Shown here: piece after piece, positions 1-64,000 of the stretch
Layout: each line of letters opens with the position of its first letter
Position numbering within the stretch: the first letter of the stretch is position 1
NCBI RefSeq assembly: GCF_009617895.1
Contig: NZ_BLAW01000001.1
Span: 1,913,001-1,977,000, forward strand
DNA length: 64,000 bases
Direction: 5' to 3'
DNA from: Prolixibacter sp. SD074
GTDB taxonomy: Bacteria; Bacteroidota; Bacteroidia; Bacteroidales; Prolixibacteraceae
Made by a program: the position numbers and the translations under genes
Notes under the pieces: model-generated
What the model saw: only the letters and a program-made list of their open reading frames with translations
What the model was told of the DNA's origin: nothing
Database searches by the model: none

Positions 1-140
1 CAGTACAACTCCTCTACGTTTTCCACGGGAAGAAAACGGGGCTTTTGTTCGTTTCCGTCCTCATCGCATGGTGTAAACTTCAACGTGTTATCACGGCGTT
101 GCAGCCGGCCGGGGTTGAATAGGTAGTAGGTGCGTTTCAT
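1..140 (-). CDS. cas1: Cas1 integrase, N-terminal part (cut by window edge)
   Basis: The start codon is at 138-140 and the frame is open to the left edge, giving 46 residues that begin MKRTYYLFNPGRLQRRDN. This opening is characteristic of Cas1 of type I-B systems, the endonuclease-integrase that inserts new spacers together with Cas2. The catalytic centre lies outside the window. It follows cas4 on the same strand, as expected for an adaptation module, but a four-helix-bundle gene has been inserted between the two. Family assignment rests on the N-terminal sequence and position only. Confidence 0.85.
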   Translation of the reverse strand, partial: MKRTYYLFNPGRLQRRDNTLKFTPCDEDGNEQKPRFLPVENVEELY

Positions 141-149
141 AGCATTTGA

Positions 150-277
150 TTTGTTGATGTGCTAATTTGTTGATGTGCTAATTTGTTGATGTGCTAATTT
201 GTTGATGTGCTAATTTGTTGATGTGCTAATTTGTTGATGTGCTAATTTGTTGATGTGCTAATTTGCTGATGTGCTAA
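150..277. repeat. Octanucleotide tandem array, left arm of cassette 1
   Basis: Sixteen consecutive octamers alternate TTTGTTGA and TGTGCTAA, so the visible period is 16 bp in eight copies; only the last copy differs by one base (ttgctgat). The array begins ten bases from the cas1 start codon. Its last octamer supplies the stop codon of the four-helix-bundle gene (274-276). The same octamer family occurs in inverted orientation at 661-728. Confidence 0.95.
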
Positions 278-627
278 TGGGCCGAATGCTTTTGGGCGGT
301 ACTTATTATTTTGCTTAATAGTTTTTGTATCGATATTAGTTGCGCAATAAGCTCTTCCGATGAAGGATAATGTTGACTTTTGTTGCATAGTGTTAACCAA
401 TATTCAGTTTCGCAAGCTTCTTTGGCTGCAATTTTTAGTTTATGAATAAAATCAGCTCTGCTTTCCGATGATTGCGCTTCATGAATATTTGCACCAATTG
501 ATGTTCCGGAGCGCAATAGCTGCCTGCCAATAACATATTTCTTTCGCTGTTCCAATTCTTCACTGAATTCTATTACAGCCAAAGCAAAATCCACACTTTT
601 TTCCACTATTACATTCTTACTTCCCAT
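274..627 (-). CDS. Four-helix-bundle protein (23S rRNA intervening-sequence / Avd-like family)
   Basis: This 117-residue protein has the family hallmark RQLLRSGTSIGANIHEAQ (about residues 35-52) followed by the SRADFIHKLKIAAKEACET helix. It belongs to the small all-helical family first found in intervening sequences of 23S rRNA genes and related in fold to the Avd protein of diversity-generating retroelements (family knowledge). Its cellular role is unknown. It sits between cas4 and cas1, is read in the same direction, and is framed by inverted octamer arrays, so it looks like a later insertion and not a Cas component. A homologue lies at 35210-35581. The ATG at 625-627 is used as start. Confidence 0.85.
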   Translation of the reverse strand: MGSKNVIVEKSVDFALAVIEFSEELEQRKKYVIGRQLLRSGTSIGANIHEAQSSESRADFIHKLKIAAKEACETEYWLTLCNKSQHYPSSEELIAQLISIQKLLSKIISTAQKHSAH

Positions 628-660
628 TTTATTTCTGCATTTGTCAAATCATCCCATTAC

Positions 661-728
661 CACATCAGCAAATTAGCACATCAGCACATCAGCAAATCAA
701 CACATCAACACATCAGCAAATCAGCAAA
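661..728. repeat. Octanucleotide tandem array, right arm of cassette 1
   Basis: Read on the minus strand, this stretch is eight octamers of the form TKTGYTRA (TTTGCTGA, TGTGTTGA, TGTGCTAA and similar) plus a partial one. It is the inverted and more degenerate counterpart of the array at 150-277. It ends a few bases from the cas4 stop codon (734-736), so the two arrays and the enclosed gene fill the whole cas4-cas1 gap. Confidence 0.9.
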
Positions 729-733
729 TTCCC

Positions 734-1252
734 TCATTCTCTAATTGCCTCCTCCCCGCTGTAGCAGAAATCGTAATAACTGCAATTTTTACATCTGGGT
801 TTGTTTAATAACGGCGGACATTTTTTCTGATGAATTAATTGCTCTATTCTGTCGAGTAACTCGCAGAGAAAAACCCGATCAGGTTCACTTAAAAGCACTT
901 CTTCTGTCTTATGTTCTTTTGGATATTCCAGAATACCTGTCACCCCTTCAACTCCAGCTTGCTCAAGTAAGTAGATGTAATATTTCACCTGCCATTTGTG
1001 TGACACAAAAAGCTGGCTCGACTTTTTAATTTCATGAATTACTTTATCCTTATGATCAAAATAATCGATTTTGACTGGCCCTATTTCTACTTCCTTGTAA
1101 CGATCAGTTCGCTGTGTATACGAGGTTTCGTGAATTAATTTGCCTTCATAAACCGTATCGCTGCTCTGCTCCATGTTGATGCTGTTGGCAAATAACCACA
1201 ACTGTCGATGACAATTAAAATAATAATGAATATGGGTTCCTGTAACTTGCAT
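734..1252 (-). CDS. cas4: Cas4 CRISPR adaptation nuclease
   Basis: The 172-residue protein matches the RecB-like Cas4 family, which trims prespacers and helps choose PAM-adjacent DNA for Cas1-Cas2. Cys14 sits in NCHRQLW and the C-terminal cluster has Cys154, Cys157 and Cys163, together the expected four ligands of an iron-sulfur cluster. The nuclease core is seen in EIKKSSQLF (Glu-Ile-Lys) and in QVKYYIYLLEQ (QxxxY-like motif). It is two bases downstream of the cas3 stop codon, so the genes are translated as a unit. Confidence 0.93.
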   Translation of the reverse strand: MQVTGTHIHYYFNCHRQLWLFANSINMEQSSDTVYEGKLIHETSYTQRTDRYKEVEIGPVKIDYFDHKDKVIHEIKKSSQLFVSHKWQVKYYIYLLEQAGVEGVTGILEYPKEHKTEEVLLSEPDRVFLCELLDRIEQLIHQKKCPPLLNKPRCKNCSYYDFCYSGEEAIRE

Positions 1253-1254
1253 AG

Positions 1255-3984
1255 CTAAAGAATTATTGCAGGTTCTCCTGTTTCTGAAAGGCCAAATTCA
1301 TAATTATAAATACTATCTTCATCCCAATGGCTAAGGTAGTACATGCCCATACGCTCTTCGCCATGGACATTTTCCATTAATTGTTTCATGCTCTTTGAAT
1401 AAGTCATTAATGAAATAGTAAATTGACTCATAATGCCCTGAAGTTTTTTCAATTCTGTTTTGACGGCAATAAAGTCATCGTCCTTTTGTTGAATAAGTTG
1501 TTCATAAAGAGCAAAAACGGCTTCTCCTGAAATGGTTTCATCATCTGTATTTACAATTCCGTATTGTACTAAAAACTGCACTTCTTGCCTGGTAATATTT
1601 CGCTCCGTCTGATTGGTTCCGGGCACATAAACGGGAAGAGGCATTGGAATAAAAACCGATGTGCTTTGTTGATTTATTATCTGAAAGTTCTGGTCCACTT
1701 CGGGAAAGTCAAGCATTCTCAAATTATTCTGAAAATCAGAAAAACCAGTTTGATAAACCCGATCGTTTTGTCTATCTATTTTTTCCATTACCCGATCATA
1801 CATCAAATCAAAATCTTTCGACTGCAATATTTCCCGTTCCAAGCCCGACAATTCATTTTGCATGAGTTGAAATCGTTTATCTCCTTCATAAAGGACCTTG
1901 GCATCGTCGCAATTGAACAGATATAATTTGCTGGCAGTTTTATTTACATTTCGATTAATACGACCAGCTAATTGCTCATCACTATCAACCAGCGATTGAT
2001 CTTTAAAGCCTAAATCCATATCCATATCGACACCGGCTTCAATAACCTGGGTGGTAATTAACAGCACCTTCTTATTTCTGTTGGTTTTGTCTTTCAGATA
2101 ATGAATAATTTCTTTTCTCCGTGGTTCCAAGATGGTTCCCGACAAAACAAATAACTCATCAAAGAATCCATCCGCCGCATCTGCAATCTTAGTATAAAAA
2201 TCTGTTGCAGTTTGTTTGTAAATAAACTCGATAATTGTGAAGACACTACTGGGATACTTACTGTTAGTCTCGGCATATTCTATCGACTTTTCAACAACTA
2301 CGTTAGCAAGCCTTCGCAAATAATTCTCTTTTTCTTCCTTTTCGGGTGCGGGCCAATCCAATAAAGAGAAATCGAACGAAACCCGGTTGCAAAAATTTGG
2401 ATTTTGGAAAAATTGCTTCCGATGGTTGGTCAGGTAGCAAATGTCGGTGGCTACATTCGACAGTTTATCCAGCTTGGGTAATGTGGCCGACATTAGAATA
2501 AAACGAATGTTGAAATACCGGGCATAATTTTGAATAAAATAAATAAGCTTATCCCAAATTTGGGGGGGATAGGATTGTAACTCATCCACCACAACCACCG
2601 AATTAGCCAAACGATGCAACAGATAATTGGCTTCTTTGCTGTTGGTCTTCAAAATATCGAAAAAACGGACATGGGACATTAAGGCCACTGGATAATTCAA
2701 AAACAGGTAATCAATATGGTTTTTCTTTTCCTTTCCGTACTGATCGTCTTTTTCTTTAAAACCTACTTTGGAGTGTAATTGAATAATTTCATCTTCTTCC
2801 AAACCCATGGTTTCCTTTAGCGACTGATAGGTTTGTGTAATCAAGGTAGTGAATGGAAACACGTAAAACACATTGCTAATTTCAGCGTCGCCAGACAAAA
2901 GTTCAGCCACCGCTAACATCGAAAGATTGGTTTTGCCACCACCTGTTGGTGCCTCAATGTAGAAAACATTCTGATCCTTATTTTTACGAATATTCTGAAT
3001 CACCTCAACCGATAATTCCTGTCTCAGCCGGTTTAAGTTTCCGTTGTTTGCGTCAGTGGGATAAGTAAACTCAAATTCATCCAAATTATCAAATACGGCC
3101 TTGTTGTAGGATTTCGTTGATTGTACATTTCGAATGATGCGTTGCCGTAGCTCATCGTTAATCTGCCCAAAATCATTCAGAGATGCTTCCCAGTTGTTCA
3201 TATAATGGGTTGTAGCCAGATAATCGGAAGCCGTCAGTAATGAATAATGTAGCTTTAAAAGGGCGAAGAGGGGAAAAGGATTCAACTCCTCCCGTTGTTT
3301 TAAAAACTTATCTACTTTCTTAACAATCCATGAAACATGTTGTGTCGCGTCTCCCTGCGAAATAGTAGACCAATATTTTGAGGGGTCAATATTCTCTAAC
3401 TTATTTAATATTTCCAGAACCTGAGACAAATTAACTTTTTCGCTTCCCACCGAAAAATCGAGTCGTTTACGAATGAATTCAAAGGAGGCAGTTAAATACG
3501 GACTATGGTGTTTAGCTATTGGATGACAGAAAAGAAAAAAAAACACAACAGCTGTCAGCCGCTCACTATTTGACAATTCGTTGCTTTCAATAAGCTCAGG
3601 TAATTTTGTATTAAGCAGCATCAGCACTCCTGGAAAGGAATGATCACTTCCAAATTCATAATTTGAACCTTTAATTGTATCATTATGCATCTTCCTTCGC
3701 TGAAAGTTTGGATTTATCTTTCCAAAATCATGGTAGTAAATCGCTTGAAAAAACAGGTCATCTATAGTTGTCTTTAATTTTCCAGAGCTGTTTTCGCTAA
3801 GTGAAGAATCAATCAACGCTCTTATAACCCTATTAAGTCCAAACTTCTCACAAACCTTTCGCGCATAACTTATTACTAAGTCGGAATGCTCCGGAAGTGT
3901 TTCGGCACTTTTACTTTCATTCTGTTTTGGCAGATGAGCCAAATACTTGTTTGGATGGGTCAAGATGGTTTGGTACGTATTCAT
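1255..3984 (-). CDS. cas3: Cas3 helicase-nuclease (type I-B)
   Basis: The 909-residue protein has the N-terminal HD nuclease (PEHSDLV, then YYHDFGKINPNF near residue 85, then a His pair in HPIAKHH) followed by a superfamily 2 helicase. The helicase motifs are visible: Walker A APTGGGKTN near residue 348, the DExx box VVDELQSYPP near 468, MSATLP, and the C-terminal TQVIEAGVDMD and QLAGRINR. It degrades DNA marked by Cascade. HD and helicase are in one chain, as is usual. A strong hairpin separates it from cas5 upstream, and cas4 follows two bases downstream. Confidence 0.95.
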   Translation of the reverse strand: MNTYQTILTHPNKYLAHLPKQNESKSAETLPEHSDLVISYARKVCEKFGLNRVIRALIDSSLSENSSGKLKTTIDDLFFQAIYYHDFGKINPNFQRRKMHNDTIKGSNYEFGSDHSFPGVLMLLNTKLPELIESNELSNSERLTAVVFFFLFCHPIAKHHSPYLTASFEFIRKRLDFSVGSEKVNLSQVLEILNKLENIDPSKYWSTISQGDATQHVSWIVKKVDKFLKQREELNPFPLFALLKLHYSLLTASDYLATTHYMNNWEASLNDFGQINDELRQRIIRNVQSTKSYNKAVFDNLDEFEFTYPTDANNGNLNRLRQELSVEVIQNIRKNKDQNVFYIEAPTGGGKTNLSMLAVAELLSGDAEISNVFYVFPFTTLITQTYQSLKETMGLEEDEIIQLHSKVGFKEKDDQYGKEKKNHIDYLFLNYPVALMSHVRFFDILKTNSKEANYLLHRLANSVVVVDELQSYPPQIWDKLIYFIQNYARYFNIRFILMSATLPKLDKLSNVATDICYLTNHRKQFFQNPNFCNRVSFDFSLLDWPAPEKEEKENYLRRLANVVVEKSIEYAETNSKYPSSVFTIIEFIYKQTATDFYTKIADAADGFFDELFVLSGTILEPRRKEIIHYLKDKTNRNKKVLLITTQVIEAGVDMDMDLGFKDQSLVDSDEQLAGRINRNVNKTASKLYLFNCDDAKVLYEGDKRFQLMQNELSGLEREILQSKDFDLMYDRVMEKIDRQNDRVYQTGFSDFQNNLRMLDFPEVDQNFQIINQQSTSVFIPMPLPVYVPGTNQTERNITRQEVQFLVQYGIVNTDDETISGEAVFALYEQLIQQKDDDFIAVKTELKKLQGIMSQFTISLMTYSKSMKQLMENVHGEERMGMYYLSHWDEDSIYNYEFGLSETGEPAIIL

Positions 3985-3996
3985 CGATAATTATTT

Positions 3997-4029
3997 AATC
4001 CTGACAAGTTTTAGAAACCTGTCAGGATT
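3997..4029. repeat. REP-like hairpin between cas5 and cas3
   Basis: A 15-bp stem with one mismatch and a three-base loop: AATCCTGACAAGTTT, loop TAG, then AAACCTGTCAGGATT. It fills most of the 56-bp gap between the cas5 stop and the cas3 start. The CTGACA/TGTCAG core recurs in other palindromes of this locus (8290-8348, 9906-9931), which suggests a REP-family element. It could also dampen transcription or protect the 3' end of the cas5 message (inference). There is no U-run, so a classical terminator is unlikely. Confidence 0.75.
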
Positions 4030-4040
4030 TTACTTATAAA

Positions 4041-4877
4041 TTAATTCAACTGAACAACAAACTCTTGTTTGCTCTTTTTCTCCTGAAGGTGAAGTAAAGT
4101 TTCTGGCGGTAACGAACCTGCTTTTAATCTCGAATCGGTCAACGAAAAATCGGCATAGTCGTATTGATAAAGTTCCTCATTATATTTTGTTGGCAACTTT
4201 TCAAAATACACATAAGTACCAAAATCCGAAATTTGAAAGTTATCAGAGAAATCGTCGTCGTCATTTTCATCGACCAAACTTTCAACTACAGCCTTCTGTT
4301 TGATGAAAACGGTCTCAACTTTATAATCGTAATTGAAATCATCTTGAAGAATATCGTATTCTTTTACACCCTGAATGAGCACGTTATCGTTTTCATCTTT
4401 TACATCCTCCTTACTCCACCAGGCCGAATAATCGTTTTTCCCGAGGTAAGGAATAAACACCGCTTCCTGTTGCCTAATATGGTCATAAAGTATCTGCTCA
4501 TCCTCCTTTCCCAAATCCAGTGAAAGAAAGATGCGATAAGCCGGGTGAATTAAGGTTTGCTCGGAAACAATAAGGTTACCATCAGTATTGGCAAAACCAA
4601 TAGTATTGGTATAAGTGGTTACGTTTTTAGTGAAATTTCCACGTTCGCAACCTTTTCCAATGGGTTTGATGCCTACGGGAATATCTTTAAGTTTTGTATA
4701 ATATTCCGGAAATTCATTGTTTTTAGTAAATCCCTTTAGTCCTGCAATTGCTCCTAAAATACCCAATACACAAGGTTTATGAAGCATATTGTAGGTGAGA
4801 TAAATCTTCTCGTTTATATCCGGCTTTTTCAGAAACCCCATATCGGCATACAAATCGAATGAGATAACTGTTTTCAT
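4041..4877 (-). CDS. cas5: Cas5 (type I-B Cascade subunit)
   Basis: This 278-residue protein begins MKTVISFDLYADMGFLKKPD and contains GCERGNFTKNVTTY, consistent with Cas5 of type I-B, a RAMP-fold subunit that caps the 5' handle of crRNA in Cascade. The ATG overlaps the cas7 stop codon by four bases (ATGA arrangement), so the two are translationally coupled. Position between cas7 and cas3 is the standard one. An acidic stretch (DENDDDDFSDNF, about residues 203-214) is likely a surface loop. Confidence 0.88.
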   Translation of the reverse strand: MKTVISFDLYADMGFLKKPDINEKIYLTYNMLHKPCVLGILGAIAGLKGFTKNNEFPEYYTKLKDIPVGIKPIGKGCERGNFTKNVTTYTNTIGFANTDGNLIVSEQTLIHPAYRIFLSLDLGKEDEQILYDHIRQQEAVFIPYLGKNDYSAWWSKEDVKDENDNVLIQGVKEYDILQDDFNYDYKVETVFIKQKAVVESLVDENDDDDFSDNFQISDFGTYVYFEKLPTKYNEELYQYDYADFSLTDSRLKAGSLPPETLLHLQEKKSKQEFVVQLN

Positions 4878-5827
4878 GCTTCTTCTCCATTATTTCCAAA
4901 TAAAGGCAAGGTAGTACATCCAACCGGCAGGTTAATTGCCGTTGCCGATTGCCCATTAATATATAGTTCGGTAGTCTCAATTTCAGAACGAAAACCAGAA
5001 AGTAATTCACTTACTTTTTCAAAATCAAATACTGTTTTTCCGTCCTGTTTTTCAGGCAGTGCTTTCACCAAATCGGTAAATGCAGGTAGTATGAGTTTAG
5101 AACCGTCGTTTAATTGCACCCAAAACAGGATCTCATTATCGGTTCCTGCTTTTGCTGCCGAGTCGTAAAAAGTGGCACCCTGGCGCATTGCCGCTCTAAG
5201 CTTTGAAATATCCTCTGATGAAACAGCTTTTGCTTCTTCTCCAGCTAAAGTTTTGATTTCAGAAAGGGTTCCCGGATTAATGGAAAAATGATGCAGGTAG
5301 TGACCTTCCTGTAATTTGGATTGACGGCCAATGGTTGTCATCCCCCGCTCAGCCTCCGGATCATTCGATTTATTACTAAAAGGGGAGGTAATTTGTTCAG
5401 AATAAATATTGTTTTCGTGCCAGATATTTACACCATGATTAATCTGTACCGGACCATGGACTGAGATATTGATACTTTTTCCGGCAAAAGTTGCTCCAAA
5501 CAAACGAATATCCAGACAACTCAAAAGCTTCCCGGCAACAACCTGTTTGATCGTTTTCTTATCTTTAGGATATTCCCCAAAATACTTCACATAAGTTTCA
5601 TCCAAAGAAATAGGATTCATGTTCTCATTTAATGATTTGAAATAAAAAATGGTTTCTTTGGGATAAACAGCTTTAAAGAAATTTTTTACTGTATACTTAT
5701 AAGCTTTATCTGTAGCATAAACGGTTCCATCAGGTAAAGTACGTGGTTGACCCGAGAAATCAGCGTTGTAATTAGAATTGACGGCCTTTACAACAGCACA
5801 TCCGAATACTCTGTTTTTAAATTCCAT
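4874..5827 (-). CDS. cas7: Cas7 (type I-B Cascade backbone, Csh2-like)
   Basis: The 317-residue protein has the Cas7/Csh2 pattern: an N-terminal RAMP strand (FGCAVVKAVNSNYNADFSGQ), the segment LDIRLFGATFAG, and the conserved VHGPVQINHGVN and RGMTTIGRQ segments seen in I-B Cas7 proteins. Several copies form the crRNA-binding filament of Cascade. It lies 12 bases after cas8b and overlaps cas5 by four bases. Confidence 0.93.
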   Translation of the reverse strand: MEFKNRVFGCAVVKAVNSNYNADFSGQPRTLPDGTVYATDKAYKYTVKNFFKAVYPKETIFYFKSLNENMNPISLDETYVKYFGEYPKDKKTIKQVVAGKLLSCLDIRLFGATFAGKSINISVHGPVQINHGVNIWHENNIYSEQITSPFSNKSNDPEAERGMTTIGRQSKLQEGHYLHHFSINPGTLSEIKTLAGEEAKAVSSEDISKLRAAMRQGATFYDSAAKAGTDNEILFWVQLNDGSKLILPAFTDLVKALPEKQDGKTVFDFEKVSELLSGFRSEIETTELYINGQSATAINLPVGCTTLPLFGNNGEEA

Positions 5828-5839
5828 GATTGTCTTATT

Positions 5840-7780
5840 TTAGTTGTTAATAATTTCTGGTTGTTCTTCTTTCTGTTTGTTTGATTTATATATGACGGAG
5901 GGTGCAAAATACCCGGCAAGCAAGTAGCGCTGATAATTTTTCAGGTTTTCGCTGGTATCGAATGCCAAAACCTGTGATGCCAAACGTTCGAAACGGTCTT
6001 TATAAAAACTAATTTCGTGTTTGTAGGCATTCACTGCATTGGCAATTGCATTCTGCAATTGTGGCGCACCGCTTTTTTGTAAAAAGGGTTCGAGCAATGC
6101 ATGGGTTGGGTTACTGGCCTTGCTTTTGCTAAGCAAAAAGTAAATCACCTGCCCGGCAACAAAAAGAAATTCGCCCACGTTTTGCTCATCAAGAAGCGTG
6201 TTGTCGTCGTTGGCAACCAACTCCGCTTTTTCTAAAAGTTGTTTAAATGTATTTGCCATATTTTCTCTGTTTTTTGAGTGGTTACTAAATTTATTGTACA
6301 AACTAAACCAGATGTTTAGCTTCTCTTTTATGGAAGTTTCTTTGGTGTGATATCCGTCCTTGAATTCATCATGTTTCAGATCGCTAATAATGGAGGTCAG
6401 CAAAGCTTCATCAAACATGGTTGTAGTAATGGCCTGTTTTCGGCTTTTATAAATGTAGTCGTAGAAAGCCTTTCTAAACCGGAGAATGAGATTGGCAATT
6501 TCATCGCCTCCGCTAATGTAATTAGGGTCAATATCGTAGAAATAATTATAGGAGAATTGTCCCTGTTTCTCACGTACCAACCCATTATTGAAAACCTTGG
6601 TCACCACAATGTTTTCGAAGCCAAAAATGGTATGTAACTTAATCGATTGCAATGCTTCTCCTTTTTGTCTGAGCCGAAAAAGATTGTCGATGACAAATTC
6701 ATCCAGTTTGTATTGAAAGTTGGAAACAAAATCAAAATCATTCACCACACCCCGGCTGATGTTTAACAGGTAATAATTACTTAAAACCCGCTGTTGGTCT
6801 TTTTCATAAATACTCTTGAGCAGCTGTGGATAAGAGAATTTCCGTTCACCTTCGTTATTGAAAATACGAACGATCTCCGAATTATTTCTAAACTCGTTTT
6901 TGTCGATAAAAATGGGAAGGATAGGATTGGGAAGCACCCGGCTATTCAACAGAAGCTCAAACTTATTCAATGCTAATGCGTCCAGTGCAGTAATCCGCCC
7001 CGAAATACCCCTATGCATAGAAGCCGTTTTGTGTTCCAAAAACATCTTTTTTGAATTGGCTCCATTAATAAAATTGCTTAGCCCAAATGTTGCATCATCT
7101 ATTTCTTTCGTGCTGTTGTACTTATTATCGTTAAACAGCTTTTCTTTTAGGTAATTTTCATGACAGGCCCGATAATCCTCAAGATGAACATTTCTCAAAT
7201 AAAGGTTAATATAAAAATCATCTTTAAAGGTTTCAATTAAAGGCTTCTCGATAGAGGGGCCATCCTTTTCATATATAGTAGTTGCAATACGACTAATAGC
7301 CTTTAATGCCTCAGAAATTGTTTTTTTGAAAGCAAGAGCCTGCTCTCTTAATTTAGCGGTATCATCAGGGATACAAATAGCAATAGCATTATCAAAATAG
7401 AATTTCAGAAGACGAGTGATTTTTTCTTCTTTTATTCCTTCCAGCTTATCATTAGAATATGATTTCAATTTGAAATTAAGAACGAAAGGAGAACATGAAA
7501 AAATCTGTTTCTTCTTGTCCAGGACTTTATTCATCGTATTTCCTACACGGGTTCCCAATTCTTCATACTGCATAGCCTCCTGTAATTTGGGAGTGAGCTT
7601 TTCTTTCCCGTCATAAATCACATAGTCCACCCCCTCCACGGGCGGACTGTTTTTCCAGTTTCCTTCCTCGTCCAGTTCTACCCACAAGTGCAATCCGGGC
7701 GAAGGTATTTTGTTCAGGTCAAAGACTTCGGGGTAATCCTCTTCGAGGTCGTCGACAAAATTGATGAGTTCTCGTATCAT
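5840..7780 (-). CDS. cas8b: Cas8b large subunit (TM1802/Csh1-like, type I-B)
   Basis: The large subunit recognises the PAM in type I-B Cascade. The open frame extends to 7831 (663 residues), but I place the start at the ATG 7778-7780, giving about 646 residues from MIRELINFVDDLEEDYPEVF. The extra 17 residues look like read-through of an upstream short frame that ends by a TGA-ATG overlap at this ATG, and a second, truncated copy of the same opening at 8650-8692 also begins at the matching ATG. The family is poorly conserved; the call rests on size, place before cas7, and general resemblance. Confidence 0.8.
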   Translation of the reverse strand: MIRELINFVDDLEEDYPEVFDLNKIPSPGLHLWVELDEEGNWKNSPPVEGVDYVIYDGKEKLTPKLQEAMQYEELGTRVGNTMNKVLDKKKQIFSCSPFVLNFKLKSYSNDKLEGIKEEKITRLLKFYFDNAIAICIPDDTAKLREQALAFKKTISEALKAISRIATTIYEKDGPSIEKPLIETFKDDFYINLYLRNVHLEDYRACHENYLKEKLFNDNKYNSTKEIDDATFGLSNFINGANSKKMFLEHKTASMHRGISGRITALDALALNKFELLLNSRVLPNPILPIFIDKNEFRNNSEIVRIFNNEGERKFSYPQLLKSIYEKDQQRVLSNYYLLNISRGVVNDFDFVSNFQYKLDEFVIDNLFRLRQKGEALQSIKLHTIFGFENIVVTKVFNNGLVREKQGQFSYNYFYDIDPNYISGGDEIANLILRFRKAFYDYIYKSRKQAITTTMFDEALLTSIISDLKHDEFKDGYHTKETSIKEKLNIWFSLYNKFSNHSKNRENMANTFKQLLEKAELVANDDNTLLDEQNVGEFLFVAGQVIYFLLSKSKASNPTHALLEPFLQKSGAPQLQNAIANAVNAYKHEISFYKDRFERLASQVLAFDTSENLKNYQRYLLAGYFAPSVIYKSNKQKEEQPEIINN

Positions 7781-7863
7781 ATTACAATTATTTTGGGCTT
7801 CAATGGATCGCCTGTTGGCCTCGTCAGCCATTCGTAGTCAATGGTTTTGTAGGTTTGTTTCAT
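7777..7863 (-). pseudogene. 28-codon upstream frame coupled to cas8b, probable gene remnant
   Basis: An open frame of 28 codons starting at 7861-7863 encodes MKQTYKTIDYEWLTRPTGDP and a short tail, and stops with TGA overlapping the cas8b ATG. Its opening looks like the true N-terminus of a larger protein and not random sequence, so it may be the stump of a gene whose body was lost when this junction formed. Whether it acts as a leader peptide for cas8b cannot be told. Confidence 0.4.
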
Positions 7864-7895
7864 ATTGAGAGGTTTTAATTTTTCATTTCGTTATT

Positions 7896-8579
7896 TTACA
7901 ATTCCAACCACTCTTCAATTTTCATCACCTCCACTTTTTGGTTGTGCATTGCCTTAAAATTAGCTTCACTGTCGAACCATCCGATGACTGCATCGCGATG
8001 CAGCTTTGTGGGCTTTATCGAAATGCAGCTCAGATAGCTGCTCCACGGGTATTCCAGGGGATGCGAACAGAATCCGTGGTGAACCGGATTGTTGTGTATG
8101 TACAAAATCACATGTTTCAGATAATTTTCGTTGTCAATCAGTTTGCGTTTAAACGGGCGTTCGAACAAGGCACCGCGGGTTTCGTTACGTCTATTCAAAT
8201 ATTTACCGTATGCGTTAAACAGATGCGAAAAATGTTTTACAGGCTCCGGACGTTTTAAATTATTAATGTCGACTCTTTCAGGTTCTCCGAACTCTGAAAG
8301 GTCAGTAGTCGTTTGAAACCTGACAGAGTCGTCAGACCTGTCAGAGTTTAATTTTTTGTAAAAACCAATCTTTTCTTTTTCTTTCACCCTTACCAACATA
8401 TGAAAATGATTCTTCATCAGCACCCAAGCATAGGTATCGGCTATTGGTTCAATGTACTTGTCATACAAATTCAGGAAGTACTCGTAGTTATTAGCTTCGC
8501 AAAACAAATTTCGCCCGCCAACCGCATGATTGTAGATGTGGTAAAACTGTCCGTATATTAAAGGCTCAAACTGTTGCAT
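7896..8579 (-). CDS. REP-associated tyrosine transposase (RAYT, Y1 HUH family)
   Basis: The 227-residue protein carries the HUH motif in NHFHMLV (His58 and His60) and the C-terminal YIHNNPVHHG block that holds the catalytic tyrosine of RAYT/IS200-like enzymes. RAYTs cut and join single-stranded DNA at REP hairpins. It lies between cas6 and cas8b in the same orientation, interrupting the Cas operon. About residues 77-100 are encoded by a REP-like palindrome inserted in frame (8290-8348), an extension not expected in the family. The gene remains open, so it may still be active. Confidence 0.88.
   Translation of the reverse strand: MQQFEPLIYGQFYHIYNHAVGGRNLFCEANNYEYFLNLYDKYIEPIADTYAWVLMKNHFHMLVRVKEKEKIGFYKKLNSDRSDDSVRFQTTTDLSEFGEPERVDINNLKRPEPVKHFSHLFNAYGKYLNRRNETRGALFERPFKRKLIDNENYLKHVILYIHNNPVHHGFCSHPLEYPWSSYLSCISIKPTKLHRDAVIGWFDSEANFKAMHNQKVEVMKIEEWLEL
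8290..8348. repeat. REP-like palindrome inside the RAYT coding sequence
   Basis: AACTCTGAAAGGTC (8290-8303) pairs with GACCTGTCAGAGTT (8335-8348) with one mismatch, and an inner CTGACAG (8320-8326) pairs with CTGTCAG (8338-8344). The same CTGACAG core forms the hairpins at 3997-4029 and 9906-9931. It is read through in frame by the transposase gene. Confidence 0.75.
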
Positions 8580-8928
8580 CGTTTTTGCTTTAATTCGCTT
8601 ATTCCCAATCCGGACAGGGTTTTATAATCAATATCGAAGACTTTCGTTTCAGGTCGTCGACAAAATTGATTCGTTCTCGTATCATACCTTAAAGATTTCG
8701 TTTCCAATTCTTTCCTGCAACCTCTTTCTGTACAATTGTAGTTCTTCATTCATCGTCTTTTATTCAATGGTAAACTGTTCCAAATCATCGGTAAGACTCC
8801 TTTTTCTTGAGCCAAGATTATGATTCGTAGAAATCATGCTTATGCAATTCGGTATTGGGTTACGATCCTTTCAGGAAGCTGTGGTTTCCCGGAAGGAAAT
8901 GCGATTGTTTCGGTATGTTTTCTAAACA
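8580..8928 (-). pseudogene. Relic region with duplicated cas8b start and small decayed frames
   Basis: No intact gene is seen here. On the minus strand, 8650-8692 repeats the cas8b opening (MIRERINFVDDL compared with MIRELINFVDDL, with near-identical DNA) and then diverges, ending at a stop near 8601. Immediately upstream a 23-codon frame (MNEELQLYRKRLQERIGNEI...) stops with TGA overlapping that ATG, and before it another frame ends in RSLTDDLEQFTIE. These look like ends of genes lost by deletion or recombination around the transposase. Confidence 0.65.
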
Positions 8929-8954
8929 CCGTCAGGGCCTCCGGCCACTGACGG
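8929..8954. repeat. REP-like hairpin 3' of cas6
   Basis: CCGTCAGGG and CCACTGACGG form a stem around a loop of CCTCCGG, ten bases beyond the cas6 stop. The arm sequences are identical to the hairpin at 9955-9980 while the loops differ, and both are followed by GGGTGGG, so these are two copies of one repeat family. A terminator role is possible but there is no U-run. Confidence 0.8.
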
Positions 8955-8964
8955 GGTGGGCAGA

Positions 8965-9738
8965 TTATACCGGGTCGACCCAGCCGAAGCCGGTAGCATT
9001 CTTTTCGCCCATGCCGGCCGACAGGATCAGCCGGTGCAGGTGCGGCGGGGCCGTCAGTTCGAAATCGTATTTGAACCCGCGCACCTTGCTTTCGCTGGCC
9101 GAATAGGGTTTGATGGTCACCAGTTTCGATTTGGGCGTTCCCTTCACGGTCAGCCGGAATGGGAATTCGCCGGGCAAAGGTTCGGCCCCGGGCACCGAAT
9201 GATATTTGTTTTCGAGATGTTGTTTCAGAAGGTTGCCATATTGTTTGTCATTAGGCGAAAGGTATTGCGCATATTTATCGCCCTCCTTCCAGGTACTAAT
9301 CACCACGGGCGATGTGGCCTGGTAACCAACGGTTTCAACGATGGCCGGTTCGGGCAGGCGTTCTACGCGCGACACGGTCAGATCGATTCCGTTAAAACGG
9401 TCGCCCAGGAAGAACTGTTGCTGATTAAACAAGCCGATGATGAACTTTTCGGCTGCCCCGTTCAAGTAAAAGGCTACTTTCAGGATAACGGTATCGCGGT
9501 GCAATTCAAACAGCGCCTTCTCTTTCCACACTTTCGGACGTCCGATATTCAAAGGCGAATAGCTAAACAGCTTGAAGCGTTGTTTCCCGGATCCGTATCC
9601 TTCGGCATGCAGAAATTCGGCAAATTCGCCGTCGGCACGCCCGAGCGCCTTATACATCCAGGCCCCGATGAAATACTGGTAGTCTATCGGCAACATCCGC
9701 TGCTTACCGGTACGATTGAATGTTAGTTGAAATCTCAT
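8965..9738 (-). CDS. cas6: Cas6 pre-crRNA endoribonuclease
   Basis: This 257-residue protein ends with the Cas6 glycine-rich loop, here SAGMGEKNATGFGWV, and starts with the typical first RAMP strand MRFQLTFN. It cuts the repeat RNA to make crRNAs. A histidine-rich stretch (HLHRLI) precedes the G-loop; the catalytic histidine cannot be assigned without an alignment. It is the promoter-proximal gene of the cas operon and is separated from cas8b by the RAYT insertion. Confidence 0.9.
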   Translation of the reverse strand: MRFQLTFNRTGKQRMLPIDYQYFIGAWMYKALGRADGEFAEFLHAEGYGSGKQRFKLFSYSPLNIGRPKVWKEKALFELHRDTVILKVAFYLNGAAEKFIIGLFNQQQFFLGDRFNGIDLTVSRVERLPEPAIVETVGYQATSPVVISTWKEGDKYAQYLSPNDKQYGNLLKQHLENKYHSVPGAEPLPGEFPFRLTVKGTPKSKLVTIKPYSASESKVRGFKYDFELTAPPHLHRLILSAGMGEKNATGFGWVDPV

Positions 9739-9905
9739 TTCGGTTTGACGTTAGTTAAAAAAATACAGGTAGGTAAAAAGGCAAAGTCTTTAACGGAATG
9801 AATTTATCAATAAAATGTGATTTTACAAAAAATAACGTCATCGCTTTTTTCATCATATCGTTGTCGTTCCGTATCATATGTCTTCATCTACCACTGTTTC
9901 CGACG

Positions 9906-9931
9906 CTGTCAGGTGCTTTGCACGCTGACAG
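9906..9931. repeat. REP-like hairpin upstream of cas6
   Basis: CTGTCAGGTGC (9906-9916), loop TTT, then GCAC, a bulged G and CTGACAG (9925-9931). The CTGTCAG/CTGACAG arms match those in the RAYT gene and the cas5-cas3 gap. It lies in the space between the cas6 start and the DUF5675 gene. Confidence 0.75.
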
Positions 9932-9954
9932 GCCTGCTTTCTATTCTTTAACCA

Positions 9955-9980
9955 CCGTCAGGGTTTACAACCACTGACGG
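9955..9980. repeat. REP-like hairpin 3' of the DUF5675 gene
   Basis: CCGTCAGGG and CCACTGACGG with loop TTTACAA, followed by GGGTGGG. It is the second copy of the element at 8929-8954 and, like it, lies just beyond a stop codon on the minus strand. Confidence 0.8.
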
Positions 9981-9991
9981 GGTGGGGCGAT

Positions 9992-10633
9992 TTACCCCAA
10001 ATACTTACCGCTCACCCATCCTTCGACGTGGATGCGGGACCAGCCGTCGCGTTGTTCGATGGTTTCGACACCCGTATTTTCGAACAAAACGCCCATCCGG
10101 TTACCGCCCGGCGTTGCGCGGAAGTTGAGCTGGTCGGCGACCACCAGTTGGCCCGCTTCTGCCGGTTCGGACTTTCCATTGATGTTATCCCGGTAGGTTA
10201 TCCATACGGCCTCGCCAAGTTCGAGCACATTGGCAATCATCGGGTAGATGCGTTGGTAAGCTTTCCGGCTCTCGCCAATGAAACCGTCGCGCCGGATGTT
10301 CACCTGCGAAGTATCGCCCACCAGCAGACAGCCGTCAGTATCTTCACCGGTATTACCAGTATGGACAAGAATGCCTTCGAATCCCGGCACACCCACGATG
10401 TGTAACATGCCTTTATGGAAACCGGGACCATACTTTTCGAGGTATTTAGCGTGTAGCCGCCCCTGGGTATATAATTTCACGCGGTAGCGCCCGGCCGGGA
10501 TACCGGTTTTACCGTTTACTTTGACCTCACGCGGCCGGTCTTCGAGGGTATAACAGGCAAAGGTGCCGTTAATGAGCAGCATCCCCAGCGTCGATTCGCC
10601 GGAAGTGCTGTACCGTATCACTTGCAGTTCCAT
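9992..10633 (-). CDS. DUF5675-type protein with C-terminal SH3-like domain
   Basis: The 213-residue protein begins MELQVIRYSTSGESTLGMLL and contains the TCYTLEDRPR-like block (here CYTLEDRPREVKVNGKTGIP), KGMLHIVGVPGFEGILVHTGN and TDGCLLVG, matching DUF5675, a family found in phages and phage-like loci. Residues from about 160 onward (VADQLNFRATPGG ... GWVSGKYLG) form a bacterial SH3 domain that commonly binds cell wall. A catalytic role in wall or peptide cleavage is plausible but not shown. It sits three bases after the holin-like gene, which suggests a two-gene lysis-type unit. Confidence 0.7.
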   Translation of the reverse strand: MELQVIRYSTSGESTLGMLLINGTFACYTLEDRPREVKVNGKTGIPAGRYRVKLYTQGRLHAKYLEKYGPGFHKGMLHIVGVPGFEGILVHTGNTGEDTDGCLLVGDTSQVNIRRDGFIGESRKAYQRIYPMIANVLELGEAVWITYRDNINGKSEPAEAGQLVVADQLNFRATPGGNRMGVLFENTGVETIEQRDGWSRIHVEGWVSGKYLG

Positions 10634-10636
10634 GGG

Positions 10637-11272
10637 CTATCCTTTGGCGTTCGTAAAAGGTTCAGTGATTGCAGGAACCGCAGGCGACTGCGTCCGGAAG
10701 CGCTGTTCCATCAGGTTGGTTTTGTCGGCGCTGCCTTTGCTGGAACCAAAGAAATACGAAAGTACCATGGTGAAGCCTGCCACCAAGGCGCCAAACAGCT
10801 GGTTAATGGCGCCGTTGGTCGAGAAGGTCTTCCCGTTGAACGAACCAATGACGGCCATCATGACCAATGTAAAAAAGCCGACTACCACAATAATAGCTAA
10901 TGCCAGGAAAAGCCAGTCGCGACGCCCGGTCGCATTGGTTACCTGGATTTCCCGCCGACGGGCATCCTGTACATCGCCGAGGTACGACTGTGTTTCTTCC
11001 AGCTCGAGGCGGGCCGATTGCAGCAACAGCTCCTGCAACTGCACTTTGTTGGTGGCTTCCAACTCTTTCAGTTTCACCAGCAGCCCGGGATGGTCGCTCA
11101 GTTGTTTTTCGATGGCTTCCGGGTCATCGTCGAGAATGCCGGTCGCTCCTTTTACGAGGTTAATAATCCGGTCGGATGCTCCGCCGGTAACAATGCTCCC
11201 TAACAGGGGAAGGCCTTTTTTGAGCAAGGTTTCGCCCAGCTTTTTCAGGCCGTTTTTCTTGTCTTTTTTCAT
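10637..11272 (-). CDS. Holin-like membrane protein
   Basis: This 211-residue protein has a charged, coiled-coil-like first half and two strong membrane segments (about residues 125-146, WLFLALAIIVVVGFFTLVMM, and 160-180), followed by SYFFGSSKGSADKT, which resembles the end of three-helix phage and GTA-type holins. Pairing with the DUF5675-SH3 gene three bases downstream supports a lysis or secretion role. No capsid, tail or integrase gene is near, so it is an orphan pair. The assignment is by resemblance and context. Confidence 0.6.
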   Translation of the reverse strand: MKKDKKNGLKKLGETLLKKGLPLLGSIVTGGASDRIINLVKGATGILDDDPEAIEKQLSDHPGLLVKLKELEATNKVQLQELLLQSARLELEETQSYLGDVQDARRREIQVTNATGRRDWLFLALAIIVVVGFFTLVMMAVIGSFNGKTFSTNGAINQLFGALVAGFTMVLSYFFGSSKGSADKTNLMEQRFRTQSPAVPAITEPFTNAKG

Positions 11273-11978
11273 TATGTATAGGATTTTACAGGGTAAATGA
11301 TTGAGCGGTTTAGTCTCTCCTGCTCAGGACGAGCCAGGTATTTTCCGTTGTAGCATGATAACATACAGAAGTCAGGTGTCCGAGGAAAATGGCTTTCCTG
11401 TCGGGTCAATCGGTTGTTCATCGGTTGTTTCATCAGTCTCGGTTTAAGGTTATAGTTATCCGTTTCATTCTGGAACCACCTGTCGGTTCCAGTTGTTTTC
11501 TTTCCCCCTATAAACTGATATTATCGTTTTCTGCCTGGTGCCAGCCGATTGGTCAACCGGTTTTACCAAAAACTTAGCCTAACTTAATCATCATATAGTT
11601 AAGAATCAATTTAAACAAGAATCAATCTGTTGATTAACCGGTGTCCATTCATAAAAGCACGGATCATAATGCCGGCCAACATTTCTGTTACAACTGAATT
11701 TATGAAAATGCTTTATTAAACCCCTGCGGCCCTTGCCAATCTTTTGTTTCTTTATAAAATCCTTATACCTGCAATATGAAATTTTATATACCGCTTATGA
11801 AATCCTTAACATCTTTGTTGTATACTAAAAATAATTTTCCTGACATTTGCTGATACCCTGTTTACGATTTCTGTGGCAGTGGTTTTTTATTTGTATTATA
11901 AAAACCGTTAAATTGATCGTCAAATATCGCGGGAGGAACAAGTAACGTTACACCCAGGTCGTTTTTTCTTTTATATCC
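11273..11978. other. Intergenic region, 706 bp
   Basis: This AT-rich gap separates the minus-strand holin-like gene from trkH on the plus strand. I see no convincing gene; short frames such as 11389-11577 lack family features. It should hold divergent promoters, but no clear TAnnTTTG element could be placed. Confidence 0.5.
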
Positions 11979-13544
11979 ATGAAATATAATACACTACCCA
12001 TTGTCCTGAAACAGGTAGGAAGCCTGTTAATTTTACTCAGCATTGTTGTTGCGGTGCCCGGCATTGTATCGCTGTTGTACCATGAATGGTACGAAGCTGC
12101 CGGTTTTTTTATTTCATTCCTTGTCATTCTTCTCATAGGGATTGCATTAAATCAAACATTTAAAAAAGCTGGGGACATCCAGTATAATCATGCCATGGTG
12201 GTTGCCGCTTCCGGTTGGCTGGCCATTACAGTAATGGGGGCCATTCCGTTCTGGGCCATTGCGCACATCATGCCGGCAGACATCATGAAAGGGCTTATTC
12301 CGGCAAATGCCGGTTATCATCTGTCCAGCCTGGAGTATTTCAAAAACCCGCTTCACTGTTTTTTCGAAAGTATGAGCGCATACACGACCACTGGTCTTTC
12401 AATGGCGGTGCATGTATCTTCGGTGGGGAAAGGCATTTTGTTCTACCGCTCACTGGCCCAATGGGTAGGTGGGGCCGGCTTCATCGTGATGGTGTTAGCT
12501 GTGTTTCGACAAAAAACGGGACGTGGGGCTTTGCTGTTGTACAGTTCCGAATCGACGGGAGAAAGATTAAAACCCAAGGTTATCGAGACGGCCAGGGTCA
12601 TTTGGAAAATCTACCTTTCCCTCACCCTGTTCACCATTGTGTTCCTTATTGCGGGGACATTATTTGCCCTGCCGGGTTATCCGCTGACGGATACTATTTT
12701 TGACGCCATTAGCAATGCGATGACCGGTCTTTCTACGGGTGGGTTCAGCACCCTTGATGATAGCATTTCCGGTTACCATTCGACCGTAATGGAAGGGCTT
12801 TTGCTTCTTCCCATGATACTGGGATCACTTTCCATTCCTTTTTATTATAAGGTGTGGACATCGAAAAAAATAAGTGAAGTATGGAAAGACGCCCAAACCA
12901 GGGCGCTCATTTTGTCTTTCTTTTTCGGAAGTATCATTCTGTCTTTGCTACTGCTGAATAACAATATTGTTAAAGAACCATTCCGGAAAGGTATTTTCCA
13001 ATTTGTCAGCGCTATTTCAACAACAGGCTGGCAGACCGCCGATATAAGCAGTTGGAACTGGAGTTCCATCATATACGTAGTGGTTGCAGCTATGTTTATT
13101 GGTGGCGCTGCCGGGGCCACCGTAGGCGGAATTAAAATCATCCGGGGATTGACCATTGCCAAAGGGGTGATCTGGGAACTTAACAAAGTTTTTTTATCGG
13201 AAAATACAATTAGGAGAATACAATTAAATGGCCGTTCGCTTACACCTGACGAAATGAATGAAGAATTTTCCAAAGCCGTAACCATAGCCATCCTCTTTTT
13301 TCTTTTTATTTTCATTTCCTCCCTGGTAACTTATGCATACATGGGAAATGAATTTAGTTATTTCGATTCCCTGTTTGAATCTACGTCGGCCCAATGTACC
13401 GTAGGCTTATCGACTGGTATCACCTCTCCTTCCATGCCGCCGGTACTCGAAGTTTTTTATATCATCCAGATGTGGGCAGGCAGGTTGGAAGTCATCCCGG
13501 TACTGGCCTTTTTCAGGGCTCTCTTTTTTGGTGTGAAACCATAA
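11979..13544 (+). CDS. trkH: TrkH-type potassium uptake channel
   Basis: The 521-residue polytopic protein carries four pore-loop filters typical of TrkH/KtrB: TTTGLS, STGGFS, STTGWQ and the divergent fourth, CTVGLSTG. It forms the membrane channel of a K+ uptake system, normally gated by a cytoplasmic TrkA protein. No trkA is visible in the window, although the APC protein at 14974 carries a TrkA-C-like domain. Length and all four repeats look complete. Confidence 0.9.
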   Translation: MKYNTLPIVLKQVGSLLILLSIVVAVPGIVSLLYHEWYEAAGFFISFLVILLIGIALNQTFKKAGDIQYNHAMVVAASGWLAITVMGAIPFWAIAHIMPADIMKGLIPANAGYHLSSLEYFKNPLHCFFESMSAYTTTGLSMAVHVSSVGKGILFYRSLAQWVGGAGFIVMVLAVFRQKTGRGALLLYSSESTGERLKPKVIETARVIWKIYLSLTLFTIVFLIAGTLFALPGYPLTDTIFDAISNAMTGLSTGGFSTLDDSISGYHSTVMEGLLLLPMILGSLSIPFYYKVWTSKKISEVWKDAQTRALILSFFFGSIILSLLLLNNNIVKEPFRKGIFQFVSAISTTGWQTADISSWNWSSIIYVVVAAMFIGGAAGATVGGIKIIRGLTIAKGVIWELNKVFLSENTIRRIQLNGRSLTPDEMNEEFSKAVTIAILFFLFIFISSLVTYAYMGNEFSYFDSLFESTSAQCTVGLSTGITSPSMPPVLEVFYIIQMWAGRLEVIPVLAFFRALFFGVKP

Positions 13545-13586
13545 ACAACCAACTTTACAATCAACAACCTGGATACACGCATGTAA

Positions 13587-13796
13587 ATGAGACAGAAACA
13601 AGGCCGAAAAATGATGCAGTTGAGGAAGTGCTTAAAAATTACGAGAGTGGTACAAAATGCAAATGATGAACCCGTATTGGAATTCGGTAGCCTTTCTATT
13701 GATGTGGTTAATCATATTGTCCGTAAAGAAGGTGAAATTTTGAAACTAACGTCAACCGAAATGAATCCCATAGAAAATGCATATCGTTTCAAATAA
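13587..13796 (+). pseudogene. Fragment of an OmpR/KdpE-type response regulator
   Basis: Residues corresponding to EPVLEFGSLSIDVV and ILKLTSTEMN match the start of the winged-helix DNA-binding domain of KdpE-like regulators. The receiver domain is missing upstream and the frame ends before the recognition helix. A second potassium transporter fragment follows immediately, so this looks like a deletion junction between a regulator and a trkH gene. Confidence 0.65.
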
Positions 13797-14941
13797 ATAA
13801 TGCCATTTTTGAATCAGTCTCCGGCTTCACGACCACGGGGTCATCTATTCTGACCGATATAGAAGCGCTGCCCAAATCAATTTTATACTGGCGTAGCCTG
13901 ACACACTGGATAGGTGGCATCGGGGTAATCACGCTGGTCATTGTCGTGTTTCCTTCATTTAATATCGGAGGTTACCGCATCTTCACCCTGGAATCTTCAT
14001 TACAGCAAAAAACGCACCCCCACATCAAATCGGTTGGCATCCGCATTTTACTTATCTACCTGGGATTAACCGCTGCTGAAATTATATTCCTGATGCTGGG
14101 GAATATGAATTGGTTTGAAAGTATCTGCCATGCATACGGTACCGTGGCTACCGGAGGATTTTCTCCCAAAAACACCAGTATTGGCGGGTACCCCCCTACA
14201 TTCAGTATGTCGTGACCATATTCATGCTACTGTCGGGAACCAACTTCATTGTGCACTACTTTATTTTGACCGGACAGGGCAGGAAAGCAAAACAGAATGA
14301 AGAATTTTGGTTTTAACCTGTTCGTTATCTTCATCTCCGGTCTCCTTATTACCTCAATACTCTATCTGAAAACCAATAAAGGTTTGGAACATTCTTTCCG
14401 GGAAGCATTCTTCCAGGTGACATCCATTGTTACTTGTACGGGCTTTGCCACTACCGATTACCTGAAATGGCCGCATTATGCTTATTACTTTCTCTTTTTT
14501 CTCATGTTTGCCGGGGGAAGTGCCGGGTCAACGTCCGGAGGTATTAAAATGGTCCGTCACCTGGTAATGTTCAAAAATGTCCGTAGCATTTTTCAGGGGA
14601 TGAACAGTTTCCGGGCAGTCCATACGATACGGTTAAACAATCATACACTCCCGGAGAAACAGAACCGAACGATATTAGCCTTCATCGTTTTATACCTGTT
14701 ATTCTTTGTGATGTCGACTGTCGTTCTATTAGCTGCCGGTATTGATTTTCAATCCGCCGCCAGTGCGGTAGCAACAGCAATGGGAGGCATTGGTCCCGGG
14801 ATTGGCTCCGTTGGCCCGGCCAGTAACTTCAGCCATTTCTCCGGATTTGCCAAGCTTTTTCTCTCCTTCGACATGATATCCGGCCGGCTTGAACTGCTAA
14901 CCGTCCTGGCGCTTTTTTCACCGGCATTTTGGAAAAGATGA
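13793..14941 (+). pseudogene. Second trkH-like gene, 5'-truncated and frameshifted
   Basis: The frame starts inside the first pore repeat (NAIFESVSGFTTTGSS), so roughly the first hundred residues are absent. It continues through VATGGFS to a stop at 14215 caused by a shift at a run of six C (14191-14196), is readable in another frame (YIQYVVTIFMLLSGTNF) to about 14310, and then returns to the first frame for the remaining 214 residues, with CTGFATTDYL and GGIGPGIGSVGP. The two shifts compensate each other. The 5' truncation is firm; the shifts could be sequencing errors at homopolymers. Confidence 0.8.
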
Positions 14942-14973
14942 GAAAATATTATTAACTAGCATTAAAAACGGGA

Positions 14974-17091
14974 ATGGCAGAACATAAATTACATAAGCAG
15001 TTAGGGCTCTTCGATGTGTTTTCCATCAGCACCGGCGCAATGTTCAGTTCCGGCTTCTTTCTGCTGCCGGGGCTGGCTTCCCGGTTTACCGGCCCATCTG
15101 TCTTTGTGGCCTACCTGGCAGCTGGCATTCTGATGCTTCCTGCCGTATTTAGCATTGCCGAAATTGCAACAGCACTTCCCCGTTCCGGTGGGGTCTATTT
15201 CTTTTTGGATCGCAGCATGGGCCCGTTAATGGGAACAATTGGCGGTCTTGGAACCTATCTGGCGCTGATTCTCAAAACCAGTTTCGCCATTGTCGGTATT
15301 GGCGCTTATGCGGCCCTTTTCTGGGATGTCCCGGTCAAAACGGTTGCCGTGAGTGCCACGCTCTTTTTTTTAATACTCAATCTGAAGGGGGCAAAGGAGG
15401 CAACCCGGCTTCAGAATTTCTTTGTTGTATTTCTCATCCTTGTGCTAATCACTTTTATTTTAGATGGAACCTGGCATGTGATTAGAACCAGCCCCTCCAT
15501 TGTTCCCGGTGAACAGGGCCAAGCTGCCCCCCCTTTTTTTAGTCACGGAATGGGCGGTTTCTTAACTACTATTGGTTTTGTTTTTGTATCCTATCTCGGG
15601 GTAACCCAGATTGCCAGTGTGGCTGAAGAGGTCAAAAATCCGGAACGAAACATTCCGCTGGGAATGATTCTTTCGCTGGTGGTTACCTCACTTATCTATT
15701 TCTTTGGGGTATTTCTGATGGTAAAGATCATTCCCCACACGGCATTAGCCACCGATATTTCTCCAGCAGCCACCGCATCGAAACAACTGTTCCAATGGCT
15801 ACCCGGACGTACCGGTATATTTCTTATGGCAGGGGCTGCCATTGCCGCATTTGCGTCCACTGGCAATGCCGGCCTCTTTGCTTCTTCCCGGTATCCGTTT
15901 GCCATGAGCAGGGACAAACTTTTCCCTCCGATGTTTGCCCGGATCAACCGACAAATTCCAATATATTCCTTGTTATTGTCCGCGGGGCTTATCTTACTGT
16001 TCATCATCATCCTTTCCGAAGAAGGTATCGCAAAACTTGCCAGTACCTTTCAGCTCATTATCTTCGCTCTGATTAACTTTTCAGTTATCGTATTCCGCAA
16101 CAGCCGTATTGAAGCTTATGATCCAGGCTTTAAGTCACCCTTCTATCCCTTTCTGCAGGTAGCAGGAATCCTGATTTACCTGGTGCTGATTATTTACATG
16201 GGATGGGGCCCGGTAGGATTTAGTCTTGTCATCATACTGATTTCTTTTCTCTGGTACAGAATGTATGTACGGAAGTGGGTCGCAAGGGAAGGCGCCATCT
16301 ACCACTGGTTTGCCCTGTTAGGGAAATCTCAGGATAACAATCTGGAAAATGAATTCATGATGATCCTAAAGGAAAAGGGACTGCGCATGACCGATCCTTT
16401 CGACCAGACAGTTGTTGTATCTCATGTTTTCTTCCTTAAGGAAAACTTTCATTCGCTCCGGGATATCCACAATTGGTTAGTCCGTTCGGAAGAGGTTCCA
16501 TCACTTCCACCCGGAGATTCCGGGCAAACGTCTGAACAATATAAAGAACCGGACAAGCTTCTTTTTCCAGTTCCCGGTGTAGCTATCAACAGTATTATCA
16601 ACCCCGCGATGGAACTTCCTAAATTACACATTCTTATTAATCGTTCGGGACTGTTATCCACGAGAGGGTTACTCACTGAAGCTAAGCAAGGAAGGATAGA
16701 TGTCTTGTTTGTACTTATCCATCCGCCAGAGAATCCCAAACAGCAACTCCGCATGCTTGCCCGTCTAATCGGCATTACCGAGCGGGAAGACTTTCTTACT
16801 CATTTTCTGGCTTATGACAGTGTGCGTTCCGTTAAAGAATATCTTTTACAAAACGAACATTTTATCTCCCTGGTGCTTAAAAAGGAAACAGCACAGTCCG
16901 AATTAATCGGCCGTCAGATGAAGGATATCACATTACCGGAAGATGTGTTGGTTGCATTAGTCGAGCGGAAGGGCAATACATTCCCGCCTCGCGGCCATAC
17001 GCTACTAAAGGAAGGTGATATTCTGACGATTATTGGCGAACCCAAATCCATCGCAGCTCTATTTGATAAATACATGAAATTGAAAGAGTAG
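14974..17091 (+). CDS. APC-family amino acid permease with C-terminal regulatory domains
   Basis: The first ~430 residues are a 12-segment APC permease (opening FDVFSISTGAMFSSGFFLLPG, with the family GxG region in the first helix). The cytoplasmic tail of about 270 residues contains a block resembling PTS EIIA type 2 (LPKLHILINRSGLLST ... GRIDVLFVLIHPP) and ends with a TrkA-C/RCK-C domain (LIGRQMKDITLPEDVLVALV ... LKEGDILTIIGEP). The usual EIIA phospho-histidine motif is not evident. Substrate is unknown. It follows the trkH remnant by about 30 bases and is closed by a strong terminator. Confidence 0.82.
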   Translation: MAEHKLHKQLGLFDVFSISTGAMFSSGFFLLPGLASRFTGPSVFVAYLAAGILMLPAVFSIAEIATALPRSGGVYFFLDRSMGPLMGTIGGLGTYLALILKTSFAIVGIGAYAALFWDVPVKTVAVSATLFFLILNLKGAKEATRLQNFFVVFLILVLITFILDGTWHVIRTSPSIVPGEQGQAAPPFFSHGMGGFLTTIGFVFVSYLGVTQIASVAEEVKNPERNIPLGMILSLVVTSLIYFFGVFLMVKIIPHTALATDISPAATASKQLFQWLPGRTGIFLMAGAAIAAFASTGNAGLFASSRYPFAMSRDKLFPPMFARINRQIPIYSLLLSAGLILLFIIILSEEGIAKLASTFQLIIFALINFSVIVFRNSRIEAYDPGFKSPFYPFLQVAGILIYLVLIIYMGWGPVGFSLVIILISFLWYRMYVRKWVAREGAIYHWFALLGKSQDNNLENEFMMILKEKGLRMTDPFDQTVVVSHVFFLKENFHSLRDIHNWLVRSEEVPSLPPGDSGQTSEQYKEPDKLLFPVPGVAINSIINPAMELPKLHILINRSGLLSTRGLLTEAKQGRIDVLFVLIHPPENPKQQLRMLARLIGITEREDFLTHFLAYDSVRSVKEYLLQNEHFISLVLKKETAQSELIGRQMKDITLPEDVLVALVERKGNTFPPRGHTLLKEGDILTIIGEPKSIAALFDKYMKLKE

Positions 17092-17177
17092 TTGAATCAA
17101 CCTTGGCCTATTACCTGGAAAGCATTTTATCCAATCAGAATTCATCTATTCAGATTGAGTACCTGTGTCATCCGTAC

Positions 17178-17215
17178 AAAGAACCTCTGCTAAGATAACA
17201 GAGGTTCTTTTCTAC
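17178..17215 (+). terminator. Rho-independent terminator after the APC permease
   Basis: A perfect 12-bp stem, AAAGAACCTCTG (17178-17189) with CAGAGGTTCTTT (17199-17210), loop of nine bases, running into a T-rich tail. It lies about 90 bases beyond the stop codon. Confidence 0.92.
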
Positions 17216-17263
17216 CCTTTCTTTACCAATGGACAGCCTTTATCATTTAAAAGTTAGTTTCCT

Positions 17264-19495
17264 TTAGAACCGAAGCGATACCCCGCCACCGGCCCCATAC
17301 CGGTTATCATAGCTGGCAACCAGTGAAAAATTCTTCGACAGCATGTATTCGGCGCCGGCATTCCATACTGTTTCGGTTTCCATATTTTTATTGGCTGGAA
17401 GGGTATTCACCGCTCCAAAGTCGAGTTGATATTCGTAGTATCCGAATACAAAGAAGCGCGGGAATACCATCAAGTCCCGTCCGATTGAAATACGGGGCCG
17501 TAGCTCATTATCCACACGAAGGTCCAAATCGAACATGTAAGGCGTAAACCACCTGATTCCGGCAACAGCAGTCGTTTTAATATTATCCAGACTATTTCGA
17601 TCGGTATTCTCCATATTCACTCCGGCGAAAACCCGGAAGTAATCATACAAATACCGTTCATAGGTAAACTCTGCCTCCATGTTCTTATTCCAGCCATACT
17701 CAGCATCAAAATTGAACTGATTACGGATGTTGGATGATGCAAGGCTTACACTGGTCATATTCGAAGCCACATCAGCAGTTCCCCACGTATAATAGCGGTT
17801 TGTTTCATGTATGAGTTTCTTCACCGGGTAACCTTTCAGGCGAGGGTCTCTTGGAGTACCATAACTGAAAATCCTTGCCATGCCACTCGTCAGGTGATAG
17901 AGAATGTGACAATGGAAGAACCAGTCTCCGCTCTCCTGATTATAAAATTCAATCGTAATCTTTTTCATCGGAGGTACATTCACTGTATGTTTTAATGGTG
18001 AATAGTCTCCATTCTTATTAAGTACCCTGAAAAAGTGTCCGTGCAGGTGCATGGGGTGGCTCATCATCGTCAGGTTATTCAGCGTAATCCGCGTAACTTC
18101 ACCTTTCTTAATCTTAATCTTGTCCGTTTCTGACAACGGTATACCGTTCATGCTCCAGATATAACGGTGCATGTTACCGGTAAGATTGAGCAAAATATTC
18201 CTGACCGGAACATCCTTCGGGAAGGTAGTTTTTACGGGCGATTTCAGGTAGCCATAGTTGTATTTCGCAAACATATCCATCCCTTTCATATCGCCTTTCA
18301 TGCCACCTTTCATATCACTGCGCATGTTCCCCTTCATTTTATTGGCCGACTTATCCATCTGCATACCCCAGTTCTTTTCCATCTTATGGGGTTCATCTTT
18401 TTTGGGCCGGTATTTGATAGCGGGAGCTCCCATGCGCATATCCATTTTCGCCATTTTTTTCATCATCCCGATTTTATCGGGTTTGGGAACATCCGGGGCT
18501 GCCAGTACGGGTCCTTTCCCCAGGAAGGCTGACGTCGAACCCGAACCATCGTCAGTTGTGGCCCTGAATTCAATTTGCCCGTTCTTCGGAATCGTAACAA
18601 TGAAGTCGTACGTTTCCGCTATCGCGATAAATGTCTTATTACGCTTCACCGGCACTACGTTTTTACCATCAGCCGATACGAGCGTAGGTGTTTTTCCGCC
18701 AAAGGTCATCCAGTAAGAAGTCGAAGAGGACCCGTTAATGATCCGCAATCGAACCCGGTCTCCCGGCTTGAAATCGGGATATTCCTGTTTTTCTGCTCCG
18801 TTGACCAAAAACGCAGGATAATACACATCGGCAATATCAGCACCATCCATTCGCTGTTTCCAGAAATTAAGCTGTGCTCCCAAAGCATGGCGGGCAATTA
18901 CCTTGTTCAGCGGCGTAGCGGTACCTTTCTTTATCTGATACCATTCGCTCCCTCGCTTCAGTGTACGAAGAACGTTGATGGGCTTTTCATTGGTCCAGTC
19001 CGAAAGCACCAGCACTAACTCCTTGTCATACTTTAACTTCTTTTTCCTGGGTTCAATCACAATGGAACCATACACTCCACTTTGTTCTTGTAACATGGTG
19101 TGCGAGTGATACCAGTATGTTCCGGATTGTTTCAACGGGAACTCATACTTACGCGTTTCCCCGGGTTTAATCGGTGGAGTCGTCAGGTATGGTACGCCAT
19201 CATAAAAGTTGGGTAACAAAAGTCCATGCCAGTGAACCGATGTCTCTACATCCATTTCGTTCCTGACATAGATAACAGCATAGTCGCCTTCCATAAATTT
19301 CAATGTGGGCCCGGGAATCGTGCCGTTGACGGTCATCCCCAGAACCTTTTTTCCTGCTTTGTCAACCTGCTCCTTACGTATCGTCAGGTGATAGGTGGTT
19401 GTATCCGTTTGAGCATAGCCTGGTATTTTAGCCAGGAATAATAAACTCAATATTAATAGGGTATAAATAGGTGCTTTCTTCTTACTAAAATCCAT
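17264..19495 (-). CDS. copA: CopA-type multicopper oxidase fused to a CopB-like barrel domain
   Basis: A Sec signal opens the 743-residue protein. All four copper motifs are present: HWHGLLLPNF, YWYHSHTM, HPMHLHGHFF and WFFHCHILYHLTSGM. A Met-rich insert lies at about residues 385-410 (MKGNMRSDMKGGMKGDMKGM), typical for Cu(I) delivery. After the oxidase end (~residue 575), about 165 residues resemble CopB, an outer-membrane copper-resistance protein: alternating strands such as DAEYGWNKNMEAEFTYERY and a terminal aromatic (VSLRF) typical of outer-membrane barrels. The likely role is periplasmic oxidation and retention of copper. It opens the copper island and is read away from the second oxidase. 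Confidence 0.88.
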   Translation of the reverse strand: MDFSKKKAPIYTLLILSLLFLAKIPGYAQTDTTTYHLTIRKEQVDKAGKKVLGMTVNGTIPGPTLKFMEGDYAVIYVRNEMDVETSVHWHGLLLPNFYDGVPYLTTPPIKPGETRKYEFPLKQSGTYWYHSHTMLQEQSGVYGSIVIEPRKKKLKYDKELVLVLSDWTNEKPINVLRTLKRGSEWYQIKKGTATPLNKVIARHALGAQLNFWKQRMDGADIADVYYPAFLVNGAEKQEYPDFKPGDRVRLRIINGSSSTSYWMTFGGKTPTLVSADGKNVVPVKRNKTFIAIAETYDFIVTIPKNGQIEFRATTDDGSGSTSAFLGKGPVLAAPDVPKPDKIGMMKKMAKMDMRMGAPAIKYRPKKDEPHKMEKNWGMQMDKSANKMKGNMRSDMKGGMKGDMKGMDMFAKYNYGYLKSPVKTTFPKDVPVRNILLNLTGNMHRYIWSMNGIPLSETDKIKIKKGEVTRITLNNLTMMSHPMHLHGHFFRVLNKNGDYSPLKHTVNVPPMKKITIEFYNQESGDWFFHCHILYHLTSGMARIFSYGTPRDPRLKGYPVKKLIHETNRYYTWGTADVASNMTSVSLASSNIRNQFNFDAEYGWNKNMEAEFTYERYLYDYFRVFAGVNMENTDRNSLDNIKTTAVAGIRWFTPYMFDLDLRVDNELRPRISIGRDLMVFPRFFVFGYYEYQLDFGAVNTLPANKNMETETVWNAGAEYMLSKNFSLVASYDNRYGAGGGVSLRF

Positions 19496-19667
19496 AATAT
19501 ATTGTTTCTTTATTTTTACCTGTAATTACATCTTCTGCCGTTATTCATCCGTTATTTCATTGCAGTTCATAGCGATTACAGCCGGCATCGGGAAATGATA
19601 TCATTCTTTTTGATTTCATCTACCAATTCCGGTTTAGTGGTGGGCAAGCATGAGAAAAACAGGTCAT

Positions 19668-19862
19668 TTATGCGATCGTATTTCGCTTTTCCTGGTACTC
19701 CTCATTCGTGATTTCTCCACGGGCAAAACGTTCATTCAAAATATCGAGTGCCGTTCGCGTTGTTTGCATGTTCGATCTACTATCCGCTCCACTTCCTTTG
19801 GACAGAAGCCAAACAATACCTACTATAAAAGCGATTCCAATAATCCATCCAATTCCCATCAT
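19668..19862 (-). CDS. Small SHOCT-domain membrane protein
   Basis: The 64-residue protein has one N-terminal membrane helix (MMGIGWIIGIAFIVGIVWLL) and a C-terminal SHOCT domain, ALDILNERFARGEITNEEYQ, a short bundle often found at the end of small membrane proteins. It is upstream of and co-oriented with the CopA gene, about 170 bases away, so it may share its transcript. SHOCT proteins of this size are common beside copper-resistance genes; the function is unknown. Confidence 0.85.
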   Translation of the reverse strand: MMGIGWIIGIAFIVGIVWLLSKGSGADSRSNMQTTRTALDILNERFARGEITNEEYQEKRNTIA

Positions 19863-20272
19863 AACTATTTATTTTAAAGTTAAATACTGACTAACTTTTT
19901 CACAGGAATTTATTCCTGGTTCTCCTTGTAGTTTCCTTTTAAATTGATGATACAAATTTATATACCAACTCTCCTTTGCTGTTATACAATTCATTATTTC
20001 TTTTATATGATTTTTGGGTTGTTTCCTTACTATAACAACTCTGTGAACCCGGAAAGCGGGACAAAAGGTGCTACCAGGAAACTTGCCTGAAGCAATTTGA
20101 TGATGGATTGAACTGACGATCTAACTTATCATTCGATTGGTTTACCCGGTTGCCAAAAAAGCACCTCCGAAACACTTAAGCCCGTTAGCACCAGGCCAAC
20201 TAAAATTTTTGTAACAATTTAACTACATGTGTGTTATTCTAACAGAACAACATTTTCAAAACCATAAAATCA
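19863..20272. other. Divergent intergenic region in the copper island, 410 bp
   Basis: This gap separates the minus-strand SHOCT/CopA genes from the plus-strand oxidase and should contain both promoters. A small palindrome, AGGAATTTATTCCT, lies near 19902. I could not place a certain promoter or copper-responsive operator. Confidence 0.5.
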
Positions 20273-21862
20273 ATGAATAGCTCACGCAGAAAATTCATCA
20301 GGATTGCCTCTGCAGCATCAGTTGGTGTTCTGAGCGTTCCGGTACTCCCGAAATTGTACAATTCAATTACCGGGGGACAAAGAGTTTCACCCCATCCACT
20401 GAATAAAGACTTTCCGGCGGACGTCGATTTGGAGTTCACCGCCAGACCGGATCAAGTGCAGCTTCTCAACGGAAGTAAAACGAATATTTATACCTACCAA
20501 ACCCGTATCCTGAAAGCTGAAAATGCTACGGTAGATAAATTACCGGGCAGCTATCTCGGCCCGGTTATCCGGGTAAAAAGAGGCCAAAACGTTCGCGTTC
20601 GTTTTAAAAATCAATTGCCGCGCGAAAGCGTGATTCACTGGCATGGGTTGCACATCCCGCAGGAAATGGACGGCCATCCCATGTATGCCATCGACAAGGG
20701 CAAGGAATTTGTCTATGAGTTCACAGTCAACAATCGGCCCGGTACTTATTGGTTCCATCCCCACCCTGACAAATATACCGGTCCACAGGTGTATTACGGC
20801 CTGGCCGGAATGTTCATTGTCGAAGGCGATAAAACGGGGTTGCCCGACGAAGAATATGACGTGCCTATAGTTATTCAGGACCGAAAAATAGATGCTGACA
20901 ATCAGCTTGTATACCTCGATGGTGGACGGATGGACCGGACGCAGGGATTTTTAGGTGACAGAATATTAGTGAACGGCCAACCCGACTGGAACCTTGATGT
21001 GAAAAAAGGTACCTACCGGCTCCGAATCCTAAATGGCTCCAATTCCCGTATCTATAAACTGGCCTGGAGCGATGGCAACGATATCGTGGCTGTTGGAACG
21101 GATGGCGGCCTGCTGGAAAAACCGGTAACCAGGCCCTACCTGATACTTTCTCCGGGCGAGCGCACCGAACTATGGAAAGATTTTTCCTCCCAAAATACAG
21201 GTGAAGTGCGGCTAAAAAGTCTTCCTTTCGAAACCGGTTCTCCCATGGGAGGTGGCGGAATGATGGGGGGCATGATGGGAGGCGGGCAACAACAAACTCC
21301 CAACGGAACAGCCTTCGATTTGGCATTGTTCCATGTAACGACACAAGCCGGCGTGCAGAAAGAGCTCCCGGCCGCCTTCCCAAAACACAAAACATTGTCT
21401 CCCTCAGATGCTGTGAATGCCGGCAACCCCAGAACATTTCATTTCTCGTTCGAACGGATGCAATGGGTCATTAATGGCGAAACCTTTGAAATGATGGGGG
21501 TAGCCGACTGGGAAAAAGTAAAACTGAACACCACCGAAATATGGGAATTCATTAATGGTGGCGGCAGCCGGGGCATGGGCCGGATGGGCAACATGATGCA
21601 AATGCCCCATCCCGTCCACTTGCACGGGCTGCAATTCAGAATAATCGACCGCGATGTCTCCGGCATGAGCGCATCAGTATGGGAATCGGTAAAACACGGT
21701 TTCATCGACCAGGGCTGGCAGGATACGTTCCTGCTCATGCCGGGAATGAAAGTGCAGGCGGTAATGAAGTTTGAAGACTTTACCGGACTCTTCGTTTACC
21801 ACTGCCATAACCTCGAACATGAAGACATGGGCATGATGCGGAATTACGAGGTCATTGCATAG
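20273..21862 (+). CDS. Tat-exported multicopper oxidase (CueO/CotA-like)
   Basis: The 529-residue protein opens with a twin-arginine signal, SSRRKFIRIASAASVGVLS. The copper ligands are in HWHGLHIPQEMDGHP, YWFHPHPDK, HPVHLHGLQF and VYHCHNLEHEDMGMM. A Met/Gly-rich loop (MGGGGMMGGMMGGGQQQ, about residues 324-340) resembles the Cu(I)-binding insert of CueO. It probably oxidises Cu(I) or phenolics in the periplasm. The following methyltransferase starts about 15 bases after its stop, suggesting an operon of at least two genes. Confidence 0.9.
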   Translation: MNSSRRKFIRIASAASVGVLSVPVLPKLYNSITGGQRVSPHPLNKDFPADVDLEFTARPDQVQLLNGSKTNIYTYQTRILKAENATVDKLPGSYLGPVIRVKRGQNVRVRFKNQLPRESVIHWHGLHIPQEMDGHPMYAIDKGKEFVYEFTVNNRPGTYWFHPHPDKYTGPQVYYGLAGMFIVEGDKTGLPDEEYDVPIVIQDRKIDADNQLVYLDGGRMDRTQGFLGDRILVNGQPDWNLDVKKGTYRLRILNGSNSRIYKLAWSDGNDIVAVGTDGGLLEKPVTRPYLILSPGERTELWKDFSSQNTGEVRLKSLPFETGSPMGGGGMMGGMMGGGQQQTPNGTAFDLALFHVTTQAGVQKELPAAFPKHKTLSPSDAVNAGNPRTFHFSFERMQWVINGETFEMMGVADWEKVKLNTTEIWEFINGGGSRGMGRMGNMMQMPHPVHLHGLQFRIIDRDVSGMSASVWESVKHGFIDQGWQDTFLLMPGMKVQAVMKFEDFTGLFVYHCHNLEHEDMGMMRNYEVIA

Positions 21863-21876
21863 TGCGTTCAAAACCA

Positions 21877-22488
21877 ATGGATACAAAAATTAAAAATCGG
21901 TACAACCGGATAGCCAAAATTTATGATGTTCTCGAGAGTCCGATGGAATCGGGGTTTTCCCGGTGGAGAGAAAAGTTGCTCTCCGGGGTAAAAGGGAAAA
22001 CCCTTGAAGTGGGCGTTGGCACGGGGAAAAACCTGAAATATTATCCCGCCGATGTCGACCTGACCGGAATTGATTTCAGCGAGAACATGATTGAACGGGC
22101 CCGGCGAAAATCCGGCAACAAGCCAAACATCCGACTGATGGTGATGAATGCCGAGAGAATGGATTTCGAAGCCAACACATTTGATACGGTTGTTACATCG
22201 TGTGTCTATTGCTCCGTTCCCGACCCCGTGCAGGGAATGAAAGAAATGAAAAGGGTGTGCAAACCCGGCGGCCGGCTACTCATGCTCGAACACGTCAGAA
22301 GCAATCATAAAGTAGCAGGCAAACTGATGGACTGGATGAATCCCATTCCCCTGCATCTATACGGTGCCAACATTAACCGGGAAACCTACGAAAACCTGCT
22401 GAAAGCCGGGTTCGAACCGAACGACATTACCATAAAACATTTATGGTACGATATTGTATTACTCATTAAAGTGAATATCAAAAAGTAA
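21877..22488 (+). CDS. Class I SAM-dependent methyltransferase (UbiE/PmtA-like)
   Basis: From the ATG at 21877 the protein is 203 residues. An upstream GTG at 21862 is possible but overlaps the oxidase stop. Motif I is LEVGVGTGKNLKYYP, followed by DLTGIDFSENMIERAR and the post-I motif; RLLMLEHVRSN is typical of phospholipid N-methyltransferase and UbiE-like enzymes. The N-terminal NRYNRIAKIYDVLE also fits. Substrate is not determinable. Its position directly behind a copper oxidase is the notable part. Confidence 0.85.
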   Translation: MDTKIKNRYNRIAKIYDVLESPMESGFSRWREKLLSGVKGKTLEVGVGTGKNLKYYPADVDLTGIDFSENMIERARRKSGNKPNIRLMVMNAERMDFEANTFDTVVTSCVYCSVPDPVQGMKEMKRVCKPGGRLLMLEHVRSNHKVAGKLMDWMNPIPLHLYGANINRETYENLLKAGFEPNDITIKHLWYDIVLLIKVNIKK

Positions 22489-22578
22489 GGGTTCAATCCG
22501 GTGCATCGAATGGCAGAATGAACTCAACCACTTCATAATCGATGTATTACGCACAATTTTGACTAAGGAGACCAGGAT

Positions 22579-22866
22579 ATGATGAAAGATTTTATGAAAG
22601 TGGCCAAAGAAAACAAAAACGCCATGATGATGATGATGAACGGTGAAATGATGGACAATATAATGGATAACCCCGGCATGAGGCAACAAATGATGGAAAA
22701 GATGATGAACAAAACGGAGAAGGATTCTGCCATGAGAAACCAGTTAATGCACATCATGTCCCAACATCCCGATATGATGAAAATGATGCAGGAAAAAAGC
22801 ATGATGAAGTCGGGGCATATGAAGAAAGATAAAATGGAAAAACAATCTCACATGAAAAGTAAATAA
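22579..22866 (+). CDS. Small Met-rich protein, probable copper-binding
   Basis: The 95-residue protein has close to 30 methionines, many in MM or MxxM patterns (NAMMMMMNGEMMDNIM, MMEKMMNKTEKDS, DMMKMMQEKSMMK), with two histidines near the end. Methionine thioethers bind Cu(I), and the gene lies inside a copper island, so a copper-binding or buffering role is likely (inference). No signal peptide or membrane helix is evident, so as read it would be cytoplasmic. A good ribosome-binding site, AAGGAG, stands at 22565-22570, nine bases before the ATG. Confidence 0.7.
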   Translation: MMKDFMKVAKENKNAMMMMMNGEMMDNIMDNPGMRQQMMEKMMNKTEKDSAMRNQLMHIMSQHPDMMKMMQEKSMMKSGHMKKDKMEKQSHMKSK

Positions 22867-22949
22867 CCGGGCGAACCAGGGTGAGGAACCCCAACGTCGA
22901 AATAGATTGTTTTCACTTCTGCCAGGAACCTTTAAATCTGGTAACGAAC

Positions 22950-23168
22950 ATGCTGAATGTAACGTTTCTGAATTTTCTTGAAAATCCCTTATTTGTCATA
23001 CCGTGGTACCTGGTTGGCATTGTTGCCGCCGTACGGGTTGCCTGGGAAGTGGTTAAAGTGAACACCCGTGTGAACACGGCATTAAAATTCGCCTGGCCCA
23101 TCATCATGATTTTCTTTTCAGTCATCGGGCCGGCACTGTATTTACAACTGCTAACGGGGTGGGGATAA
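22950..23168 (+). CDS. Small membrane protein of the copper island
   Basis: Starting at the ATG 22950 (a GTG at 22881 is the alternative) the product is 72 residues with two membrane segments: FVIPWYLVGIVAAVRVAWEV and ALKFAWPIIMIFFSVIGPAL, ending YLQLLTGWG. I do not recognise the family with certainty. It follows the Met-rich gene by about 80 bases on the same strand and may act with it. Confidence 0.6.
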   Translation: MLNVTFLNFLENPLFVIPWYLVGIVAAVRVAWEVVKVNTRVNTALKFAWPIIMIFFSVIGPALYLQLLTGWG

Positions 23169-23195
23169 AAAAGCCCGACTGACAGCAGCCGGGCC
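23167..23195 (-). terminator. Terminator of the YdcF-like gene
   Basis: On the minus strand GCCCG and CGGGC arms enclose a short loop and run into TTTTTT (plus-strand 23167-23172). It lies between convergent genes, and only the minus-strand orientation has a good U-run. Confidence 0.8.
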
Positions 23196-23222
23196 CTTTC
23201 CAATCCAAACTGACGCCATATT

Positions 23223-24527
23223 TTACGGATCTAGCGGATCTTTCGGATCGATGGTCAATGATTCCATCCGGGGAGTGAACTCCGTATCGTTCCGGCTTAA
23301 CCGTTTGCCGGGAACGTAGGGCATGTAGCCAAATGCATCGACACATCGCTTCTCAAACCCCATATCGGTGATGTAGTAGCTCTGTCCTTTCGTGGTGGTA
23401 CAAAGCGCCTTTTTATGGATGGGCATTCCGTAACGAATCATCAACCGGGCTGCATTGCGGTAGTTGGTCGTAGTGTGCCGTGCATGGGGTTCGATGATGA
23501 TAGCGCTTTCCGGGACACCGTATTGCTTCATCAATTCTTTCTTCATCTCTATCGCTTCGCAGAAAGGTGTCTGGTCAGGGTGCACATAGCCACCGGAAGC
23601 AATGATAAAGGGCGCTTTCTTCTCAAAATAGCGCTCGGCAGCCAGTTTACAACGCAACATGCCGGCCGGGCTCAAATCGACGCCTTTCTTTTCGGGACCA
23701 TAGCCAGGCAACATGATAACGGTATAGGGATAATTGTCGAAATTGGTTTTCCGGACCTGTTCGTATGCTTTGGCATTTTCGCCCGTCATCATCGGTTCAA
23801 AGCGGGCCGCCTCATCGCGGTGGTTCATCTTCAACAGCCACAGCGAAAAGGAAAGGGACGGCTGAAAGAACACCGTCATTTGTTTCGTATCGTCACCCAC
23901 GTTGCTGGCCAGCATATTGATCAGCATCCGGTAATACTGTGAATTCACATCGTAGCTCACCGAATCGATTTTCGGATAGAGCGGTTTTTCACCCAGCGCA
24001 TACGTCCGGATAATACCATTCATTCCTTCGGCTGCACTTTTCCAGGCCTGCGCCAGTAATGCAGCATCATCCAAACCGGCAAAATGTTCGTAAGCCCCGC
24101 TGGGGCGGACCTGCTCTGTCACCAGCGCCTGTAGCGCTGCATCCGATTGGTATATCTTCTTCAGCTCATCACCCGCTTTTTCAATTTCGTCATTGCTTAG
24201 CAGGAATAAATCGGCCCAACGGGAGGTTTTGTCCCGCACCGACTCCATCGACTGATTCGGCAAATCATAGCCGGTAGCCTCTTTGATATTCTTTGTCCGC
24301 CCGGCCAACATTGACTTTAACACCGGATCGGCTGCCAGCGCCTCTTGTACCGCCGGTAATTTCTCCATCAGGGTCAACAGGTAAAAGTTTTTATCCTGCA
24401 CATAATTTCCCGATAATATCCACCGGTATCCCGGCTGGTAATCCACTTTCGGCGAAGCGGACTGCGCCTTTCCCGTAAAGGTGAACAATACCAGGACAGC
24501 CAACAATACTATTTTTCGATTGCTCAT
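23223..24527 (-). CDS. Exported YdcF/DUF218-type protein
   Basis: The 434-residue protein has a Sec signal (KIVLLAVLVLFTFTGKAQS). The C-terminal half is a DUF218 (YdcF/SanA) domain: YTVIMLPGYGPEKKG, LRCKLAAERYF, FIIASGGYVHPDQTPFCEA and IIEPHARHTTTNYRNAAR. Such proteins are linked to envelope or SAM-related functions, but no firm activity is established. The N-terminal 200 residues are helical and unassigned. It stands alone, convergent with the copper island. Confidence 0.8.
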   Translation of the reverse strand: MSNRKIVLLAVLVLFTFTGKAQSASPKVDYQPGYRWILSGNYVQDKNFYLLTLMEKLPAVQEALAADPVLKSMLAGRTKNIKEATGYDLPNQSMESVRDKTSRWADLFLLSNDEIEKAGDELKKIYQSDAALQALVTEQVRPSGAYEHFAGLDDAALLAQAWKSAAEGMNGIIRTYALGEKPLYPKIDSVSYDVNSQYYRMLINMLASNVGDDTKQMTVFFQPSLSFSLWLLKMNHRDEAARFEPMMTGENAKAYEQVRKTNFDNYPYTVIMLPGYGPEKKGVDLSPAGMLRCKLAAERYFEKKAPFIIASGGYVHPDQTPFCEAIEMKKELMKQYGVPESAIIIEPHARHTTTNYRNAARLMIRYGMPIHKKALCTTTKGQSYYITDMGFEKRCVDAFGYMPYVPGKRLSRNDTEFTPRMESLTIDPKDPLDP

Positions 24528-24662
24528 AAGTTGAAATTATTTTCCGGCGCACCGGAATTGATTGTAATACATGCCTGTTGGTGAAATTCAGTGACGTAAA
24601 AATTTCTCTGTCTTTTACCCCTACCCTGAAGGGTGAGACTGAAAAATCAAGGTTTCCCTTTA

Positions 24663-24854
24663 GAGGGTGTCCGAAAAGCCAATTGCTTAATTTTTCTTCT
24701 TTCAGTTTGTAAGTATGCTTTCAGTTTACCCCTCCAAACCTCCCCTAAAGGGGCGGCTTTGAAGTCCCCTTCAGGGGATTTAGGGGTAGTTGCGATGCCG
24801 TTACTTATATATTGTAAGTTATTGAAATGTAAAACTCACTTTTCGGACATCCTC
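24663..24854. mobile_element. MITE-like element with 16-bp inverted ends
   Basis: GAGGGTGTCCGAAAAG (24663-24678) and CTTTTCGGACATCCTC (24839-24854) are inverted repeats matching at 15 of 16 positions and enclose 192 bp without a gene. The right end recurs with one change at 63661-63676. No clear target duplication was found. It probably derives from an insertion sequence with the same ends. Confidence 0.7.
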
Positions 24855-24925
24855 AGGGTAAATAAGCTTGATTTTTCATGGCTACTATTCGTTCCACACA
24901 ACCTGTCAACACATTTTCCAGTAAG

Positions 24926-24964
24926 GAAAAAACCGGCCCCCGTCAATGCAAATCAGGGGCCGGG
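24926..24964 (-). terminator. Terminator of the susCD operon
   Basis: On the minus strand CCGGCCCC and GGGGGCCGG form a GC-rich stem followed by TTTTTT, about 35 bases beyond the SusD stop codon. Confidence 0.9.
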
Positions 24965-24998
24965 TACTTTGGTGTTATCTAATAGAGAATGTATGAAC

Positions 24999-26651
24999 CT
25001 AGTAGCCCGGGTTCTGGGTAATCATACCCTTACCCAGATCGACCATTGCCTGCGGAATCGGGAAATACTCATTCTTCCCTCCCGTAAAGTGGGCATTGGC
25101 CAGGTGTGTACGCCGTGTTTTCTCTACCTCGAAGTAGGTATTCATCACATTGTCGGCAACGCCCCAGCGGACGAGGTCGAAGAACCGGTGCCCTTCCAAA
25201 GCAAACTCCAGCCGGCGCTCGGTACGCAGGGCTGTGGTAGCTGCAGCCTTATCGGCGAACGGCGTATTGTAGGTATCGATGTTGTAGTTGGCTGCCGGTG
25301 TTCCGTCGTCAAAAGTAACCACCCGGCTGTCTTTCGCACGCTGACGAACCATGTTGATGTAGGTACGTCCGGTTTCCAGGTCGCCGGTCTCGATGGAAGC
25401 TTCCGCCCTCCATAACAATACATCGGCATAACGGATGATGTAATAGTTCATCGATGTTACATACGGCCAAACCGAAAGATATGCAGATGAATTTAACGAT
25501 ACCTGACGTTTCTTTTGAATGAATTCACCATAGGTTACCGCATCACGTGGTTCCCAGTTGTAGACACCTAAATCGAGGTACGGAATGCCGTGACGACCAA
25601 CCGTGTGATCGAGGCGCGGATCGACATAGTCATTATCTGTCACATTGGCGTTGTCCTCAACAGGCATACCCGAAGCGTCTGTTTTAAATGAATTCACCAG
25701 GTTTTGCGAAGGACGCAGAAAACCGTAGTCAGGATAAGGACCACCGGGAGTCAGCAAACGGTCGCCAATGGAGCCATTGTAGTTATTGGGCGAACCATCG
25801 TTGATCGAGTTTTGTACCGCGAAAACAACTTCGGGGCCATTGTCATTTTCCGGAAGGAATACATCACGGAAGTTCGGTTGCAGACTGTACTTCTTGGAAT
25901 TAATTACATCGTCGGCTGCGATAATGGCATCGCTCCATTTCTGCATGAAGATGTAACACTTGGCCATGTAGGCACGGGCAGCCCATTTGGTCGGGCGGGC
26001 GGGCTCTGACTGACTGGCCGGTAACACTTTGTATGCCGCATCGAAATCGTCCAGAATTTTCTGCCAAAACTGGTCGGAAGTTAATTCAGTATTCGATTTA
26101 TAATACGATTCAGTGGTTTCGTCCGTCTCGTCAATCCACGGAACATGGTCATAGATCTTCTTTAGTTCGAAGTAGTAGTGACCGCGCAGGAAACGCATTT
26201 CAGCAATACGTTGTGTCTTCAATGCCGGATCGAATGTTTCCGATTTATTCAGTTCGCGGATGGCGAGATTGGCACGTTTCACCCCTTCGTACAGTGCCAG
26301 CCATTTCCGGTCCATATCGATAATCGACGGGTTGGTCTGGAAAATCTCCATCAGGTGAATCTGGTTCTGGTCGCCGGTACCACCGCCACCTTTGTAAGCA
26401 TCATCCGAAACTACGTCACCGAAGCTCCAGTTCGAAGCCGGTGAGTTAAATGCATTCGACGCCTCGTCGAACTGGCCGTTTAGCACCGAATAGGCTGAGA
26501 CAACCAGACCTTCGATGTTCTCCGGCGTCTGAACCTGACTTTCTGATAATTCCCCAATGGGAGTATCGTTAAGAAAGCTATTGCTACAGGAAGAAAAAGC
26601 AAAGCCGATTATGATAATAAATAAATATATACGTTTCATTTTTCTATTCAT
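24999..26651 (-). CDS. SusD/RagB-family outer-membrane lipoprotein
   Basis: The 550-residue protein starts with a lipoprotein signal (IGFAFSSCSNSFL, Cys21) and has the SusD pattern: the NDTPIGELSESQV N-terminus, the repeat-rich core (EMRFLRGHYYFELKKIY), RADVLLWRAEASIETG and the C-terminal ALEGHRFFDLVRWG. It captures a glycan or other nutrient at the cell surface and works with the SusC-type transporter directly upstream. No glycan-degrading enzyme follows, so the substrate is unknown. Confidence 0.93.
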   Translation of the reverse strand: MNRKMKRIYLFIIIIGFAFSSCSNSFLNDTPIGELSESQVQTPENIEGLVVSAYSVLNGQFDEASNAFNSPASNWSFGDVVSDDAYKGGGGTGDQNQIHLMEIFQTNPSIIDMDRKWLALYEGVKRANLAIRELNKSETFDPALKTQRIAEMRFLRGHYYFELKKIYDHVPWIDETDETTESYYKSNTELTSDQFWQKILDDFDAAYKVLPASQSEPARPTKWAARAYMAKCYIFMQKWSDAIIAADDVINSKKYSLQPNFRDVFLPENDNGPEVVFAVQNSINDGSPNNYNGSIGDRLLTPGGPYPDYGFLRPSQNLVNSFKTDASGMPVEDNANVTDNDYVDPRLDHTVGRHGIPYLDLGVYNWEPRDAVTYGEFIQKKRQVSLNSSAYLSVWPYVTSMNYYIIRYADVLLWRAEASIETGDLETGRTYINMVRQRAKDSRVVTFDDGTPAANYNIDTYNTPFADKAAATTALRTERRLEFALEGHRFFDLVRWGVADNVMNTYFEVEKTRRTHLANAHFTGGKNEYFPIPQAMVDLGKGMITQNPGY

Positions 26652-26673
26652 TTTATGCAGTCCGTTTTACCTT

Positions 26674-29600
26674 TTAAAATTCCAGATTCACACCCAGCGT
26701 ATAGGTACGTGCCGCAGGATAAACACCACGGTCGACGCCAATATCCAGGTTTTTGTGAGCTGAACTGTAGTTCTGTAATCCAACTTCCGGATCCAGGCCA
26801 TTGTAATTGGTAATAGTGAACAGGTTTTGTGCCTGTACGTAGAGGTAGAACCGCTTGCTATGCAGTTTTCCTGCCGGGAGCGTGTATCCCAGTTTCACAT
26901 TCTGCAAACGGACATAATCGGCGTCCTGAACATAGTAGCTTGATGGACGAATATTGTTGTTCGGGTCGTCAAGTGACAAACGCGGAACAGTAGCATTCGG
27001 ATTGTCGGTTGTCCAGGCATTCAGCGTACGCGACTGCTTATTGTAAGCCGACAGGTCGAAGAAATCGCCGTAATAACGGGTCAGGTCGTAAATCTGGGCA
27101 CCTACACTTCCGCGTGCAAACAAGGAAAAGTCCCAGCTACGGTAGTTCAGGTTGAAATTCAGGCCAAATGACAAATCAGGGTGCGGACTTCCGATGAAGG
27201 TACGGTCGTTAGCGTCAATCACACCGTCTTTATTCAGGTCGGCAAACTTGATATCACCCGGCTGCGCATTGGCCTGTTTTCCCCATGCATCCACTTCGGC
27301 CTGGGTTTTAAAGAGGCCCATCGCCTTGTAGCCATAGAAGGAAGAAATCGGTTCGCCAACAGCTGAGCGCGACGTTTCCTGGTCGAAGTTGACGCTATGC
27401 AGATACGAGCCCGGCAGGCCGATGTATTCGATATCTTGCGGCAACGAAGTCAGCTCGTTCTTCACATGCGACAGGTTAAGCCCCACGTTCCATTGCAGGT
27501 CGTTTACCTTTTTACTATGGTAATTCGCCGTAATCTCAAAACCTTTGTTCTGCATTTCGCCGGCATTGGTCCACACCGTTTGGGTGGTACCTCCAATGGT
27601 CGGAGGCAGCGGTTGCTCCATCAACAGGTCTTTGGTTGTCTTAATGAAATAGTCGCCGGTAAATTCGATGCGATTTCTCACTAATCCCAAATCGATACCA
27701 AAGTTCGTCTGCGTCGTTGTCTCCCATTTCAAATCCGGGTTACCGTTACGGGTTGGCGTAAATCCGGTATACACCGATGTTTGAGATCCGTCCATGGCGT
27801 AGTTGGAATAGTTAGGATTACTGTAGTAAGAGGATATGGTACTATACGCCGGGACATCCTGGTTACCATTCTGTCCCCAACCGAAGCGCAGCTTCAGGTT
27901 GGTAATGGCACCCACGTTGAAGAATTTCTCTTCACTTACGCGCCATCCGGCAGAAACAGCCGGGAAGTTTCCCCATTTGTTGTTACCCAGTTTCGAAGAA
28001 CCGTCACGACGGAAGGTAGCCGACAACAGGTAACGGTTATCGTAACTATAGTCAACTTTACTGATGTAAGATATCATGCTCCACTCTGTTCCTGTTCCGG
28101 TGTTTTTCTGCGAACCTCCATCACCGGCGTCCAGGTAACGAAAGTTGGGATCATCGTACGCAAACCCTTCACGGAAACCGGTAAACCCTTCCATTTGCGA
28201 TTTCAACGTTTCCATACCGGCCAATACATTAATCGAATGTTTACCAAACTGATGAACGTAATTCAAGGTATTGGTCCAAACCCAGTCGAATTTCCAGTTA
28301 TTGCTGGTTGTCAACGAACTCAAATTCTGCTGGCTATAGGTCTCCACATATTTGGGACTGTAATTGCGCTCATAGAAGTTGGTATAGTCGATACCAAAAT
28401 TGGTTTTGGCTGTCAGGCCTTCGATAATTTTGTATTCAATGTAACCGTTACCAAACAGTTTGAGCGTTTTCCCTTTGTTATCCTTATTCCTGTACAGTCT
28501 ACCCATTGGGTTCTGAATATCATTCAGCGGAGAACTGGCATATTCGCCGTTCAGGTCTTTTACCGGCGCAATGGATGGCATTTTATAGGCTTCGTACACA
28601 ACCCCTCCCAATGCCGAGTTATTTTCGGCCACATTGCTCCAGGTGTGTGAAAGGCTAATATTCTCACCAACTTTCAGTTTCTTGTCGAAGAAGTTGTATT
28701 CTGAGTTCAGACGACCTGAAACACGCTCAAACCCGGTATATTTTATAATACCATCCTGATTAAAGTAACCGAGAGACCAGGCCTGTCTCGACTTATTATC
28801 TCCTTTCGAAAAGGAAACATTATACGACTGTACCGGAGCTATACGGAAAATTTCATCCACCCAGTTGGTATTGGCCGAAGGTTCCGTTTGAGCGGCATCG
28901 AGGTATTGCGGTATAACCGGCGTCGCCCCACTCCCATAAATTTCGTTAGCCGGAGTAGCGCCATCGTTTTTAATGGCCTGCCACAGCATATCGCCGTATT
29001 GTTGTGCATTCAGCATAGTCAATTTATTGGCGGCCTGCTGCAAACCAACATAAGCATCCAACCGAATGGTAGGGTCTTTTGATTTTCCCTGACGGGTAGT
29101 AATAATAACGACGCCGTTGGCAGCACGTGCACCATAAATAGAGGCAGAAGATGCATCCTTCAGCACCTGAATCGATGCGATGTCGTTGGGGTTAACCATA
29201 TTGATTCCTTCCGAAACCGGAACTCCGTCGATGATATAAAGCGGTTCGTTATTCCTGATAGTACTGTAACCACGAACACGAACGGCCACACCGCCACCCG
29301 GCGAATTATCAGCAACCACATCCACACCAGCCATACGTCCCTGCAACATCTTGTCGACACTTTCGGTCGGCTGGCTCTCTATTTCACTCGATTTAACGAT
29401 GCCCACAGCCCCCGTTAAATCTTTCTTTTTCACAGTTCCGTAACCAATGGCTACCACTTCATCCAGTCCCACTGTTTCGGGCCGCATATTAACGGTGTAA
29501 CTGGCACGTCCGTCAAGAGTGACATCCTGACCCTGCATACCAATAAATGTAACCGAAAGAGCAGTAGCATTGGCCGGTGCATTCAACGAAAACGTACCAT

Positions 29601-30051
29601 CAGGACCAGTCACCGTACCGGTAGTTGTACCTTTAATAACCACCGTTGCACCGGGAAGAGGTTGCCCACTGTCGTCCAGCACCTTTCCTTTAATGGTTTT
29701 GGTGTCCTGTTTCCCTTTGGCATCGCCGGGCTTCAGGATGATGTTGTTGTTAAGGATGTTAACTTTTAATTGGAAGGTTTTCGCCAGTCTTTCCGCTGCT
29801 TTACCAACAGTTTCATCTTGCATGGGAATGCTGGCTTTTGTTTCCATAGGCAGTTCAGCTGCCTGGTAGGTGAAATCATACCCCGACTGAGCGGTAATCA
29901 TGTTAATGAACTGACTCAGCGTATATGAGCCTTCATTGATATTTATCCGTCCGGATAAATCACTGGCCGAAGCCGGAGTGTCTAAGAACAACAGACTGGT
30001 TAGGACAAACAATCCCAGCCTGAAAATTGTCAGGAACAATTTTTTTTTCAT
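26674..30051 (-). CDS. SusC/RagA-type TonB-dependent transporter with STN domain
   Basis: The 1125-residue protein has a signal peptide, an STN domain (about residues 35-105, which receives signals for FecR), a carboxypeptidase-D-like domain (GQPLPGATVVIKGTTTGTV), the SusC plug (IGYGTVKKKDLTGAVG ... IYGARAANGVVIITT) and a TonB barrel ending AARTYTLGVNLEF. The STN domain and the FecI/FecR pair upstream indicate cell-surface signalling control of its own expression. It is 22 bases from the SusD gene. Confidence 0.95.
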   Translation of the reverse strand: MKKKLFLTIFRLGLFVLTSLLFLDTPASASDLSGRININEGSYTLSQFINMITAQSGYDFTYQAAELPMETKASIPMQDETVGKAAERLAKTFQLKVNILNNNIILKPGDAKGKQDTKTIKGKVLDDSGQPLPGATVVIKGTTTGTVTGPDGTFSLNAPANATALSVTFIGMQGQDVTLDGRASYTVNMRPETVGLDEVVAIGYGTVKKKDLTGAVGIVKSSEIESQPTESVDKMLQGRMAGVDVVADNSPGGGVAVRVRGYSTIRNNEPLYIIDGVPVSEGINMVNPNDIASIQVLKDASSASIYGARAANGVVIITTRQGKSKDPTIRLDAYVGLQQAANKLTMLNAQQYGDMLWQAIKNDGATPANEIYGSGATPVIPQYLDAAQTEPSANTNWVDEIFRIAPVQSYNVSFSKGDNKSRQAWSLGYFNQDGIIKYTGFERVSGRLNSEYNFFDKKLKVGENISLSHTWSNVAENNSALGGVVYEAYKMPSIAPVKDLNGEYASSPLNDIQNPMGRLYRNKDNKGKTLKLFGNGYIEYKIIEGLTAKTNFGIDYTNFYERNYSPKYVETYSQQNLSSLTTSNNWKFDWVWTNTLNYVHQFGKHSINVLAGMETLKSQMEGFTGFREGFAYDDPNFRYLDAGDGGSQKNTGTGTEWSMISYISKVDYSYDNRYLLSATFRRDGSSKLGNNKWGNFPAVSAGWRVSEEKFFNVGAITNLKLRFGWGQNGNQDVPAYSTISSYYSNPNYSNYAMDGSQTSVYTGFTPTRNGNPDLKWETTTQTNFGIDLGLVRNRIEFTGDYFIKTTKDLLMEQPLPPTIGGTTQTVWTNAGEMQNKGFEITANYHSKKVNDLQWNVGLNLSHVKNELTSLPQDIEYIGLPGSYLHSVNFDQETSRSAVGEPISSFYGYKAMGLFKTQAEVDAWGKQANAQPGDIKFADLNKDGVIDANDRTFIGSPHPDLSFGLNFNLNYRSWDFSLFARGSVGAQIYDLTRYYGDFFDLSAYNKQSRTLNAWTTDNPNATVPRLSLDDPNNNIRPSSYYVQDADYVRLQNVKLGYTLPAGKLHSKRFYLYVQAQNLFTITNYNGLDPEVGLQNYSSAHKNLDIGVDRGVYPAARTYTLGVNLEF

Positions 30052-30209
30052 AATTTTGTAACAGTTTTGAATTAATTACTAATTCTCTCCAGAGTAAAAG
30101 TGACGGTCGCCAAACTTCATTTTTACTCTTTTTTTGTGCTCCATTTGTTGTTGATTTTCGGGGATATCCCGAACAGATAGACTAAGTAGATTAAACCATA
30201 TATTCCATT

Positions 30210-31238
30210 TTAGTTTTCATTTCTCTTTTTATCACTATTGTTTTTCACAGCTAAAATGCTGTCCCCTTTATCGATAAATTTAACTCCCACCGCATACGAG
30301 AGCACTTCCAAAACCTGGTTCAACGACTTTTGCTTGAATTGCGTCGTCAGAATAATTCCATTTAATGCACTGTCGTGAAAAACAATGGGCTTTCCATAAT
30401 GTCGCGAGAGTTTTTCCAACACCACCGGAAGCGGCTTGTTGTGGAAAATCAGGAGTTGATCTTTCCAACCGGTCAGTTCTGCCACATTGAAGGAATTCAA
30501 TTCCTGACGGTTTTCATCCATATGGTAAGTAAGCTTCTGGAGAGGCCTCATTTTCAGGTGTTTGGCTAACTGGGAATTCACTTCGATTGCACCATCGACC
30601 AATGCCACAGTAATAACCGAATCTTTCGCATACGCTTCGATATTAAAACGTGTGCCCAAATCGCGGGTAACAACATGACCAGTGATTACTTCAAATTGCT
30701 GTTTGTCACTATGTTTTACATTGAAGAATGCCTCACCACTCAGATACACTTTTCGAACGGATTGAGAAGAATAATCGGCAGCGTAACGAAGTTTACTATT
30801 ACCGTTTAATACAATACGGGTCCCATCGGAGAGCACAATACGAATTTGTTGTCCGGCAGGCGCTGATTTCTCAAGCCAGGCAACCTTCTCAATTTTAAAC
30901 TGTGCACCGTCCTTACCGGAAGAGTACCTTAGTACCATACCCACCGCAATTACCGCAGCAACGGATGCTGCAACAAGACTTCGCTTAAACAACCTGTACC
31001 AACCTCTTCTCTTATTCTTATCAGCAAGAGATATATTCTGACGGAGAAGGTCCACTCCTCTTTCAAGATTGTATTGTCGGGAAGATTTTTCGTTGGGCGA
31101 AAATGAAGTAGCCAGTTTTTGATAAAGTTGACGGTATTCCTTTTTCTGTAGGAACATTTCAAGTTCTTTCCAGTCTTCGTTCGTGCCTTCTTCAGTCAGG
31201 CACCGGATAGCAAGTTCATAAAATTCCGTCGTACTCAT
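30210..31238 (-). CDS. FecR-family anti-sigma factor
   Basis: The 342-residue protein has an N-terminal cytoplasmic part, one membrane helix (about residues 88-104, LVAASVAAVIAVGMVLRY), the periplasmic FecR domain (LSDGTRIVLNGNSKLRY ... VYLSGEAFFNVKH ... RDLGTRFNIEAY) and a C-terminal DUF4974-type domain (LPVVLEKLSRHYGKPI). It transmits a signal from the STN domain of the SusC protein to the sigma factor encoded just upstream. Confidence 0.92.
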   Translation of the reverse strand: MSTTEFYELAIRCLTEEGTNEDWKELEMFLQKKEYRQLYQKLATSFSPNEKSSRQYNLERGVDLLRQNISLADKNKRRGWYRLFKRSLVAASVAAVIAVGMVLRYSSGKDGAQFKIEKVAWLEKSAPAGQQIRIVLSDGTRIVLNGNSKLRYAADYSSQSVRKVYLSGEAFFNVKHSDKQQFEVITGHVVTRDLGTRFNIEAYAKDSVITVALVDGAIEVNSQLAKHLKMRPLQKLTYHMDENRQELNSFNVAELTGWKDQLLIFHNKPLPVVLEKLSRHYGKPIVFHDSALNGIILTTQFKQKSLNQVLEVLSYAVGVKFIDKGDSILAVKNNSDKKRNEN

Positions 31239-31344
31239 TAGGTTGTGTTTCTCATATCTGAGACACCAATCAACAAGGAGACCTCCTATTCTTTAATGTT
31301 AATTAATTATTAACCGGAAATAAAAATCCTCTTCTCACAGATAA

Positions 31345-31893
31345 TCAAATGAATACATTAAACTGCGACATAAACCTTTTTGCTTCGAGCATCTGATTTT
31401 GTACCGTATGGACAGAAATGGAAAGTCGATCGGCAATCTCATGGTATTTCAAACCTTCCAATTTGTGCATTCTGAAAATCTGTTGACGCTTTTTTGGCAT
31501 TTTTTCGATGATGCCCTCCACCTGTTCCAACAGCTCGTAATATTCAAGTCCGGCATCCACTCCGTCGACAAAACCGGGTTCAACAGGTTGTTCGTGCAGG
31601 TAAACAATCTTTCCTTTGGTATTTCCGCGAAGATGATTGAGGGCGGTATTGCGGGCAGTAGCAAAAAGATAGGCCCGTATTGAGGTATGAATGAGAAGTT
31701 CCTTCCGTTTGGTCCAAATACCTAAAAATATATCAGCAACCAACTCTTCTGCCGTCATCCGATTCTTGACAAAAGAATCGGCAAAACGGCATAAAGGAGC
31801 AAAATACTTTCTAAACAACGACTCCAAAGCTTTTTTGTCATCCCGGACAATTTCCTTCCACAGAAGGTCATCCGGATTCGTCTGTTGCTTCAT
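31345..31893 (-). CDS. ECF RNA polymerase sigma factor (FecI-like, Bacteroidota type)
   Basis: The 182-residue protein has region 2 (LESLFRKYFAPLCRFADSFV ... AEELVADIFLGIW) and region 4 (MPKKRQQIFRMHKLEGLKYH ... LSISVHTVQNQMLEA), the pattern of the sigma-70 family 1 group that partners FecR in Bacteroidota. It is about 105 bases upstream of the anti-sigma gene and presumably drives the susCD genes. Confidence 0.93.
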   Translation of the reverse strand: MKQQTNPDDLLWKEIVRDDKKALESLFRKYFAPLCRFADSFVKNRMTAEELVADIFLGIWTKRKELLIHTSIRAYLFATARNTALNHLRGNTKGKIVYLHEQPVEPGFVDGVDAGLEYYELLEQVEGIIEKMPKKRQQIFRMHKLEGLKYHEIADRLSISVHTVQNQMLEAKRFMSQFNVFI

Positions 31894-32240
31894 TTTAAGT
31901 CAGGCTTATATTGGCTCTAAATAAGCAATTATTTAAACAGGCCTCAACGATTTGATAAAATAATTTGTTAAGCCAATATTAAGAGACTGTTCCCCACCAA
32001 AATGTAACTAATTATATTTCAATTCGTAACAACAATGAAATAAATTTTGTTTCGATCAGATATTCAAGAATATCAACTCTGTCCGGAGTGGCATTTCAAT
32101 TATGACAAATGGCGCCTTATTTCATTTCTTCCTCATCGTCCTTCCCTTCTTCACCAGTATTACAAAGACTGAATAAAAAACGACAGGACACAAAAAGCCC
32201 GGACCATTGCCCGGGCTCCAAGTATCAATAAATATTTTAC
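31894..32240. other. Intergenic region, 347 bp
   Basis: It holds the V-ATPase operon terminator (32192-32216) and, upstream of the sigma gene, its presumed promoter, which I could not pin down. No gene is seen. Confidence 0.6.
32192..32216 (-). terminator. Terminator of the V-ATPase operon
   Basis: On the minus strand GCCCGG and CCGGGC arms around a short loop, followed by TTTTT, 25 bases beyond the subunit K stop. Confidence 0.9.
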
Positions 32241-32732
<492 letters not shown>

Positions 32733-32744
32733 TTATTTACTTAC

Positions 32745-34571
32745 TTATGATATTTTCTTTTTGAAAGGCGTGTAGCGTAAACCACCGCCGGCAAAACCGG
32801 AATTCTTGTAAAATTCCACAAAAGTCAAACGCATTGGGTGAACAAATGCTCCCAGCGTCGACATAAATATCGTGATGCCGTGGCCAATGAGCAAAATAAT
32901 GATCATCACCACAATTTTCAGCACCGGAATATCGGGTGACAACTGCATTGCCAGACTGTTGAATACATATCCGAGAATCGCACTGGAAACTCCCAGGGCA
33001 AACAAACGGATATAGGACAACAGGTCACCCAACACACCGGTCACCATGTTATAGGCATCCCACAAGCCAACTCCGAAATTAGTAAATACATTTCGCTCCG
33101 GGTTGTTGAACAGGAAAGCGCCGGCAAAACCGACTCCGATTACGACGTACATCACAATATTCACAATCAGCGGGCCGACACCCAGGGTTTTCATCAGGTA
33201 TACCAGCAATCCACCAACTATCAGGACCAGCCAGCCGGCCGTTCCAACAGCATATTTCCAGCCAAACTGGTGCTTTTCGTTCGCCACTTTAATGAACATC
33301 CCGAAAATAATCTGAATGGCCCCCAGCAACAGTGCCAGCGTGAAAAGATGGTCGTTGATGGTTTTCCCCTGCGCAGCCATACGATCAGCTAATGTGCCGT
33401 AAAAGGAGAAATGCATTTCGTAGAGATTCATGCCGAAAACAGTACCACTAATGAGACCAAAAATAATGGTCGCTAATCCCAGTGAGCCAAGAAGCTTCAT
33501 CGGCCCCTTCATGGAAGGTTTTACACGGCCGGACATGATGAACCCAATCAATGCCAGCACAAGACCATATCCGGCGTCCCCCAGACAGAACCCGAAAAAG
33601 ACCCAGTAAAAAGGCGCATAGTAAGGTGTCAAATCCAATTCCTTATAATTTGGCAGCGCATACAAATCACCAATCGTTTCGAAAAGACGGGTAAACCAAT
33701 TGTTCTTTAGCAACACCGGCACCTTTTCTTTCAAGTCGGGATAGGCCGATTCGAAGTAAACGCCCTGTGATTCCAGGAAATGATCGAATTCTTCCGATGC
33801 ATTATCCGGAATAAATCCTTCCAGAATTACCACCTTGTCATCTGCAGAACGTGGCGAACTAAGTACCACCTTATCAAAATCGAATTCCTGCTGGACCTTT
33901 AAGCTCAATTGCTCCAATGCCGGCAAATAGGATGCAGCATATTGGTTGTAAGCGGCATCAATCTCAGCTATCTTATCTTCCAGCTTTTTCAGCTCACTGC
34001 GAACGAAATTAATCGAATGCCCTGGCAAGCGGACCGGGTCCGCATCAATATCTACCTTTCCACCCTTGGGAGTTACCGTTACAAACCAGGTTGTAGTACC
34101 CAATTCAGAAATGATAAAAGCATTGTATTTCTCAGGCCAGTCTTTCTCCCAGCGACGTGACGATGTAGAGAAAAAGTTAATTTCCCAGCCATCTTCCGCC
34201 AACCGTTCAACAGACTCCCAGGAAAAGTCGCCCCAGGGCTCCAGTAGATGGAGATCCTTCTGCAGCGACTGTACTTCCTGCTCCGCCACTTCACGTTCGT
34301 GCCGCATGGCCTCGAAATCGTGAAGCACCTTCAGGCTGTCGACATTGGTTCCGGCATTTTCTACCGGCTCTGCTTCGCGCAGGTGCAAGAATTTGATAGC
34401 ATCAGAGATACGCTTCAGCAACTGCATTTTTTCGCGCAGTGTAGCGTCATCCATTTCTCCACCTTTCCGCTCTTTCACATGCAACAATCCGCGTTCCCGA
34501 ACAGCTTCCAGAAACGTTTCATACTCCCTGTGGTAGACGAGAAAAGTGTATTTTTTCATCCGTATAATCAT
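32745..34571 (-). CDS. ntpI: V-type ATPase subunit I (a-subunit stator)
   Basis: The 608-residue protein has a long soluble coiled-coil N-terminal half and seven to eight membrane segments in the C-terminal half (from about residue 320, YWVFFGFCLGDAGYGLVLAL onward), the plan of subunit I/a. It provides the ion half-channels facing the K ring. The start overlaps the end of subunit D by four bases. MRLTFVEFYKNSGFAGGG near the C-terminus is a family signature. Confidence 0.93.
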   Translation of the reverse strand: MIIRMKKYTFLVYHREYETFLEAVRERGLLHVKERKGGEMDDATLREKMQLLKRISDAIKFLHLREAEPVENAGTNVDSLKVLHDFEAMRHEREVAEQEVQSLQKDLHLLEPWGDFSWESVERLAEDGWEINFFSTSSRRWEKDWPEKYNAFIISELGTTTWFVTVTPKGGKVDIDADPVRLPGHSINFVRSELKKLEDKIAEIDAAYNQYAASYLPALEQLSLKVQQEFDFDKVVLSSPRSADDKVVILEGFIPDNASEEFDHFLESQGVYFESAYPDLKEKVPVLLKNNWFTRLFETIGDLYALPNYKELDLTPYYAPFYWVFFGFCLGDAGYGLVLALIGFIMSGRVKPSMKGPMKLLGSLGLATIIFGLISGTVFGMNLYEMHFSFYGTLADRMAAQGKTINDHLFTLALLLGAIQIIFGMFIKVANEKHQFGWKYAVGTAGWLVLIVGGLLVYLMKTLGVGPLIVNIVMYVVIGVGFAGAFLFNNPERNVFTNFGVGLWDAYNMVTGVLGDLLSYIRLFALGVSSAILGYVFNSLAMQLSPDIPVLKIVVMIIILLIGHGITIFMSTLGAFVHPMRLTFVEFYKNSGFAGGGLRYTPFKKKIS

Positions 34572-35170
34572 GATTCCACCTCCCTTGCTTCCTGTCGAGA
34601 TTTCACAATCTTCTGGGCGGACTTGGAAAGGTTTTCCTTGTCTTCCAGGAATCGCTTGATTTTTCGAATGGCATCTTCGTAGCCCGGAATCTGTACCTTT
34701 TCGAAGAGATTCACCTTCTGGGTGGTCTTCTTACGGGCGTGATCCAACAGAACCATCTTCTGACTGAAAAACTCCTGTTCGATCCCAATTTCGGCCAGTT
34801 CTTTCACCACTTTGATACCATCGAGGAACCATTTAGGTTTGCTGAAAATGCTGAACGGTGCAATATCAAATTCCACACCGTCGAGGATAGGCGTCTGGAC
34901 ACCGGCAATCTTTTTCACCGACATCTTCACGTCCTTTACCCTGACGAGTGAAACATCGAACTCGCCCCAAAGTGCCATCATTGAATCGTATTCTTCGATG
35001 GTCTCTTCGAGGAGCTTGTTCAGCCTTTTCACCTCATCTTTAGCCCTCTTTACTTCGACCCGCAGCGCCGACTCCTTGTTCTTGATGGTAGGCAAAGCCT
35101 TCACCCGAACCTTGAGTTGCTTCTCGAGTCCCTGTAAAGCGGTTTTATTGTATTGAAAATTTATTGCCAT
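34568..35170 (-). CDS. ntpD: V-type ATPase subunit D (central stalk)
   Basis: The 200-residue protein opens with FQYNKTALQGLEKQLKVRVK and is nearly all helical with two long coiled-coil arms, as expected for subunit D, the rotating shaft inside the A3B3 head. It is separated from subunit B by a four-helix-bundle cassette. Confidence 0.9.
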   Translation of the reverse strand: MAINFQYNKTALQGLEKQLKVRVKALPTIKNKESALRVEVKRAKDEVKRLNKLLEETIEEYDSMMALWGEFDVSLVRVKDVKMSVKKIAGVQTPILDGVEFDIAPFSIFSKPKWFLDGIKVVKELAEIGIEQEFFSQKMVLLDHARKKTTQKVNLFEKVQIPGYEDAIRKIKRFLEDKENLSKSAQKIVKSRQEAREVES

Positions 35171-35181
35171 ATTCTTTACAA

Positions 35182-35209
35182 TTGAAAATGGAGAATGGAG
35201 AATTGAAAA
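35182..35209. repeat. Heptanucleotide array, left arm of cassette 2
   Basis: Four heptamers: TTGAAAA, TGGAGAA, TGGAGAA, TTGAAAA. It starts a dozen bases from the subunit D start codon and ends exactly at the stop codon of the four-helix-bundle gene. The inverted counterpart is at 35581-35608. Confidence 0.9.
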
Positions 35210-35581
35210 TTAAGACTTCCTAACACCTTTTGAAGTACGGATAATCGAAGTAAGAATATTTTTAATCTCCTTTCCTTCTTCCATCACTTCCTGGTAGTCC
35301 GGATAATCCAGAATCAACTCGCTGGCCTCCAGTAATTCCAGCCAATAATTAGTTTCTATCGATTCTTTATTAGCAATTGAAAATTTATGAATGAAATCCG
35401 CTTTACTTTCAGCTTCCTGCGCTTCACGGCTGTTGGCTCCAATACTGGTACCAGAACGAAGCAATTGTTTGGAAAGAACATATTCTTTCTTTTCCTGCTG
35501 TAGCCATCTGCACAGTCCAACAATTTTCTGTGCAAACCGAAACGTTCGGTCAGGAATTACATTGCTGGCGACTTCATTCAT
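35210..35581 (-). CDS. Four-helix-bundle protein (23S IVS / Avd-like family), second copy
   Basis: From the ATG at 35579-35581 the product is 123 residues, with the hallmark KQLLRSGTSIGANSREAQ and the following KADFIHKFSIANKESIETN. It is homologous to, but clearly diverged from, the protein at 274-627. A TTG two codons upstream is less likely to be the start. It lies in the V-ATPase operon between subunits B and D, in the same direction, framed by inverted heptamer arrays. No functional link to the ATPase is expected; it looks like an inserted cassette. Confidence 0.85.
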   Translation of the reverse strand: MNEVASNVIPDRTFRFAQKIVGLCRWLQQEKKEYVLSKQLLRSGTSIGANSREAQEAESKADFIHKFSIANKESIETNYWLELLEASELILDYPDYQEVMEEGKEIKNILTSIIRTSKGVRKS

Positions 35582-35608
35582 TCTCAATTTTCAATTCTCA
35601 ATTTTCAA
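35581..35608. repeat. Heptanucleotide array, right arm of cassette 2
   Basis: Four heptamers TTCTCAA, TTTTCAA, TTCTCAA, TTTTCAA, the inverted complement of the TTGARAA units at 35182-35209. The first base belongs to the start codon of the enclosed gene, and the array ends eight bases from the subunit B stop codon. Confidence 0.9.
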
Positions 35609-35616
35609 TTAATTTT

Positions 35617-36942
35617 CTACGCCTCTTTCGGCCAGTATTTATTCATCAGCTCCTGCTTGATACCAACCTCTTCAGGCTTGAAGTGTCTGCTAAGAAGTTT
35701 CCAGCCGGTGTCCAGCATTTCATCCGTACCGATGTTCACGTCAATAGCCAGCAAATCGTTGGAGTACTCTTTAGCAAAATCAAGGGTCCGCTGGTCATAT
35801 TCCGTCAGGTCGAAACCGTTCTCCAGTTTCGTTTTGGCGCTGGCGGCATCGGCGTAAAGCCGGATGGCAGCGTTCATTACCTGTGGGTGATCCTCACGGG
35901 TTTTATCCCCGATAACCAACTGTTTCAGTCGCGACAGCGAACGGAACGGGTCAACGATTACTTTGCCTACATCTGAGTCACGGCGCAGGAACAACTGTCC
36001 TTCGGTAATGTAACCGGTGTTATCCGGAATCGCGTGGGTAATATCGCCACCTGACAGCGTTGTAACCGCGATAATGGTAATGGAACCGCCACTTGGGAAC
36101 TGCACTGCTTTTTCGTAAATTTTCGCGAGGTCGGAATAGAGCGAACCCGGCATCGAGTCTTTCGACGGAATCTGGTCCATACGGTTCGACACAATCGAGA
36201 GCGCATCCGCGTAAAGCGTCATGTCAGTCAACAGCACCAGCACACTTTCGTTTTTCTCTACCGCGAAATATTCGGCAGCCGTCAGCGCCATGTCCGGTAC
36301 CAACAAACGTTCTACCGGCGGATTTTCCGTCGTATTCACAAACGATACGATACGGTCAAGCGCACCGGCATTATCGAATACATTGCGGAAGAAAAGGTAG
36401 TCGTCGTTCGTCAGTCCCATACCACCAAGAATAATCTTGTCGGCTTTTGCGCGAAGTGCTACCATCGCCATTACCTGGTTGAACGGCTGATCCGGGTCGG
36501 CGAAGAACGGAATCTTCTGTCCCGACACCAGCGTGTTGTTCAGGTCGATACCAGCGATACCGGTTGCAATCAATTCGGACGGTTGCTTGCGACGCACGGG
36601 ATTTACCGACGGTCCGCCAATTGCAATTTCCTGCCCTTCAATATCAGGTCCGCCATCGATTGGGTTGCCAAAAGCGTTAAAAAAGCGTCCGGCAAGCTGG
36701 TCACTTACTTTCAGCGAAGGCGATTTTCCCAGGAAGGTTACCTCTGCATTGGTCGGGATACCTTCGGTACCACCAAACACCTGCAGGGTCACATCGTCAC
36801 CAATGATTTTCACCACCTGCGCCAGCCGTCCGCTAATTTCGGCCAGCTCATCGTAGCCAATCCCTTCAGCTCTCAGGGTACAGGTTGCTTTTGTAATCTG
36901 TGTGACTTTAGTATATATTTTCTGAAAAGCTTTCGTTGCCAT
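35617..36942 (-). CDS. ntpB: V-type ATPase subunit B
   Basis: The 441-residue non-catalytic head subunit contains the family blocks AITTLSGGDITHAIPDNTGY (here VTTLSGGDITHAIPDNTGYI), DDPDQPFNQ-like region (FFADPDQPFNQV) and SRLKQLVIGDKTREDH. The P-loop is replaced, as is normal for B. It directly follows subunit A; the stop and start share a base. Confidence 0.95.
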   Translation of the reverse strand: MATKAFQKIYTKVTQITKATCTLRAEGIGYDELAEISGRLAQVVKIIGDDVTLQVFGGTEGIPTNAEVTFLGKSPSLKVSDQLAGRFFNAFGNPIDGGPDIEGQEIAIGGPSVNPVRRKQPSELIATGIAGIDLNNTLVSGQKIPFFADPDQPFNQVMAMVALRAKADKIILGGMGLTNDDYLFFRNVFDNAGALDRIVSFVNTTENPPVERLLVPDMALTAAEYFAVEKNESVLVLLTDMTLYADALSIVSNRMDQIPSKDSMPGSLYSDLAKIYEKAVQFPSGGSITIIAVTTLSGGDITHAIPDNTGYITEGQLFLRRDSDVGKVIVDPFRSLSRLKQLVIGDKTREDHPQVMNAAIRLYADAASAKTKLENGFDLTEYDQRTLDFAKEYSNDLLAIDVNIGTDEMLDTGWKLLSRHFKPEEVGIKQELMNKYWPKEA

Positions 36943-38699
36943 TATGCTACTTTTCTTTCGTTAATGATCTGATTCAATTCTTCTTCAAACTTCTTAAACT
37001 CGTCAGTTTCAAACTCCGAGTAGTTCATTTGGCGCAGGTTGTTGATCACGCGTTTGAAGTAGCTCCCCACTTCAGTGAACGATTCAAACTGAAAATCGGT
37101 ATGGCAAATGCCCATTACCTTATTCAACATATATTCCTGACGTTCGAGCGGAGTATTCATATCAACCTTATCGAATGCATCCTGCTGAAGAATCACAAAG
37201 TCGATAACTTCCGACTTCCAGAAACGGATGTGATATTCCACCGGCACACCATCATCGCCCAAGATATTGATCTGCTCACTAACTTCCTGTCCGCGAAGCA
37301 GGAGCGTTTTCAGTTCATTAATCGAAGCAATCCACTTGTCTCCAATACGTTTGCCGATATACTCTTCAAACTCAGGATATTCCAGGTATTTGGAATACGA
37401 TTCGATTGGGTTGATGGCCGGGTAACGTTTTCCGTCGGCACGGCTCTGCTGCAATGCGTAGAAACAACGGGCCACTTTCTTGGTGGACTCGGTTACCGGC
37501 TCTTTCAGGTTACCCCCCGCAGGCGATACCGTTCCGATAAAGGTAACAGAACCGGTTTCACCATTATTCAGGTGAACGAAACCGGCACGTGCATAGAAGT
37601 TCGCAATAACAGCCGAAAGGTCCATCGGGAAAGCATCCTGTCCGGGCAATTCCTCCAAACGGTTCGACATCTCACGCAATGCCTGCGCCCAACGGGAAGT
37701 TGAGTCGGCCATCATCAACACTTTCAGTCCCATGGAACGATAATATTCCGAAAGCGTCATTGCTGTATATACCGACGCTTCACGGGAAGCAACCGGCATA
37801 TTAGAAGTGTTCGCCACGATGACGGTACGCTCCATTAGTTTACCTCCGGTGTGCGGGTCTTCCAGTTCGGGGAACTCGGTAAAGATTTCCACCACCTCGT
37901 TGGCACGCTCACCACAGGCAGCAATCACTACGATATCGGCTTCGGCCTGTTTCGAAATGGCATGCTGCAATACGGTTTTACCCGTTCCGAAAGGTCCGGG
38001 AATAAAGCCGGTTCCACCTTCTACAATCGGGTTAATGGTATCGATGGTGCGAACTCCCGTTTCAAGTAATTTAAATGGACGTGGTTTTTCGCGGTAAGCA
38101 GTAATAGCTCTTTTCACCGGCCATTTCTGGACCATCGTCACATTATGCTCCTTGCCGTCAGCATCCACCAACACAGCAATTGTGTCGTTTATTTTATATT
38201 CGCCGGCTTCGACCACCGATTTAACAGTGTATTTACCTTCAAACACAAATGGCACCATAATACGGTGAGGTTTACCATTTTCGTTTACCTCACCCAGCCA
38301 GTCGGCAGCTTCCACTTCGTCGCCCGATTTGGCCAGCGGTTTGAAGTCCCAGATTGTATCATCATCCAGCGGATTGGTATAATCTCCCCTTTTCAGGAAG
38401 ACGCCATCCATTTTGTCGAGGTCGTTTTGCAGACCATCGTAGTTTTTGGAGAGGATGCCTGGCCCGAGTGTTACTTCGAGCATATGTCCGGTGAATCGAA
38501 CAGGATCACCGATTTTCAGTCCCCTGGTGCTTTCGAAAACCTGTACAAAGGCGTTGGCTCCGTTCACCTTAATCACCTCTGCCATCAGGTCGGTACCACG
38601 AGTCTGAAGGTAGCAGATTTCGTTCTGCGCTACCGGACCGTCGGCTTCCACTGTCACCAGGTTGGCAATAATTCCTTTGACTTTACCTTGCGTAGACAT
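36942..38699 (-). CDS. ntpA: V-type ATPase catalytic subunit A
   Basis: The 585-residue subunit has the P-loop GPFGTGKTVLQH near residue 235, the A-subunit-specific non-homologous insert before it, and the catalytic region CGERANEVVEIFTEFPELED; ADSTSRWAQALREMSNRLEE follows. It hydrolyses or makes ATP. It follows the DUF2764 gene by nine bases. Confidence 0.97.
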   Translation of the reverse strand: MSTQGKVKGIIANLVTVEADGPVAQNEICYLQTRGTDLMAEVIKVNGANAFVQVFESTRGLKIGDPVRFTGHMLEVTLGPGILSKNYDGLQNDLDKMDGVFLKRGDYTNPLDDDTIWDFKPLAKSGDEVEAADWLGEVNENGKPHRIMVPFVFEGKYTVKSVVEAGEYKINDTIAVLVDADGKEHNVTMVQKWPVKRAITAYREKPRPFKLLETGVRTIDTINPIVEGGTGFIPGPFGTGKTVLQHAISKQAEADIVVIAACGERANEVVEIFTEFPELEDPHTGGKLMERTVIVANTSNMPVASREASVYTAMTLSEYYRSMGLKVLMMADSTSRWAQALREMSNRLEELPGQDAFPMDLSAVIANFYARAGFVHLNNGETGSVTFIGTVSPAGGNLKEPVTESTKKVARCFYALQQSRADGKRYPAINPIESYSKYLEYPEFEEYIGKRIGDKWIASINELKTLLLRGQEVSEQINILGDDGVPVEYHIRFWKSEVIDFVILQQDAFDKVDMNTPLERQEYMLNKVMGICHTDFQFESFTEVGSYFKRVINNLRQMNYSEFETDEFKKFEEELNQIINERKVA

Positions 38700-38708
38700 A
38701 TTCGTTGT

Positions 38709-39560
38709 TTACTTGTTTAATTTAAATTCTTCAGGGAATTCGAACGAGTGTTGCAGTTCCTGGACGAAATCGCGGAAAATCTTCAGACCGGTTTCCTGGC
38801 TCAGTTTCACCCATCGCTCAATCATTTCGAGTTGCAACAGGTAAGCAAAGACTTTCTCAACGGTGAAATACTTGAAGAAAGAATTTTCTTCGAGCCATTT
38901 CCACCGCAGTGCATCAATACGACGTTCGCGTTCATAAAGATTGGCCTCTTCGGCGATATGTAATACATCATCCAGATATGGGAAGATGGCTGCCAGACCA
39001 AAATCTTTTGAATTGCTTTCGCGGATGGTATTAGCGATTTCACTGTTTCCGACAATCGCCGGCCCTAAATCCAAATCGTAATTCCGACAATTGATTGCCG
39101 TGAGAATATTCTGCACATTCAGGTTAAAGGCAAACCAACTGCTGACAAACTCATTCCGGCTGTTCAGGGCGTCATCGTAATAAAGTGTCGCCAACTGATC
39201 TTCCCAGGCCATATCGGGAAACAGTGGTTTCTCTTCGAGCCAGGCAGGAATAAACTCCTTAAAGTACACAGGAATTCGTTCATCTTTCGGATTTTCTTCC
39301 TCCTTCACCATTTGCAAAATCCCGGCTAAATCATCCCCGGCAAGATTACCCCGGTCGTCAAGTTTTGCCTCCGCATCTTTCAGGTATGCAATCAGGTTCA
39401 GGTTGTCGAATTTCCGGTAAAAGAGCTTAATCAACTCAAAATCGTCTTCCGACAGGTTCGCACGCAACTCGTCCTTGAACTCTTTCAAATCAAAGTTCTG
39501 CTTATTGTCATCTATGTGAATCTCGGGAAGCCCGGCAACCAGACAGTAATATTTTTTCAT
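38709..39560 (-). CDS. DUF2764 protein of the V-ATPase operon
   Basis: The 283-residue protein begins MKKYYCLVAGLPEIHIDD, matching DUF2764, a family found almost only in Bacteroidota-type V-ATPase operons. It is helical throughout. Because no subunit C or F gene is present in the operon, this protein may take the place of subunit C, which couples the rotor ring to the shaft (inference from position). It lies between E and A. Confidence 0.85.
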   Translation of the reverse strand: MKKYYCLVAGLPEIHIDDNKQNFDLKEFKDELRANLSEDDFELIKLFYRKFDNLNLIAYLKDAEAKLDDRGNLAGDDLAGILQMVKEEENPKDERIPVYFKEFIPAWLEEKPLFPDMAWEDQLATLYYDDALNSRNEFVSSWFAFNLNVQNILTAINCRNYDLDLGPAIVGNSEIANTIRESNSKDFGLAAIFPYLDDVLHIAEEANLYERERRIDALRWKWLEENSFFKYFTVEKVFAYLLQLEMIERWVKLSQETGLKIFRDFVQELQHSFEFPEEFKLNK

Positions 39561-39726
39561 TCGAAACGGTTTTCCAAAACAAACAGCCTGCCGGATTCAG
39601 TGGAAATAAGTCTTATTCCTGGCCTGCCATAGCAAAGGTCTGAAAATAGGAACCCTGGCCCGGTTGGTTGTTTCATTCGTAAAAGGTTCTCATCCAAAAG
39701 CACTGGGAAATGCCCCGGTGTTTTAC

Positions 39727-40341
39727 TTACTTTTCGAAAAGAAGTTCAACGATTTTTGGACGCAGGAACTCTTTGAAGAAGTTGATGAAATCCTCATCGG
39801 TAAAACTGACCTTGTAGCTTCCGTCAGCCGGAGCTACCTGGAAACCAGCCTTCAGGCCGTTTACAGTTTCGATGGTGAAGCCTTTATCGAGCACCCCTTT
39901 GGCAACACTTGCGAAGTAATCGCTGATGGCCTTTTCGTCCTGTTTGGGGATAAGAACCTGCATGTCGGTAGTTTCATCGTTATGTACAGCCCAGTTTTTC
40001 ACAGCTGTTTCGATGGCTTTCCGGATAAACCCGGTATCCCCCATCGCTGCTTTAATTTCGGAAGTGGTAATGGCACCATTAATAATGCCCACAAGTTCTT
40101 GTTTCAGGGCATCAACTGCCTGCCGGGAAGCCAGCTTGAGTTCTGATTTGGTGTTCTTATCAAATTCGGCTGATTTTTTCTCGGCTTCAGAAACGATTTT
40201 CTCAGCATCTTTTTTTGCATCCGCCAAAATTTTCTCTGCCTCCGCGCGGGCATCGGACACAATTTTTTCGGCCTCCTCGTTTCCTTTCGAGATTCCTTCC
40301 TGATAAATCTTATCAGTCAGCTCTTGAAGTCTGTTGTCCAT
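39727..40341 (-). CDS. ntpE: V-type ATPase subunit E (peripheral stalk)
   Basis: The 204-residue protein is a long N-terminal coiled coil rich in Ala, Glu and Lys (AEKIVSDARAEAEKILADAK) followed by a globular C-terminal domain, the plan of subunit E. It is the first gene of the seven-subunit operon. The 166-bp gap before DUF2764 holds no further gene, so a separate G/H stalk partner is not evident. Confidence 0.88.
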   Translation of the reverse strand: MDNRLQELTDKIYQEGISKGNEEAEKIVSDARAEAEKILADAKKDAEKIVSEAEKKSAEFDKNTKSELKLASRQAVDALKQELVGIINGAITTSEIKAAMGDTGFIRKAIETAVKNWAVHNDETTDMQVLIPKQDEKAISDYFASVAKGVLDKGFTIETVNGLKAGFQVAPADGSYKVSFTDEDFINFFKEFLRPKIVELLFEK

Positions 40342-40776
40342 ATCTATTAGTTATTTGTTGTATGCATTGATTTTGGTTGTCTACATGCCAAAAAAACGAA
40401 TTCGAAAGATACAATTCCCCTGACAAAAAAAAGAAGAGAAAATACAGATTGTAATGTCATCAACGAACCGAACAACATCCTTTAGAAAATATACATCCGG
40501 ACCTTCTTCTGTTAAATACCATTGCCGCTGCAACCATCGCCCGGTTAATGAAAGACAAAGGAATAATAAAACCCCATATCAGTATTTCGTTCGGCGCCCC
40601 AATTTAATAATTATTTAACAATTGAGGAGACAAATTTCACCCATAAAAACTCCACCTTTTCAAAGCCAATATCTTTCGAATTATCTTACATAATCACTTA
40701 AATTTTTAATATTTAATTTTTATGCCTACTGCAGAAATTGTAACTTCAACCATTCCGCCGACAATTATTTTTTGAG
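40342..40776. other. Divergent intergenic region, 435 bp
   Basis: It separates the V-ATPase operon from the HAD hydrolase. On the minus strand TATCTTTC near 40403-40410 is one base away from the TAnnTTTG promoter consensus, but no -33 element is suitably spaced. No gene is seen. Confidence 0.45.
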
Positions 40777-41604
40777 ATGACAGAAATAAAAATGGTAATA
40801 ACCGACTTGGATGGCACGCTATTGCAGGCCGACCATTCCATCAGCACAGCCGATTACAGTACATTGAAGGAGTTGGGAGAACGTGGAATATGCCGGGTGG
40901 CAGCCACCGGAAGAAACCTGGTGAAAGTTAGGCAGGCGCTTACTCCCGACATGCCGTTTGATTTTGTCATTTTCAGCTCAGGCGCTGGCTTGATGGACTG
41001 GAAAAAACAAAAGCTGCTGATCGCCAGGAGTATTCCTTCTGAGGAAACCGGCGAAATCATCCGCTTTCTGATGGAGGAGAAACTGAACTTCAAAGTGTCA
41101 AGGGAGATACCGGACAATCACCATTTTGCCTGGTGGAGAAGTACCCCGTGCGAAGAATTCGAACGTTACCTGAATTATCATAAAGTGCTGGGAGACGCGG
41201 TTCCCCTAAAACAAGGCGATGCTTTTCCCATTTCGCAGGTCCTGATATTTCTCCGGCGTGGTACGGAACTGTTCGTTACCATCAAACAAAAGATACTGAA
41301 CCATTTCCCTCACGTCAGTGTTATTAGGGCCACTTCTCCGTTACATCCCGATTTTACCTGGATGGAAATCTTCCCGGAAGGAGTTACGAAAGCACGTGGT
41401 GTGGAAGAAGTTTGCCACATTACCGGAATTCCACAGGAACACACGCTGGGCATCGGGAATGATTTTAACGATATGGAGTTACTCGATTACACCCGTCATT
41501 CGTATGTTGTTGACAATGCGCCGGACGAACTTAAATTTCGCTACCGGAACAGTCTTTCCCATCTTAAAGACGGATTCTCCTATGCTGTTCGAAAACATTT
41601 GTAA
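40777..41604 (+). CDS. HAD-superfamily sugar phosphatase (Cof type)
   Basis: The 275-residue protein has HAD motif I DLDGTLLQADH, the Cof-type C2 cap, and motif IV GIGNDFNDMELLDYT. MEIFPEGVTKARGVEEV supplies the motif III lysine. These Cof enzymes dephosphorylate sugar phosphates or flavin precursors; the substrate is unknown. It is apparently a single gene ahead of the peptidase. Confidence 0.9.
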   Translation: MTEIKMVITDLDGTLLQADHSISTADYSTLKELGERGICRVAATGRNLVKVRQALTPDMPFDFVIFSSGAGLMDWKKQKLLIARSIPSEETGEIIRFLMEEKLNFKVSREIPDNHHFAWWRSTPCEEFERYLNYHKVLGDAVPLKQGDAFPISQVLIFLRRGTELFVTIKQKILNHFPHVSVIRATSPLHPDFTWMEIFPEGVTKARGVEEVCHITGIPQEHTLGIGNDFNDMELLDYTRHSYVVDNAPDELKFRYRNSLSHLKDGFSYAVRKHL

Positions 41605-41681
41605 CAAAATAGAAGAACAGGATACAAATAGAGAAATATCTACTAATTATACATAATTATCTATCTCAAGACGAATTGCTT

Positions 41682-44498
41682 ATGAAAAAGTTAATCCTTG
41701 GTCTGTTGACCATTTTCATGGTAACGGGCGCTTTTGCCCAGGTGCCTGATTTAAATTCCAAAATTCCCTTTGATCCGAAAACGGATAAAGGTGTATTGAA
41801 AAATGGACTTACCTATTATGTGAGGGCTAACCAAACACCTAAAAACCGTGCAGAGTTGATGCTGGTTGTATCAGCAGGTTCAATTCTGGAAGACAACGAC
41901 CAACAGGGGCTCGCCCACTTTTGCGAGCACATGAGCTTTAACGGGACCAAAAATTTCCCCAAAAATGACCTCATCAATTATTTCGAATCCATTGGTATGG
42001 AGTTCGGGCCGGAAATCAACGCGTATACCGGGTTCGACCAGACAGTTTACATGTTGAAAGTACCGCTTGACAGCGCTAAATTCATGAATAAAGGCCTGCA
42101 GGTTCTTTATGACTGGGCTTGCCAGGTAACCAATTCGAATGATGAAATCAACAAAGAACGCGGCGTGATTCATGAAGAATGGCGCAGTGGCCAGGGTGCA
42201 CAGCAGCGCATGATGAAGCAATGGTTGCCGGTATTTTTCAAAGACTCACACTACGCCGACAGGTTACCTATCGGGAAAATGTCGGTTGTTGACAGTTGCC
42301 CGCCTTCAGCAGTTCGGCGTTTCCGCGACGATTGGTACCGCCCCGATCTACAGGCAATAATTGTTGTGGGCGATTTTGACCAAAAGAAAATGGTTCAGGA
42401 AGTAAAAGAGAAATTCTCCAAAATTCCCGTCCACAAACAGGAACGCCCAAAGCCCTCATATGATGTTCCTCCTCAGAAAGGCACACTCATCAAAATTGTA
42501 ACCGACCCGGAAGCAACTTACTCTTCGGCCAACCTGTACATCAAACACCCGATGGAGCTTGATACAACGGTTGGCGGCTACCGCGAAATGATGATGCATA
42601 GCTTGTACAACAGCATGATCAATGACCGGTTATCGGAAATCGCACAAAAAGAAAATCCGCCTTTTGTGTTCGCCCGCTCCAGTTACGGAGGTTTGGTTGG
42701 ACCGGTAGATGTATACTCTTCCATGGTTGTTACCCATCCGGGAAAAATTCCGGAAGGACTAAAAGCTGTTCTTCTCGAAAATCAACGTGTGAAAAACTAT
42801 GGCTTTACTGCCAGCGAGTTAAAACGTGCGAAAGCATCCATGATGAGTTCCATGGAAACAGCTTATAACGAGCGCGACAAGCGGAAGTCCATCAGCATTG
42901 CTGATGAATACAGCCGCAACTTCCTGATGCGTAAAGAGCCTGTTCCCGGTCTTGATAAAGAGCACCAATATTATAAGGAATTCATGCCCACCATCAAGCT
43001 GGCAGATGTAAATGCACTGGCAAAAAAATGGCTGACTGATGACAACCGGGTAATAATTATTACAGCACCGGATGTTAAAGGCGTTCCGGTGCCAAGCGAG
43101 ACCGATGTTAAACAACTGTTGGCTGAAGTTGATACGGCTAAAGTTACACCTTATAAAGATCAGGTTTCTGACTCGCCACTGATGCCCAAACAGCCTATTC
43201 CTGGTAAGATTGTCAGCGAAAAGAAAATTCCGGAAGTTAATGCTGAAGAGTGGACACTCTCCAACGGAGCTAAGGTTATCCTGAAAAAAACTGATTTCAA
43301 GGATGACGAGATTCTGTTCAGCGCATACGGTCCCGGTGGTTATTCGGTATTCCCGTCTTCCGATGATATTTCCACTGATTTTGCCACCACCATCATGCAA
43401 ATGAGTGGCCTGTCGGATTTCACTGCTCCTGAACTGGACAAAAAGCTGGCCGGCAAAGTAGCGAGTGTTGCCCCGTATATTCGCCAGATTACGCAAGGCT
43501 TCGAGGGCTCTTCTTCCAGGAACGATGTTGAAACAATGCTACAACTGGTGAACCTCTATTTCACACATCCGCGTTTTGACCAATCGGCTTTCAACTCATT
43601 CATGACACGAATGGAGAGTCAGCTCGATAACCGGAAAGCTTCACCGGAAGCAGCCTTCTCCGATACTTTCCGTGTAGTAACCAGCAATTACAGCCCATGG
43701 GTCCGTCCGCTGACAAAAGAAACTTTGAAAGAAGCAAATTTCGATCGCATCAAGGCCATCGATAAGGACCGTTTCTCCAACGCCGGCGATTTCAAATTCA
43801 TCTTTGTTGGTAACATCGACTTCGACAAGATGAAACCGTTAGTGGAAACTTACCTTGCTTCGTTGCCGACAACCGGTAAAACTGACCATTGGAAAGATTT
43901 GGGCATTCGTCCACCGAAAGGTGCTGTTGTGAAAACAGTGTACAAGGGAACCGAACCCAAGAGTATTCAGTATATCCAGTTCCACGGTCCGCTGAACTAC
44001 GATACGAAGGACATCGTCGAACTCGACGCACTGTCCAAAATCCTGACCACCCGTTTGCTGGAGAGTATTCGTGAGGACAAATCCAGTGTATATTACATCG
44101 GAGCGCGCCCTTCGTTCAATAAACTTCCGGAACCGGAATATACCATGACCATTTATTATGGTACCGATCCGAAGAAAATTGACACATTAAAAACGGCCGT
44201 TTTCGATGAAATAAAGGATTTGATTAAGAAGGGCCCGACCCAGGAAGAGGTACACAAGGCAATGGAAAAAATGATGCGGGAACGGGAAACCAATTTGCGT
44301 GAAAACAGCTACTGGTCAACTGCATTGAAATCGTATTACCTGAATCACGGTGGCGACTTCTCTACCTTCAATCAGTTTAACACAGAAGTAGATGCCCTGA
44401 ACCCGGAAGAGTTGCAAAAAGCAGCCAAACGGGTTTGGGATTTCAACAACTACGTAAGTGTTGCCCTGCTTCCCGAAAAAGGGACGAAAGACGAATAA
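41682..44498 (+). CDS. M16-family zinc metallopeptidase (pitrilysin-like), exported
   Basis: From the ATG at 41682 the protein is 938 residues; a TTG two codons earlier is unlikely to be the start. A Sec signal (KKLILGLLTIFMVTGAFAQ) is followed by two M16 halves. The inverted zinc motif HFCEH is at about residues 79-83, with the distal Glu in the helix NDEINKERGVIHEEW. The second half is the inactive partner. It is probably a periplasmic peptidase. It ends before a large hairpin terminator. Confidence 0.9.
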   Translation: MKKLILGLLTIFMVTGAFAQVPDLNSKIPFDPKTDKGVLKNGLTYYVRANQTPKNRAELMLVVSAGSILEDNDQQGLAHFCEHMSFNGTKNFPKNDLINYFESIGMEFGPEINAYTGFDQTVYMLKVPLDSAKFMNKGLQVLYDWACQVTNSNDEINKERGVIHEEWRSGQGAQQRMMKQWLPVFFKDSHYADRLPIGKMSVVDSCPPSAVRRFRDDWYRPDLQAIIVVGDFDQKKMVQEVKEKFSKIPVHKQERPKPSYDVPPQKGTLIKIVTDPEATYSSANLYIKHPMELDTTVGGYREMMMHSLYNSMINDRLSEIAQKENPPFVFARSSYGGLVGPVDVYSSMVVTHPGKIPEGLKAVLLENQRVKNYGFTASELKRAKASMMSSMETAYNERDKRKSISIADEYSRNFLMRKEPVPGLDKEHQYYKEFMPTIKLADVNALAKKWLTDDNRVIIITAPDVKGVPVPSETDVKQLLAEVDTAKVTPYKDQVSDSPLMPKQPIPGKIVSEKKIPEVNAEEWTLSNGAKVILKKTDFKDDEILFSAYGPGGYSVFPSSDDISTDFATTIMQMSGLSDFTAPELDKKLAGKVASVAPYIRQITQGFEGSSSRNDVETMLQLVNLYFTHPRFDQSAFNSFMTRMESQLDNRKASPEAAFSDTFRVVTSNYSPWVRPLTKETLKEANFDRIKAIDKDRFSNAGDFKFIFVGNIDFDKMKPLVETYLASLPTTGKTDHWKDLGIRPPKGAVVKTVYKGTEPKSIQYIQFHGPLNYDTKDIVELDALSKILTTRLLESIREDKSSVYYIGARPSFNKLPEPEYTMTIYYGTDPKKIDTLKTAVFDEIKDLIKKGPTQEEVHKAMEKMMRERETNLRENSYWSTALKSYYLNHGGDFSTFNQFNTEVDALNPEELQKAAKRVWDFNNYVSVALLPEKGTKDE

Positions 44499-44970
44499 CC
44501 CGTAACGATTACGGTAAACGAAGAAGGTGTCGCCATCGTGGCTCTGTCAGTTTCAAAAAACGTAGCAGCCAACCATCAGGGACACCTTCTTTTTTTGTTG
44601 CATAAAAAGCTGTTTACCCCGTCAGGCAACCCCATTTACCCCGTCCAGGCAACCCTTCGGCGGGGTGAATTAATGCTTTCACTCGGTGAATGGCCAGGAC
44701 AAAGGGGTAATATTCCCCAAAACAGGGGTCATAGGACCGCGTTGAACAGGTCTTTTACGGCATAAACTGGGTTACTTACTCCGTCGTCGCATTTATTCAT
44801 CCCGTGAACGGGGCCTTTTACCGCCCCAATGGAGCAATTTTGAGCAACAACAATATCGTTCAACACAACAACCCGGTCATATTCCCCCGGCAATGCCGTA
44901 AAACAGCGTATTATCGGCATCTGAAACATCTGCATTCGGTTGTCTTCCCTACGGGGATTTTCGTTGCCCG
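44499..44970. other. Intergenic region with terminator and structured GC-rich stretch, 472 bp
   Basis: After the hairpin at 44522-44596 there is a stretch (44617-44900) with two near-identical 18-bp units, TACCCCGTCAGGCAACCC and the same with one inserted C, and many CCCGT/ACGGGG complements. It could fold strongly, but I see no gene. Confidence 0.55.
44522..44596 (+). terminator. Terminator with a long loop after the M16 peptidase
   Basis: AGAAGGTGTC (44522-44531) pairs perfectly with GACACCTTCT (44581-44590), followed by TTTTTT. The intervening 49 bases can form a weaker inner stem (GGCTCTG with TAGCAGCC). Confidence 0.8.
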
Positions 44971-45690
44971 CTAATCTGAAAGCATTTCTTCTGCCACTTT
45001 CAATTGCCCCGGCTTACCCAAATCCATCCATAAACCCGAAGTATCTTCGAATCCATAAACGGCATTTTGCGCGGCCAAACGTAAATACATCGGAATAATC
45101 GGGAACTTGCCGGTTTCTGTAATCAAAGGGAAAATAGAAGGCTCGATGATGTGAATGCCACTGAAAGCAAACTTACCGACTTCCGGTGTTTGCCTGGCCA
45201 TTTTTATTTCGCCGGTTTTACTATTTGTCCAACCGGAGAGCTGCATTTCTTTATCGAACAAAAGATAGCGGGCAGTTTCCCGTTTCCGGACAACCAGTGT
45301 TGCCAATGCTTTATGTTTCCGATGCCATTCCAGTAACTTTTTCAAATCGAGCGAACACAACACATCCACGTTGTAAACCAGGAAAGGTTCCAAACCTTCT
45401 AACAACCGCCGGGCCTTGAGTATGCCACCGCCCGTATCGAGCAACTCACCGCGCTCGTCGGAAATGCGGATATCCAACCCAAAGTTGTCGTTCTTTTTCA
45501 GGAAATCAATAATCTGACCACCAAAATGATGAATGTTCACGACAATTTCATCAAAACCGGCATCGCTCACCTTTTCAATAGCCCGTTGAAGCAACGTTTT
45601 TCCAGCTACTTCTACCAATGCTTTGGGCTTGTTATCGGTTAACGGACGAAGGCGGGTGCCAAGGCCAGCCGCGAAAATCATGGCTTTCAT
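44971..45690 (-). CDS. MurU-like sugar-1-phosphate nucleotidyltransferase
   Basis: The 239-residue protein opens with AMIFAAGLGTRLRPLTDNKP, the nucleotidyltransferase signature, followed by KALVEVAGKTLLQRAIEKV and the NVDVLCSLDL metal region (Asp in VYNVDVL). Size and sequence resemble MurU, which makes UDP-MurNAc from MurNAc-1-P in wall recycling. An AmgK-like kinase fusion lies just upstream on the same strand, supporting this role. A GDP-mannose or glucose-1-P function is the alternative. Confidence 0.82.
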   Translation of the reverse strand: MKAMIFAAGLGTRLRPLTDNKPKALVEVAGKTLLQRAIEKVSDAGFDEIVVNIHHFGGQIIDFLKKNDNFGLDIRISDERGELLDTGGGILKARRLLEGLEPFLVYNVDVLCSLDLKKLLEWHRKHKALATLVVRKRETARYLLFDKEMQLSGWTNSKTGEIKMARQTPEVGKFAFSGIHIIEPSIFPLITETGKFPIIPMYLRLAAQNAVYGFEDTSGLWMDLGKPGQLKVAEEMLSD

Positions 45691-45737
45691 ATGGTTTGGT
45701 AATATTTAGACATTGACGACTGTTTCTTCACGAAAAT

Positions 45738-45774
45738 AAAAAAACATCGGCGGTTCACAGGGTAAACCGCCGAT
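45738..45774 (-). terminator. Terminator after the small zinc-ribbon-like gene
   Basis: On the minus strand a perfect 10-bp stem, ATCGGCGGTT with AACCGCCGAT, is followed by TTTTTTT. It separates the 43-residue gene and the AmgK-RapZ gene from murU, so read-through or a separate promoter is needed for murU. Confidence 0.9.
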
Positions 45775-45796
45775 ATCATGTATTCTATTGAATAAA

Positions 45797-45928
45797 TTAA
45801 CTTTTTACCTTCCGAGGCTTGCAGACCTTTTTTTCCTTGATGGTAACCTTGCCGCATTTCTTGCACTCGTACTTCGGATTTTCCGGAGGCTGATACTCCT
45901 TCTTCGACTTACACAAAGTTTTTGACAT
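45797..45928 (-). CDS. 43-residue zinc-ribbon-like small protein
   Basis: A short frame encodes MSKTLCKSKKEYQPPENPKY followed by ECKKCGKVTIKEKKVCKP and a basic tail. Cys residues in CxxC spacing (ECKKCG) plus two more cysteines suggest a small metal-binding ribbon, and the lysine richness suggests nucleic-acid contact. It is placed between the AmgK-RapZ gene and a strong terminator, which supports a real gene. Function is unknown. Confidence 0.7.
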   Translation of the reverse strand: MSKTLCKSKKEYQPPENPKYECKKCGKVTIKEKKVCKPRKVKS

Positions 45929-45947
45929 AACTACTTTTTGCTACTAA

Positions 45948-47378
45948 TCACAGAGCTTCCTGCTCTCTGTGGAAAGTAACAACACGGACCGGATATTTGT
46001 TTTTCAGGTGCTCTGAAAGGCGCTCAGCGGCATAAACCGAACGGTGCTGCCCACCGGTACACCCAAAATTTACCATAAGGTGATTAAACTTACGTTCCAG
46101 ATATTTCTCCACACTTTGGTCTACCAAATTGAACACCGGCCGCAGAAAATCCTCCATCTCCGATTCCTCTTCAAAAAAAGTAACCACCTCCGGGTCTTTA
46201 CCGGTCAGTGTTTTGTATTTGTCGTATCGACCGGGATTATGAACCGCACGGCAATCGAAAACATAGCCGCCCCCGTTGCCTGAAGGATCTTGTGGAACCC
46301 CTTTTTTGTATGAAAAACTGGTAATCCGAACGGTCATCTCATCTTGCTTCGACGCAATTTTTTTCAACGTTGCTGATTCAGGAAGTGAACGCAACACTTT
46401 TTCCAGTTCAGGTAACTTGATTGGAAACGAAAATTTATCCAAAACAACGACCAGGTTTTCCAGTGCATATGGAATACTTTTCAGGAAATGCTCTTTCTTT
46501 TCATAAAATCCACGGAACCCGTATGCTCCCATCGACTGCATCATACGAATAAGCACATAGCCGTAGAAATATTCACGGAAATCTTTCCGGTTAACCGGAT
46601 GATATTTTTCCAATTCATCCAGGTATGATTCCAGCAATTCGTCACGAACCAGTTGTGGAATATCTGCTTTTGAGTCATACAGCAACGAAGCCAAATCGTA
46701 TTGCAAAGCTCCTTTCCGTCCTCCCTGGTAATCGATGAACCAAGGCTCGCCATCCATCAACATCACGTTCCGGCTCTGGAAATCGCGATACAGGAAAAAG
46801 TCCTTTTCAACCTCCAGTAAAAAGTCGGTAAAACGCTGAAAATCATCTTCGAGCGATTGCTCATCGAACGAAATCTTGGCCAACTTCAGGAAATAGTACT
46901 TGAAATAATTCAAATCCCACATCATCGATTGCCTATCGAACGCATCGCGTGGGTAGCAATAGCTGTAGTTGATGTTTTGGCCTGCCTTCACCTGAATAAG
47001 CGGCAACTGAGCCACAACTTTGCAATATACATCGATAATTTCCGGTGAGAATCCGTCCTTTTCGCGCACATCGCTCAAGAACTGAAACAATGTGATATTA
47101 CCCAAATCCTGTTGCAGGTATATATGCTTTCCGGTTTCTTCACTGTAAATCTCAGGCACATTAATGCCGCCACCTCTCAGCGCTTTCGAAAATTCGATAA
47201 ACGCGCGGTTTTCCTTATCATCCTCATTCCAGGCGCCAATTACCGTCCGGTTTTCCGAAATCAGCCGGCAATATTCCCGGTAGGAACCGGAAGGAGGCAA
47301 TACCTCGATATCTGTTACTTTTTCGCCAAACGTTTTCTCAAATAATCCGATGATATGTTGTTGTGTCGTCTTTTTCAA
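45948..47378 (-). CDS. AmgK-like kinase fused to a RapZ C-terminal domain
   Basis: Residues 1 to about 340 are an aminoglycoside-phosphotransferase-fold kinase: GSYREYCRL, the catalytic loop YRDFQSRNVML, and IDYQGGRKGALQYDLASLL, close to AmgK, which phosphorylates MurNAc/GlcNAc at the anomeric position. Residues from about 350 match the RapZ C-terminal domain (FDCRAVHNPGRYDKYK ... NFGCTGGQHRSVYAAERL), which in RapZ binds glucosamine-6-phosphate. The RapZ N-terminal ATPase part is absent. The MurU-like gene downstream gives the standard recycling pair; the RapZ half may sense amino-sugar levels (inference). Confidence 0.88.
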   Translation of the reverse strand: MKKTTQQHIIGLFEKTFGEKVTDIEVLPPSGSYREYCRLISENRTVIGAWNEDDKENRAFIEFSKALRGGGINVPEIYSEETGKHIYLQQDLGNITLFQFLSDVREKDGFSPEIIDVYCKVVAQLPLIQVKAGQNINYSYCYPRDAFDRQSMMWDLNYFKYYFLKLAKISFDEQSLEDDFQRFTDFLLEVEKDFFLYRDFQSRNVMLMDGEPWFIDYQGGRKGALQYDLASLLYDSKADIPQLVRDELLESYLDELEKYHPVNRKDFREYFYGYVLIRMMQSMGAYGFRGFYEKKEHFLKSIPYALENLVVVLDKFSFPIKLPELEKVLRSLPESATLKKIASKQDEMTVRITSFSYKKGVPQDPSGNGGGYVFDCRAVHNPGRYDKYKTLTGKDPEVVTFFEEESEMEDFLRPVFNLVDQSVEKYLERKFNHLMVNFGCTGGQHRSVYAAERLSEHLKNKYPVRVVTFHREQEAL

Positions 47379-47617
47379 AGTATCAATGTTTTTAGCTATT
47401 CAAATGTAAGGATTCACCTGGAAATTCTAAAGCTATCTGTCTTGCATAAAGAAAAGCATTTTTCGTTGAACATGAATCATAACATTAAGGCAAATCCGAA
47501 TCTCAAAGCAGTTTCGGATTGCCTCAGATGACGTATCAAATCAAAATCACTGAGGCCGTTTCAAACTTTTTCATTAAATTAACTGTATTAATAAATGTAG
47601 CCTGATCCAACAACCGT

Positions 47618-49639
47618 ATGAGAAAGAATCTTAATATATTTCCTGCTATTAGCGCTGTCATTTTAATCATAACAACAGTATTCCTTTTGAGTCGCTGTGA
47701 CGAGAATCCAACCACTTCACGAACGGTGATTGCTCCCGACGAAAAGTTGAACCTGACCTTTTACCTCGACCACGAAGGAAAGCCTTTCTATTCGGCAAAA
47801 CTTGGCGAAAAACCTCTGTTTTACAAGTCGCAATTGGGTTTCGAACTAAAAGGCGCCCCAAACCTGCTGGACGATTTTATCGCGACACGCTTTGACCGCG
47901 ACCAGGTCGACCAAACCTGGACACAGCCCTGGGGGGAACAAAAAGAAATCAAGAACAACTACCGTGAATTGAAAATTGAGCTGAAAGAGCAACACGGTTT
48001 GCACCGGAAAATGAACATTATTTTCAGGGTATATAACGAAGGGTTTGCTTTTCGGTATGAGTTCCCGGAGCAGGAAAACCTGAAGGATTTTGAAATCTCC
48101 AACGAAGTGACAGGGTTCGCTTTCAGTGGCGACCACACCGCCTGGTCGGTTCCGGCTTATGGTGACAACCGGTACGAATATCTCTACTCCAGTCATCCCC
48201 TGTCCGAACTGACGGATACCGTTTGCACACCGCTAACACTGGAAACGAAAAGTGGCAACTACATCAGCATTCATGAAGCGGCGCTGGTCGATTATGCTTC
48301 CATGTCGCTATACCATTCCGGGAACAATAAATTCCGCTGCGATTTGGTCCCCTGGTCCGATGGCGTGAAAGTGAAAACCTCGGCTCCGCGGGTTACTCCC
48401 TGGCGGACGGCCCTGGTTTCATCAACCGCTGCCGGGCTACTGAATTCGCGTATGATTCTGAATCTCAATGAGCCAAACAAACTGGGCGATGTGTCGTGGA
48501 TAAAACCGACCAAATTTGTTGGCGTCTGGTGGTCGTTACACCTGGGAAAAGAAACATGGCAGTACTCGCCGACTCATGGAGCCAACACCCAAAATGTGAT
48601 GAAATACATTGACTTTGCCGCAAAGGCTGGTATTGGAGCGGTGCTGGTAGAGGGCTGGAACAAAGGATGGGAAGACTGGAAATTCAGTTTCACTAAGCCC
48701 TATCCCGATTTCGACATCAAAAAAATAACCGATTATGCGCGCAAAAAAGGTGTTCAGCTAATCGGGCATAACGAAACAGGTGCTGATGTCACTAATTATG
48801 AACAGCAACTCGATTCGGCCTTTAACTTTTATCAAAAATACGGCGTCCACTATGTGAAAACCGGTTACGTTGGTTCCCGTGTGAACGGAAAGGAATGGCA
48901 CCATGGGCAATTTATGGTTAACCATTACATACATGTTGTTCAGGAAGCAGCTAAACGGCACATCATGCTTGATGTTCATGAACCCATTATTCCCACCGGT
49001 TTACGGCGAACGTATCCCAACCTGATGTCAGGCGAAGGAGCACGCGGCCAGGAATACAATGCATGGAGCGAAGACGGTGGCAATCCACCGGAACATACCA
49101 CGATACTGCCTTTCACCCGATTATTAGCCGGTCCTATGGATTTTACGCCCGGTATTTTCGAGCTTACGCTGAAAAACAAACGCAAAAACCAGGTCAACAC
49201 AACACTGGCCAAGCAACTGGCACTCTACGTGGTTATTTACAGTCCGCTCCAAATGGTTCCCGATTTACCGGAGAACTACCAGGGCAATCCTGCCTTTCAA
49301 TTCATTCATGATGTCCCGGTCGATTGGGAATATTCCGAAGCCATCAATGGTGAAATCGGCGATTATGTGACCGTTATCCGAAAGGATAGAAACAGCCGGG
49401 ATTGGTACCTGGGGGCCATTACAGACGAAGACCCGCGGAAGATAGAAATCCCATTAGGTTTCCTGGCAAAGGGACGAAAATATACCGCTGAAATGTATCT
49501 CGATGGTTCCGGCGCGAACGATAACAACAATCCGGGATCCATTGAAATTACGCAGAAAGAAGTGAACCATCGCAGCACATTACGCCTGGATTTGGCTCCC
49601 GGCGGAGGTGCAGCCATCCGGTTTACTCCGGTCCGTTAG
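47618..49639 (+). CDS. GH97 glycoside hydrolase (SusB-like alpha-glucosidase)
   Basis: The 673-residue protein starts with a lipoprotein signal (ITTVFLLSRCDE). It has the GH97 N-terminal sandwich, a barrel with LIGHNETGADVTNYEQQ, MLDVHEPIIPTGLRRTYPN and ARGQEYNAW, and a C-terminal sheet. The glutamates in HNE, VHEP and GQEY correspond to those kept in inverting SusB-type enzymes; retaining GH97 members have an aspartate nucleophile in a different position. It is likely a surface or periplasmic alpha-glucosidase. No Sus transporter lies next to it. Confidence 0.9.
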   Translation: MRKNLNIFPAISAVILIITTVFLLSRCDENPTTSRTVIAPDEKLNLTFYLDHEGKPFYSAKLGEKPLFYKSQLGFELKGAPNLLDDFIATRFDRDQVDQTWTQPWGEQKEIKNNYRELKIELKEQHGLHRKMNIIFRVYNEGFAFRYEFPEQENLKDFEISNEVTGFAFSGDHTAWSVPAYGDNRYEYLYSSHPLSELTDTVCTPLTLETKSGNYISIHEAALVDYASMSLYHSGNNKFRCDLVPWSDGVKVKTSAPRVTPWRTALVSSTAAGLLNSRMILNLNEPNKLGDVSWIKPTKFVGVWWSLHLGKETWQYSPTHGANTQNVMKYIDFAAKAGIGAVLVEGWNKGWEDWKFSFTKPYPDFDIKKITDYARKKGVQLIGHNETGADVTNYEQQLDSAFNFYQKYGVHYVKTGYVGSRVNGKEWHHGQFMVNHYIHVVQEAAKRHIMLDVHEPIIPTGLRRTYPNLMSGEGARGQEYNAWSEDGGNPPEHTTILPFTRLLAGPMDFTPGIFELTLKNKRKNQVNTTLAKQLALYVVIYSPLQMVPDLPENYQGNPAFQFIHDVPVDWEYSEAINGEIGDYVTVIRKDRNSRDWYLGAITDEDPRKIEIPLGFLAKGRKYTAEMYLDGSGANDNNNPGSIEITQKEVNHRSTLRLDLAPGGGAAIRFTPVR

Positions 49640-50261
49640 AAATTCAGTCAACCAACTTATGCACACATATAAAAAGAAAGGACGTCCTGAAAAGGACATC
49701 CTCTCCGTGTTAAATGCATTTATCAAGCAACTTTAATCATCAACCAAATCAACACCTGATAGAATTTTGATAAATGCTTTTTAACGAAAATTGTCATCGG
49801 GATAACATGACCACTTTAGTAAACAACAGGCAAGCTCCATGGTTTACGAACTTGCCCGTTTTTAAGAATAATTCTTAATAATAAACATTACTTGATCAAC
49901 TTCTTGTCAAGATGCCCCTGAAAGAATTACATAAAGTAACGTTTAGGGCTATTTTTCAGGATTTTAAATTACGTTTTTTCTCATTTGCAATGCCCAATTC
50001 ATAGGACAACAGCACAAACTCGTTCACTGAACATCATTTACGCACACGAATGAAATTACAAAACGTTTCCGGCACCGATGAAATCATGCTAAAAAAAGAA
50101 ACCGAAATACGAGGCCTGCCAGACAAAACCAGATGGTAACTATCTCTTCACATTATTAAACCGTAAATTCTTTTAGCCGTGGAAGCTTTATTGTAAATTT
50201 AAGGAAGCAGAGCGATTGCCCGTTAATCACTCATTTTATAAAATCACAAAATACCTGAGAT
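49640..50261. other. Intergenic region, 622 bp, with two hairpins
   Basis: Hairpin one is AGGACGTCCT, loop GAAA, AGGACATCCT (49679-49702). Hairpin two pairs GGCAAG with CTTGCC and runs into TTTTT (about 49830-49863). Either may end the GH97 transcript. No gene is seen in the remaining AT-rich sequence. Confidence 0.6.
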
Positions 50262-50609
50262 ATGAAAGATCATGACGATCACTTAGCGGTCATTTGGGCA
50301 AGTGGCGATCCCGACGTTGCCGAAAAAATTTGCCTCATGTATACGCACAATGCGCATCTTCAACATTGGTTCCAGGAAGTGCGGTTAATTGTTTGGGGGC
50401 CATCGGCAAAGCTGTTAACCGAAAACGAAAGTTTACAAAACCAGATACGCGACATGCTGAATAACGGACTGACCGTTGAAGCGTGCGTGACCTGTGCCAG
50501 CATGTATGGCATAACCGATCAGCTCCGTCAACTCGGAATCGATGTCCGTCCGATGGGCGTACCGTTAACCAGCTACCTGAAAGATGGCTGGAAGGTGCTT
50601 ACTTTCTGA
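50262..50609 (+). CDS. DsrE-family small protein
   Basis: The 115-residue protein has the DsrE fold pattern: LAVIWASGDPDVAEKICLMY, VRLIVWGPSAKLL, and VEACVTCASMYGITDQLRQLG, in which the Cys pair CVTC lies where sulfur-carrying DsrE proteins have their cysteine. A role in sulfur relay is plausible but not shown. It is a single gene, convergent with the creatininase-family gene. Confidence 0.82.
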   Translation: MKDHDDHLAVIWASGDPDVAEKICLMYTHNAHLQHWFQEVRLIVWGPSAKLLTENESLQNQIRDMLNNGLTVEACVTCASMYGITDQLRQLGIDVRPMGVPLTSYLKDGWKVLTF

Positions 50610-50627
50610 GCATTTCAATGCACCCGA

Positions 50628-51404
50628 TCATAACAGCTCCGGGTTGATATACATGTCTTCCGGTGGCGTCGTTGCCATATCATAAAAGAAAGTTCCGACC
50701 TTTTCGGTGACATAGCGGAAAAACTGTTCTCCTTTTTCCCTTGTAGCCTGATTAGGGTTTCCTATTCCCGTGTCGATAGTAACCTGTGTCCATTTTCGTT
50801 CGGACCATGCCCAACCTTCCCGCAAAGCCGGAATACGGGGAACTTTTGCTTTACCTTCACCGGCTTCATCCAACGAGCGAACCAAATCGGGTCGAAACAG
50901 TTGCATCAGGCTGGTTTCCATCTCGCCAGCATGTTCGCCTGTAACCTCGAAAAATTCGTTAATTCCCGGCATTTTAAACCAATGGCATTGCGACAGTAAC
51001 ATTTCCGGAAAACGAAGGTTCAGTTCCCTTATGTGCATTTTGAAATCATTACCGCCATGCGAATTAAGAATCACCAGCTTTTTTATTCCCTGCCGGTTTA
51101 ACACTGTAATCAAATCATCGAGAATAGCCAGCTGCGTGGACGGATTAAGGTTCATATCCAGTTTTACATCCGGCTGACCGGTATTCACACCATAAGCTAT
51201 CACCGGAAGAACAATTACTTTGGCTCCCTTTTCCCAGGCCTGTTTAGCCGATTCCCAGGCAAAGTACTCCGACTCGAACACATCGGTGGCATAGGGCAAA
51301 TGAAGATTATGGGCTTCGGTGGCCCCCCAGGGAAGAATCGCCAGTTCATAATCAATTTCACGAACAGTTTTCCAATTGGTTTCAGCAAGAATATACGGTC
51401 TCAT
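50628..51404 (-). CDS. Creatininase-family amidohydrolase
   Basis: The 258-residue protein has the family metal motifs: GATEAHNLHLPYATD near residues 27-41 (Glu30, His32, Asp41), NSHGGND, and GEHAGEMETS with the catalytic/metal Glu. The family includes creatininase and the riboflavin-type FAPy deformylase; substrate here is unknown. It is divergent from the AmmeMemoRadiSam operon, with a 210-bp gap. Confidence 0.9.
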   Translation of the reverse strand: MRPYILAETNWKTVREIDYELAILPWGATEAHNLHLPYATDVFESEYFAWESAKQAWEKGAKVIVLPVIAYGVNTGQPDVKLDMNLNPSTQLAILDDLITVLNRQGIKKLVILNSHGGNDFKMHIRELNLRFPEMLLSQCHWFKMPGINEFFEVTGEHAGEMETSLMQLFRPDLVRSLDEAGEGKAKVPRIPALREGWAWSERKWTQVTIDTGIGNPNQATREKGEQFFRYVTEKVGTFFYDMATTPPEDMYINPELL

Positions 51405-51616
51405 CGCTTGTTAGTTTTTCCCGAAAATAGTCATTTTCAAGATAGAATGCCAATCATCATCCAATACAAGACCTTTGTAGGTTCTCCACCAACCACTATT
51501 TATACTTATTATAATCAGTACCATATAAACAATTTCCAGCCAGAATCTTCAGGGATTTTTAATGAATGATTCGTGCTATTTCTTAATTTTAACGGTAAAC
51601 CAATCATACCTGAGCA

Positions 51617-53086
51617 ATGAGAACAAACATTTCATTTCGGGTCATCGTGGTTTTGCTGCTGCTGTTCTCCGAAAACTTGCAGGCACAGGACAGGCAACCA
51701 GCCGTGGCCGGTTCTTTTTATCCGGGAAATGCAGAGGCGTTGACAAAAGAGCTCCGCCAACTTTTTCAAAATACAAGCACCGAAAAGAATTCATCCATCG
51801 CGGCGCTAATTGTTCCGCACGCCGGTTATATCTTTTCAGGAAAAGTGGCCGCCACTGGATATGCTCAAATTCCTAAAGGCAAAGCTTACAAAAATGTATT
51901 CATTATCGGGGTATCTCATCGCATACGTTTCAATGGCGTTTCCATTTATCCTCATGGAAATTATCTTACGCCATTGGGAAAAATTCCGGTGAACGATGTA
52001 CTCGCCGAAAAACTGATAAATGAAAATCGGATCATTCATTTTGTTCCCGGAGCGCACCGGAGCGAACACTCAATAGAAGTACAGTTGCCCTTTCTGCAAT
52101 ATCATCTGAAAAAAGGATTTTGCATAGTCCCCATCCTAACCGGTGATTCCAATCCAGCCACTACACGAAAACTGGCGGAGGCACTTTTGCCCTATTTTAC
52201 CAGCGACAACCTGTTCATCATTAGCACCGATTTTTCGCATTATCCTCCTAATGCAAGCGCACAAAAGGTGGACAAGGAAACGGCTGATGCCATTCTTTCC
52301 GGGATACCGGAACAACTACAAAAGGTATGTCAAAAGCTATCTCCGAATCCACCGGAAAATGTATTGACCCGCCTGTGCGGCGAAAGTGGCGTACTCACAC
52401 TGATGGAGGTGATTTCGGGGAAAACGGGGTATTATTACCATCAAATTATCTATCAAAATTCCAGCGCCAGTCCGTCCGGCGATCCCAATCGGATAGTCGG
52501 TTACTGCGCTATTTCCGTAACTAGAGACAAAGCCCAGGCATTTCATTTGACTGAAAGTGATAAAAGTTATTTACTAAAACTGGCCAGAAATACCATTGAA
52601 ACATATTTAAAAACCGGTATGCTCCCGAAAATTGCCCCGAGCCATCCTAAAAACCTGCAGCAACATTGCGGCGCCTTTGTAACATTGTCAGAAGACGGCT
52701 CACTTCGTGGTTGCATCGGGCAATTCAATCCCTCTATTCCGTTAGTGGAAGTCGTCAGGAATATGGCCATTGCCGCTTCAACAAAAGACACGCGTTTTCC
52801 ACCTGTCCAGCTTTCCGAAATGAATTCCATTAAGATTGAGATTTCGGTACTGACCCCTTTGCACAAAATTAGCAACGCAGAGGAGTTCCATCCCGGGAAG
52901 CAGGGAATCTACATCAAAAAAGGTAATCGTAGCGGTACGTATTTGCCACAGGTAGCCGAACAAACCGGCTGGGACCGCGAAAACATGCTCGGCCATTGCT
53001 CCCGGGACAAAGCCGGCATTGGATGGAACGGTTGGAAAAACGCCGAACTCTACACGTACGAAGCCATTGTTTTTCATGAAAAATAA
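51617..53086 (+). CDS. Exported MEMO1-AMMECR1 fusion (AmmeMemoRadiSam proteins B and A)
   Basis: The 489-residue protein begins with a Sec signal (VIVVLLLLFSENLQAQ). Residues about 25-300 are the MEMO domain (AVAGSFYPGNAEAL, VPHAGYIFSGKVAATGYA, HSIEVQLPFLQYHL, TDFSHYPPN). Residues about 310-485 are AMMECR1 (LRGCIGQFNPSIPLVEVV ... AASTKDTRFPPVQLSE). These are the B and A components of the AmmeMemoRadiSam system, normally separate genes. The chemistry of the system is not established. It is two bases upstream of the membrane protein gene. Confidence 0.93.
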   Translation: MRTNISFRVIVVLLLLFSENLQAQDRQPAVAGSFYPGNAEALTKELRQLFQNTSTEKNSSIAALIVPHAGYIFSGKVAATGYAQIPKGKAYKNVFIIGVSHRIRFNGVSIYPHGNYLTPLGKIPVNDVLAEKLINENRIIHFVPGAHRSEHSIEVQLPFLQYHLKKGFCIVPILTGDSNPATTRKLAEALLPYFTSDNLFIISTDFSHYPPNASAQKVDKETADAILSGIPEQLQKVCQKLSPNPPENVLTRLCGESGVLTLMEVISGKTGYYYHQIIYQNSSASPSGDPNRIVGYCAISVTRDKAQAFHLTESDKSYLLKLARNTIETYLKTGMLPKIAPSHPKNLQQHCGAFVTLSEDGSLRGCIGQFNPSIPLVEVVRNMAIAASTKDTRFPPVQLSEMNSIKIEISVLTPLHKISNAEEFHPGKQGIYIKKGNRSGTYLPQVAEQTGWDRENMLGHCSRDKAGIGWNGWKNAELYTYEAIVFHEK

Positions 53087-53088
53087 CC

Positions 53089-55542
53089 ATGAATACGCCC
53101 TACAGCATCATATCCATTCTATCAGGTACCTTGCTGGCTTATCTCATTACCTGGCTGCTGAGCCGTCAGCGATGGATTTCCCGCAATGTCCACCGGCAAA
53201 TCTGGAACACGCTGTTGCTAATTACTTTTCTCTTCACTTGCGTCCTGGGACTTTTGCTGGCATTGAAAGCCAATTACAACCTGAAGTTTGCCTTTCTGGA
53301 CGAAGCGTTACCAGTGCATGTCGATTTTGGTATTGCCATGAGTATAATTGGTTTACTGCATATTTTCTGGCACGTGAATTATTTTAAACGCTTGTTTGGA
53401 AAGGAGACGGAACAAAAATCACGGGAAATATCAGGAAAGGAACAAGTTGATATCCCAAAAACTCCTCTGCTTTTTCCATTTCTTTTGGGATTCATCACCC
53501 TTACGGGACAACTGGTCTTGTTCCGTGACTATCTGGCCATCTTTGGAGGCAATGCGTTGTATGTCGGAATACTACTTTCCCTTTGGCTTATACTCACCGG
53601 ACTTGGCACACAACTGGCCCGAAACAGGACTTTTTCGGTTAATGCGATAGTTCGACTGCTTTTGGTCCTGACGTTACTTCCATCCATCAGCATTCTCATC
53701 ATCCGGGTAACACACGGCTGGCTTTTCGAAACGGGGACCGAAACCGGTCCATTGAGTTTTGCTTTTTTTGCCCTGTTTACGTTGGCGCCACTTTGTCTCA
53801 CCGGTGGATTGTTGTTTCCGGTATTAAGTCAGCACCGCCCGGGAGAAAACACCGGTCTGATTTATTCATGGGAGTCAGCAGGGAGTTTGGTTGCCGGTAT
53901 GATGTTCAGTTTTGTATGGGTATTTCTCTTCTCACCCATTCAGACATTAGCTATCGCCGGTTTTATTAGCCTGGCATTGTTGTTCATTCTTCGGAAGAAA
54001 GTGAAAGAAATTCCCCTCTATTCGACATCTGTCATCGCAATCCTTCTGGCTTTCCTTTTCGTCTTTCCCCCCGAAAAAATGACTCGGGCTTCACTTTTCC
54101 CGGGACAGCAAATTCAAAGCATCATACAAAGCGTTTCCGGTGAATTGGTGATTACCCGGGCCGCGAACCAATCCAATGTATTCGAGAACAGCCGGTTGCT
54201 CTATTCACAGGGAAGCCCTTCGGCGGCTGAAGAACCTGTTCACTATACGTTGTCTCAACGTGATAGGGTCAATCAAATAGCCGTAGTTTCCGGGGCATTA
54301 ACCGGAGTTCTATCGGAATGCCTGAAATACCGCCCAAACCGTATAGATTACTTCGAAGTGAACGGGAAGTTACTGGAGCTGGAAAAACAAAGTCAGACGA
54401 TCCCAAATGATTCGACCATTCACATCCACCGAACCGATTTTCAACGCTGGATTTCCAAATATCCACTCCAATATGACGGTATAATTTTAAACATTCCACC
54501 TCCGGAGACACCATCGGCCAGCCGGTACTATACCAAAGAATTCTTCCACAATATCCGAAAAAATATCTCCGATAGCGGAGTGGTCGCCATTCCTTTGCTA
54601 TCCGCCGCCAATTATCTCGATCAAACCACTGTTCATCTATACCAAACGGTCATTGCTACGATTCAGCCTTATTTCAGAAATTGGCTTATCCTTCCGGGAA
54701 ACCGTGATATTTTACTGGTTTCCAATGGACAATTACACACCAACATTTTGACCCGGATAGAAGATTTAGGTATCATAACCAACTACATCGCTTATTTTAT
54801 CGATGAACCAGACCTCGTTACGCGAAGTCATGAGTATGTTGAAATAATGACGAACAAAGCAAAAATGGTCTCGGTCAATCATCCCATTGCAGTAAGCTAT
54901 TTTACTGGTTTCTGGCTAAAAAAACATGGCCTTTCGTATATTCTTTTCGGAACAATACTCGTCGTCATTTTCATTTTCCTGATAAGTTTTACCCGGGGAA
55001 TTTCCAGAAGCATGTTTGCAGCCGGTTTTACCGCTTCCATCATGGAAATTATTCCGCTGGTACTGATTCAAGCCACATTCGGGTATTCCTATTACCTGAT
55101 TGGCGTTATTTTTACACTCTTCATGGCCGGGCTCACTCTGGGGGCCCGCTGGACGATTACGACAGGAACAAAAGGCGATCATCGAATTTCGCGGCATCAT
55201 ATCTGGTTTATGCTGTTGCTGATATCCCAATGGGCGGTCGCCCAATGGCTCTCGCCCGGCAGAACGGTCATCTATATCGCCTCGGAACTGCTCCTGATTA
55301 CTATGGCCGGATGGCTGACCGGACGTATGTTCCAATTAACTTCCAGCCAGTATCGCCCAAAAACAGAAGCGCCATCCATGGTTTACAAAGCCGATTTATA
55401 TGGGTCGGCCGGAGGCGCCATGCTGGTGTCGGTTTTTTTGGTCCCATTACTTGGAATTAACCTTACGCTCTTAGTACTTTTAGTCATGCATCTCTTCCTG
55501 ACCTTTGTGTCGAAACGAAGAACCTCTTCAGTCAGAATATGA
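53089..55542 (+). CDS. Polytopic membrane protein with spermidine-synthase-like core
   Basis: The 817-residue protein has about three N-terminal membrane helices, a further set of seven or so (residues 125-325), a soluble core (about 340-570) resembling the aminopropyltransferase/SAM-binding fold (VHYTLSQRDRVNQIAVVSGA, then YFEVNGKLLELEKQSQ in the place of the nucleoside-binding acid), and six or more C-terminal helices. The glycine-rich motif is altered (VVSGALTG for GGGDG), so enzymatic polyamine synthesis is uncertain. It overlaps the radical SAM gene by four bases, linking it tightly to that system. Confidence 0.78.
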   Translation: MNTPYSIISILSGTLLAYLITWLLSRQRWISRNVHRQIWNTLLLITFLFTCVLGLLLALKANYNLKFAFLDEALPVHVDFGIAMSIIGLLHIFWHVNYFKRLFGKETEQKSREISGKEQVDIPKTPLLFPFLLGFITLTGQLVLFRDYLAIFGGNALYVGILLSLWLILTGLGTQLARNRTFSVNAIVRLLLVLTLLPSISILIIRVTHGWLFETGTETGPLSFAFFALFTLAPLCLTGGLLFPVLSQHRPGENTGLIYSWESAGSLVAGMMFSFVWVFLFSPIQTLAIAGFISLALLFILRKKVKEIPLYSTSVIAILLAFLFVFPPEKMTRASLFPGQQIQSIIQSVSGELVITRAANQSNVFENSRLLYSQGSPSAAEEPVHYTLSQRDRVNQIAVVSGALTGVLSECLKYRPNRIDYFEVNGKLLELEKQSQTIPNDSTIHIHRTDFQRWISKYPLQYDGIILNIPPPETPSASRYYTKEFFHNIRKNISDSGVVAIPLLSAANYLDQTTVHLYQTVIATIQPYFRNWLILPGNRDILLVSNGQLHTNILTRIEDLGIITNYIAYFIDEPDLVTRSHEYVEIMTNKAKMVSVNHPIAVSYFTGFWLKKHGLSYILFGTILVVIFIFLISFTRGISRSMFAAGFTASIMEIIPLVLIQATFGYSYYLIGVIFTLFMAGLTLGARWTITTGTKGDHRISRHHIWFMLLLISQWAVAQWLSPGRTVIYIASELLLITMAGWLTGRMFQLTSSQYRPKTEAPSMVYKADLYGSAGGAMLVSVFLVPLLGINLTLLVLLVMHLFLTFVSKRRTSSVRI

Positions 55543-56687
55543 AAACACAAACGCCTAAAACATTCACAATGAAAGCACCTTCGATTTCCAGACGAACATG
55601 CATTAAAACCGGGCTGATGGGAACGCTGGGAATGGCTTTTATTCCGGCATTAGCAGCAAATGACCCCGTTCTGAAAAAATATCAGCGCGAAGCACGTTAT
55701 TACAAAATCACCGGCCGCGGGGTGAAGTGCACGCTGTGTCCCAATGAATGCAACATCAGCCTCAACGATACCGGCGACTGCCGGACCCGAATCAACCGCG
55801 ATAATAAGCTTTATACAACGGCTTATGGGAACCCATGCGCCATTCACATCGACCCGGTCGAGAAGAAACCATTGTATCATTTCCTACCTGGAAGTCGTTC
55901 CTTTTCCATCGCCACGGCAGGATGCAACCTGGTTTGCCTGAACTGTCAGAACTGGCAAATTTCGCAGGCAACCCCAGCAGAAACCCGGAATCAGGAACTG
56001 TTTCCGGGACAAGTGGTTGCTTCGTCCATTGGAAATAACTGTCAATCGATTGCTTACACATACGCCGAGCCGCTTGTTTTCTATGAATACATGTATGACT
56101 CATCGGAAAAAGCACACCAGGAAGGAATCAAAAATATTCTCATTTCCAATGGCTACGTTAATGAAGAGCCATTGCGAAAACTCACCAAAGTCATCGATGC
56201 GGCCAATATCGATTTAAAATCTTTCAGCGATGATATCTACATCCGGTTGAACACCGGTTCGCTCAAGCCAGTTCTTCGTACCCTGAAAATATTGAAAGAG
56301 GAAGGTGTCTGGCTCGAAATTACCAACCTGGTCATCCCCGGCTGGACCGATGATATGGATATGATTAAAGAAATGTGTGCCTGGCTGGTGAAAAACGGCT
56401 TTGACGAAACTCCTTTACATTTCAGCCGGTTCTTCCCGCAATATAAACTGCAGCAGCTGCCGGCCACTCCAGCCGAAACCCTCACCAAAGCACGTAACAT
56501 TGCTATGCAGGAAGGAATAAAATTCGTGTACATTGGCAACCTGCCGGGAAACGATGCATCGAACACATTATGTCCCAAATGCCACCAGGTAGTCATTGAG
56601 CGAAAGGGATTTCGCATTCTGAAAAACAATCTGACAAAAGGCAAATGCCAATTCTGTCACACACCTGTTCCGGGTGTTTGGGCGTAG
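55539..56687 (+). CDS. AmmeMemoRadiSam radical SAM enzyme with Tat-like signal
   Basis: The 382-residue protein carries the radical SAM cluster motif CNLVCLNC within IATAGCNLVCLNCQNWQIS, preceded by a family cysteine cluster KCTLCPNECNISL, and ends with NTLCPKCHQVVIERKGFR and a CxxC pair (CQFCHT). The N-terminus, SISRRTCIKTGLMGTLGMAFI, has a twin-arginine motif and hydrophobic stretch, suggesting export of the folded iron-sulfur protein, which is unusual for a radical SAM enzyme. An internal Met (codon 11, 55569) would still keep the signal. Confidence 0.9.
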   Translation: MKTQTPKTFTMKAPSISRRTCIKTGLMGTLGMAFIPALAANDPVLKKYQREARYYKITGRGVKCTLCPNECNISLNDTGDCRTRINRDNKLYTTAYGNPCAIHIDPVEKKPLYHFLPGSRSFSIATAGCNLVCLNCQNWQISQATPAETRNQELFPGQVVASSIGNNCQSIAYTYAEPLVFYEYMYDSSEKAHQEGIKNILISNGYVNEEPLRKLTKVIDAANIDLKSFSDDIYIRLNTGSLKPVLRTLKILKEEGVWLEITNLVIPGWTDDMDMIKEMCAWLVKNGFDETPLHFSRFFPQYKLQQLPATPAETLTKARNIAMQEGIKFVYIGNLPGNDASNTLCPKCHQVVIERKGFRILKNNLTKGKCQFCHTPVPGVWA

Positions 56688-56728
56688 AACCGGGAAACTG
56701 AAAACGTTCAATCGAAAGCAAAAGTTAT

Positions 56729-56736
56729 TATCTTTG
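56729..56736 (+). promoter_or_regulatory. Possible promoter -7 element upstream of the PhzF gene
   Basis: TATCTTTG matches the Bacteroidota TAnnTTTG consensus 136 bases before the PhzF start. The upstream -33 element is poor (GTTC at 56706-56709). It is offered as a candidate only. Confidence 0.35.
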
Positions 56737-56871
56737 GTTTCTGCGGATAGATGGGTAAATATATCATTCTCCGTTTGGAGCAGTATCCGCCCTAATTCCG
56801 CCTTGTGTATGACCAGTCACCAATCTTCATTCCTGTTAAAGTGAATACAAAATCGCAAAAAGCAAACACAC

Positions 56872-57657
56872 ATGAAAATAAACATTTTTCAGGTCGATGC
56901 GTTTACCTCCGGGCTATTCGAAGGAAATCCCGCAGCCGTTTGCCCACTGGACGAATGGCCTAAAGACGAGATCCTTCAAAACATTGCCATGGAGAATAAT
57001 TTATCGGAAACTGCCTTCTTTGTCCGAAACCTTCATTACTATGAACTCCGGTGGTTTACGCCCAAAGTGGAAGTAGCTCTGTGTGGACATGCTACGCTGG
57101 CAACAGCCCATGTCCTTTTTCACCACATGGGGAGCACTAAGAACCCGCTCATCTTCAACACCCGCAAAAGTGGTGAGTTACAGGTAAAAAAAGATAAAGG
57201 CTCATTAACGCTGAATTTTCCGGCTGATAAGTTGGAACCGGCACTTCCTCCCAAAGGAATGATTGAAGCTTTGGGCAAGAAACCGGAAGAAATATGGAAA
57301 GGGAAGACTGATTACCTGCTGTATTATCCCGCCCAGGAAGACATTGAAGAAATGGCCCCGGACTTTTTCCGCCTGGCTAACGTCGAAGCACGAGGCATTA
57401 TTGTTACAGCTCCGGGCTATGAAAACGATTTTGTTTCCCGGTTCTTTGCCCCCGCCGTAGGAGTAAATGAAGATCCGGTGACAGGTTCGGCCCACACTTC
57501 GTTAACACCCTTCTGGGCACACCGGATGAACCAATTGGAATTCGATGCCACTCAACTGAGTGAACGTGGTGGAAAGCTAAGATGTCATCTTTCAGGTGAT
57601 CGTGTTTTTATTTCCGGTCAGGCCAAAACATTCCTCGAAGGGACCATCACATTATAA
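56872..57657 (+). CDS. PhzF-family isomerase
   Basis: The 261-residue protein has the PhzF pattern: QVDAFTSGLFEGNPAAVCPL at the N-terminus, the catalytic Glu in NLSETAFFV (Glu about 46), FTPKVEVALCGHATLATAHV, and the C-terminal NEDPVTGSAHTSLTPFWA. The family isomerises or epimerises small carboxylic compounds; phenazine genes are absent, so the substrate is unknown. Confidence 0.92.
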   Translation: MKINIFQVDAFTSGLFEGNPAAVCPLDEWPKDEILQNIAMENNLSETAFFVRNLHYYELRWFTPKVEVALCGHATLATAHVLFHHMGSTKNPLIFNTRKSGELQVKKDKGSLTLNFPADKLEPALPPKGMIEALGKKPEEIWKGKTDYLLYYPAQEDIEEMAPDFFRLANVEARGIIVTAPGYENDFVSRFFAPAVGVNEDPVTGSAHTSLTPFWAHRMNQLEFDATQLSERGGKLRCHLSGDRVFISGQAKTFLEGTITL

Positions 57658-57699
57658 ACCATCATTCACGATTCAAGCTATTGTATTAAAACGTACATT

Positions 57700-59676
57700 A
57701 TGAAGATTTTTTCAAGCAATCTTACCAGGATAACACTGGTAATATTGATCGTTTTGTCTTTCTCTTTACAGGGAAAAGCAGAGATAACGATGCCCCGCAT
57801 TTTCAACTGCGGGATGGTGCTCCAGCAGGGCATGGAAGTTCCCGTTTGGGGATGGGCATCGCCAAACGAAAAAGTGAGTGTTTCTATTGATGGAAATACG
57901 GTAAAAACCAAGGCCGGAGATGACGGTAAATGGAAAATAAAACTGCCCGAGATGAATACCGGAGGGCCCTACTCGATGACCATCAAAGGCAAAAACACCA
58001 TGGTTTTCGAAAACATCATGGTGGGAGAAGTCTGGGTTTGTTCCGGGCAATCCAATATGGAATTTCCGGTCGACAGCATCGACCAAAGTTATCGCGGTGT
58101 GAATAACTATCAGCAGGAAATAGCCAATGCTGACAACTATCCGGAAATCCGACTTTTCACTGTTCCGAGGAAGATTGCTCAAACTCCGCAAAAGGATCTG
58201 GATAACGGGGAGTGGCTCGAGTGCTCGTCAGCAACGGTAGGAGATTTCTCAGCAGTCGGATATTTTTTCGCCCGCGGTTTGTACAAAAAACTGGGCGTTC
58301 CTGTTGGTATCATCTGCGCAGCGTGGGGAGGAACAGTTGCTGAATCATGGACCAGCCCGGGAACCATGGCCAATGACTCCGACTTCGGACCGATGGTTGC
58401 CGAGTTGCGGAAACTTGACCTGAAAAAATACAAGGAAGTTAAGGAAGCCAGGATAAAAGCTGAATTGGGTGAACTACCACTCGTTGACAAAGGATTGATT
58501 GATGGAAAAGCAGTATGGGCGGCCACCAATTACGATGATTCAGGTTGGAAACCGATGCAATTGCCGGGCTTATGGGAAAGCTTGGGCTACAACAACATTG
58601 ATGGTATTGCATGGTTCCGGAAAACGATCGAAATTTCGCCAGGGGATGCGGGTAAACCAGCCAAACTGAACCTCCAGAAAATTGATGACTCTGATCAAAC
58701 CTGGGTCAACGGTATCCCGGTAGGAAAAACCATGAACGCGTACAATAAGAATCGCCATTACGAAATTTCTGAAGGAGTATTAAAAAGCGGCAAAAATGTG
58801 ATTACCGTTCGGGTAGAAGACACCGGAGGTGGTGGTGGAATACATGGCAGCGCTAATCTTATGAATCTGTCAATTGATGGAACGAACATCCCGCTGGCAG
58901 GCAACTGGAAATTCAGGTTTGGCAAAATTGATACCAACGCATTATCGCTGGGGCCTAATGACTATCCGACCTTGTTGTATAATGGAATGGTCAATCCAAT
59001 TGTACCTTACGGAATTAAAGGAGTAATCTGGTACCAGGGCGAATCGAATGCTGACCGTCCGACGCAATATCAACGGATTTTCCCGAATTTGATCAAAGAC
59101 TGGCGGATGCATTGGAATGAAGGAGATTTTCCATTCCTTTTCGTTCAACTGGCTAATTATATGGCCCCGCAGAATCAACCCGGCAACAGTAACTGGGCCC
59201 GTTTACGCGAAACTCAAACCAAAACGTTGGAATTACCGAATACAGGAATGGCTGTAGCCATCGACGTAGGAGAAGGAGGAAATATTCATCCGAAGGATAA
59301 ACAATCTGTTGGATACAGGCTTTCATTACCTGCGCTGAAAATTGCCTACAACGAGGATTTGGTATTTTCCGGGCCGATGTTTGACCACATGGAGATTGAC
59401 CAATCAAGAATCTTCCTCACATTCAACCATGTTGGTGAGGGGCTCAAAGTTCATGATAAATATGGCTATCTAAAAGGCTTTGCCGTAGCCGGGGCCGATA
59501 AGAAGTTTCACTGGGCGAAAGCTGTTTTAGTCAACCCCGGCACCGTTGTGGCCTTCAGCTCCGATGTGAAAAATCCGGTGGCTGTTCGCTATGGATGGGC
59601 AGACAATCCGGAGGATGCAAACCTGTATAACAGTGCAGGGCTACCGGCATCTCCCTTTCGAACGGATAACTGGTAA
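57700..59676 (+). CDS. Sialate O-acetylesterase-like SGNH esterase
   Basis: The 658-residue exported protein has GQSNMEFPVD (catalytic Ser block), GVIWYQGESNADRPTQY (block III) and the Asp-His pair near GEGGNIHPKDKQ. An inserted jelly-roll domain (residues about 255-405) splits the catalytic domain, typical of Bacteroidota sialate O-acetylesterases. It removes acetyl groups from sialic acid or related sugars. The signal peptide is at residues 1-26. Confidence 0.92.
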   Translation: MKIFSSNLTRITLVILIVLSFSLQGKAEITMPRIFNCGMVLQQGMEVPVWGWASPNEKVSVSIDGNTVKTKAGDDGKWKIKLPEMNTGGPYSMTIKGKNTMVFENIMVGEVWVCSGQSNMEFPVDSIDQSYRGVNNYQQEIANADNYPEIRLFTVPRKIAQTPQKDLDNGEWLECSSATVGDFSAVGYFFARGLYKKLGVPVGIICAAWGGTVAESWTSPGTMANDSDFGPMVAELRKLDLKKYKEVKEARIKAELGELPLVDKGLIDGKAVWAATNYDDSGWKPMQLPGLWESLGYNNIDGIAWFRKTIEISPGDAGKPAKLNLQKIDDSDQTWVNGIPVGKTMNAYNKNRHYEISEGVLKSGKNVITVRVEDTGGGGGIHGSANLMNLSIDGTNIPLAGNWKFRFGKIDTNALSLGPNDYPTLLYNGMVNPIVPYGIKGVIWYQGESNADRPTQYQRIFPNLIKDWRMHWNEGDFPFLFVQLANYMAPQNQPGNSNWARLRETQTKTLELPNTGMAVAIDVGEGGNIHPKDKQSVGYRLSLPALKIAYNEDLVFSGPMFDHMEIDQSRIFLTFNHVGEGLKVHDKYGYLKGFAVAGADKKFHWAKAVLVNPGTVVAFSSDVKNPVAVRYGWADNPEDANLYNSAGLPASPFRTDNW

Positions 59677-59745
59677 TGAAAAAACGATAAACAAAAATGG
59701 CTCGCACTTCATCGTGTGAGCCGTTTCTGTTTGTTCCATACAAAT

Positions 59746-60276
59746 TTATGGTTCAAGTAAATAAGGCCATTGCATACCTGCTAGCATTGCTTTCTCCCAT
59801 ATTTTATAAGGTTTCCCTGACATGGAGATACCATATTCAGCAACAGCCTGCGGAAACGAGACCCCCTTTCGAAACAGCCAAAACAAATGACTGTCGAATA
59901 AACTGCCTGCAGTAATTTTTTGATTCATGGTAACCGCCACATCAAATAAATCATTCTTAATCAATGCCTCCGACACTGACTGGTTTTTATCTTTATGTAA
60001 CAAAGCCTCGTGATCCTGAAGATCCTTTAAAACCCGATAAAACAAGCGATAATTTTCGAATTGGATTTTATAGTGATGTTCCTTCTTTGTACTCTCCCTG
60101 ATAAATTTAAAAATAATAAATTCACGCTTGACCATAAACTGGGCCGAAGTTATCTGAATCATCTCAGGCACAGTAATTCCATAATTATATATGAGAAACA
60201 GTATTAACCGTTGCCGATCGGTTGTACTTCTGTTCATAAAATTACGCACATCATCCGGCGAAAAAAACTCATCCAT
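59746..60276 (-). CDS. Tyrosine-recombinase-like protein lacking the catalytic set
   Basis: The 176-residue protein begins MDEFFSPDDVRNFMNRSTTD and has RLILFLIYNYGITVPEMIQI, which resembles the start of the catalytic domain of phage-type integrases (usual form: YNYGLRISEMIQL). The catalytic Arg is replaced (GITVPE), and the HLR box and terminal Tyr motif are not recognisable (SHLFWLFRKGVSF; KIWEKAML). It is either a relic or a domesticated DNA-binding derivative; the call is tentative. Confidence 0.45.
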   Translation of the reverse strand: MDEFFSPDDVRNFMNRSTTDRQRLILFLIYNYGITVPEMIQITSAQFMVKREFIIFKFIRESTKKEHHYKIQFENYRLFYRVLKDLQDHEALLHKDKNQSVSEALIKNDLFDVAVTMNQKITAGSLFDSHLFWLFRKGVSFPQAVAEYGISMSGKPYKIWEKAMLAGMQWPYLLEP

Positions 60277-60798
60277 AAGTAGTGAATTTCTCGAAAAACG
60301 TTAACTATCCTTACAAAATAATACACATACATAAGCAAAGGCCACCGTTCTATTCCAGGAAAATGATAACTTTCAGTAACCCCCCTATTTAAAGTAGCAT
60401 TCCCAAAAAAACTGATAGAACTAAACGGTAATCCATATCGCAAAAATACATATTTTTTCAGAGATTCAAACACCAGTAATATATATTCTTACATATATTA
60501 TTAACGATAAAGTTTCACCACGTTGTTGAAGTTTTTCCCCTTTCTCTCATTGCTTCGTTTTAATATATGTTATTTATTCTAAAATTGGTTGAAGCGTAAA
60601 CTAATTTTTTTTTAATTTTGCCCGTACGTGTAGCATGGGAAAAATAATTTAGCAATGAAAAAAGGCAACGCACGGGGCGACGGGGAATAAAAAAAATTCT
60701 TAAAACTGGCGGGAGAGGGGTTATTATTAAAGAGGGTCTATTATCAGGGATGTTATTGGGAATTAAAATCAGAATAAGATCTAAAGATAACTAATCAC
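60277..60798. other. Intergenic region upstream of the MFS gene, 522 bp
   Basis: AT-rich spacer containing the promoter at 60589-60620 and a leader of about 180 bases before the MFS start. Homopolymer runs (nine T, eight A) are present. No gene is seen. Confidence 0.6.
60589..60620 (+). promoter_or_regulatory. Promoter of the MFS-SDR operon
   Basis: TTG at 60589-60591 and TAATTTTG at 60613-60620, 21 bases apart, match the Bacteroidota housekeeping promoter (TTG and TAnnTTTG). Transcription would start near 60627. Confidence 0.7.
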
Positions 60799-62376
60799 AT
60801 GGCCCAGGCGTTAAATCCAAATTTTGATTGGGAACCGGAAGAAGGGGGAGCGAATAAATGGCTGGTGCTTATAAGCATTATGATAGGGACGTTCATGGCC
60901 TCACTGGATTCAACGATCGTCACCGTTGCTTTCCCCAAAATGATGGCTACTTTCGGGGTTAGCATCGATAAGATCGAGTGGGTCATGACTGCTTACTTGA
61001 TGGCTTTTGCTGTGGTTTTGCCCTCCTCCGGCTGGATTGCGGACCGGTTTGGTCATAAGTTGACTTACATACTCGGGCTCATCCTGTTCACCGTGGGTTC
61101 TATGGCATGCAGTTTTTCACAGAATGAAAGCTTTCTTATTGCTTTCAGGGTCTTTCAGGGTGTTGGTGCCGGATTCCTGACACCAGTGGGAATGGCCATT
61201 GTAACCCGTACTTTTCCACCCAGACAACGAGGGTTGGCCTTAGGCATCAGGAGTATCGCATCGGCAGCTTCGATGTCGCTCGGCCCTCTTTTCGGAGGCT
61301 ACCTGGTGGACAACTATCCCTGGCATTCCATTTTTGATATCAACATACCAGTGGGAATTATTGGTATTATCGCTGTAGTTGTCCTTCAGGATGAATACAA
61401 AAGTCACATTAAAGAAAAGTTTGACATCGGGGGATTTATAACCATGTCCATCGGTCTGGGGGCATTGTTGCTGGCATTTTCAACAGGGAACTCGAGCTGG
61501 AATACCGGCGGATGGCATTCAACTTTTATTTTTACCAACTTCTTTATTGCTGCAGTATGCCTTATTGCTTTTATTACGATTGAAATGAATAAGAAGCACC
61601 CCATTTTGAACCTGAAGATACTGAAATATCACAACTTTGGATTGGCAACCCTGATCCTGTTCATATTTGGTGTAGCCTTTTTCGGAAATTCGTTTCTGCT
61701 GCCCTTATTTCTTCAAAATTCTTTGGGATATACAGCATTTCAGGCCGGACTCGTGTTCTTACCTGTAGGAATTTTGCAGGCATTTGTAGCACCGCTTTCA
61801 GGCCAGTTTACGGACCGGTTTAACCCTAAAATTCCGCTTTTTACCGGAGCAATTATCCTGGGCATTACCATGTATCTTTTCAGTTTCTTTTCCTTACAGA
61901 CCATGCATGGACAAATCATGTTACCGCTATATCTCAGAGGCCTTGGAATGGGATTGTTTTTTGCCCCTCTTTCTGCCATAGCTTTAAATGATATTCCCCG
62001 GCCCCAGCTTGCTCAGGCATCCAGTTTATTTACTACCGTCCGCCAAATCGGAGGTAGTTTCGGCATTGCTGCCCTGGGAACTATCCTTACAGAACGTGTG
62101 AAGTTTCATGCCCAGATCTACAGTGAACAACTCCGTCAGGGTTCGCCCCAATATAACCAGGTTATGGATCATCTCAAAAATTTTGCCATGCACGCCACTG
62201 GAAGTAGCAGTATAAATGGCCAGCATTACGCAAAAATGATGCTTTTAAATAATATAAAAAGCCAGGCATATGTCCAGGGAATTAACGATGATTTTCTGAT
62301 TGGAGCCGTCTTGACATTTAGCCTGTTGATACCCATGCTATTATTAAAAACCCGTAAAAAGAAGTTAAACCGGTAA
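60799..62376 (+). CDS. DHA2-family MFS drug exporter (EmrB/QacA type)
   Basis: The 525-residue protein has about 14 membrane segments and DHA2 motifs: ASLDSTIVTVAFPKM in helix 1, GWIADRFGHK (motif A) in loop 2-3, and RVFQGVGAGFLTPVG (motif B region). Proton-driven export of toxic compounds is the usual role. No membrane-fusion or outer-membrane partner lies nearby. It shares a transcript with the SDR gene 12 bases downstream. Confidence 0.93.
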   Translation: MAQALNPNFDWEPEEGGANKWLVLISIMIGTFMASLDSTIVTVAFPKMMATFGVSIDKIEWVMTAYLMAFAVVLPSSGWIADRFGHKLTYILGLILFTVGSMACSFSQNESFLIAFRVFQGVGAGFLTPVGMAIVTRTFPPRQRGLALGIRSIASAASMSLGPLFGGYLVDNYPWHSIFDINIPVGIIGIIAVVVLQDEYKSHIKEKFDIGGFITMSIGLGALLLAFSTGNSSWNTGGWHSTFIFTNFFIAAVCLIAFITIEMNKKHPILNLKILKYHNFGLATLILFIFGVAFFGNSFLLPLFLQNSLGYTAFQAGLVFLPVGILQAFVAPLSGQFTDRFNPKIPLFTGAIILGITMYLFSFFSLQTMHGQIMLPLYLRGLGMGLFFAPLSAIALNDIPRPQLAQASSLFTTVRQIGGSFGIAALGTILTERVKFHAQIYSEQLRQGSPQYNQVMDHLKNFAMHATGSSSINGQHYAKMMLLNNIKSQAYVQGINDDFLIGAVLTFSLLIPMLLLKTRKKKLNR

Positions 62377-62388
62377 AAATTATTAAAA

Positions 62389-63177
62389 ATGATAAATGAC
62401 AAGCTAACAGGGAAAAGGGTTCTAATTACAGGATCCTCAAGCGGATTGGGCTTTGCAATGGCCAGGGCTTTAGGTTTAAAGGGAGCTACCGTGCTAATTG
62501 TTGCACGCCATGCTAATAGTTTGGACAGAGCACTCAAAAACTTAAAAGATCAGCAAATTGATGCCTATGCATTAGAAATGGATGTCAGAAGCGGACCATC
62601 CATTATGAATGCTGTAAAATGGGTTGAAAAACAATGGGGAACGCTTGATATGCTTGTTAACAATGCAGGGATCGGCATGCGGACGGTTAATCCTCATTTT
62701 TTGACAGAACCCAAACCATTTTTTGAAGTGAATGCAACCGGTTTTCGCGATTTGATTGATACAAATCTCACCGGTTATTTTCTGGTTACAAAAGCATTTA
62801 TACCCTTTTTTATCAAACAAAAGAAGGGTAAAATAGTAAACATCACCATGAACCATGAAACAATGAAAAGAAAGGGGTTTATTCCCTATGGACCTTCACG
62901 GGCAGGGGCAGAATCCTTAACACTTATTATGTCGGAAGATTTAAAGGATTATCAAATAGATGTAAATATGCTTTTGCCGGGCGGAGCCACAGAAACGGGA
63001 ATGGTCCCGGAGGAATTTAAGCAATCCCTGCCAAAGGATTTTAAGATATTAAGTCCGGATATAATGGCCGGCCCCATTGTTTTTCTTGCAAGTGATGAAA
63101 GTGACGGAATAACCGGACAGCGAATTATTGCAACACAATTTAACGACTGGAAAAGAAATCGTTCCAATACAAATTAG
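62389..63177 (+). CDS. SDR-family oxidoreductase with altered active site
   Basis: The 262-residue protein has the cofactor motif TGSSSGLGFAMA and NNAGIG, both standard for short-chain dehydrogenases. The active-site Tyr is in PYGPSRAGAESL, where the usual YxxxK Lys is Arg, and the strand with the catalytic Ser reads VNITMNHETM, without a Ser at the expected place. Activity may be altered or lost, or an SDR subgroup uses this variant. It is in an operon with the MFS exporter. Confidence 0.85.
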   Translation: MINDKLTGKRVLITGSSSGLGFAMARALGLKGATVLIVARHANSLDRALKNLKDQQIDAYALEMDVRSGPSIMNAVKWVEKQWGTLDMLVNNAGIGMRTVNPHFLTEPKPFFEVNATGFRDLIDTNLTGYFLVTKAFIPFFIKQKKGKIVNITMNHETMKRKGFIPYGPSRAGAESLTLIMSEDLKDYQIDVNMLLPGGATETGMVPEEFKQSLPKDFKILSPDIMAGPIVFLASDESDGITGQRIIATQFNDWKRNRSNTN

Positions 63178-63243
63178 AGAAGTTCTGGGAACGGCTTTAA
63201 AGATTTTGCCAAACGGGATGAGGTAGTAATTGCTACCAAAGTA
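63178..63243 (+). pseudogene. Fragment of an aldo/keto reductase gene
   Basis: Directly after the SDR stop the sequence reads EVLGTALK and, one frame over, DFAKRDEVVIATKV, a characteristic aldo/keto-reductase segment (usual form: ALKDFAKRDEVVIATKV). Both ends of the gene are missing. The fragment abuts the transposase relic. Confidence 0.65.
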
Positions 63244-63593
63244 TTAAACCGCACATTAACCGGGTGATAGATTTTGCCAACCACCATGGTTTTGCCGGGC
63301 TGGCTGCGCGTGTGCCGACCCCAAAAGACAAGGGCCTGGTGGCGAACCAGGTTAAGCTGGTTTACCAGCGGGTGCATGCCCGGCTGTGCAACCATGTCTT
63401 TTTTCCCGAGGCCGACCTGAACAGGGCGATCGGCAAGAAGATCGTGCCGCATAACCAAACCCGGATGCAACAACGGGGCAACAGCCGGGAAGAACACTTC
63501 CTGACCGATGAAAAAGGATTGTTAAAAGCCTTGCCCCTGACAGGTTTTGGTATCCTTTATTATGCGAACCTGAGGGTGCAGCAAAACAGTTAA
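63240..63593 (+). pseudogene. IS21-type transposase (IstA) C-terminal relic
   Basis: The open frame reads HINRVIDFANHHGFAGLAAR and then VPTPKDKGLVANQVKLVYQR, ARLCNHVFFPEADLNRAIGK and EEHFLTDEKGLLKALP, matching the end of the integrase core and C-terminal domain of IS21 IstA. The N-terminal two thirds and the IstB helper are absent, so it is inactive. Confidence 0.75.
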
Positions 63594-63924
63594 AGAATAT
63601 CTTGTAAAACAGTAATTAATAACCAATATCAAATAAGGAAGACAATAAATGTTCTTTGGACTTTTCGGGCATCCTCTTTTTTTTATCATCTCAATTCAAA
63701 CCATTAAAAACCGGTTGCCGTGTGAACTATACGGTGACCTAATTAGCCGCCCCTGAAAAACCTCCGGTTTCATTAACACATTCAGTGCTTCACCATATGT
63801 CTTACAGCTGATCCGGCAGGTAACCTGTGTATCGTTTTTCTTGTTCATTACGACATAAAGCTTCATCCATCCTGATCAACAGATACATAGCCCGACCGGT
63901 TCCCATTTATCCAACCTCTCTTAC
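63594..63924. other. Intergenic scar region, 331 bp
   Basis: CTTTTCGGGCATCCTC at 63661-63676 matches, with one change, the right end of the MITE-like element at 24839-24854; no matching left end is seen here. The rest holds no recognisable gene. Confidence 0.6.
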
Positions 63925-64000
63925 TTATGGTTTTCCACTGGCAATTTTACCGGCAACAATCTCTGCGGCTTTAATCAAAGGATAACCGGCTGGGGATGCT
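63925..64000 (-). CDS. C-terminal end of an unidentified gene (cut by window edge)
   Basis: On the minus strand an open frame enters from the right edge and ends SPAGYPLIKAAEIVAGKIAS followed by GKP and a TAA. The piece is 24 residues and coding-like (no early stop, Ala/Lys/Ile rich), but too short to name. Confidence 0.45.
   Translation of the reverse strand, partial: ASPAGYPLIKAAEIVAGKIASGKP

Follow-up and report, generated by a model that had tools for sequence, protein, structure and literature searches.

AmmeMemoRadiSam systems, defined by the families TIGR04335, TIGR04336 and TIGR04337, are known but poorly understood and uncharacterised, and human disease has been linked to the Memo as well as the AMMECR1 family. 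The cytoplasm, which provides SAM, low-potential electrons and Fe-S assembly, is for that reason taken as the site of radical SAM chemistry, and to our knowledge all other radical SAM enzymes are regarded as intracellular. On the side of membrane proteins, polyamine aminopropyltransferases with a membrane domain (PRK03612/NF002956; SpeE fold) carry helices before a spermidine-synthase-fold domain, while POT transporters have a helix pair between their two halves. NHMT is a fungal seven-transmembrane methyltransferase of the spermidine synthase (SpdS) type for secreted LPMOs, belonging to the secretory pathway (PMC10349129). Literature searches yielded neither an earlier example of a radical SAM enzyme active beyond the cytoplasm nor an exported AmmeMemoRadiSam variant with an exclusive transporter partner, a 2019 Memo/AMMECR1 context study (cited in PMC7159879) lying outside the search.

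The locus analysed here lies in a 64,000-nucleotide stretch of the Prolixibacter sp. genome (3.96 Mb), the whole of which is hereafter called the window. All three families that define AmmeMemoRadiSam are encoded there in one forward-strand operon, each above its curated cut-off. The first gene (51617-53086, 489 residues) fuses AmmeMemoRadiSam B and A in one chain, with a Memo domain (PF01875, residues 27-298, 190 bits; TIGR04336, 239 bits for a cut-off of 26) followed by an AMMECR1 domain (PF01871, residues 320-486, 176 bits; TIGR04335, 168 bits for a cut-off of 99). The second (53089-55542, 817 residues) encodes a membrane protein with an MFS-type transporter fold and an inserted spermidine-synthase-fold domain, and the third (55539-56687, 382 residues) a radical SAM enzyme (TIGR04337, 365 bits for a cut-off of 220). 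On re-checking, the spacing given in a preliminary description of this DNA proved exact: a 2-bp gap separates the first two genes (53086/53089) and the last two share a 4-bp overlap (55539-55542). Compared with AmmeMemoRadiSam systems, the locus differs in the export signals on both soluble chains, in the fusion of Memo to AMMECR1, and in its constant MFS-SpdS membrane partner. On balance, we lean towards reading this operon as an extracytoplasmic variant of AmmeMemoRadiSam, with SAM supplied by the transporter.

The radical SAM protein is 92-93% identical to its counterparts in P. denitrificans and P. bellariivorans, the nearest records. A scan for promoters and terminators gave no signal exceeding shuffled controls. 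Four neighbouring genes were rejected as parts of the system, being conserved in Prolixibacter genomes only: those encoding a DsrE-like protein (50262-50609), a creatininase (50628-51404) and PhzF (56872-57657), and the gene at 57700. Elsewhere, the genome encodes TatC, a separate signal-less Memo-AMMECR1 protein (G000:C1:1573694-1574512; L002, L160) and a separate signal-less radical SAM enzyme (G000:C1:3919742-3920722; L004, L158). The latter two genes, which lie far apart, presumably form a dispersed cytoplasmic set, and both forms of the system would thus coexist in one cell.

The Memo-AMMECR1 chain begins with a Sec-type signal peptide (residues 1-23, 51617-51685), as the preliminary description had proposed. 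Its n-region (MRTNISFR) and h-region (VIVVLLLLF, mean Kyte-Doolittle 3.9) are clear, and the segment ends in a cleavage-like sequence (LQA followed by QD). Relatives in the same module carry Sec or lipobox-like signals, and Sec/lipoprotein-type signals are found in most members of the exported clade. This protein would very probably be exported by the Sec pathway, often as a predicted lipoprotein in relatives. The metal ligands of human MEMO1 are H49, H81 and C244 (PMC11081632). H68 and H101 of the Memo domain align with the first two of these residues, and C254 was paired with C244 by eye, beyond the alignment. All three residues, together with the LRGCIG motif of the AMMECR1 domain, are conserved in nearly all relatives, and the Memo metal site, like the radical SAM cluster site, is intact.

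The signal region of the radical SAM enzyme (residues 1-40, 55539-55658) includes the sequence SISRRTCIKTGLMGTLGMAFIPALAAND. A twin-arginine motif, SRRTCIK (RR at residues 18-19, 55590-55595), is followed by the moderately hydrophobic segment TGLMGTLGMAFIPALAA, the stretch ending in ALAA. The twin-arginine-type signal noted earlier on this protein is thus present, but the window copy matches neither of the two Tat models used (TIGR01409 and PF10518), probably because a Cys occupies the usual Phe position. Its support comes instead from conservation. Among the N-termini of 45 relatives, 16 match TIGR01409 at E<=0.1 (best 1.3e-5) and 10 match PF10518 at the same threshold, and the second Arg (R19) is invariant across all 45, the remainder of the N-terminus being unalignable. 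The motif is mostly KR in Bacteroidota and RR in other lineages. The Tat-like motif also persists in P. bellariivorans, where the upstream start of the gene is lost to a stop codon. The predicted structure is in keeping with a signal region, as residues 50-382 form a confident core while residues 1-42 are detached and mostly of low confidence (residues 1-15 and 26-42, outside the core). Given these sequence features, the enzyme would very probably fold and receive its Fe-S clusters in the cytoplasm before export by Tat.

The exported form does not appear to be a relic, since all its conserved cysteines are retained. The radical SAM cluster motif CxxxCxxC (C129, C133 and C136; 55923-55946) is kept in about 98% of the 81 sequences compared, whether exported or cytoplasmic, and eight further cysteines are conserved, in an N-terminal four-Cys motif (C64, C67, C71 and C81; 55728-55781) and a C-terminal one (C345, C348, C370 and C373; 56571-56657). 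The closest solved fold, and the closest in sequence, is that of the PFL-activating enzyme (3cb8, E 3.7e-16), from which the radical SAM enzyme differs by its two extra four-Cys motifs. This proximity makes radical transfer to a partner protein possible. The enzyme itself was rejected as a glycyl radical enzyme activase, as it falls under the cut-offs of these activases (PFLA, 56 bits for a cut-off of 231.75) and no glycyl radical enzyme recurs in the neighbourhoods.

The membrane protein matches PF01564 above its cut-off (28 bits), and hydropathy and charge averaged over 47 homologues indicate about 17 helices. Its spermidine-synthase-fold domain (residues 328-617, 54070-54939) sits between two six-helix repeats that are homologous to each other (hhalign P 1.7e-17 over 180 columns), the first covering residues 128-310 (53470-54018) and the second residues 636-815 (54994-55533), with one extra helix between each repeat and the domain. 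In the 47 homologues, the positively charged loops lie on the face opposite the domain. Since the two repeats share one orientation, placing the charged loops in the cytoplasm leads to a predicted periplasmic position of the domain. In the AlphaFold2 model (pLDDT 86.5, pTM 0.83), residues from about 122 to 817 match MFS/POT transporters, namely PepTSt (5oxk, Z 20.8 over 358 residues) and 6zgr (Z 19.7). The chain thus combines two homologous six-helix repeats with an MFS fold, but as no Pfam or NCBIfam MFS model matches it at E<=0.001, we term it MFS-like in fold, outside any named MFS family. It shares its fold with the MFS/POT transporters that have two extra central helices, such as PepTSt, except that it carries a 290-residue domain between these two helices. 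From the alignments and the model, the membrane protein would probably be a 14-helix-type MFS transporter, extended here by three N-terminal helices, with its spermidine-synthase-fold domain, catalytically altered, on the periplasmic side.

The preliminary description had seen a spermidine-synthase-like core in this protein, which is true of its fold but not of its activity. The domain aligns with spermidine synthases at Z scores of about 22-24 (best 24.2, with 6bq2 over 261 residues). In spermidine synthases, the acid of the GxG(D/E)G motif binds the amino group of decarboxySAM. Aminopropyltransferases need this acidic residue (PMC10349129), which is lost in 44 of the 45 membrane-protein homologues and replaced by L404 in the window (alignment to 1uir). 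The protein was thus rejected as a spermidine synthase, also scoring only 84.7 bits for a cut-off of 472 (PRK03612/NF002956). It differs further from the PRK03612/NF002956 enzymes in having a second six-helix repeat after the domain and in the predicted periplasmic location of that domain. As the motif acid is lost but the adenosine-site residues E423 and D450 are kept in 44 of the 45 homologues, the domain is most likely a binder of a SAM-type ligand or a methyltransferase. Six of its residues (E381, E410, E423, D450, P472 and R479) vary little or not at all in the 45 homologues.

The methyltransferase option leads to another reading of the whole operon, in which the whole set of three proteins is extracytoplasmic. 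The membrane protein would be a methyltransferase like the seven-transmembrane SpdS-type enzyme NHMT, taking SAM from the cytoplasm to methylate an envelope or exported substrate, and the radical SAM enzyme and Memo-AMMECR1 would perform a separate step of the same pathway. NHMT also joins a helical membrane bundle to a SpdS-fold domain, its GxG(D/E)G acid is likewise replaced by a hydrophobic residue (PMC10349129), and the strong conservation of NRfYT and of E381/H385 in the membrane protein suggests an active site. The likeness to NHMT is one of architecture, and NHMT differs in being eukaryotic, in having a single 7TM bundle and in lacking a radical SAM partner. Two full six-helix repeats also exceed what a membrane anchor needs, and no gene for a substrate or methyl acceptor recurs across phyla beside the module in 81 neighbourhoods. 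We consider this second reading rather unlikely and prefer that of an AmmeMemoRadiSam variant outside the cytoplasm whose SAM comes through the transporter.

The preliminary description had held that the membrane protein supplies a substrate, SAM or electrons, and had allowed for the signals being absent in relatives, in which case its reading would fall. That the protein moves something is supported by its transporter fold and by a domain of SAM/decarboxySAM-binding fold predicted on the periplasmic side. A role as electron carrier was rejected, as the protein has no redox motif and the electron conduits of relatives are encoded by separate genes. Regarding the signals, both they and the gene linkage held across phyla. 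A first set contained the 80 loci nearest to the window radical SAM protein, chosen by similarity, 42 of which have a signal of the [R/K]R-x-F-[LIV]-[K/R] type on the radical SAM enzyme (41 detected by script, and L010 by eye). In this similarity-selected set, the membrane gene is found at 40 of the 42 loci with a Tat-like signal versus 14 of the 38 without (Fisher 1e-8, kinship being ignored). Export signals on the two soluble partners are conserved in Bacteroidota, Ignavibacteriota, Desulfobacterota, Planctomycetota, Verrucomicrobiota, Omnitrophota and archaeal MAGs. Gene clustering of the 81 neighbourhoods showed that Memo-AMMECR1, the membrane protein and the radical SAM enzyme are the only families recurring across phyla in a constant position.

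As the first set had been selected by similarity, we took a second sample of 296 genomes of the phylum, which was searched with TIGR04337 and, separately, with a profile of the membrane protein. A full-length membrane protein occurs in seven of these genomes (513-892 bits, the next best match scoring 175 bits). All seven loci (the window, L138, L139, L142, L145, L146 and L198) adjoin a TIGR04337 gene with a Tat-like signal, and none of the 33 signal-less TIGR04337 loci examined in this sample has the membrane gene (Fisher 5e-8, kinship again being ignored). The membrane protein is thus a discrete family, present in one copy in the Prolixibacter genome and found in the 296-genome sample only beside Tat-signal TIGR04337 enzymes. 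In the tree, Tat-bearing sequences are tightly grouped (7 changes versus 36 in shuffles), and the Tat-like signal and the membrane gene are absent together from a Bacteroidota subclade. A phylogenetic independence test of signal versus membrane gene had only three contrasts on well-supported branches, too few for significance. Many of the relatives are metagenome-assembled genomes, but mis-binning is unlikely to be the cause of the whole pattern because many genomes and phyla agree.

Export of both soluble chains is thus well supported by their sequences. Regarding the membrane protein, its fold and topology, the adenosine-site residues that it keeps and its exclusive linkage lead us to infer that it supplies SAM. 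It could, at about even chances, move SAM outwards or swap it for 5'-deoxyadenosine, methionine or SAH, with the periplasmic domain receiving or handing over the SAM-type ligand, and it may itself also act as a methyltransferase. The radical SAM enzyme would then generate the 5'-deoxyadenosyl radical outside the cytoplasm and act, together with the metal-binding Memo domain and the AMMECR1 domain, on an envelope or exported substrate encoded elsewhere; envelope modification may thus be the function of the module. Membrane donors would provide the electrons, a part that NosR-like FMN/4Fe-4S proteins may play in some relatives. We are evenly divided on the broader proposition of a widespread extracytoplasmic radical SAM system, consisting of a Tat-exported enzyme, an MFS-like SAM transporter and, in some lineages, a NosR-like electron conduit, which modifies an envelope or exported molecule. 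If true, radical SAM chemistry can be moved outside the cytoplasm together with its own candidate SAM transporter, which would give a starting point for studying how bacteria export SAM for use outside the cytoplasm, and the substrate of this Memo/AMMECR1 branch would be confined to envelope or exported molecules. In addition, AmmeMemoRadiSam function would become experimentally testable in culturable Prolixibacter.

Relatives provide further hints of extracytoplasmic chemistry. The first concerns electron conduits. In Nitrospirota (L054, L061, L064, L071 and L082, as well as L076 at a contig end), a NosR/NapH-like membrane protein with FMN_bind and Fer4_5 domains is encoded upstream of the radical SAM gene, and where both other genes are seen its gene lies between them, overlapping or following the membrane gene. 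Similarly, a DsbD_2+FMN_bind+Fer4_5 protein (L081:6000-7742) is encoded 90 bp upstream of a TIGR04337 enzyme with an N-terminal hydrophobic anchor. The second is a CxxCH (c-type heme-like) motif in the radical SAM enzymes of L138 and L139, carried by an insertion that separates the Tat signal from the catalytic core. Finally, two Bacteroidota MAGs (L065, 6504-8996, and L066) encode a single chain composed of a Sec signal, Memo, AMMECR1 and radical SAM domains (831 and 838 residues), with no membrane gene seen at either fetched locus. Conduits, insertion and fusions are each an independent hint, and none is proof.

The Nitrospirota also provide the main argument for a different arrangement. In a clade of 20 rows, the membrane gene is present at 12 loci and Memo-AMMECR1 is of the exported type, but the radical SAM enzyme lacks an N-terminal signal, so that the module can exist without an exported radical SAM enzyme. 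Such an arrangement of signals is precisely what is expected if the radical SAM step takes place in the cytoplasm, with a small molecule as substrate, and the product leaves through the MFS protein to be completed outside by Memo-AMMECR1 alone (with the transporter's domain), the Tat-like N-terminus of the enzyme serving for membrane attachment or having no function. Elsewhere, however, a Tat-like motif with an invariant Arg is kept in an otherwise unalignable N-terminus, the single-chain fusions place the radical SAM domain behind a Sec signal, and even as an anchor, a hydrophobic stretch preceded by Arg/Lys would put the enzyme outside. We regard this arrangement as improbable for the system as a whole. 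It is more improbable still that an ordinary cytoplasmic AmmeMemoRadiSam set with chance N-terminal hydrophobic stretches lies beside an unrelated polyamine enzyme, as the imperfect Tat motif of the window and its miss by the Tat HMMs might suggest, given the conservation of the signals across phyla, the signals at all seven membrane-gene loci, the 33 signal-less loci without this gene, and the failure of the membrane protein to show a spermidine synthase signature.

Two minor observations concern additional TIGR04337 copies. Two Bacteroidales MAGs (L022, 9174-10169, and L024, 9186-10181) have, immediately downstream of the Tat-type copy, a second radical SAM match that lacks the N-terminal part. 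The Prolixibacter genome itself carries a third TIGR04337 gene (G000:C1:4750-5728; L159), which is frameshifted.
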